This document shows positions 1 through 39,612 of a stretch of DNA of 39,612 nt, one piece after another. The stretch is taken from NCBI GenBank assembly GCA_005223375.1, contig RXOD01003889.1:1-39612 (forward strand), given 5' to 3'. Both the position numbers and the translations under genes were made by a program. The notes below the pieces were generated by a model. That model made no database searches, was not told the DNA's origin, and saw only the letters and a list, made by a program, of their open reading frames with translations. Numbering within the stretch: position 1 is the first letter of the stretch; the number at the start of each line of letters is the position of its first letter. The DNA is from Amoebophrya sp. AT5.2. Lineage: Eukaryota; Sar; Dinophyceae; Syndiniales; Amoebophryaceae.

Positions 1-2130
1 ATCGGTCGAGATCTCATCAACCTCTGCTTGGTTATAGGCCCGAGTCTGGACCTCGGTGCGAAAGGCCAGGAAGCAGTCGAACCACGGTTCAAGCAGCGGG
101 CTCAGTGTTGTCCCGACCGGCCCTGGCGCCTGTCGCGCAACATAATTCTTCATCCCATTCTCAGCTCCTTTTCGTCCGTAAACTTTCTCCCAGGCGTGTT
201 GTGTGGATCGGACGACGTCCCGCATGAATTGATTCGTACTGCGGTGGGCGTTGTGTCGTAGCGTGTTCCGACACGCGTCATCAGTTTCGGCCGCTCCGTC
301 CTCAAAGGACTGACACAGGGCTGCAAAGAACCGAAAAACGTCGTAGACCCCCGGATGCACGCCCCAAGTGTCCCCGAAGTGCTTCCATATAGGATGCGTG
401 TCTGCGGTAGTTTGCATTTCGTCCGTGTCGCTCCGACCCGTGGACGATGCTTTCGGCGACTTTTTCTTTGCTCCGCCCGCTTTGGCTTGCGCCGCAGCTG
501 CAGCGGTACGCATTTGAAGTATGTCGTCGCGCGTTTTTGCAATCTGGCACTTTTGCTCTAACGTAGGATCGGCGATAAGCATATTTTCAAACGCGCCGTT
601 CCGGTTTGCCTCGTACACCGAGGTGATCAGTTGCGATTTGTTTGGTCCGATATAGTGATGCTTTCTGTACAGCCAGGGCAGGAGTCTTTGGCTGTCGACG
701 AAATCCACAAATTCCTCCCGCTGGTGACCTATCTGCTTGCGCACCTCATCGATCAGAGCCGGGTTGTTCGCCACGTACGCCGCCGGCCTGTTCGAGTTCG
801 TGTCGCCCTCCCCGCCGGCCGCCCCATCAGACTCCCTTTTTGCCTCCAGAATCAGCTGCACGGTTTTGCCCGTCCCCGGCGCGCCCTTCAGCACGACTAC
901 TTTGTTGGTCTGCGCCAAAGCCTGAAACTCTGGATCGGTCTCCACCAAGATCGAGGAACCGGTCGAACCACCCTCCATCGCATCCCACTCAGCAGTTTGC
1001 AATCCGACTCGCTGAACGACTTCGCGGAACCACCTCTGATCGTCCCACTTGCCGATCGTCCCACTTGCCGGTACTGAGTCCGTGTCCAGCGACGCAACCT
1101 CCGAGTTGTCCTCGACAAAGTTCAATTCCCCCCCGAATGCCTTCCGCACTCCGCGAAGCAGCTCGTAGCGACGCTTCCCACGGGCACCGCCCTTTCTAGT
1201 ACCCGCGCCCCGATGAACGACGTCAAGCGTTTGCAGGACGCGCTCCGCTGCGACATGCATAGGTGCGCGGGCATCATCGTCTGAGGGATCGGATTCCATA
1301 CCGACCTCTTCTTGCTGCTCCGGCTGTTCGATGTCCATATCTGCATCTTCCTCGTTCTTGCCCTTGCCCGCCGCGTCTGCTAGATGCAGCTGCAGCGCAT
1401 CAAATAAGCCTTCGTCTAGCTCGGCATTTTTGAAGAGCACACCGTATTTATGGTTGCGGAGGATGCTCACCAAAAAGAAAAGCTCGAAGCCCGCCAGCGC
1501 CTTCGCTTTTGGTTTCACTCGGCGCCATATGTAGCGCACCTCCTGGTCGTAGCGGCTTCCGAATATTTCTTTTCGCCCACGCTTCGGCTGTAAGTACAGG
1601 TGCTTCTTCATGTTGTTCTTCCCTTGCTGATCTTGATCCCCAGTAGGTTTTGCTGCGCCCGCCCCTCCACCTGTGCTGTCAGTCGATGCACTCTTCATCT
1701 TGAGGGGCTCCAACAAAACTTGTGCGTTAGTCGACCGGTCCAAGCTGGTACGGTAGAAAAACAGCTGCCTCACTTCACCAGGTGACGCTGCACCACCTCC
1801 GGAGCTCGAGGCAGCCACGTCCGGCGGCGGAGTATTCGGGCGACTACTTAGGCTGGCGGAGGGGGAGGCGGACTCCGGTAAGGTAGTTGCGGTCGTGTCT
1901 GAAGTCGCGCTACGGCTGCCACGTTGCGGATTAGATTTGGAAACTTTCGGGCTTGTCGACTCCGGCTTAGCAATGGCCTTACGCTCAGAATGAGGCTTCG
2001 GAAAAACCTTCACCGCCCAACCGAGGTCGGAAGCAAAGAAGGCACATGATAGGGAAAGCACCAGGAGGCGAAAGCGAAAGGCTCGGGATGGGGATCCCGT
2101 TCCCACGCACGGCACCGATTGGAAAAGCAT
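1..2130 (-). CDS. P-loop NTPase / superfamily 1 helicase-like protein, 3' end beyond window
   Basis: The frame is open for 710 codons from the ATG at 2130 to the left edge with no stop, so the C-terminus is missing. A Walker A motif, GAPGTGKT, lies at about residues 416-423, preceded by the hydrophobic strand KVVVLK. The stretch after it (AYVANNPALIDEVRK, then FVDFVDSQRLLPWLYRK) resembles the start of UvrD/TRANK1-like superfamily 1 helicases, where a 'tskqLL' segment follows Walker A. Walker B and the later helicase motifs would lie outside the window. The first 40 residues carry a basic start and a hydrophobic core (RLLVLSLSCAFFASDLGWA), which looks like a signal peptide or targeting leader. 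Residues 40-110 are rich in Ser, Pro and Thr, and an acidic Gln/Glu patch follows near 280. P-loop ATPase is secure; helicase is inferred. Confidence 0.7.
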   Translation of the reverse strand, partial: MLFQSVPCVGTGSPSRAFRFRLLVLSLSCAFFASDLGWAVKVFPKPHSERKAIAKPESTSPKVSKSNPQRGSRSATSDTTATTLPESASPSASLSSRPNTPPPDVAASSSGGGAASPGEVRQLFFYRTSLDRSTNAQVLLEPLKMKSASTDSTGGGAGAAKPTGDQDQQGKNNMKKHLYLQPKRGRKEIFGSRYDQEVRYIWRRVKPKAKALAGFELFFLVSILRNHKYGVLFKNAELDEGLFDALQLHLADAAGKGKNEEDADMDIEQPEQQEEVGMESDPSDDDARAPMHVAAERVLQTLDVVHRGAGTRKGGARGKRRYELLRGVRKAFGGELNFVEDNSEVASLDTDSVPASGTIGKWDDQRWFREVVQRVGLQTAEWDAMEGGSTGSSILVETDPEFQALAQTNKVVVLKGAPGTGKTVQLILEAKRESDGAAGGEGDTNSNRPAAYVANNPALIDEVRKQIGHQREEFVDFVDSQRLLPWLYRKHHYIGPNKSQLITSVYEANRNGAFENMLIADPTLEQKCQIAKTRDDILQMRTAAAAAQAKAGGAKKKSPKASSTGRSDTDEMQTTADTHPIWKHFGDTWGVHPGVYDVFRFFAALCQSFEDGAAETDDACRNTLRHNAHRSTNQFMRDVVRSTQHAWEKVYGRKGAENGMKNYVARQAPGPVGTTLSPLLEPWFDCFLAFRTEVQTRAYNQAEVDEISTD

Positions 2131-3065
2131 CTTGTAGTTCGTGGCTCTGGTCTGGGGCAGAAAGAATAGCAATCAATTATATTACGAGTCAATGTTGTGT
2201 TTTTTCAGAGTAGACTTAAAGTTTTTTTTCTGTTGTCAATCTGGCGATCCAGCAGAGCAGACACTGTCGCGAAGGTGCGTGTAGTTAAATTTAATAAAAG
2301 CTGATGTAGCAGTGCTATAAAGCATGCAAATGAGAACTGGACGATTTTTAGGTCATAAAATAAATGTTGCGTCAATAGAATGACGAGGAAAACATCACGA
2401 ACGGCGCGTTGATGGCCACCGGCACGGGCACCGCGCTATTAATATTATTCAGCCAGGAGTCAATAATCAAGTCATAAAAATCCTAAACGACCGAGGGCCA
2501 AAACCAATCGGCTCAGCGAAGCGGTAGAGAAGTCGTGATCAGCGCCGCTGCGCGATTTGTTTTTCTCGATCATGGTTTTGAGATCATTTTCTAAGTCGCT
2601 ATTGGGATCGTCAATAATTTTGGAACATCAGCATCACGATCATCACCATCGTGGAAAATACCAAACCTGCGAGTGCGACCGATCACCGACTAGTATATGA
2701 ATCAGGAGAGGGTGGAGAACAAGAAGATCAAGAAGCGTGACTCTGTAGCAGACGGGCTGCTCGACATCGCAGGGTGCGACACGCGGCAGTGCGAGGAGAG
2801 CTCAAGCTAGAGCCGCAGCTGCACCGTTGTACGTATGTTCACGTTCAGCGCAATCGTTATCGTAGCTGTATCAATTTCAGCGAGGTCGTTCAAATCACTT
2901 GACTTAGCATGCCATTCGGTTGCGGTCCGGTTACGTTTTATTTGGCTTTGTTTAAGTTCCCGTGACGGCAGCGAGAAAACCAAAATGCACGCGACGCATG
3001 GGCTCGCCTCGAGGACCGGCGCAAGGGCCATCCTCATTCTCGATCTCGTTCGGCTGCGGCTCGCG
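2131..3065. other. Intergenic gap, no gene seen
   Basis: This gap of about 0.9 kb lies between the start of the P-loop NTPase gene and the stop of the methyltransferase fusion gene. The left two thirds are AT-rich with many stops in all frames. Plus-strand open frames that begin here run antisense into the methyltransferase gene and look like shadows of it. I see no RNA gene. It probably holds the 5' leader of the left gene and the 3' UTR of the right one. Confidence 0.5.
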
Positions 3066-6000
3066 CTATGTGGTCTTTTGTCGTTTTGCTGTGGGCGGTG
3101 GGCATTCGCCCACATTTGCATTTCTCTCTATTCCTATTCGCGAACAACACGATTTCTGTTTCTTTTTTCTTTTCTTGCCCGCCAAAGTTTCGTCACCTGC
3201 TTCCATCAGCTTCAGCGGTGCTTTTCTGATTCGCCAAACGGAGAAGCGGCCGTTCGTATACAGGTGGACGACGGGGGAGACGGTGTCGCTGTGCTGGCGA
3301 GGAATCATGCTGCCAACCGGAATGTGGCTCTGTGCGACCAGCCAGAGTTCCCCACCGGGCTTCAACAACGAGCACGAATTCGAATCGTTCCGCTCTTCTG
3401 CGCCAGCGCCGGCTGTAGCTGCACCCAGCGCGCGCAACAGCTCCTCTACGACCTCGAAGCAGTCCGCGTGACCGCTATGCACCGGCGGGTTAGACACGAT
3501 CAGGTCGTAGGCCCTCGGCGACGTCGCCGATGCTTCCACCGTTCTCCAACTGTCTGACAAAAAAAAGGTGTTTGCGTGCTTTTTCAGGTTCTTTTTCGCA
3601 GCCAGCAGAGCCAGAACATCGTTGTCCAGAACGTCGATCTCGACTTCGGCCGGAGCCAAAAGTTCAGACAAACCGCGCGCAAGCACTCCCGATCCCGCAC
3701 AAAAATCGAGTATCCGGAAGGAACCACTTTGCGTCTCTTGTCCTTGTGCTACATCTCGTCCTCCGCCAGGCGCCGCATCTCGCGTCTTGGTCTTCGCAAC
3801 GAACTCCGCTAGAAGATCAACCCTTTTCCGCAACGCATCCAGCAAAAACCTCGTCATGACATCGACGCCACCGCCCGCGAAAAGGCCGGGATAAATGCGC
3901 CACTTGCGCTGCCTGGTGTCGCCATCTTGTTCAGCAACTGCCCTGTCGCTGATCGAGGCCGGGATGTCGAGACAAAGCTGAAAGTCTTTCGTCCAGGAAC
4001 AAGCAGCGGCCGGCTCGCTGCAATGAGCGGTCTGAGCAGTAGTTCCAGCGGTACTGACCACTTCATCTGCTAGGCTTTTTTCCGCCTCCTGCCGGTGGTG
4101 CCTCGCGTGGATTATTTTGACGGCGGGCCGTGGTGAAGAGCTGTGTGGGGCGGAGTCTGCTGGTGCTGCAGCTGCTGCCGGACCTGTTGACGATGGAACA
4201 AAGGGATCGCTGCAGGAATGCTCCCCCCTGAGCTCCCAACAAACGGAAAAGGCGCTGTTCGTCTGTGCAGTACTCCCACCAGTCCTCGGCGCTACCTGCA
4301 GATCTCGAAAGTGCTGAGCGTAGCTGGAGATGCTGTCCCGCTCTTTTCCGAGCAGAAAAACGTCGACCGGGCCAGTTACTCCCTTCAACCTTGTCTCCTC
4401 CAGAAACCGCAGAAGAAAGAGTGTGGCGTCGCGACTGCTGTCCACCTGTAGGAAAACCACGTCCGGCTCTAGAGGCTTGTCTTGCCTTTCTATCTTCTGG
4501 AAGGTGGGGGCAGCGCCGTCTTCCACCCAAGCGAACTCCTCGAAGAAACGCAGCGCAGGATCGTCGCGCAATGCCTCAAACTTCTTCTTCTTGTAGCGCA
4601 CCAGCGACGCAGATTCATTGTCGGAGCCTCGTGGCGCATGTTGATTCGAATATCTCGAGAGAGATTCGAATTGCAAATGGTTCTTATGCTGGGCTCGGCA
4701 CTGTTCTGCCGTCGCGAGAGCTTGCACAACCGTTGTTAGCGCCCCCTCCAGCGTCCGCTCACAGTCGACAAATAGGAATCGTTTTCTCGATTGCAGAAGA
4801 TCGGCGAATCGCTTGTCACCCTGGAACTTATTGACGATTGCGCGCACGGTTAGGCTTTTCTCGATCTGAAGGTTACGACGCATCTCCGTCGAGATTTTCG
4901 CATACCGATCATGGAGATGCTGCTGAAGGAGTTTAGATGAACTGCCCGTCGTTCCGAAGCCGCCGACGATGTGCAAAAAATACTGCACCTGTGCCAGAAA
5001 CTGCCACGACGAGGAGCTCGTCCCAGTTGAACTACTCATCCCACTTCCACCACCGCCGGTTCTGTTCACGAACTCAGCCAGTTTCGGTACGATTTTCTCG
5101 CGCAATGCAGATTTCGCATTCTCATGCTCTTCAGCTTCGCCTTCCACGACCTGCGCACTGTCTCCCTGCGACACCGGCGACGTCCACGTCGCTAGCAGCG
5201 TGCCCAGGCCGCTAAGAAACATGCCTAGCGCCGACTCGGGACACTTGCCCGTAAAGAAGTCCTCGCGTGCGGTGTGAAACTTCGCGCTGTCGATGAATTT
5301 TCGAAATGTTGGCGCTGAAAGGGGACTGCCACCACCAGAAGCTGTGTTCTCCACCGCTTGCAATTTCGCTAGAGCGAACATGCAGTACGCGACCTGGCCG
5401 GAAGAACTCAGCGCTTCGTGGCCGGATTTGAAAAAATCATCGCGCAGATGCGACGCAGCTTGGAAAAATTCGTCCTGCAAGAACCTCTCCTCGTTCTGGC
5501 CTGCTATCTGCTGTTTCTGGCTCCTGAAGTCAACGACCTGCTGGGCAAGTGCGGAAAGCCCCCAGAGACTGTTGGCGAGAGCTGCGCCGTGCTGTTGATC
5601 CGACGTTTCTTGTTCGTGGTCTCGTGCATTTTCAACAGTGCAAGTACTGTTATCCACCACCGCGCCGAGCAGCGTTCGGAACCCCCTCGGGAACGCGACG
5701 CAAACTTCTAGAGGGTAGTACTGGGATAATGTTCCCAGGCCCCACAGCGCGGTTGCAGCATCGCTTGATGAGAGAGCTCCGGCGCTTTGTGCCGTCGAAG
5801 TCTCGTTCTCTAATTCGTCATCCATCAGCTTCAGCACGCGAACGATCGCTCCGAAGAGCTTCGGGTCGAAGGCTGCGCGGCACTTTGCATGGCGTGCGTC
5901 GGCTTTTGTCAGTTTTGCCAGTGCATACAGGAGGGAGCTCGCGGACGCCAAGAAATGTTTGCCCTTCTGGTGATGTTTTTTCTTTTCAAGAACACCTGAT

Positions 6001-7919
6001 CCTGACCCAGCCGGTACTTGTTTCGTTACTTTCCGCCCTTTCTCGTCTGAGTCTGTCCCTGTCGTCGCAGATGACGCCGACGACGTAGCTGCAATCGTTT
6101 TCAGGAAAGAACTGACCTTGCGCGTGGTGAGTTCTGCTCGCAGCTCGGTCGAAGTCGCGAACGTGCGTAGCAGACGAGCAACGATCGTCGTCTGCGCGAC
6201 GATCATGTTGTTCTTGTCACTGTGAGGCCCCGACAGACTAGCAAGAACGTCGCTACAGCGCTTCAGCAATGTTCGAACAGCGCCAGGCTTGTTAAAAATT
6301 GTCGAGGACGAGTTGACGGGGAGCAAGCACTCCACCGACACGTCGCCTCCTTCCGCCGAGGAGCCCTTGCCTGTACGTGCTTGCGCGTCCGCGACGTCGT
6401 CATCGTCTGGTGCCTCCAGTTGGATGGAATTCGAATTGGGGCATCCTGTATGTGACGAAGTGGCAGTCGCGAACCCAGAAAGCGTGCGGAGGAAGTATTC
6501 AACCTGCTGTTCTCCCGCTGGGGGGCTGGCTTCCGCAAGCCACTCTTCGGCCATGTTGCGTAACAAAGCCATGCTGCTATGGTGGAATTGCGTGTCGCTC
6601 CGGCTAGCGCAGCACACTCCGCCGACTGAGCACGCGACTTCAGCCGTGTCCCGCTCCGTAAAGGCATTACGCTTGCTTTTGAGCGCTTCCACAATCTCCG
6701 TCCAAATCCCTACAAGGCCACTGTCGTACCCAAAATGTACAGTCATTTTCACGAAAGCTGCGGTAAAGACGCTCATTGACCACCCCGGTTTTTTGTTGCA
6801 CGTTTTGTGCTTCTGACCATCCTTCCGGACAGCCTTCAGAAACGATTTTCCCAAGGCGGCTACGGTAGTTGCGTCCACCGAAAGCAATTCTCGGCCCCGC
6901 TCGCAAGCCTGGGCAATCATGGCCAGCTGCGAGAGCTCCACGCTATCAAGTGACAACACTCGCCCTAAGCTTCGATGCAGCGTCGCCTTTTGGGGCAGCT
7001 GCAAACTGAGACCAAGAGTCACCACCGCGAGCAAAATGGACGCGACCTCAACGGCCTTTATCGTCGAAACATCCGCCGAGCCTTTGGCGCTGCTTCCCTT
7101 GCCTTTGCCCTTTCTGCTGGTGGTGCTGCCCGCGACGGCATCTCCTTTTGTTGGAGCTGCTTCCCCGCCTCCGTTGCTGCCGCTTTCAGCTGCGTCTGTA
7201 GGCGGGTCTTGGATCTCGAGTGCGCGTAAGACTGCCTCCAGATACAGCGCTGCGGCTACCCCGATTTTTTTCACGTCGCCCTTACTAAAACCGTCCCCGT
7301 TCGTTACAACCAGGTAGTCCTGCAACTTCCCCAATGCAGACAGGGCGTTTGCGCAGTCCTGGAAGTTCATTTTTCCCCCGTCTTCAGCTTTGCCGCCCTT
7401 GTAGTTGCCCTTTTTCTTCTTGCCCTTGCCCTTCTCCTTCCCAGCTGCTGCGGCATTACTGCTGATTACGATATCCAACATCGGGCGGACCACTGTCCAG
7501 ACGCGCTCGCGGTCCAGTGCTAGTCCGAAATCGCCTGAACCAGTAGCGCTACTCTTTTCTTCCGCCACGAGTTTCGACACGCTCCAGAGAACCAACGCCA
7601 CCCCCATTGCGTCGTGCTGGAAGCCGTGGAGCTGGGCGTTCGTAGCACCGATGAGCGCCTCGTAAAAATTCGCGTCCAAGGAGAGGAGGTTCGTGAAACT
7701 CGAGGTCGCGAGGGTCCACCACAGCTGCGTGAGCTGGCGGGACCACACGCCGTTTTCCTGCTCCAGGTGCCACTGCAGCGCTGCGAAAACCGCTTTCAGC
7801 AGCGGAGAGTCGCTGGTGTTGTACTTCCCCGTCTTCGCCACAATCTGCAAATGGTAGACCAGGTCGCGCGCACTCAGATTGGAAACGCCGTCCGGGCCGG
7901 CCTGCCGAAAAACGTCCAT
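3066..7919 (-). CDS. Helical-repeat (OPR/RAP-type) protein fused to an RsmC-like rRNA guanine-N2 methyltransferase
   Basis: This is a single 1,617-codon frame from an ATG at 7919. Residues 1 to about 1000 contain repeated helical units of the organellar RNA-binding type found in OPR/RAP/FASTK-like proteins, for example ANSLWGLSAL, ATALWGLGTL, LLYALAKLTKA and YCMFALAKLQ. No RAP domain itself is visible. Residues about 1030-1590 match the two-domain bacterial RsmC layout. There is a degenerate N-terminal methyltransferase-like half (PDVVFLQVDSS, VDVFLLGKERDS), then WRIYPGLFAGGGVDV near 1340, then the catalytic half. SAM motif I is DFCAGSGVLA at about 1401, motif IV is SNPPVHSGH with N1477, and GGELWLVAQSHIP follows, ending with NGRFSVWRI. 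RsmC methylates a guanine of small-subunit rRNA. The repeats suggest an organellar rRNA target, which is inference. The tail is basic. No intron is needed. Confidence 0.87.
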   Translation of the reverse strand: MDVFRQAGPDGVSNLSARDLVYHLQIVAKTGKYNTSDSPLLKAVFAALQWHLEQENGVWSRQLTQLWWTLATSSFTNLLSLDANFYEALIGATNAQLHGFQHDAMGVALVLWSVSKLVAEEKSSATGSGDFGLALDRERVWTVVRPMLDIVISSNAAAAGKEKGKGKKKKGNYKGGKAEDGGKMNFQDCANALSALGKLQDYLVVTNGDGFSKGDVKKIGVAAALYLEAVLRALEIQDPPTDAAESGSNGGGEAAPTKGDAVAGSTTSRKGKGKGSSAKGSADVSTIKAVEVASILLAVVTLGLSLQLPQKATLHRSLGRVLSLDSVELSQLAMIAQACERGRELLSVDATTVAALGKSFLKAVRKDGQKHKTCNKKPGWSMSVFTAAFVKMTVHFGYDSGLVGIWTEIVEALKSKRNAFTERDTAEVACSVGGVCCASRSDTQFHHSSMALLRNMAEEWLAEASPPAGEQQVEYFLRTLSGFATATSSHTGCPNSNSIQLEAPDDDDVADAQARTGKGSSAEGGDVSVECLLPVNSSSTIFNKPGAVRTLLKRCSDVLASLSGPHSDKNNMIVAQTTIVARLLRTFATSTELRAELTTRKVSSFLKTIAATSSASSATTGTDSDEKGRKVTKQVPAGSGSGVLEKKKHHQKGKHFLASASSLLYALAKLTKADARHAKCRAAFDPKLFGAIVRVLKLMDDELENETSTAQSAGALSSSDAATALWGLGTLSQYYPLEVCVAFPRGFRTLLGAVVDNSTCTVENARDHEQETSDQQHGAALANSLWGLSALAQQVVDFRSQKQQIAGQNEERFLQDEFFQAASHLRDDFFKSGHEALSSSGQVAYCMFALAKLQAVENTASGGGSPLSAPTFRKFIDSAKFHTAREDFFTGKCPESALGMFLSGLGTLLATWTSPVSQGDSAQVVEGEAEEHENAKSALREKIVPKLAEFVNRTGGGGSGMSSSTGTSSSSWQFLAQVQYFLHIVGGFGTTGSSSKLLQQHLHDRYAKISTEMRRNLQIEKSLTVRAIVNKFQGDKRFADLLQSRKRFLFVDCERTLEGALTTVVQALATAEQCRAQHKNHLQFESLSRYSNQHAPRGSDNESASLVRYKKKKFEALRDDPALRFFEEFAWVEDGAAPTFQKIERQDKPLEPDVVFLQVDSSRDATLFLLRFLEETRLKGVTGPVDVFLLGKERDSISSYAQHFRDLQVAPRTGGSTAQTNSAFSVCWELRGEHSCSDPFVPSSTGPAAAAAPADSAPHSSSPRPAVKIIHARHHRQEAEKSLADEVVSTAGTTAQTAHCSEPAAACSWTKDFQLCLDIPASISDRAVAEQDGDTRQRKWRIYPGLFAGGGVDVMTRFLLDALRKRVDLLAEFVAKTKTRDAAPGGGRDVAQGQETQSGSFRILDFCAGSGVLARGLSELLAPAEVEIDVLDNDVLALLAAKKNLKKHANTFFLSDSWRTVEASATSPRAYDLIVSNPPVHSGHADCFEVVEELLRALGAATAGAGAEERNDSNSCSLLKPGGELWLVAQSHIPVGSMIPRQHSDTVSPVVHLYTNGRFSVWRIRKAPLKLMEAGDETLAGKKRKKKQKSCCSRIGIERNANVGECPPPTAKRQKTT

Positions 7920-8824
7920 GGCTCGTCGAGCCCGTGCCCGCTGCTCTAAAAGTAGGCCCCTGCCGCTGGTCGTGCCCTTTGCCTCTCACGTCACCCTTTA
8001 AGGCAATGACAACCCATGAATTGAATGTTGGGAGCACGGAATTCGAAATGAAAGAATCAATATACTAGCGATTTGGCACTAGTACACTACCGCTGTAGCT
8101 CCTGAAACCCGATCTTTTCTCTCAATGAAAATGAATATGATTCGACGTAGTTCCTCCAATATCAGTGATAGAAGAATCCAAACAAAAGGTGCTTTTAAAG
8201 AACATGAGTTACGCTTACGTTTGGTTTCAGGCGGACACACTGGCCGGTGTTACTTAGGAACCGCCACCGGCATGAAAAAAACTAGCACGACCAGCTTACT
8301 GGGTCTGGGACGTTGCAGAGAAGGGGGTTTTGAAGATCCTGAGATGCGCCGGATGAACTCGTTCCAATTCCACATCCATTGCGAGGTGCAAATACGCGAA
8401 AGCCACGATTTGTGATCGATTTGCATTGATATGCACGTACAAAACGGACTACACCGCGACTGGACAACAGAAACTGAAGTACTGCCACTGACTTCAACAT
8501 ACATGGAGCACGAGGAAACGGTGACTTTCGAGCAGACGCAGGAGTTGCACGACTACTCCTTACATCAATAGCATGAAGATGACCGTCCGGAGCAAACTAC
8601 CAAAAGCACGACCTATGCCCGTGCTCCTCGGCCTCGAAGCCTGACCTAAAAAGGTGTCATTTTTCGATTGTGAATGGCTGCTGTAGGTGAAGCTGAAGAT
8701 CATACATATGTTCAAAACGGGTGCGCTTCTTGTCCTCGCTTTGTTAGTGAAGCCGGTCTATCGTAAAAAATCACCATCAACACGTAGTGCAGCCTGAGAA
8801 AGAGGGAGACATCGGCTTGGAGGA
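7920..8824. other. Intergenic gap, no gene seen
   Basis: This gap of about 0.9 kb lies between the ATG of the methyltransferase fusion and the stop of the formin gene. Frames of 70-100 codons on both strands have no coding character or start at non-ATG codons. I see no tRNA fold or repeat. It probably contains the formin 3' UTR and the leader of the methyltransferase gene. Confidence 0.5.
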
Positions 8825-11800
8825 TCAGCGTTTTCCGACACTTCCCGCTGTTCCCCTCCGACTACCGCCTCGGGAAATCACCGCTGCGCCCGCTTTCGGT
8901 CTCTTCTCGTGTAATTTCTTGCTTCTCTTCGCCACCGCGTCGAACTCTTTTACGAAGGTACCCAGCGTCTTCAAGAACGTTTCGCACGTCTCCTTTTCCT
9001 CCGCAAAATACCTGACTAGGTACTTGCCCAAAAACTCGACGTATCCAGACATGGCGAACAGCAGTGTCCGTCGCTGTTCTCCGCGGGCCACGCAGTCGCT
9101 GACCTGCGCCAGGGTCGGCGGGCTGTAAACCGCAGCGTCGGGAGTTTCGAGGTACTTCCGCGCCTCGCGATCGGCGAACGCCAGATTGTCGTGGAACGCC
9201 TTTATCTTCTCGCGAATGTCGGCGAAGTCGACGCTCTGGGCGACGGCCAGAACGTGGTGAAGTTCGAATTTGAGGCGCTCGCTCAAATCGGCGGGTAGTC
9301 GGTGAACGAGAAAAGTAAGCAGATCGACCTGTAGTTGTGACGCGCGGGCGCGGGGGAAAAATAAATTCAATTTTGTATTTGTCGTGCACGGTGACGATAG
9401 ATTCACCAGATAGAAAGGCTGGCGCTGGGAAGATGAAGCCCATGCCCAAGCCGAAGTGCTAGCTACTACATCAAATGTAGATACGAAATCATTATCTATG
9501 ATCATGAAAATGTAGAGAGTCCGCCAAATCTGAACTACAGGTACGAAAACGAACCTCTCCTTTCTGCCCCTGGATCTTTATCTCGCGTAGCTTCTTGAGG
9601 CTGTTTACGGAAAACGACTTCGTATACAAAACAGCGTCCAGATCTTTCGCCGTTTTCACCGCGACGGCCGTCTCTGCTTGTTCTTGTTTGCTGGTGTTGG
9701 TTTTCTTGTCGACGTCGCTATCTCTGGCAGCTTCGGTAGTTTTTGCCACCTCGGTCGCGGATGAGGTGGAAGATGTTGCAGTAGCATCGGTGGCGTCCAC
9801 TACATCCACCCCGTAATTCACGTAGTTTCCCAGGAGCAGCACCATCGTCAGCAACGTCTGCAGCGCCTCCGAATGCAAACACTCGTAAACCGCTGCCTCG
9901 ATCGCTAACAGCTCCTTGAAAACGGGGTCCTGGTAGCAGTGTTTTCTCTCCCGCGTCTCGGGTGGCAAGTTTTCCAGTAGCATTACGGATCGCGCATAGC
10001 CAGTGACCCCCGCGGCGACGGCGCCCAGCTCACCAACGTCGTTGCGGACGAAAGCGCAAAAGGCGCTTGCCTCCTGCTCGGCGACCGGAAAGGTGCTGTG
10101 GCTGATCTTGCTCCAGCTGTCCTCGTCGGGTAGAATCGCATTGATTCGGGCGGAGGCGTCGACCTGCAGCTGCTGTTGCGAAGTGGCTGTACTGGCGCAT
10201 GAAGCGCTTGTGCAAGCGGCTGGAATCGAGGATGACGCACGGCTAGGATCAAGTTCGCCACTTCTGTCCAGCAAACTCACGAATGACGAGGAACAAGAAG
10301 ATGCAGAGGCCCCTGCCTGGCACAGCCCCAGGAAGCCTTCCCAGGGATGCAACAACGCTTTTTCCAGCTCTGCATGAAGATTTCCCAACTGGAGCAAGCG
10401 CTTTCTCCTCTCGTTCAGCAAATAGGCATGCCGCGCGTAGTTTGTCCCTGTTGTACACATCATCTCGAGCTGTACCTGCATCAGGCGTATCCGTTCCCGC
10501 GGTCGTGACACTTTCTCCTTGATGCTAATCATGAACTGTTCGATCGGATGAAGCAGCTCAGGATGCGTCACCAAGGCAATCTTCTTCTGTTCGTCATCCG
10601 CCGGAAGTAGCCGTTTATAACTTTCCAGCTCGTCGTTGTCGTAGCGCACGTAGAAAGCGAGTTTCTTTTTGCTCTTACAACTGTTAATGTGTTGGCTTTC
10701 TGGATCTGTCGTGTCGTCGTTTTTGGAGGCCGCACCTGCGGAACATGATGACGACGACGAAGTGGATGAAGATAAACCAGCAGCGACAGCTACTACGTCC
10801 GCCGTGTCCTCTTCATCCGCCGCAGAAGCGATTCCTTCTCGCACGAGCACGTCGACTGGCAACTGCGTTGCTTCTGCCCCACCATATTCATCGGCGTGCG
10901 TCGGCGTGCTCATCATGGAATCGTCCCCAGAATGCAACAGCGACTCGCGAACGCTCTTCACCTGCGAAGCGAAGTGTCGCGCTTCCAGCTCACGCACGGT
11001 CGCGACATCCCGTAATCGGTGCACCGCGGAGCATTCGCGCACATCAGCCAGAATGCGATCCTTCGGCGGTAGTCTCGCGAGGCAAACTGAGATCTGCAGG
11101 TGTCGATCTCGCGACAAAATCGCCTGCTCTTCCGGTTTTTTCCCCTTCTTTCCTGCCGCCTTTCCGCGGCCTTTGCCGCCGGCAGTGCCGCCCGTACCGT
11201 CTTCGTTCGTATCGCCGTCCTTCGCCTGATCAGCGCCTGCTCCGTCCCCTGCCTTGTTCTTGTTTCCGCTCGTAGCAGAGGCAGACGATCGCACACGGAA
11301 TCCATACTTCTTCTGCAGCTCCGCCGCAAAGCTACCGATCGACCGCAGGCTGTTCGTTCGCGAGGCCAGCTTGTCGTCCAGATCGCGCCGCTTCGACGAC
11401 GAGTTGACGTAGGAGTGCCGCGCAGGCACAGCAGCAGCAGTCCCGGCTCCACTCGTGCCGCTTCCCGTTGAGGTCGCGTGCTGCGCCGTGTGCCGGCGTT
11501 TCGAGGCGTGTCGCTTTTTGCGCGAAAGGGCGTCTTCGTGCTGCTCCTCCATGCATAATTCGCTCGACGTCTGCGACGAACAGCCGTCGATAGGAGCCGC
11601 CTGTGGAGTACCTCCTTCGTCGGCTCGTTGCAATCCGCCGCTGCGGTCACAAGAGAGAGACAGTCTCGCACCGCTGTCATCGTCAAGTGTTGTTCTTGAC
11701 GAAGCGATGGAGGACGTTCTGCTCCCAGTACCACTCAAAGAGCAGTCCTGCCGAACGACCACGTCGCTTGGAGGAGCATCAGATGAGCGCTTTCGAGTTC

Positions 11801-14800
11801 GGTTTTGCTGGCTTGCACCATCACCAAGAAGAGTGCTTTCGTCGTCCTCTTCGCTGGAATCCGCCAAGGAATCCTTTTCATCCTCTTGTTCAGAGGAGCT
11901 CCCCATCTCGTCCTCGTCAAAAAGCTGTGCCTTGATTTCCGCAGAAATACGCGCGGCCCAGATCGTATGCTTCCCGCAGGCTTCGTTTGATGTGTCCGTC
12001 CAAAAAAGCTGCTTTCCGAGCGGGAGAAACCCCGGACGCTTCTTAGCAACGGCTGCTTTGGTGCCCTTGCCCCCGTTCTTTCCCTTTCCTTTCGCTGCGG
12101 CGCCTTTTGCTCCGCCGACGCTTGGCGCAGCAGGCTTGCCCCCTTTCGCCGGCGGCGCCGGTTTCGCACCCTTCGCTGCGTCCCCCTTCGCGGGAGGCGG
12201 TGCGGGGGGCTTGCCTTTCGCTCCTTTACCTTTCGCGTCGTCGGTACTTCTTCTCGGAGAAGTTGCGTCTTTGTCTTTCTTTCCCGATCCCTTTCCGGGG
12301 GGTGCATTTTCGTCGGTCTTTGCATCCAGAGGGACAAGAGCAATCTTAAACCCGTCGGGCACGCTGACGGTCTGCGCTCCCGCTCCTTGTAGAGGTGAAG
12401 AGGAGGCTGAAACTCCGCCTCCTTCCACGTCTGGCGACGCCGACGGATGTCGCAAGGACGAAGATGAAGGGTGAGCAGCCGGGCCACTCGAGCTCGAACC
12501 GCCACTTTCGGCTCCAGTTTTGCCAGAGGTTCCAACGGCAACGCGTAAAAACGGTTGCGAAAGCGCAGACGCAAGGTCGTCCAAAGCTCCGCTGCATGAA
12601 GAAGCTGAAGTGGCTGCGCCGACACTCGCTGCAGACTGCTGGTGTCCGGCCGACACGTCAAGCGAAACCGCAGCTAAGCCGCTCGAAGGAAACGTTGGAT
12701 CCAATGTTGCGAAAATTGCCGATGGTGAGTCGGCTCCAGCAACATCCTGCTGAGCTGTTCCGCTCCCCCTGGAAACATCACCAACGACAAAGAGCGGGTA
12801 CTGTGTCGTACCATCGCTGGTCTTCTGCATCGAAGAAGACGGCAAGGCCGTGAGGGGAAGGCCCGCAGCGCCAGGCGGGGTCGCGACGTGTGGCCCCCCT
12901 GGAGCAGAAGTCGTTGAAGAAGATGAAGACGGAAAAACGACTACTGGTACTGAGCCGCCAGCGGGCGCAGCAGGCAGTGGAGAAGACTCGACTATGTTCA
13001 CGACGCCATTGTCGCCCTTTACACTTCGCGATAGCTTTCGCGTTCGAGTGGCGCCCCCCGGTCCGGGAAGCAAAGGCGGCCGTCCTCTTGGAGGTTGCGC
13101 GGCGCCGCCATCGTGGGATACGGGAGCCAGAAAGGTCGGCGCGCTGCTGGCTTCGGTATTGGGCTGCCTGTTGGTTACCGTTTCCGACATATGGGTTCTT
13201 GATGACGATGCGCAAGTGGAGGACGTCGACGCTGTTTGCCGCGCACCTTGACGTTCCTGTACGTCGCGAGCAGGCAGCTCATTTATCAGAGCTGCGCCGC
13301 CTGCTGCCGCGGATGCGTCGATGTCGTTGTCGTCAAATTCGTGCACCAAATCAAAATCGCGAGAGTAAAGACCTGCCTCTGCGTCTGCGCAGGTAACGAG
13401 ACCAGCTGCTGGCGGGTCGTGGGCCGAAGATGAGCTGGGTGTGTGGGGACCCAAGTTTGGGGACGTGAGGTTTGGAGTCGAAAAGACGCTACTTGGCGGC
13501 GGCAGCGGTTCAGGCGGCAGCGCCCTCCGCTGGTAACGGCTCGAGCTATTGGCCCTTGGCCGAGTCGAAAGACCTGGCGCCGAGCTATTCCCAAGGGAAC
13601 AATCGTCGCGACGGCTGTTGGAACCTCGAACGAGGGGCGCAGCCGTTATCTGGAGCGCCGGCGCACCATGATCATGATGAAGGATGCCTCGTGCCTCATT
13701 CCGAGCCGCGAGTAGACTTCCGTTCACTCCTGTTCTTGATGGAAGTGGAAGATCATGCGGCCCTCCGGATATTCCTGGTTCCGCCGCCCGGCCAGATTGT
13801 GATTGATGCCCACCTGTTGCTCTCTTCGGTGGAGCGTAATGGTGGATCTTGGCGCCTTTGAGAAGCTCTGGTGGCGGAAGCAGCGACTGGTCTGCGTCTC
13901 GAAGAGGCATCGAGCTGTCCCTGTCAGCAATTGCGAAGTCGCTCAGATCCGGCGTCACAAGCAAACTTGACGCCTCCGACCCTAGGTCTGACGGCGGACT
14001 CTGCAGATGATCATATCCATAGCGGACTTCGACTTCTGGCGCAGCTGATTCAGCGCCAGCTGTTCCTGTTAGCGGAGGATCGCGAGACGGAAGGGGCGGA
14101 TCGTCTGGTAGAAGTCTGCTCGTGGAGGAACAGGCTGGCGACGTCCCGACGATGACTTGCGAAAGCGGAGCAGCACCCGCGGTTGAGGCACTGGCCGGGC
14201 TTTGCGGGGCGGCTCTGCCTGCTGTCGCTGAAAGCAAGGGCGGCCGTTTTCTACTTGGGTCGATGCTGTCACCCAGTGAGTCGACCTGGGATGCCGTAGC
14301 CATACCAAGCTGGTGCACCGAGACCACCTCCGAGGGGGGCGCGACGCCTGTTGTACTTGTAACGTGTGGATGCGCGCGTGACAGTGGCAACATTGGCGGG
14401 CGACTACCCGCGCGACCTTGAGAAGAGGGCTCCCCCTCCCCCGAACCGCGACGATAAATCGAGCCAGGCAAAAGTGTGGCGGTCGACCTGGGGGGCCCTC
14501 GATGCTCTGATACTGATAGCGTCGACGAGCTGCTCGGTGTAAATCGCATCGCTTCGACGTCCACGTCGTCCAACCTGCTAGTGGAGCCCTGGGATGAAGA
14601 GAACGCGGCGACCCCTCTTTCTGACACCGCGTAGTTCTGCACCTGCAGCCTTTCTGTCGCTAACTTCTGCGGCCCCAGAACTTCCTCGGGACCAACCGCA
14701 GGCGAACTCAATTTGGTTCCAGCGACGCCCCCACCGTCGGCGGCTGCACCTTTCGCTTCCGCTGCGATCCGGTCCAAGAGAAGCTTTTTCGCGGCTGCCC

Positions 14801-17800
14801 TGTCCGCTGCTTTTTTTTCCCGCTCTCGCAGCTTTTTCCGCATTTCGATCGAACTGACGCCGAAGTGCCTTCCGAGCAACTCGAGCGCAGCCTCAAGCTT
14901 GTTCGCGGCAAGCTGCAGTGAGAGCTTCAAAACCGGCCCTGCACAGTCGGAATTCTTCTTCAGGAAATCAAATTCTTGACGGCTCGGGCGACACTGGTGG
15001 CGCGCGCTGAAGAGGAGATGCGGGCGGAGTGAGTTCGGGATGTACGGAAGAGCGACGCTCTCACCGCTGTGGTCACAGCTGCTGCTAGAGCTACTCCGGG
15101 ACATCATTGTGTTCGATGGAACCCCTGACGAGGACGCGGACGACCGGTTTGAAACGACCGGCACAACGCCTATTTGCGCAACACCGTTTTGAATGACCCC
15201 AACCGTGGCCTTCATCTCCAAGACGCCATTTGCCACGGACGCGAATGTCGTGCCACCCCCGGGAGATGCACATGCCACTGGACTGCTCTTGGACAAGTTG
15301 CCGGAGCGCTGCGAAAGCGCGAGCTGGCGCAAGTTCTCGACCGATGCTGACCCTTTAGTCCTGCCGCCTGAAGATACTCTCTGCGAGGATGCCGTCGTCG
15401 TGGCTTCGAATACGCAAACTGCCCGGAAGTTCTCCGGAAGAGCCCCGCCACCGCGCTCTGCGTCTAAATCGATCCGCTTGAATTCCAAAGCGTGCTGCTG
15501 CGGCGGCTGCGCTGCAGTATCTGGAGACTCAGATGAGTCTACTCGTCCTGTTGCAATGAAGTTCGTGTGTAGGTAGTAGTGCCAGATCGGGGCGCTCTCT
15601 ACGTAGCACGTAATGCAGATGTTTCCCCTGAGAACCACCTCGTCCGCGAAGTGAAACTCCGTGAGACCCTCGCTGTCGTAGTGCGTCACCCGGTAATACC
15701 GGCTGTTGTTTTGGAACAGCTCGTAGACCTCGCGGAACTTGCCACCCTGGTTCTTCAACGGGTCCTGGGTAACCGAGGAAAAGCCTGCAACGTTCGCGCC
15801 GTTGGTCAACGGCGGCGACCCGTTGTGTCGCTCGAAGCGTTCGCGCGCCGCCGCGAACGGAATTGCTTTCTTGTCGAGAAACTGCTGCTGGTACTGGTAG
15901 TCGAGCTCGAGATCGCGGAAGTTTTTTTTTCCCGATTGGCTCTGGTGGTGAGACGCCACACAGCTCAGAACGCCCACGGGAGTCTTTTGTACCGCGGACG
16001 AGACTGCAGACTTGAGAAACGACAGCGTGCTGACGGTACCGCTACCTCCGGAAGGAGGTCCACGAGAACCACCGCCACCCGCCGAGCGTGTGCTGAAGGT
16101 TTTCGTCAGCTTCGGAGTTCGCATGCTGCGCAGCTCGCTCGCAGATAATCCGTCTTCCGGCTCCCTGGCGCTAGTCAAGGTCGGTGTGCCGAGGCCAGGA
16201 AGCCGAGCAGGTGCTCCTGGTCTCTGCGCCTGGTGTGATTGTGTGGATGAGCTGGCACCTGTTGGTAGCGGCGGCCTACTCATGGTCGTTCGCGAAGCAG
16301 GTGTCGCTGCGCCTCCTCCGCCAAGTCGTCGCAATTCCGATGCCGAAAGCGAATCGTCGCCGACAAGGTTTTCGGACGGAGCGCCTGCCAGGTTCATCGC
16401 CGCTATTCGCAAGCCTTGCTCTTCGACTTCGTGTTCAGTAACTGCGCGGGCCACCTTACCCGTCGCCAGGTCTAGACTGAGCTGGCCCCTCGCGCTCGGC
16501 TGCCACAGTACGCCCTCGCCCTGCTTGTTCGCCATCTCGTTAAGCGACGAGGTCACCGACCGCGCGTCGCCTGTTGACGAACTCTTTCCGTCCGACGTTG
16601 CGCCCCAGTCGGGGCTCCCCGGTCCCCTAACTGGGTCGTCTGGTGGCCGCTTGTGCGCATGGTTGAACTCGAAAACTCGGAGGGAGAGGCGATACGCATC
16701 GGGACTGTGGAACAGCGAAATCTTTCGAAGGCGAAGCTCCTCCGTCTTCCCGATGTCGTCGTCGCGAAGAGTAGTTCCTTTCGAGGAGGTAGAAGCAACT
16801 CCTGCAACATTCGACCTGTCAAGCAGCGGCAATTTTTCTGCTGGCAGCTGCTCGTGGTCCACAGGACTTCTACTACGCACCGATGCGGAGGCATCCGACG
16901 CGTTCTCTTCGGCAGCCACTGTCGTGGACCCCTGGCTGTCCACGTTTGATTCTGGCGACGTGCCCGGAAGCGCAAGCAGCTGCTTTTGATCTTTCCCACT
17001 TCCTCGTGCTTCGCGTTCTCGCTGACCCGTCGTGGGTGATTTCAACGGCTGCAAATTATGAAGACTCTCAGCATTCGGAATCGAGATTGGTGTAGGGGCT
17101 TCGCCGACACCTAACCCTGACGGCCCTGCCGCGAGTACGGGGCGGTTTTGGCGCCGCCACATCTGCAGCAAATGCGTCAAATGGTTCAGAAACCGCACAC
17201 AGGATGGTGGGGCCGAGACGCCGCTTTCAAAGAATCCAAGCGGATCAGCCTCCTCTTCGGCAGTCAGCATCGCCAGAATGTGCTGCCAGCTCCTCGCGTG
17301 GGAAATATCAACCCTGCGCAGCGACGCCGCATTCGTTCTGGCGGCACGGTCGGCCGCCGCTACCGCGTTTTTCCGCCGCAAAGCTTCTGACCGCGCGCGA
17401 TGAAGATTAGGTGTGGTCACCAAGCCGATCGTTGTCGGAGCAGCCCCGAGATCCGTTCGTGATGATCTGTCTGTGGAGCCTGACACTGTGCGCAGGTTCT
17501 TCGGCGTCGCGCCCGACGAAGACGATGCGTCTATCGACATTGAGGGAAAGTCGCTGTTAATATTCTGGTCAACACCTTCCTCCGGTGCCGGACTTCTCGA
17601 CCCAGAGCTGCTGCTGGATGGCGCACATATCTCCACCGTGCCATCTGTGCGTGTGCCTGCGCGTCCCCCGCCTCCCGACGTGGCTTCCACCGCCGCGGAC
17701 GTCGCCATCACGCTCGCGAGCAGGAAAAGCAGGTTGAAGTAGCTGTTCTCCTTGAAGTGCAAAAACGCGACATTGCTCGGGTCCAAATGCAGCCACCAAG

Positions 17801-18284
17801 CCAACACCGAGGAGAACTCCAGCACGAGCTCGAGTGCCGGCGGGCCGTGGTCGGCGCCGGAGTCGTAATCGAAGCTGATCAGTTTTGAGCCGAACTTCTG
17901 CGCTGCGTACTCCTTCAAAATCGAGTTGCTTGTCAAGTCGAAAATCTGGAAGTCGCGGCGCTTCAACGTCGTTGATGTGGACTTTGCTCCGATTGGCGTG
18001 GAAGAAACGACCGTCGCGGCGACCTTGTTTGCGTTGCTGCAGCTAGTCGCGTGAAGATTATCTTCCCCGTTCTTCCCCATCCCGTCCTCTTCGTGTCCGC
18101 AAAAGCGTCGCATGAACAACGCGAGCTCATCAAGGTTATTGCGGTGAATCTCCCGGTGCGTAGGTAGGAGCCACGGACTGCGAAACACGACGAGCCGGTC
18201 CGAAAGGGCCACCACATCCAACGGCTCGCCGGCATCCGGCGGCTCGCTGGGGCGCGGAATCGTGGAGAGGAGTGAATCGGACAT
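8825..18284 (-). CDS. Giant formin: PTEN-like pseudophosphatase, C2, FH1 and FH2 domains
   Basis: Exons are 9555-18284 and 8825-9328, with a phase-0 GT-AG intron at 9329-9554. The join gives LREIKIQGQKGE followed by VDLLTFLVHRLP, restoring the FH2 core. Predicted length is about 3,098 residues. I start at ATG 18284; an upstream GTG is preceded closely by an in-frame stop. Residues about 20-200 match the PTEN phosphatase domain (LSDRLVVF, HRNNLDELALFMRRF, LVLEFSSVLAWWL), but the catalytic loop reads HFKENSYFN, without the HCxxGxxR cysteine and arginine. A C2-like domain with long insertions follows, ending near VVLRGNICITCYVESAP (about 870-910). About 1,100 disordered residues lead to a Lys-rich FH1 (GKPPAPPPAKG, about 2025-2080). 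FH2 begins at GKQLFW (about 2092) and continues through SYKRLLPADDEQ and LLGNYVNYG. The role is actin nucleation with lipid or membrane anchoring, by analogy with plant class II formins. Confidence 0.88.
9329..9554 (-). other. Intron in the formin FH2 domain (226 nt, GT-AG)
   Basis: The donor GAGAG/GTTCGT is at 9554 and the acceptor CTACAG/GTCGAT at 9329. Removing it joins two phase-0 exons and restores the FH2 motif 'LkdiKxxdkktxLLxflv'. It shows none of the terminal inverted repeats seen in the lyase introns, so it serves as an ordinary-intron comparison within the same window. Confidence 0.8.
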
Positions 18285-19560
18285 CGCTTCAGATGAAAGC
18301 ACGCGCGACGTCGGCGACGCTTAACGTTCTGCTTTATTTGCTGGGACTTGAAGGAACAGCCGCCCTTCTACTTCGAATTCTTCATGTTCTTGGCGCCTGC
18401 CAAATCTTCCACTTCCTCGTGAGTTCGCTGCCTCACTAAGTACTTCCTCCGCGACAAGATCAAGATAGCCTGCTTTTCCTCTAGCTGCTCCGCCGCACAA
18501 CAATTAAAAACGGAGGCCGCCTTCGCGCAGCTCTCGTGGTCCCCAAAAGTGGAGAAACAAAAACACTTGGCGATTGCAAGATGCTGACGCAATCCTTTGC
18601 TGCGAGCTGCATTTTTTATGTTGAAATCTATCTTCGTAGTGAAGATCGAGTACTTTCTGCACACCTACTCACACTCAGCGCGACTTAGTATACGCAAACC
18701 GTCCTACACCTGCTCATCCTCGCCGATTTGATATCTGCGACATAAGTTTCGTCGCTGCAGACGCAATGGGATGGCAGTTGCATGCACGGTGCATAACTAG
18801 TGTTGCACTAACATGCTCATGCATCTTGTTCGTGATCTTGTTGGTCGTCTTTCCTTTCCCAACTACACTATACCTACTCATACGATGAATGCGCATGCAG
18901 ACTCTCGGAATCACGGCGGTATGCCAATCAATGTTCGTCGAGATGAACAAGATCCAAAGCGCCAAAAACATCAAGCCGGACGCCTTTTTCGACAGAGGAG
19001 CCGGCCCTCGCTTCAGTCGTTGGCTGTGCTAGGTCAGCAACGCTCTCCTGCCTCTGTCGTCCAAAGGTGAAGTTCTTGTGGCGTGTGACCTTCAAAAATG
19101 CCACTCTTTCTGTCCGCGCCCGCGAAAAATCGGCACCAGCTTCATGTTGACCACCGTATTGGGAGCGCATCAGGGAAGATTGGGACAAGGTTAAAGGCCA
19201 ATCCCCATAAAGTACGCTGCTACCGTGCGGTAAAATATGTTCATCAATCTAGTTTTTACACCTATTCTTTGTACCAGTATTCTTGCAATTGCTACACGCT
19301 CAGCAGCGGACTCTGAAACGAAAAATTTTGTGTGGAGACAGATTTGAAACAAAGTAGATGAACATGCCACCGGCGCATGCGCACGCTCATCTCTCTCTGG
19401 GGACAAAAATACAACTGCGTGTGTGATAAATTCTATCTTAGAATGCTTTCTATACCTTAAAAAATGCACATGAGAAAGATTATCTTGAGCCTACTTACTT
19501 TACTCCTGTTTGTCTTCTACTATCGGTCAGCGAGGACATTCTCGCTTCTATTGCGGCATC
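18285..19560. other. Intergenic gap, no gene assigned
   Basis: This gap of about 1.3 kb lies between the formin start and the lyase stop. Two minus-strand frames read somewhat like protein: one ending at 18368 (EEKQAILILSRRKYLVRQRT) and one around 18928-19170 with an ATG at 19170. The first has no usable ATG, and neither shows a recognisable family or clear splice partners, so I do not call them. A small spliced gene here cannot be excluded. Confidence 0.4.
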
Positions 19561-22341
19561 TCATTCGTTTTTGTTGGCATCGCTGGTTTTGGAATCGAAT
19601 TCACTTTCACTTTTGCTTTTCAGCTCCGCGCCTTCCCCGCCTGTTGATTCGCCTCGGTCCGACGGTGCCGGAATCACTTCCAAGTCTTCAAACTTCGAGT
19701 CGAACAGCAGATTCTCTTTCGGATCTGTTTCCGTGAACAGCCCCGGCAGATTTTCCCGCACCAGGCGCGACGGCAACCTCGGCCCCTGGTAAAACTCCTT
19801 CACATTGTTTTCCGTGAGCGCTTCGGCCGCTTCGAACGCTTGTCGCAGATCTTCGATCAGATCATCCACGTCCTCAATCCCGATGGACAAGCGCACCAAG
19901 TCCTCCGCGAGCGGTTCGACGGCGAGGTAGTTCGTCTTCTCCTGCGGCAAACTCGCGTGTGACATGTTCACCGGCATCTCGCATACCGAGTGGACGCTTC
20001 CGAACGACACCGAAATCTTGAAAATCCGGCACGCATCCAGGAACCGCTTCGAAAAGGCTGGATCCCCCGTCTCGAACGAGATCAAACAACCCGGACCGGA
20101 CGCCTGCTTCGCGTGAATCTGCTCCTCGATATGCGAGAGCTGCAGCACGCAGCTGTCGTCTTCGTCGGGATCGAAGTCGTCGTCCTCGTGGTCCACGGGG
20201 ACCCCATCAGCACGACCACTGCCCGCGCCACCAGCTCCCACCGCTTCGGTCCAGTACATCTTCATCACCTTTGGGTGCCCGCTCAAAAACTGCGCAACCT
20301 TCCGCGCGTTTTTCATTGACCGCTGCTGCCGTATCGCCAGGGTTTTTATCCCCCGCAGCAGCAGCCAGCAGTCGAAGGGCGCCAGCGCCGTGCCCTCGGC
20401 GTTCGCCTGGTAGGCGATTTCGTTCGCTAACACCGTGTCCTTCACAGACAGCAAGCCGCCCATCGTGTCCGCGTGTCCCGAGATCCATTTTGTCGCGGAT
20501 ATGAAGGGGGCAGATGGTAAGTGGGCAACAGGTGGTAACAAGTAGGACGCAGGGGGTCCCCACTTGGCTGGCGACGAGTGCGTCGAAGCGTCGGGCGGTT
20601 TCAGAGTCAGAGATGCCCCATTATGGGGATTAGGATGTGGGGGTGGCTCCCTCTGGAGGTAATGGTAAGCCATTGGGAGGTATCTATAATAGAGGGAAGT
20701 CATGGCAAGCCAGTGACTAAGTAGCATCATGGTGTTGACACAGCCAGAAAGTAGGACAGCAGACGGCGCCTGTGCCAATAAAAGCGGCGACTTATTCGTT
20801 AGCTGTAGAGTGCAAGGGGGCCACGGCCAGGCCTGCTGCAGACTTCTACAGAGGGCCGCGCTTGGGCTCGGGCTTGCTTCTATCAATCTAGCAGTAGGTG
20901 CAGTGCACCAGCCCTCTTCTTAGGACCACCAAAGGGGACTCCGAAAACCAGCCAAAAAAGTTATAGTTATACTTTTTTCAGCCAAAAAAGTTATACTTTT
21001 TTTACCTCTTCATCGCCTACTATACCAACTACTGGTCCCATCGCATAGCGGAGTGCACGACCAGATCCGCGCCCAGGTCGATCGGGCGGCACAGGAGGGG
21101 GCCCATCGCGGTCGCGTCGACCGAGAGCAGCACCCCGTGGTCGTGGCAGATGCTTGCCGCGGCCTCGATGTCGGTGATCCGCAGCAGCGGGTTACTCGGG
21201 GTCTCCAGGTGCAGCAGCCGGATGTCGCCCGGCGGCGCGGTTTCGAGCGCCTGCTTCAGCGCGTCGAGGTCGTAGGTGGGCAGGAATCGGGTGCGGATGT
21301 TCCCCGAGATGGGCGCAATCCGCGTCAGGTACCGGTACATGCCGCCGTAGATGTCGTCGCCGCACAGCACCTCGCCGCCCGGGGCGGCGAGCTTCACGAC
21401 CTGGGCAAGAGCGGCCATCCCGCTCGTGAACGCGAAGCTCGCCGTGGCCCCGTCGAGCATGGCCACCTGCTTTTCCAGGGCCGTGCGCGTCGGATTGCCG
21501 CTGCTTTGGTGGGACCAGGTGGTAAGTGAGTAAGTGGTAAGTAATTTTCTTGGGGGGGGGCTCTTCGGGGTCCCCTTTGGTTGTCCCAAAAAGAGGGCAG
21601 CAGTTGGAGGAAAGCCGTCTTTTCGCAGTCGGCGGATTTGGCACTCCTGAACCCTAGAGCCGACGACCATAACTAATCACCACCCTATTCGCCCCTTTCT
21701 ACCCTGCTTTCAGGACTATTACCACTGTCGTCAGTAGCTTTCCGCTACCGCTTTCCCTCTGCCTCCCAGTCGGTTTCCGCTCCCCATGCCACCCCCTACT
21801 CCCACAATGGGGCATCTCTGAAACCGCCCGGCGCTTCGCGCCGGGCGGTTCAGAGCGCCTTGACGCACTCGCCACCCGGGTCAATCCGCCACCCAAACCG
21901 GGACCCATTACACAGTACTTACCAGTTCCCTACTTGATACCATCTGGTCTCTCCCTAGCTGCGCGTGTAGTCGTACTCGCCAAAGCTCTCGGCGCTGGGC
22001 GCGCGGAAGGTCGCGGTCTGGTACAGCGGCGTGGACGCCGGTCGGTACGGGTCGTCCGGACACCCATCGAAAACGACCACGCGGGAGTCGGGGCGAAGCA
22101 CATTCTTGAAATCCTTGAATGAAGGGCGGGGCGGATACGTGGGCACCTCGTCGTACTTGCCGACACGGATGGGAAATTTCTTCGTGTTCACCACGAACCG
22201 CCGCTGGTGACTGTAGTTAAGCGGCGTTGTCGTGTGGTGGATCTTGTTCTTGGGTTGCTGACGCCAGCTCGCCGGCAACACCGAACCAGTAGCTACGGAA
22301 CCGCAAGCGCGGCAAGGAGAGCCCAAGGATCTGCCGAGCAT
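19561..22341 (-). CDS. Cystathionine beta-lyase / gamma-synthase-like PLP enzyme, three exons
   Basis: Exons are 21958-22341, 21048-21499 and 19561-20494, giving 589 residues. The enzyme is a Cys/Met-metabolism fold-type I PLP enzyme; beta-lyase, which cleaves cystathionine to homocysteine, is the most likely member. Visible motifs are EYDYTRS/GNPTR (phosphate and PLP binding), FTSGMAALA, GDDIYGGMYRYL, LETPSNPLL, SVDATAMGP (usually VDN) and HSA/TKWISGHADTMGG with the Schiff-base lysine at about K281, then LVRLSIGIED near the end. Slashes mark the two introns, and each flanking exon runs straight into a stop if unspliced. The N-terminus (MLGRSLGSPCRACGSVATG, then a basic stretch) looks like a mitochondrial presequence; another in-frame start exists at 22443. 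Oddities are an acidic insertion (about residues 355-380) and an acidic tail of about 75 residues. The fold is certain, the exact reaction less so. Confidence 0.88.
20495..21047. mobile_element. Introner-like intron 2 of the lyase gene (553 nt, TIRs, 5-bp direct repeats)
   Basis: The element is flanked by the direct repeat GCGGA (plus strand; 20495-20499 and 21048-21052), so the exact splice point is ambiguous by up to 5 nt. No placement gives GT-AG. The ends form a degenerate terminal inverted repeat: on the sense strand the left end has GATGGGACCAGTAGTTGGTA, and the complement of the right end has GGGGGCAGATGGTAAGT. Internal blocks match the other lyase intron in the opposite orientation: a segment with GTCCCCTTTGGT and one with GATGCCCCATTATGGGGA next to GGGCGGTTTCAGAG. 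Inside lies a direct duplication of CAGCCAAAAAAGTTATA (about 20951-20998). It separates HSA from TKW at the PLP-lysine motif. Confidence 0.8.
21500..21957. mobile_element. Introner-like intron 1 of the lyase gene (458 nt, TIRs, 5-bp direct repeats)
   Basis: The element is flanked by the direct repeat GCTGC (plus strand; 21500-21504 and 21958-21962). On the sense strand it starts TAGGGAGAGACCAGATGGTA, putting a stop codon right after the exon. The complement of its other end reads TTTGGTGGGACCAGGTGGTA, so the ends form an inverted repeat centred on GACCAG-TGGTA. GTAAGT sequences lie just inside both ends, reading inward on both strands. No canonical GT-AG pair fits the reading frame. Internal blocks match intron 2 in reverse orientation. 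It separates YDYTRS from GNPTR. Confidence 0.8.
21822..21850. repeat. Perfect 13-bp hairpin inside introner 1
   Basis: AACCGCCCGGCGC, a TTC loop, then the exact complement. The related element in intron 2 keeps only the left half of this block (complement of GGGCGGTTTCAGAG) with a diverged neighbour, so the full palindrome appears specific to this copy. Confidence 0.85.
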
Positions 22342-22992
22342 TTTGCTTCGTCGTATGTCCCTTAGGCGTATACTGAAGAAGAAATCAAAGAAGTCCAAGA
22401 ACTGAGGCAGAGGCTTCGCTTCTACGCCTACAGGAAAAGTCAAGCTTATGCTTTTGTCTTGTACCTGAACTACTTATGCAGCTTCACATTGTGTTCCGCT
22501 TCCACGAACACGCCGTTTAGCGTTTCTTTACATCCAACATTATTTATTAATTCGACCACGCATCAAGATCAACGACAGCCGCACGTTCATGCGTTCTACT
22601 CTCGCTCAAGTGGACCCGTTGTCACGCGCATGCCGATGCGACGTGAGTGACGACCGCTAGAAGATGGCAGTCATCTACCCTGCGACTGCGAGCTTTTTCG
22701 TATACAGAAGCTCCAAGCTGCTTTCTTCGTCGTCGACATTCATAAGGAGCATCGATATCCACCGGCGCCGCAGCCGCAGCTCGCCTACAGCAAAGTGAAT
22801 CTTTATCTTCATCAGCAGGTGGTCAACGCGTCCCCGTCTCCCTCTCCGTTTGATAAATTCAAATGATGATGATCCTGCTGAAATGTTGCGTGTACTGCAC
22901 CGACCGGCGGTGCCCAAAGCTTTGTTTCAGAAACAGGCGAAGCTATTTCAAACTTTCTGGTTTAGAAATCCGCCCCGATACCGGGAACTACG
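22342..22992. other. Intergenic gap, no gene seen
   Basis: About 0.65 kb between the preferred lyase start and the stop of the coiled-coil gene. It contains the in-frame alternative lyase start at 22443. Otherwise it is AT-richer sequence with frequent stops, likely UTR and promoter. Confidence 0.45.
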
Positions 22993-24630
22993 TTACGCAC
23001 CCCCTCCCCCGCCGACAAAGTCTTCCGCCGTCACTTCCTCAATTTCGTCTTCCCGCACTGCGTTCCCCTCCAAAACCAACCGACTCAGAAACACAATCTG
23101 CTCCGCCAGCCGCTTCTTTTCCTCTTTCAGTGCTGCATTCTCCACCTCTAGCGGCTTGATCACTTCCCTCTCCCGGATTTCGTAATACAAAACCAAGGCC
23201 GCATTCTCCTGCGCTCGCTTTTCGATCTCATCCAGCTGCTCGCGCAACCGGTCGTTTTGCTCCTTTACGCGCTCGAAATTTTCCACCATCCGAAGAGCCT
23301 CTGCCTTTGCGATCGCCACTTTTGCGTCGAGCATCTCGATTTTCACGTTCTTCTGGCAGATCGCCGCGTCTTGGCGAATACGGTCCTGACGAAGCACGTT
23401 CGCCTCCTTCGTCGCGAGTTTCGACGCGTTGTAGGCCTCACCAAGCTCCTGCAGTTCGGTGGACCGCTTCTGCTGAAGAAGAATGTACTTCTTCTCGAGT
23501 TGCCGAAGACGAAGCGCGGTAACTTCCGAAAACAAATCGTCATCGGCGTCGTTGTCGTCGGCGTTTTCAGCATCTTTTCGTGATCGTGAGCCGGGCGAAC
23601 TATGAGCACCTTTCGTCTCGCGCTCGACTACTTTCTCGTTCTTGCTCTTGGCCTTGGGAGACTCGACTTGAGATTGCGTTCCTACTTTCGCAACTGCGAC
23701 TCCTGCGTCACGTATCTCCGATTTGACCCCAGTTGTGAGCGTGTTCCCGACGTCGCTTTTTGAGTTCGCAGCGGAGCCGCTAGATCCGCTTCGCCGCCTG
23801 TTCGCGAGGCCGGCGCCACCATATCCTGCCGTTGCCGAAGGCACACTTACTAGCCGACTCTTGCTGATGCCGTCGAGATTTCCGCTTGCGCTCAAATACT
23901 TCTCCGTGAGGGCGTCGATGTTGATCGACCTCTTCACGTTTGGATTTTTCGCCCCAGCTCGAGCATCATTTCTTGTCGTTGTCGCTGAGTCTGCTTTCGT
24001 AACCACGGCTTGTACCTCGGAAGGGGAAGCGGCCAATGAAGGGGAAAGCGGTCGTTTGCGCTCAGTCGCTGAGGCGAAAGACGACGTGCCGAACTTCTTC
24101 CCAACAGCCATGCCTCCTTTGTCTTTGTTGCTCGGCGAACGATTTGCATTTGCTGCAGCTCTAGAAGCTACGTCGGATGGTCGTGCTCCTCCTGCCGTGG
24201 TTGCTCGGCGCGATGATGGTTTAAATCCGTCTGTGCCCCCCCTCGTTGGCCCGCCCTCGACTCGCGGCTCGGCGAAGGCGGTGGCTACGGCTGTGGGTTG
24301 CGCCACTAGGGGTTCGCGTTGGACGTGGCTTATATTTTTGCCCGCTGCACCTGCACCACTGCTCGATCTACTCGGCCCGCCGTGGCCTCTCGATTGCGTC
24401 TGAAGAGAACTCGGCTGCGTGCTTGTGTCGGTCGGGGGGGCTCGTTGAGAAAGCAGTTTGGTCATGTCCACCCTTTCCCCTCGCGGAGTGCGTACAGTTT
24501 GCTGCTTAAGGAAGTTGTAAGTGCCGGGCTTTTCCTCCCGGAATCCCCGGTAGTCGTTGTTATCGAAGAAAGCAAAGTCTTTGCCGGTCGTCTCCGCAAC
24601 CTTCGCCTTCAACCAATCGTCGACGTTCAT
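22993..24630 (-). CDS. Disordered and coiled-coil protein of unknown function
   Basis: A single 545-residue frame starts at ATG 24630. Residues 1-62 look folded and possibly conserved (MNVDDWLKAKVAETTGKDF, then NDYRGFREEKPGTYNF). Residues about 63-340 are Ser/Ala/Gly/Arg-rich and low in hydrophobics, so probably disordered. Residues about 345-525 form a long heptad-repeat coiled coil (LRQLEKKYILLQQKRSTEL, VENFERVKEQNDRLREQL, LEVENAALKEEKKRLAEQI). The tail is acidic and then glycine-rich (EDEIEEVTAEDFVGGGGG). There is no signal peptide or membrane segment. I do not recognise the family. Cytoskeletal or centrosomal scaffolds often have this shape, but nothing here proves that. The codon and base composition match the neighbouring genes, and no intron is needed. 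Confidence 0.8.
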   Translation of the reverse strand: MNVDDWLKAKVAETTGKDFAFFDNNDYRGFREEKPGTYNFLKQQTVRTPRGERVDMTKLLSQRAPPTDTSTQPSSLQTQSRGHGGPSRSSSGAGAAGKNISHVQREPLVAQPTAVATAFAEPRVEGGPTRGGTDGFKPSSRRATTAGGARPSDVASRAAANANRSPSNKDKGGMAVGKKFGTSSFASATERKRPLSPSLAASPSEVQAVVTKADSATTTRNDARAGAKNPNVKRSINIDALTEKYLSASGNLDGISKSRLVSVPSATAGYGGAGLANRRRSGSSGSAANSKSDVGNTLTTGVKSEIRDAGVAVAKVGTQSQVESPKAKSKNEKVVERETKGAHSSPGSRSRKDAENADDNDADDDLFSEVTALRLRQLEKKYILLQQKRSTELQELGEAYNASKLATKEANVLRQDRIRQDAAICQKNVKIEMLDAKVAIAKAEALRMVENFERVKEQNDRLREQLDEIEKRAQENAALVLYYEIREREVIKPLEVENAALKEEKKRLAEQIVFLSRLVLEGNAVREDEIEEVTAEDFVGGGGGA

Positions 24631-25523
24631 TCTGGCGTTTGCTCTTGCATATGCATCTAGGATGCTATCGAAAGACTGCTGTGTTACCTACCCTGCCTAC
24701 GCCTACGGCTACGGCTAAACAAAAGTGGCGGACCGGGACGACATCAACGACGCCCTGAAAGGTCGTCGAGTGCTTGATGAGGCACTGTCAAGTATGCACG
24801 AAGATCTTCCGATGAACAGAACACGAACACAGTCGGAGTGCATCTGCAGTTGCAGAATCCTATGCTGCTGGTCGTGCGTGGTGCTGGAGCTGGTGCTTTA
24901 TTCATATAGTATTTCTGTACAACGTTTACAATAATTCTGAATTTGCTATACGGCTATACTACAGTGTTTCTTGGAATGGGTGACAAGGTAGGCGTAGGCA
25001 GTAAACCTTTACCCTTTTTTTTAGTGTACTAGAAGGCTTGTGCAGCGGGCCCACCTGGCACTCAGCACACTAGACGTAGAATGAATCGGAATCAGCTTCT
25101 TCCTTGTTCAACGGTAAGTCTGTCTGGCAGTGTGAATCAGTATCAGAGATGCAAGAATATAGTGTTTCGTTTTTTAATATTACAGAATGGGGAGTGAGAG
25201 TGTTATTCCTATTCGCAAAAGAGAGTCAAAGTCAGTCTGCTCAGTGGTAGTCAACTTGTTTTCAAGCACCACCTGCAAATTCATCAATCTCAAAGCAGCT
25301 GTGATGACAGCGACAAAAAAGGCAATGTTATTGAGGAGCCGACCGTCTAGTACTAGAGTTTTGGTACATGAAACGAAGTAGTTATGCTTTCACGAAAAGA
25401 TTCATTTAGATTGTACTGTGAGTGTGAGGACATTCCCGATCATACTTTTAGGTGGGCGTCAAGCCTAACTAACGGCGCTGCGCGCTGCAAAATTTAGCGC
25501 TTCATCCGATTACGCGTCCTGCA
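24631..25523. other. Intergenic gap with an inverted-repeat element
   Basis: About 0.9 kb without a confident gene. It contains the inverted repeat listed at 24693-25001. A plus-strand frame at 24725-24934 begins with GTG and reads briefly like protein (ADRDDINDALKGRRVLDEAL) but loses that character after about 30 codons. It could be a decayed exon; I do not call it. Confidence 0.45.
24693..25001. repeat. Possible MITE-like element: 14-bp perfect inverted repeats about 0.3 kb apart
   Basis: CTGCCTACGCCTAC at 24693-24706 is exactly complementary to GTAGGCGTAGGCAG at 24988-25001. A 12-base part (TAGGCGTAGGCA) recurs at 32178-32189 in another gap. The arms differ from the lyase introner ends. 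Target-site duplications are not clear. Confidence 0.45.
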
Positions 25524-26125
25524 TCAGCAGCCAGGCATGTCGTCGTTTTTCAGCGGCAGGTTGTATTTTGTGAGGCGGTCCCTGCCGAGTGCGTGCAGAA
25601 AAAAGGATTCCAAATTCCCATCAAACTCGTTCAGGAGGTCGATCCGCTTCAGCAGGTCTGTCGCCGCAGCCGGCGACACTAGAATGGGGAAGTCCGAAAG
25701 CGTCCTTCCCGCAACGCCAGCTGCTGCGCTCGTGATTTCGACGAAGGCGCTGATCTCGGATACGCTGCCACCACTGTGAGTGTTTTCGAACGCGATCAGG
25801 TCCCGCGTTGGCGTTGGCGTAGTTGCACCTGCCGCTACTGCTCGAGCGGGTTTCTCAATCTGCTCCTCCGCCTTGTCCCCTGCTTTCGTGGGCGGTTTCG
25901 TCTTACTGTCCACATCCGCGGTGTTGTCGGGGGCTGGCGGATTCTGTTTCTGTGCGTGTGAAGTCGATTCAGAAATATTCCGCTGGCGATGGCCGATGGG
26001 TCATCATGAGCAGTCCCTACACTACAACATTTGACGTATCGGTATCTTACCGGCGTGACTGCCGCACTGATTTCGGTCCAAACGTCGCGTGTCAGGTATT
26101 CTGGGCGCAGGACGATAGCTGCCAT
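25524..26125 (-). CDS. Small two-exon protein of unknown function
   Basis: Exon 1 is 26051-26125 (ATG at 26125, MAAIVLRPEYLTRDVW through AAVTP). Exon 2 is 25524-25949. The intron of 101 nt has a strong donor, CCG/GTAAGA, and acceptor CGCACAG; a second AG six bases downstream would also keep frame. The product is about 166 residues. After a Lys/Pro/Ala-rich linker (about 26-70), the C-terminal half looks folded (SEISAFVEITSAA, then LLKRIDLLNEFDGNLESFF). I recognise no family. Both segments lack stops, and the phase fits exactly. Without exon 1, the second segment has only a GTG start, which supports the join. The gene sits 0.2 kb downstream of the large membrane-protein gene on the same strand; being the 3' part of that gene is unlikely, since a stop intervenes. 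Confidence 0.55.
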
Positions 26126-26348
26126 TTGCTCGGACGGCCTGGCGTTTTTTTTTTTTTGCAGCGAATGTCATGAACTCAACGGACGAGGCACAGGAAGATG
26201 CATGAGACCTCACAACTCCTTCTGAGATTTGCATCATCCCCGGACATCTCGTCTAAATAAAAGCAGGCGGAGCACGATAACTCGATTTAGTACAACATAG
26301 GCGTATTTTTATTTTACAACTCATATACTCAAACCAATGTGGGGAAAA

Positions 26349-29300
26349 TTACAGGTCACGTATCCTTCCGAGCGCTCCTTCTAGGGACGCCACCTGGTTC
26401 AGGTGGTCTCGCAGGCTGAGTCGCAGCGGGTAGAACGAGGTTTGCACGCGGTCGACGGCGCAGGAGCCGACTTTCGACGGAAACACGACGAAGATCTGTT
26501 TGATCGCTTCGAACGGCCATTTCGGTGTGGGTGGGTGCGCGGTTGGCACGAGGTGCGTGGTCTCGCTGTTTCCCTGGTCGTAGTACTCCGCTTCAAGTTG
26601 GGGCCGCGTGATAGTAGTCGGCGACTGCAACAGATCCGATGCAATCTTGGGACTGCTCCACACACTGAAGTAGAGGTCGAACGCGGATTCCAATTTTGCC
26701 ACAAAATCCGAACCGCGGTTCTTTCCGAGCGTGTCGAGCGCGTTCTCGGAAGCACGCAGGAGGCCTTTCGCGGACCCCGGCTGCTTCGCGACATTCTGGG
26801 CTAGGAGATCGACGATGAGCCTGTGATGCGGTTTGATCATGTTGGCACTGACAGATTTATTGTAGTCTACGGGGCGCGTTTCTTTGGTGTTGAGACCTCC
26901 AGTTGCAGCTGGTGGGCAAGCAGGAGGTGGAGGCGTGCTTAATTAAATAAGTAGATGCCGCGAATCTATCGTACGTACCAGACGGCTCCCCGTCCCTGCA
27001 ATTGATACGGCAGGTCCATGCTCGCGGCTGCCACTTGTCCCTCCGTGAGCGCCATCAGCTGTCCAGCGACATTCAGCGTGCCCGTGGCAAAGAAAGGCGT
27101 CAGTAGCGAGAACTGTGCCGGACCGTGGAATATCTCCGCACCCTGTCTCCTATTCGGCAGTAACCATACGTGGTCTCCGGGACTCGCGACCAGCTCTGTC
27201 TTGAGAATCATCTCCTGCGGTATGTGCCGCAGAAAGTGTGATATTCTCGGTGCGTACGCCTGAATCGACACGACCGCCGTGCGAAACATCGGCTGAAAAA
27301 ATGCGCCGGCTCCTGCGGAGGAGGTAGCAGCTCCGGCATGCAGAGAATTTTCCACCTTCGTAGACGATGCGTCCGCACCTCCCGCCGCAGCACGACCTGC
27401 CTCCACCTCCATCCCGGGGACACCGTTTTGCGTGGCGAAAGCCACCGGGGCCTCAGAGAACACCAGCTGTACGATGCTTGGCCGGTCGAACCCGATCGTA
27501 TCTGGAAACTTCTGGAAGATCGTCTTCACCTCTGCCTGCAAGGCGTTGCGGTCGCGATAGAAGTGCGCCACGTCGACGGACAACTTTGCGTCGTCCTTCT
27601 CGGAACCGTACGCCATGAGAAAATTCTCCAGGTCAGCAAGCCCCTGAAACACCGAGTGCCGGAAAGCGTCGGAGCTCAGCATAGCTGCTGCGTCTGTCGG
27701 CTTCGCGCCGTCACCGAACAAGAACCCGAAAATCGTGTTTGTCGTGGTTTTGGTGGTCGGACTGCTCGCAGGCTTTTTGCCTTCTTCTTCGTGGTGGTGT
27801 GCAAGATCGACTGATTCCAAGGCCGGATCGGTGGTCTTCACGAAGAGCGAAGCCTCCGGATAGAGCTGCTGCGACGCTTCACCTTGTTGACCATCGCCTT
27901 TATCCACTCGGCGCATCAATTTCTCGGATTTCCTGTCGAAGATGGCAACTACATGTTCAAAGACGAAGCTGCGGAGCGTCCACAGCGTCTCGCACCCCGG
28001 TCCGAAGCGGTAGCTTCCGAGAGTGAGATGCGGACAGAAAAACTCTGGCTGAGGCTGATCTTTCCGCGCGCCGTTCTTCATCCCCTGCCTCTGACTACTT
28101 GAACTTGGTGCGACTTCGTATCCAGGGGTCGGGTAATACCAGGCCGCATGCGCGAGTGTGACGTAAAGCAGCGCGAGAAGAAGTGTGCCGAGCAGTGCTC
28201 GCGTCCGCACCTTCTCGTTTTCGGCGGCAGAACGAGGAGTGCTCGTCCTCTTGTTGTTTGCGTCGTCGCTCAGCTTCTGCCCCTCTCGACGCGTGCGCGA
28301 GGACCCTGGCGTCCTTCCTGCTACTCCGCCGCCGCTCCCCGGCGTCCCATCGTCGAACGGCGTGGCCACCGGCGCAGAACCGTGAAAGAATTTGTAGTTG
28401 TTGCTGGCGTTCGCGGTGCCACTTCTTCGGCCGAGGTTCTGGGGCGTATGCAAAAGCGGCTCATCCTGATCGTTTCCAGGTTCCCCCTCGGGCCAAGGCG
28501 CCGATCCCCACACGGACGCCATCGGCCCAAAGGCGGCTTCCAATGCAGCGTTGGCTCCACCGAACCAATGCCACGTTGGGTGGTCGTGATCTGGGGGCGG
28601 ATCCAGTTCTGCAAAGTTTCGTCGCTCTACTTCTCGAGCAACGCTTTTGGTCGGGGTCACACCAGCGGAACAAGATCCGCTTTCGACGCCAGCATGATCC
28701 TCATTGGCGTCTGAGCCCCCTACCCCCCTCAGCTGCCCCATCCAAGCCGAAGCACCGTTTAATACGAGTGTCGTCCAAGTATTTTGATCTGCGGCCTTTC
28801 GGTCTCGCTCCACCTGGATCTCGTGCCAGCGATTGGAACTAGCGGCACTCGTCCCATGACTGCTTCGGCTGGAACTCGCTGACGGCGAGCTGTGTTGTAG
28901 CCACTGGTTGTCCCACGCCGTGCTAGCAGCTCCGTTCACACCACCTCCGTAGGCGGAAGCCGAAGATCCCGGGTGGTCAACAAGTTGTTGACCATGTTGA
29001 CCGTGAGCCGATGCCGCGGGCAGTCGCAAATTCGTTTGGCGCGTGGTGCTGGAGCCAGTAGCTGCACCTCCGCTCGCGAAGTGCATGCCGATCCGAGGCA
29101 CCGAGCCGGACGCTGGGTATGGCGTTCCGCGGTTCATAACCGGGTACGAGGTCGATGGTGCAGAAGCACCTCCATCCGTGCCGCGGCTCGCTACAGTAAA
29201 TGTTCCTTTCGTGCCTGGCCGGGTATGCTCGTGCTGCATTGCCCCCGACGCCGAGCTCTGGTGGCCCCCGCCGATGACTGATGTTGTGGCTGCGAGGCGG

Positions 29301-30192
29301 TTATAGTTCCTTGTCGCGCTAACCCCGGTCTGCACGTTCGGCGTCACCATGCTTTTCCCGGGAGAAAGCGATCGCGGTTTGGCTCCGGCCGCAGCTGCCG
29401 GTGGAGGTAGGCGTCCAGTCGATGCCGAGGAGTTCTTTACCGCTCCAACTCCTTTGACCTGAGTTTTGGCCGCGGCGCCAACACCCGTCGAGGTTGTTAT
29501 TCCGGACGCTGCTGTCGAGGCACCACCGCGCCCCTGCAGGCTCCGTTCTCGCTGCTGCTGTTCTTGCTGCGCCTGCGTTTCGCGAATGAACCGCGCCACC
29601 AGCTCGCCGCGTGCACGCGCCGTCGACGCACGGCTCGCAAATCCGCTCTCAGAACCAGGTGAGGCTCCACGCCCCGGGTCGGACACCTCATCGGCTTGAT
29701 TCCGAGCAGATGTTGGTCTTCGGGAGGCCTCGCGACCACTACTAGTAGTTCCTCCAGGCGGCTGCGCTGAATGCACCTTGCGGGCGGGCGCACTTTGTTC
29801 TGGCTCGTGGTCGTCAGCTTCTTCAAGGCCGAAGGCTTCATCGTAGTCTTGTCCCTCCGCATTCGTAGAAGCGCGCGTGCTGAGATCTGCCGGGCCCTGC
29901 TGTTTAGCCGCGCGCATGTTAGCGCGGGAAGCGAGCGCGTTTACCTGACAGTCGGTTCTTGGAAACGACATATGAGCAAATGCAAGAAGATCTGATCATG
30001 GTGCACACTGAAGTAAATCAATGTAAGTACTTGTACACAAGCACAACCACATGCAAGCTCAAGCTGTTGGCTCTGCTTCTGATATACCTGCTGCATGTTT
30101 TTCAGCCGTGATATTCGGTCTCCCAGAATCTCGTACCCAGCTCGGGATTTGTCTTGCTTTCCGCCGCCCCCGCCAGGCGCGTTGCTCGTCAT
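26349..30192 (-). CDS. Large single-pass membrane protein, three exons, unknown function
   Basis: Proposed exons are 30088-30192, 26979-29944 and 26349-26847, giving 1,189 residues. Intron 1 (143 nt) joins LKNMQQ to VNALASRANM with CAG/GTATAT and TGTCAG. Intron 2 (131 nt) uses TCTG/GTACGT and CTGTCAG in phase 2; if it is not used, the protein stops at 26966 and the last exon is orphaned. Residues 1 to about 610 are Ser/Gly/Ala/Thr-rich and probably disordered. One hydrophobic segment (ALLGTLLLALLYVTLAHAAW) lies at about 617-637. About 550 residues follow, mostly foldable, including FFCPHLTLGSYRFGPGCETL and a C-terminal region with PHHRLIVDLLAQNVAK. There is no N-terminal signal peptide, so the N-terminus may face the cytosol. 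I recognise no family. The membrane topology is a prediction. Exon 1 and the last exon are less certain than the central frame. Confidence 0.62.
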
Positions 30193-31034
30193 CTTGTTTT
30201 CGTTTTGAACGCAACGGTATTACAACTAGAACTATCTAAGAGCGAAAGGTAAGTGGCAGTGGTATTGCGTGACGCTGATGACCACACACAATGTGACACA
30301 ACAAGGTGATGACACACACACATTTCAAACTCAAATGATTTTCAGAGAGAGAGAGAGAGAGAAACTCCGAATGATTTTCACAGTGTCAAATTTCATCAGG
30401 CGTCGACGACACTTCTTAACGATGCTCATGTCACTCGCTCACGGTCACGACGACATCCGGAAAAGAATCCAGCTCCAGCTCCTCACATTTTCCATACTAA
30501 TCTTCAACGGCGATAAAAACGATGCTAAAGCACCTTCCGTGTCGCACCACGGCGCACCCGGGTGCAACGACACTCTTCGGTAGCTGCGGCAGTTCCTCTG
30601 CCTCCAAACGGACGAGGACGACCGAGATACAGAATTCCACACGGTCCCGGTCGAGATCTAGAATAGCCAGTGAGGCGGGCCTCGACCTGGCTAGGCTATC
30701 ACTATGCTATCGTATCTGCTTCTGCGCGATCGTCGAGCGTGAAAATGTAGTCTTCGTCGTCGTGGTCAGTTTTCGCTGACAGGTTTGTTTCATCAACAAT
30801 GAAAATGAAAATTGCTGATCATGATCAATCAGTTATTTATCTTGCGAACCACCCTCTCGGGCTGTTTCCCCCACTTCTCCACCCCACTGCCCTCAAGTGG
30901 TCTCAACACGACGTCGCGACTTTGTCTTATGCGCGCCGGCAAGCCCAAAAGTCTGAAAGCGTCGCTGGACGCACGGTCGTGAAATATATACGCCCATTGT
31001 CCTCGCCCTGTGGCGCGCCCTTTTCTAGTGGCGT
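30193..31034. other. Intergenic gap, no gene seen
   Basis: About 0.84 kb. It contains a short GA microsatellite near 30344-30362 and AT-rich stretches. Frames on both strands are short and lack ATG or coding character. Confidence 0.5.
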
Positions 31035-31603
31035 TTACATGATTTCCGGGTAGTAGCCAACCTGGGCCCGCGCATCGGGATCCAGGATGCGCAGAATCCG
31101 GTCAGTATCCTCCGAGGAGTTGTAATTTACCGTGCACCTGGAGAACGAGAAGGATTGACATTGGAATTCAGATAGATAAAGATATAGCCAGCTCTGCGCC
31201 TATTCCTACGCTCAAAAAGTGGAGGTGACGGGTACTTACCAGTACGCGAACGGTACGCCGGTGACGGCAATGCAGGCCAGGTTCCAGTTGTAAAATTTGA
31301 CGCGGTCCTCCTCCATCATGTTCGTCATCTGGTGTGGGGCGTTTTGGTACACGTAACTGAATCAATCTGAAGTAGGACAGCACAGAGACAGAGTTACAAC
31401 GGACAGCAAGCAACTACATGAGCAACATAGACTCATAGAGACGCACGTCGTTGGCTTCATCGGCGAACCGAAAGCCGTAAGTAGGGGGAGAGATGGAGTT
31501 TGATCTAAGTAAGTACTCGTCGCGTGTTTCTGTTTGCAGTGAACTTGATGTCATTTGGCAGCACCATCCGCAGGTTCCTCGTCCGGCGTAGGAGGCCCAA
31601 CAT
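31035..31603 (-). CDS. Small four-exon protein with one hydrophobic segment, probably mitochondrial
   Basis: Proposed exons are 31545-31603, 31433-31504, 31240-31356 and 31035-31137, giving 116 residues. All three introns are GT-AG: 40 nt (AA/GTTCAC to CTTAG), 76 nt (GA/GTCTAT to TTCAG) and 102 nt (TG/GTAAGT to CTCCAG). All join in phase 2. The last two exons are the most certain. The first intron is very short and is supported mainly by keeping the frame open. The N-terminus, MLGLLRRTRNLRM, is basic and amphipathic, like a mitochondrial presequence. The middle reads FRFADEANDVRLYDYVYQN, then a hydrophobic stretch of about 17 residues (WNLACIAVTGVPFAYW), and the end reads DPDARAQVGYYPEIM. A small inner-membrane respiratory or ATP-synthase subunit would look like this, but I do not recognise the family. 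Confidence 0.5.
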
Positions 31604-32597
31604 GCTTTTTGCTTGTCGCGCGGCTTACACGCTTTTTGAAAAAATCTTTTCAACAATCAACTGCTGTTTATTTTGGTACTTGGTGTCGTACACTTGAGAC
31701 AAACACTCACCCATCAAGGAAATGAAATGGCACAAGCCGCGCAACTGCAGCACTTTTCCTATTTTATATCAACTTTCTCTTTCTGCTCGTTTCATCCCAC
31801 GCGGTTGCGGACCCACATTCTCTACTCTCACGCAGCGGGGTGGAGAGGCGTCTCTCAGTCGGTGTGCTTCTGCGCCTCACTCAAACGTAGTTTCTCGAAC
31901 CCATTCTAGTACTCCTTCACGCCGCAGCACTGCTTCTCCTGGAGAGTTGTGGCTGCGGGACAGTGACTGGAAATCGCTCTCTCGTCTTTCTCCCGCTTCG
32001 GCTTCAGAACGCAAGCAAATTATCAAATCCTCACAGCGCATGCGTCACAAATGCAGCTGCAGCCGCCCAACTTGGTTATAGTACGATACACCGAACGGAA
32101 GAGCGTCCAACCCCTGCGCCTGAGCCTAGCCGACCGCCGACGTCTGAAGTTATTTCGTCGCTACGAAAAGGTAGCGCTAGGCGTAGGCATCTGTGATGGT
32201 AGATACATCCGTCAGCGATCCGTCCGGGAGCTCATCACAGTACGCGTCCTCGTGAAGACCTGGAAAAAATGGAAAGCAGTGCTTCCCGCAGCGATGGATT
32301 GGATTTGGAAAACTCCAACTCTGCATGGATCTAGCGAGAGTTCTGCTCTGCATGAAAACATTTTCATTTTTTTATGTACAACTACAGCGTTGTAAGCGTG
32401 TGCGCGGGATGGAAGTATGAGTTGTATCAGGATCATCGGCCTGTTTTTAGGTTTAGGTTGACGGAGAAGGAAAACATGAATGTTCCTCTAACTCTACGTT
32501 GTGCTGCTTTAAGACTAGCATCCATTGTAACATCTTTTGACGTATTAAGTACCTGCTCTCGATGGCTCGCGAATGGGCTTGCGGCGTCCGCCGCTGG
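31604..32597. other. Intergenic gap, no gene seen
   Basis: About 1 kb between the small four-exon gene and the ARL1 stop codon. Overlapping plus-strand frames of 75-120 codons exist, but they show no recognisable motif. The short TAGGCGTAGGCA motif shared with the inverted repeat at 24.7-25.0 kb occurs at 32178-32189. Confidence 0.45.
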
Positions 32598-33365
32598 TTA
32601 GCTTGCTGAGATGATGTTGCACAACCAGTCCAGGCCTTCGAGGATGCCGGTGCCGCGCAATGCCGACGTCTGGAAAATGGCCCACTGGCGTGAGCGGATT
32701 TCCGTCAGGCCAAGTCCTTCGCTCACCTCTGCTGCATTCATCGCGCTGGGGAGGTCCTGCTTGTTCGCGAGTATAAGCAGGGGCACGCTCTTCAATTCCT
32801 CCTCCCCAAGCATCAGGGAAAGCTCTTCTTTGGCGTCCTGGCGGGAAATTCAAATATCTGTACATACACTACAAACAACTTAGATCGACCCCCATGGTGC
32901 ACGAGCACTGAAGAGGGCGGGGCACAAGCACATCAATGAATCATACTAGAGGTTGTAGAGTGCTCTAAGACCACCACTACTAATAAATTACAACTATCAG
33001 CTTCATCAAGTATCTATTCCATAGTTGTATCGTTGATCTAAAAAAATAAGTTGTAGTTGTACCTGCAGCCGCTCCTTGTCTATACTGTCCACGACGTAGA
33101 TGATTGCGTTTGTGTTCGGGAAGTAGCACCTCCAGTAGGGTCTTATCGAGCTTTGGCCGCCGAGGTCCCACACTTGAAATGTGATGTTCTTGTACTGTAC
33201 GGTTTCCACATTGAAGCCGATGGTCGGCGTCGTGGATATCACTTGGTCTACCTTCAACCGGTAAAGGATCGTCGTCTTCCCTGCGTTGTCGAGGCCGAGA
33301 ATCAAGATCCGCACCTCCTTGTTGCCGAACAGCTGCCGGAAAAGAGATGATATCACCAAACCCAT
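32598..33365 (-). CDS. ARL1: ARL1-type small GTPase, two exons
   Basis: Exons are 33063-33365 and 32598-32837, separated by a 225-nt GT-AG intron (CTGCAG/GTACAA to CGCCAG). The product is 180 residues, matching the usual 180-182. ARF-family GTPases cycle between GTP and GDP; ARL1 acts at the trans-Golgi, recruiting GRIP-domain tethers. All motifs are present: Gly2 for myristoylation (MGLVISSLF), P-loop GLDNAGKT at about 24-31, switch [26 protein letters not shown] in switch II, NKQD near 126 and TSALRGTG as G5. [17 protein letters not shown] and the EEEL segment fit ARL1 better than ARF1. The start at 33365 is chosen because it exposes Gly2; an in-frame upstream codon at 33422 would hide it. 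The intron falls after DKERLQ, in a surface helix region. Confidence 0.93.
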
Positions 33366-34403
33366 CTTCGTGGCTCTTCTCTGGAGCGGGTGACGAGGGG
33401 TCCGTGCCGGTGCCTGCGACAAGTGGAAGTGCTAGGTGCACGACTAGCACTAGGCTTTGCCTTTGGCCACGTCCTTTGGTGCGCGAAGAACGACAACGAG
33501 GAGCCTGATCAGCAACAGCGCAACGAAAATAACACCCTGTCTGAGGGTGAGGCTCTGACTGGGTGGCTGCGCTTTGCTTACGAGGAGAGCTTCTTACTTG
33601 AGCTTGTAAGTGTGATGCGATCCGGATATCGCGCACGCGGTCCGAAGCTCCGAAAAAGTCAGGATATTCTTCAACTACACCAGGACCATGCCCAACCCCG
33701 GTCGCGCTCCAAAAAAGAAGCGGTAAACGTGTGCATACTGCTACATCATCCGCGGCGTGCAGGCTGCAGTCGTGCCTTCCGAAAAGGCTTGCAAGATGGA
33801 GAGTCGCGGATGCGGAAAAGAAGAAAAGCACGCGGCGGATACATCGATTTTTGATAGTACAATGAAGCAGAATAGAAATTGCAAGGAAACTCTGCCTCTA
33901 TCGCTTCGAAGTCTTCAACTACAGTGCGACGCGCATGTCGTGCTAGCAACAAATTTCCTTGAGTTCGTCAACAGCGCGAGCACTCAACCGCAGTGCATTT
34001 GTCTGCCTCTGGTGGGTTTGCGTTTGCGTTTGCGTTTGCGATCGCGTCTGCGTCATCTGGTCATACGTATAGAATCGATCCATGTTGTCCAAGCTTCAGC
34101 ACAAAAAAGTGTATGCAGAAAAAATATGCTCATTCTGCCTACAACCTCGCTGCTGTCGTCGGTGTTGTTCACGATTTCGGTTTCGTCCTCCTTAACCGAC
34201 AAGAGAGAACGCCTCTGTGCGCAAAACATACATGATTCAACATGCCACACAAAAGCGGGCGCCACTGGGTTAGCGTCATTGTTTTCTTGATACATTTTCG
34301 TCGTCTTTTTTTCGGAGTTTAGTTGTGCCGAGCTGCTTTTGGTCAGCGTTTTGGTCGGAGTCGGACAGCATCGCCTGCAGTTTTCCTTTGCTTTTCATCA
34401 CAT
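33366..34403. other. Intergenic gap, no gene seen
   Basis: About 1 kb upstream of ARL1. The long minus-strand frame here overlaps ARL1 exon 1 in another frame and looks incidental. A short hexanucleotide array is the only repeat seen. Confidence 0.5.
34016..34039 (+). repeat. Hexanucleotide microsatellite (GTTTGC)4
   Basis: Four perfect tandem copies of GTTTGC, followed by degenerate units (GATCGC, GTCTGC). Confidence 0.9.
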
Positions 34404-35741
34404 TCACTTGATCGTGTCCGGGTCCACGCCCTTCCACGTCAGCCGCTCCTGTTTCCCCGCTCCCATCGCGTTAATCTTTGCCATCGCTGCCGGCGGCAGC
34501 TCCCAATCCAAAATTTCTGCATTTTCTTTGGCCCGCTCTGTTTTCCGGCTTTTCGGCAGAACCATGCAGCCTCGCTGCAGTGCCCAGCGCAGCAGCACCT
34601 GCGCGGGCGATTTTTTCATCATTTCCGCGGCTGCCTTGACTTCCGGCCGCAGCGTGAGTGACTGCGACGCGTCCTTCGTCACTTTGTCGCTGCCGCCCAG
34701 CGACGCGAACGCTTGGGGCGTGATACCGTTCTCCAGGCACAGTGCTATGATCTCCGTTTGCGGCAGCAGGGGGTGGCACTCGAACTGGTGCACCATCGGC
34801 GTGATCCGGCACGTCTCGAGTAGTTCTTTCAGTTGCCGCGCGCTGAAATTGCACACCCCGATCACCTTCACACGCCCGTCCAGGTAGAGATCCTCCAAGG
34901 CGCGCCACGTCTCCTGTCGGGTTTTCTTCCCGGCGTAGTCCGGCGGCATCATCCCAGGCGTGCCATCCGGGTTGTTCTTCAAGGGCCAGCCGGTTTTGGG
35001 TCCCGGGTGGTGAATCAGGTACGCGTCCATCGGCGCCCTCTGGACGCCGACGCCGCTCCGCACGCTGAGCAGCCCGGTCTTCTTGCAGCTGTCGTTGAAG
35101 GCCTCCATTGTGCGGGGGTATCCGTGCTTGTTACACCACATCTTGCTCTGCAGAAACAGCGGACCCGCGAGCTGCTTGTACTCGATCGTGACGCTGCCCA
35201 TGTCCTTGCCGCTCTTGCCGCGGTCCAACGGTGCGACGCGATTCCACTTTTCCGTCTTCGTAGCTGCAGTGTCGCTCGCGGCCTGTGCGATCACGGGCTT
35301 GAACGCGGACTCATTTCCATACACTGCGGCCGAGTCAACTAAGCTGTAGTATCCGTTGCCCCAGACCGTGCTGCTGTTTTTGGCGCCGCTTCGCTCCGGA
35401 GCCACGAGCGGCTGTAGCTCCTTCTCGTCGATCTTGTAACAGCCGAAGCCCACGGCCGGGTACGGGGTCCCGAAGAAGTCCACGCAGGCTGTGTTCGGAC
35501 GAAGGCCGTCTTTCGGCCTACTTTTACCATGCAGGAGATTTGCGACTCGGTTCAGGTTTTTTTGTGGCGCCGGAATAGCCAACTGCGGGGAGTATTCCGG
35601 AGCCGCTGCATGTTTCTTAGAGGTCGAGCCAGCTGCGCCTGCGGCGGAGGTTTTGTGGCTGCTCTTCGCGTCATCCTGTTTCTTCACCTCCTTGGGGCCC
35701 GGCGCGGATTTAGAGGACCGCATGGCGGGCGACGATGGCAT
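34404..35741 (-). CDS. Aldo-keto reductase family oxidoreductase
   Basis: The frame gives 445 residues from ATG 35741 (MPSSPAMRSSKSAPGPKEV); the longer open frame begins with GTG and is not used. The protein is a TIM-barrel NADPH-dependent carbonyl reductase. The catalytic tetrad is visible: Asp and Tyr in LVDSAAVYGNE (about residues 135-140), Lys in LFLQSKMW (about 200) and His in DAYLIHHPG (about 243). Further family signatures are GFGCYKID near the N-terminal strand, VKVIGVCNFSARQLKELL, HQFECHPLLPQ, and VLLRWALQRGCMVLPKSRK near the cofactor site. The N-terminal 80 residues are Ser/Lys/Ala-rich and atypical, making it longer than the usual 280-330. There are insertions around residues 110-190. 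The substrate cannot be deduced; AKR3/AKR5-type reductases are the closest in style. No intron is needed. Confidence 0.92.
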   Translation of the reverse strand: MPSSPAMRSSKSAPGPKEVKKQDDAKSSHKTSAAGAAGSTSKKHAAAPEYSPQLAIPAPQKNLNRVANLLHGKSRPKDGLRPNTACVDFFGTPYPAVGFGCYKIDEKELQPLVAPERSGAKNSSTVWGNGYYSLVDSAAVYGNESAFKPVIAQAASDTAATKTEKWNRVAPLDRGKSGKDMGSVTIEYKQLAGPLFLQSKMWCNKHGYPRTMEAFNDSCKKTGLLSVRSGVGVQRAPMDAYLIHHPGPKTGWPLKNNPDGTPGMMPPDYAGKKTRQETWRALEDLYLDGRVKVIGVCNFSARQLKELLETCRITPMVHQFECHPLLPQTEIIALCLENGITPQAFASLGGSDKVTKDASQSLTLRPEVKAAAEMMKKSPAQVLLRWALQRGCMVLPKSRKTERAKENAEILDWELPPAAMAKINAMGAGKQERLTWKGVDPDTIK

Positions 35742-36573
35742 TTTGTTTTTGGGTTGCAATCGCTGAACAAATTGAAACCGCAGACGCAGTATGATGCTGG
35801 TGCTAAAAAAATGAATAAAATGCACGTATCTAATAACGGCAATCGGTCATCAACCGACTCAACAGCTGACTTTTATTCTGCCCTATCGGAGTACTTGACT
35901 AGTTTTTCTACGACGGGGACAGCTAGCGCTAGCCGTGTACTAGATTGATTCGTTGGTCGGGGTCGCAGACGCAAACTACGCAATCCGAATCCCAATCGCT
36001 CCTCTAACTATATCTTTCAAGCTCTGGCCGCCGTGTCGCGCACTGTACGGTCTTGATGTTGATTTTTCATGCGACAATATTCGAGGCTGCTCTACCATCA
36101 GAATCACTTCTTCGTGCTAGCACCATGGGTATCGAAATCGACAGGAAGCGCAAGGACGAGCACGACTCAAGTAAAAGCAGCGAGTCTATGTCTGGTCGAC
36201 GAAGTACGATGATCTGCCTGATGCAGCTAGCTTTCATGTGCGCATGGATCTCGACCGCTCGCTCGTTTTCCTGATGCAGGCGAGGTGTTGAACAGAAGGA
36301 AGGGCGCGAATGTTTTGTTCGCATTCCTTTGGGCGAAATCGTTCACGATGTCGGACGAGGAGATGAATTCTGAAGCTTTTGCTTTCCAGCCCCTCCGTAG
36401 ATGCATAAGGCTTATTCGCGTTGGTGGCACATCGTGTGTCTTCCTTCTTGACCGTGTTGGCTTCCATTTTGTTCCGTTTCCTCGTCCAGCAGGTGTGGCG
36501 TACAGACACAGAGCCGTGGTCAACACCCTCACCAATTACAATTTTTGCGCAACAGACTACTTCGTCATCTCTT
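35742..36573. other. Intergenic gap, no gene seen
   Basis: About 0.83 kb between the reductase start and the stop of the phospho-lyase gene. Short frames overlap on both strands without family signatures. Confidence 0.5.
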
Positions 36574-38334
36574 TCATGTTGGAGTTGTTCTTTTATTGTT
36601 GGCAAAATTTTTCTCACAGTCCGTAGCTTTTCCTGATGTTGCATCAACAACGACAGGAGCCTCTTTCCTCATTTCGTCCATGCAGGCTTCAATCGAGTCC
36701 AGTAGATAATCCACGTTTGCCTTGGAGAAACACATCGGCGGCTTAATTACGATCACATTGTCGCTTGGGCCGTCGATACTTGTCAGAATCCTGCACTTCT
36801 GCACTAGTTTCAAAACCAGCGCGCTCGTTTCTTCCGTCGCGGGGCCCCTACCCTCGGACTTTTCGAATTCTAGCCCCACAAAGAGTCCTTGGCCCCGCAC
36901 CGCCGATAATCGAAACATGCTGCCGTGGGCAATCCCCTTTGCAGCTGCAGTAGCGGGATCGGGTGTCGTCGACGAAGTAGAGCCAGGCCCCACCTCCACT
37001 TCCTCTTTCGTTCCCCTTCCCGTGCCCGCCGCCGTGACCGTCGGCCTCCGCTGTATCAAGCGAGCCGCTACCTGCTGCTTCAAGTAGTCTCCGACGATTT
37101 TGGCGCTTTCCATCAGCTTTTCGGACTCCAACACGTCGAGCACCGCCAGCCCCGCGGCGCAGCAGACGGGATTCCCGCCGAAAGTATTGAAGTATTCCTT
37201 CTGCATGCAGTCCGCTACTTCGCTTCGTGTGATCACGCAAGCGAGCGGCATGCCGTTGCCCATCGGCTTGCCACACGTGATAATGTCAGGACAACGACCC
37301 AGCATGCTGCTCTGCCACGCCCAGAAGCTCGATCCGTACCTGCCGAGCCCGACCTGTACCTCGTCCATCACGAGCAGGCCGCCGTTTTCTTGCACCATTT
37401 CCGCGCACGCGTTGAGGAAGTTCGCCGGCGGGAGCACTACGCCGCCGACGGACATTCCGGACTCAATGAAGAGGGCGGCAATCTTGTGCTCACCGTTCAC
37501 GATGCCTTTCAGCTCGCGCAGGCCTTTCGCTGCCGTCTCGTCACAGCTCGGCTGGGTTAACACATGAACATGCGGCTTCTGTTCCGTGAACTTGTACGGG
37601 GAAACGTCCACGACGGCCGCCGTGTGCCCGTGGTATCCATTCTCGACCGCGACGAACTCCGTACGGTTTGTGAACGTCTGCGCAAGGCGGATTGCGAGGT
37701 CGTTGGCTTCAGACCCAGAGTTTACGAAGAAAACTTTGTCGAACAAGAAGCTCTTGGAAGTTGCTGTTCCTGTTGAATAAGATGAAGGAGCCGCTGCCCC
37801 TGCATGTTTCGTGTCCTCCAAAGCTTCACCTCCTGGCATTAGAAGACCAGCATTCGAGTATGCGAGCAACCGTTCCGCGAGTCGGAGTATGTTCTCGTGC
37901 AGGTAACGCGTGTTGGTGTTCAACTGCGATACCTGGGCGCAAACGGCAGCAGCGACTTTCGGGTGCGTGTGCCCGACGTGGGCCACGTTGTTCCGGGTGT
38001 CGAGATACCGCTGGCCATTTTCGTCGAACAGGTACTGGCCCTCGCCCCGAGTAATCCAAAGGGGGCACACATCTCCGTAAGAGACTGAGAGCTTGCGAGA
38101 AAAGTGCGCGCGGCGGCGCTCGATCAAGTGCTGCTTGTTCTGCGAATCGTCTGCAAGACGTTTCGATTCGCCGCGTGCGATCGCAGGAGTTGGGTCCGGA
38201 GGTGCGTCGCGGTCTTGACACTTGGAAGCAAAGAGATGCTGTTCTTGTTCCGCCGCTGAGTCCCTGGGGCCAGCGCTCGTCACCCCGCACGGGAAGCACG
38301 GGGACCCAGATACGCAGGAGAGAAGCGCGAGCAT
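36574..38334 (-). CDS. Class III aminotransferase-fold PLP enzyme, ethanolamine-phosphate / phosphohydroxylysine phospho-lyase-like
   Basis: The frame gives 586 residues from ATG 38334 (three codons inside a TTG-initiated frame). The core is close to the AGXT2-like phospho-lyases, which release phosphate from phosphoethanolamine (ETNPPL) or 5-phosphohydroxylysine (PHYKPL). Visible motifs are NNVAHVGHTHPKV, LNTNTRYLHENILRLAERL, VNSGSEANDLAIRLA (PLP phosphate contacts), NGYHGHTAAVVDVSPYKF, LLVMDEVQVGLGRYG, ITCGKPMGNGMPLACV with the Schiff-base lysine at about K356, EYFNTFGGNPVCCAAG, and IKPPMCFSKANVDYLLD. The first 65 residues are an extension with a short hydrophobic, Cys-containing start (MLALLSCVSGSPCFPCG), possibly a targeting signal. 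A Gly/Thr-rich insertion of about 35 residues lies near 420-455. Which of the two lyase reactions it performs, or whether it is a transaminase, is not decidable here. Confidence 0.92.
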   Translation of the reverse strand: MLALLSCVSGSPCFPCGVTSAGPRDSAAEQEQHLFASKCQDRDAPPDPTPAIARGESKRLADDSQNKQHLIERRRAHFSRKLSVSYGDVCPLWITRGEGQYLFDENGQRYLDTRNNVAHVGHTHPKVAAAVCAQVSQLNTNTRYLHENILRLAERLLAYSNAGLLMPGGEALEDTKHAGAAAPSSYSTGTATSKSFLFDKVFFVNSGSEANDLAIRLAQTFTNRTEFVAVENGYHGHTAAVVDVSPYKFTEQKPHVHVLTQPSCDETAAKGLRELKGIVNGEHKIAALFIESGMSVGGVVLPPANFLNACAEMVQENGGLLVMDEVQVGLGRYGSSFWAWQSSMLGRCPDIITCGKPMGNGMPLACVITRSEVADCMQKEYFNTFGGNPVCCAAGLAVLDVLESEKLMESAKIVGDYLKQQVAARLIQRRPTVTAAGTGRGTKEEVEVGPGSTSSTTPDPATAAAKGIAHGSMFRLSAVRGQGLFVGLEFEKSEGRGPATEETSALVLKLVQKCRILTSIDGPSDNVIVIKPPMCFSKANVDYLLDSIEACMDEMRKEAPVVVDATSGKATDCEKNFANNKRTTPT

Positions 38335-38745
38335 TATATTCAAGCTTTCTGGATATCAGTGATTTTTTGTTGTTCGGAGGACCTGGGGCCCGGTCGTGGG
38401 TGTGGATCATTATCGTAGTAGACCTTGATGGCTTTTGCTTCATCAGACAAATCATGTGATCAAACACGCAACGTGTGAGACACGGAAGGCGAACAGCTCT
38501 TGCTCTCGCGAGCGTCACAGGTTAGAGCTGGCAGCTGTTGCTGCTCACCGCGCTGCGCGTCCTACTTCAATCGAATCCCTGCAGCTGTATAAATTTTGAA
38601 TCTCTCAACGCAAAATCAAGGTGGAGAGTTTTTGGTGAGTCAGAGTCCTCGTTCAGGTGTAGCACAACGAGTACGCCCTTGCCCTAAGTACATCATTATA
38701 CTCAGTGCTTAGATATTAATTAGAGGCTGTCCAGAAACTCCCATA

Positions 38746-38816
38746 ATTCTCCGGACGGAGAATGGGGGGGGGGAGGGTTCCAAGGACCTCGGACCCCACC
38801 CCCCCTCTATTCTCCG
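38746..38816. repeat. Nested inverted repeat with long G and C runs
   Basis: ATTCTCCG (38746-38753) and CGGAGAAT (38756-38763) form a hairpin. CGGAGAAT plus the following G-run also pairs with a C-run ending in ATTCTCCG (38809-38816). Two alternative stems therefore share the middle arm. Confidence 0.75.
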
Positions 38817-39315
38817 CCGGCGTGCTCCAGCTCAACCGAGCAGCGACCCGCGTGCAGGCGGTCTCGGCCTTCAACAGGAGAGGCAAACCGCGCGCACCAG
38901 GCGCGCACCATGATCCTACCCAGCACAAGACGCTGGGAGGCGCGCTACAGTTCCAGCACGCTAGGCCCCTCCTCTCCCTGGACGGCCAAGCCCGAATCCC
39001 GAGCCGCGGGGCGTTTCGCGCGAAGCGCGAACCTTACGAATGCCATCGACCGCACGCCGTAGGACCGAAGTGACCGCGCGGCGCCGCGCCACCAGTCGTG
39101 AGGCGGTCCGTCGATCGTTGCCGCAGCGACGAGGATCGCTTGGCTCCGCAGAGTGAGGGGATCTGTCATGGAAGCCGAAGCAGCGAAGTTATCGCTGTGA
39201 AGTTGCCGCTCGGTGCCGCAGCAGTAGCGTTGCCTGTCGTTGCCGTAGCAACGGCGTGGGCGCTCAGTCGGGCAGAGCATAGCTAACGCGGCATAAGTAG
39301 TCAGTGGAGCGCGTA

Positions 39316-39436
39316 TAGGCACGAGGACACAAGTACACTCAGTCTACAAACAGGCAGAACGTAAACTGGCCCGCTGCTGGGGTGAGGTTTACGCTCTGCC
39401 TTTTCATTCGTAAACTGAGTGCACTACTTGTGCCTA
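39316..39436. repeat. Imperfect inverted repeat, arms of about 50 bp
   Basis: The left arm (39316-39367) contains TAGGCAC, ACACTCAGT, AGGCAGAACGTAAACT. The right arm (39385-39436), read as its complement, contains TAGGCAC, GCACTCAGT, AGGCAGAGCGTAAACCT. A loop of about 17 bases separates them. It could fold as one long hairpin, like a small MITE or an introner. Short related CTTGCGCCTG-type copies continue to about 39475. Confidence 0.7.
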
Positions 39437-39612
39437 GAATACTTGCGCCTGTACTGAGCACTTGCGTCTGTGCGCGCTCGACTACTTACGTGCTCGACGA
39501 GATGAAATATCGCTGGCCCCATGCTCCGCGGGCGGGGGTGCGCGTCCAAGAGTGACGCTGCTCTACGCGCGTAGTGCTGGCGTTGGAAAGGTGCACGAGG
39601 GCCGCTGGCGCC

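Follow-up and report, generated by a model that had tools for sequence, protein, structure and literature searches.

Introns supported by RNA evidence have been described in Amoebophrya strains A25 and A120, and over 60% of them are non-canonical (Farhat et al. 2021, PMC7789003). Part of these non-canonical introns carry 8-20-nt inverted repeats and 3-5-nt direct repeats, and taken as a whole they average 120 and 240 nt in length (PMC7789003). In that paper, no family-specific repeat motifs are reported as detected, a general mobilisation by transposases is argued against, and the mobility and splicing of Amoebophrya introners are left open (PMC7789003). In Gozashti et al. (2022, PMC9860276), introners with terminal inverted repeats (TIRs) and target-site duplications (TSDs) are derived from non-autonomous DNA transposons, most of which keep the length of the mRNA.

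The stretch of DNA analysed here, referred to as the window, comprises 39,612 nt (contig RXOD01003889.1 of Amoebophrya sp. AT5.2, assembly GCA_005223375.1) and contains a cystathionine beta-lyase gene interrupted by two TIR-bearing elements. These introns are copies of a TIR family, and on the combined evidence of reading frames, protein conservation and target duplications, it is probable that transcripts are freed of each copy exactly, at non-canonical borders set by the ends of the element. The family is most likely a new introner family of the non-canonical kind published for Amoebophrya, and no earlier report of it was found in the literature searched, which consisted mostly of sources other than subscription journals.

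As far as the published descriptions extend, the family resembles the introns of A25 and A120 in its terminal inverted repeats, in the direct repeats lying over its borders and in its dinoflagellate host, and the repeats of A120 begin with TAT, as do those described here (PMC7789003). With a TIR of about 23 nt and duplications of 5 bp, the repeats are of the type known from those strains. The introns of A25 and A120 mostly lack GT-AG and form strain-specific families (PMC7789003); the non-GT-AG borders considered here follow from exact excision. Unlike in those strains, a single family with a conserved 23-nt TIR and an abutting duplication of exactly 5 bp is present, its elements are 369-548 bp long rather than 120 and 240 nt on average, and splicing, which is supported by RNA in A25 and A120, is deduced from sequence (PMC7789003). 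The introners of Gozashti et al. are likewise TIR/TSD DNA transposons serving as introns, and insertions in opposite orientations were considered in that search; the examples given there take their splice sites from the element, the duplication or the exon, whereas the exact borders here would almost never be GT-AG (PMC9860276). Other dinoflagellate introners (Roy et al. 2023, as cited in PMC11453091) likewise have dinoflagellate hosts and comprise many families. The nonconventional introns of euglenids, as far as described, are similar in their variable borders and in a structure that brings the ends together, but they differ in that the present host has a dinoflagellate spliced leader and the present introns belong to a clear transposon family.

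Structure of the host gene and its two introns

The cystathionine beta-lyase gene occupies positions 19561-22341 on the minus strand and becomes a single open frame once 21500-21957 and 20495-21047 are removed (Table 1). These two intervals, given in the original prediction, are correct to the base, each of them consisting of one copy of the duplication plus the element. The spliced open reading frame (ORF) matches PF01053 at an E value of 3.1e-109, and its product matches cystathionine beta-lyase of PDB entry 1ibj at 6e-106, in an alignment that runs without gaps through both junctions (YDYTRS/GNPTR and VVHSA/TKW, the slash marking the junction). The first junction falls within a strongly conserved stretch, and the second adjoins the cofactor-binding lysine. 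All 17 coding segments found by a scan of the window, the three lyase exons included, lie on the minus strand, and coding on one strand is as expected of dinoflagellate gene clusters. Within the window, no Rfam family reached its gathering score and no tRNA was found.

Table 1. Coordinates of the exons, elements, duplications and repeats of the cystathionine beta-lyase gene
Feature	Position	Strand	Basis or remark
Exon 1, cystathionine beta-lyase	21958..22341	-	Spliced ORF, PF01053, 1ibj; start codon assigned by inspection
Exon 2, cystathionine beta-lyase	21048..21499	-	Spliced ORF, 1ibj alignment, codon score
Exon 3 to stop codon, cystathionine beta-lyase	19561..20494	-	Spliced ORF, 1ibj alignment
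Intron 1, 453-bp TIR element	21505..21957	-	Antisense to gene if the plus strand of intron 1 is the reference
Target duplication GCTGC, copy 1	21500..21504	.	Exact repeat of 21958-21962
Target duplication GCTGC, copy 2, within exon 1	21958..21962	.	Exact repeat
Intron 2, 548-bp decayed TIR element	20500..21047	-	Orientation opposite to intron 1
Target duplication GCGGA, copy 1	20495..20499	.	Exact repeat of 21048-21052
Target duplication GCGGA, copy 2, within exon 2	21048..21052	.	Exact repeat
Intron 1 TIR arm, low-coordinate end, with GGTAAGT	21505..21529	+	
Intron 1 TIR arm, high-coordinate end, motif decayed to GGTATCAAGT	21933..21957	-	
Intron 2 TIR arm, low-coordinate end, TATG...GGTAAGT	20500..20522	+	
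Intron 2 TIR arm, high-coordinate end, decayed, ends CATA	21025..21047	-	
Block common with 20911-20945, inverse orientation	21564..21598	+	89% over 35 nt
Blocks common with 20584-20627, inverse orientation (ATGCCCCATT and GGGCGGTTTCAGAG)	21801..21838	+	95-96%
Internal 13-bp perfect palindrome with 3-nt loop (intron 1)	21822..21850	.	

The homology of the two introns in opposite orientations, which had been predicted from shared blocks, is borne out by pairwise alignment. Aligned in opposite orientation, the introns reach a local score of 56, compared with 26 in the same orientation; the highest score among 500 dinucleotide shuffles was 30 (mean 20.4, sd 2.2). Both introns share three main blocks, which are inverted between the two and keep their order, among them 20584-20606 against 21816-21838 (23 nt, 96%) and 20607-20627 against 21801-21821 (21 nt, 95%). 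Introns 1 and 2 are distant relatives. The TIR core GGGACCAG-TGGTA that had been claimed for both was found at both ends, with partial decay of the core in each copy.

The two introns differ in the number of their relatives. In the 50.7-Mb genome, intron 1 has at least 40 further matches over at least 200 nt (40 of 521 candidates were scored), and among those scored, the matches that span nearly its whole length are 68-89% identical. The corresponding search with intron 2, for which the query was 20500-21046 and hence one base short, returned besides itself 13 short partial matches, the best of them 80% identical over 70 nt, and intron 2 is by this measure an old, decayed copy.

The TIR family across the genome

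On each strand, the ends of the family conform to TATG(G/A)NGGGACCAGNTGGTAAGT, a pattern that can also be given as TATG(G/A)NGGGACCAG(N)TGGTAAGT and that corresponds to the conserved 23-nt TIR. It occurs at 532 places in the genome with at most one mismatch and at 974 with at most three, while the reversed pattern, used as a control, has no match in the genome; viral contigs contain no match to the exact pattern. The first 100 places of the pattern were listed. Elements were analysed as pairs of ends in 94 fetched loci, the ends being paired by TIR alone. An exact 5-bp duplication flanks 39 of the 61 pairs selected in this way, and exact duplications of 3, 4, 6, 7 or 8 bp flank none of the 61. 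After three mispaired duplicates had been dropped, the 58 unique pairs comprised 39 with an exact 5-bp duplication, 9 with one mismatch and 10 with neither, whereas agreement between a left and a right end from different elements is seen in 3 of 3306 cases.

The 39 copies with exact duplications are 369-548 bp long (median 453) and have a GC content of 0.57, the same as their flanks; a palindrome like that of intron 1 is present in 24 of them. TIRs and a target duplication of fixed length are the marks of a MITE or other non-autonomous TIR DNA transposon, and since a family-specific motif and a fixed duplication length are what a transposase leaves, a cut-and-paste origin is favoured. The prediction that both introns derive from one DNA-transposon-like family inserted in opposite directions is thereby extended from two copies to a family with many similar copies in one genome, as is characteristic of introners.

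Copies are concentrated in coding sequence. By joint codon score, 32 of the 39 exact-duplication copies lie in coding sequence and the other 7 are not confidently coding, compared with 894 of 2263 control sites in the same loci (p 6.5e-8) and with 1663 of 3782 random sites in the window.

Evidence for exact removal

When the element and one copy of the duplication are removed, the two flanks agree in strand and frame for 29 of the 39 copies, where chance would give 1/6, and for 19 of 19 copies in which both 200-nt flanks are confident; none of the 10 copies with disagreeing flanks is a confident case. The joint codon score averages 21.2-21.9 at offsets of 0, +/-3 and +/-6 from exact removal and 1.8-4.1 at all other offsets between -6 and +6, and removal is therefore fixed modulo three. 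The 91 long ORFs used to train the codon model came from the window and from the loci analysed, and for that reason the model is not independent of the flanks; it is ignorant of the junctions, however. The length of the ORF across the junction was rejected as a test, offset 0 being strictly the longest in just 20 of 39 copies. Because the genome is GC-rich, ORF length discriminates poorly, and the codon score was used instead.

Protein alignments bear on the exact position. One junction each in methionine synthase, DNA polymerase epsilon and a MAP kinase-like protein aligns without gaps when joined exactly, and the junction in serine hydroxymethyltransferase is gapless against 6ccz, other such chains being about nine residues longer at that point. 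With the lyase included, six junctions in five conserved genes are gapless. One further junction (L006) gave weak matches of the alpha/beta-hydrolase type, none of which spans the junction, and it was left out of the evidence. Copies of the family would accordingly be introns in unrelated genes, with the frame restored on removal, as introners are, and the proposal that both window elements act as introns agrees with the restored frame and the gapless alignment of the lyase.

A different reading is that the elements are not introns, being either recent insertions that break genes or DNA that is excised before expression, like the internal eliminated sequences of ciliates. Ciliate-type eliminated segments are excised exactly at a duplicated target, a behaviour that the present elements would fit. 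Some copies of the family are, to judge from contig ends, young: of the 47 minus-strand ends among the 100 listed places, 20 are found less than 300 nt from the start of a contig and directed off it (hand count), as would be expected if near-identical copies break the assembly. Intron 2, on the other hand, is old and decayed, but it interrupts a gene that is otherwise intact and conserved, and the product must therefore be freed of the element. Dinoflagellate-type hosts are not known to possess a DNA-excising somatic nucleus. Non-canonical introns of the same design are supported by RNA in Amoebophrya, as far as the published account extends (PMC7789003), and the reading of the elements as something other than introns is considered very improbable.

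Borders and the GTAAGT motif

A 5-bp duplication leaves six possible cut positions, all giving the same mRNA, because both exon ends carry the same five bases. Under exact excision, 27 of the 32 coding copies offer neither GT-AG, GC-AG nor AT-AC at any of the six shifts; among the remaining five, GT-AG is possible in one, GC-AG in two and AT-AC in two, with a chance rate for GT-AG of about 2% by our own estimate. Intron 1 is one of the 27, and inspection by hand shows none of these borders for intron 2 either (TCCGC on the gene strand).

Borders away from the duplication were considered by combining GT donors in the first 60 nt with AG acceptors lying between -60 and +45 relative to the far end, and pairs were retained only if they preserved the frame without a nearby stop, at 33 junctions (the 32 coding copies and intron 2). 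At 7 of the 33, one of which (L011 2779) has an uncertain frame, the search over this range yielded no GT-AG pair that preserves the frame. Non-GT-AG borders would apply to 31 of 32 copies if excision is exact, and without that assumption to just 7 of 33 junctions in the searched range; GT-AG borders at each copy, as in canonical introners, were not found.

Both window introns belong to these seven junctions, and the suggestion of the original prediction that the inward GTAAGT motifs are splice sites in either orientation fails for them. In intron 1, read on the gene strand, the GTAAGT motif at the 5' end is no longer present. A GTAAGT donor was rejected for the two introns. Conservation of the lyase calls for removal exactly at the duplication, and there none of the shifts yields GT-AG.

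For the family at large, canonical splicing would take its donor from the GTAAGT located 17 nt into the element and its acceptor from an AG close to the far end; as the motif is present at both ends, this arrangement works in either orientation. Where the duplication starts with G, the sequence CATA/G would supply the AG, lengthening the mRNA by exactly 21 nt, or 7 codons, and leaving the frame intact. Both arms of the 32 coding copies conserve GGTAAGT, but the motif is part of the pattern by which many of these copies were selected. At 18 of the 33 junctions there is a pair that preserves the frame with the GT at +17 as donor, and at 10 of 12 G-first duplications, the genes for methionine synthase, polymerase epsilon and the MAP kinase-like protein among them, this is the pair adding 21 nt. 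Introners of Aureococcus adding 12 bp to the transcript are among the examples described by Gozashti et al. (2022, PMC9860276). Of the four junctions outside the window that were compared with solved proteins, these three thus have a +17 pair, so that exact removal at them depends only on seven extra residues being unlikely; such residues would sit in conserved stretches of the three enzymes. Set against this, the +17 pair is absent at 15 of the 33 junctions, seven of the 33 have no pair in range at all, and reading into intron 1 meets TAG at once. The G-first route, if required, predicts that all duplications start with G, whereas 20 of 32 start otherwise, and the excess of G over the mirror position (12 versus 6 of 32) is not significant (p 0.16). 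Canonical splicing could serve a subset of copies but cannot be the rule, and as an account of the family it is quite unlikely.

Orientation and pairing of the arms

With the plus strand of intron 1 as the reference, the coding copies are oriented 20 one way and 12 the other relative to the gene (p 0.22), and both orientations are thus represented genome-wide, as predicted. Read from the gene, the 5' and 3' TIR arms are equally decayed (1.13 each, in 15 homology-selected copies), and no feature in the sample tells the two orientations apart. This independence of orientation is better explained by borders at the symmetrical boundary of TIR and duplication than by the GTAAGT motif.

The outer 30 nt of the two window introns are predicted to pair, with about 20 and 18 expected pairs, the query for intron 2 again being one base short. 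Across 33 elements, arms from the same element pair with a mean of -48.0 kcal/mol and arms from different elements with -48.3 kcal/mol, 3108 of 5000 permutations being as good. Because own arms pair no better than foreign ones, the comparison provides no evidence that pairing is selected for splicing, and selection on the hairpin was rejected as a candidate, neither covariation of the arms nor unequal decay having been found. Compensatory change in the paired ends, which was our own choice of a mark for euglenid-type introns, was likewise not found, in a test that is weak as the arms share descent.

One reading of these observations is that transposon geometry, rather than the letters of a splice site, defines the intron: a machinery recognising the paired TIR ends in the RNA would take out the element and one duplication whatever the orientation and whatever the five target bases. 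Although we regard this as unlikely, recognition by geometry would, if true, render any insertion of the family into an exon neutral at once.

Host and proposed mechanism of removal

The 21-mer of the dinoflagellate spliced leader occurs in the genome 18 times exactly and 50 times within 2 mismatches, with none in the control, and the host is a dinoflagellate by its spliced leader. Together with the one-sided coding and an assembly of 50.7 Mb, this would suit a compact parasitic dinoflagellate of the Syndiniales type. Among the spliceosomal RNAs, U6 was found in the genome, and U1 and U2 were not; the absence of U1, a mark looked for in Amoebophrya-type introns, proves nothing because U2 is also missing.

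The mechanism proposed starts from a non-autonomous cut-and-paste DNA element of about 370-550 bp, which duplicates 5 bp of its target and of which copies have inserted into exons in either orientation. The element would then leave the transcript exactly, together with one copy of the duplication, bringing back the ancestral coding sequence, as frame and protein conservation suggest. The borders of removal would be non-canonical and lie at the base of the TIR, since the six cut positions almost never include GT-AG. The TIR arms, predicted to pair in both introns, may bring the borders together in the RNA, and the cut would most likely be made by a relaxed spliceosome, as discussed for Amoebophrya A25 and A120.

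Removal could also be independent of the spliceosome, as in the nonconventional introns of euglenids, with the TIR stem offering the borders to a nuclease and a ligase. This is a variant of the main explanation, with which its probability overlaps, and it is unlikely. Borders without a consensus would suit such a route, as would the terminal stems predicted in both window introns and the precedent of the euglenid introns, described as having variable borders and a structure uniting the ends. The arms do not covary, however; the stem would be present in any case because TIRs are needed for transposition, and the U6 gene indicates that a spliceosome probably exists.

Under the preferred explanation of exact removal at non-canonical borders, new copies would need a transposase acting in trans. 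Genome-wide searches with four Pfam families (MULE, DDE_Tnp_4, KDZ and hAT), the last two of which had no working control, found no transposase, and none was found in the seven ORFs of at least 750 nt beside 18 unpaired ends. In the 94 loci, unpaired ends open, by eye, into family-like interiors.

In this family the TIR is uniform and the duplication strictly 5 bp, ends number in the hundreds, copies lie in both orientations, and an intact conserved protein serves as readout. With six equivalent cuts per site, nearly all of them without GT-AG, the family makes the question of splicing testable.

Separately, a scan of the window for other elements with TIRs and duplications, which did not pick up the two known elements, returned 8 pairs with 5-bp duplications, compared with 1-3 in shuffles, and one pair with a 7-bp duplication, compared with 0 in shuffles, the longest match extending over 13 of 14 TIR bases.

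Possible Splice Sites and Terminal Inverted Repeats

When the family is read on the gene strand, the target duplication begins with G in 12 of 32 copies, and in 10 of these 12 the combination of a donor at +17, the GT of the GTAAGT motif inside the element, with an acceptor at CATA/G, the far element end, would yield exactly seven extra codons, in frame. Judged from these sequences, it is possible that the G-first duplications constitute an evolutionary bridge toward canonical splicing. At position 6 of the terminal inverted repeat (TIR), the same base occurs in both arms of one element in 4 cases, with 11.3 expected (n = 32), and the two arms of an element seem to be fixed with different bases at this position.

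Matching duplications are absent in 10 of the 58 TIR pairs, including those at the fetched loci L002, L007, L009, and L092; such pairs could represent recombinants, deletions, old sites, or mispairings.

Neighboring Elements and Internal Features

Two introners lie close together both in the cystathionine beta-lyase gene and at the fetched locus L011, where the neighboring pair shares the same orientation. Within intron 1 of the former gene, a perfect palindrome was observed, and a resembling palindrome is present in 24 of 39 family copies. Intron 2 carries CAGCCAAAAAAGTTATAGTT in two near-identical copies, a repeat that was not seen in intron 1.

Coordinates of features in the window, at L011, and in the genome
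Feature	Location	Description
Palindrome, intron 1	window 21822-21850	perfect, 13 bp
Repeat, intron 2	window 20949-20998	near-identical 20-nt copies, spacing 30 nt
Very long uninterrupted ORF	within window 1-38151	1639 aa; MTS domain
Very long uninterrupted ORF	within window 1-38151	2942 aa; FH2 match, marginal
Family member	L011 1502-1912	inside DNA polymerase epsilon gene
Family member	L011 2779-3260	867 bp from the preceding element
Spliced-leader 21-mer	contig C4:3992-4012	exact match
Spliced-leader 21-mer	contig C1542:10133-10153	exact match

Genomic Setting

All 17 coding segments detected by scanning window 1-38151 are located on the minus strand, and the two very long uninterrupted ORFs suggest that, besides the two introners, much of the window is probably intronless. 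Genome-wide searching revealed 18 exact matches to the dinoflagellate spliced-leader 21-mer, a repeated occurrence which, at the sequence level, identifies the host lineage as dinoflagellate.

The assembly seems to have been broken by young, near-identical copies of the family. Among the matches listed, 20 of 47 minus-strand TIR ends lie no farther than 300 nt from the start of a contig and face outward off it, with the CAGCTGGTAAGT end variant found in 14 of these 20.
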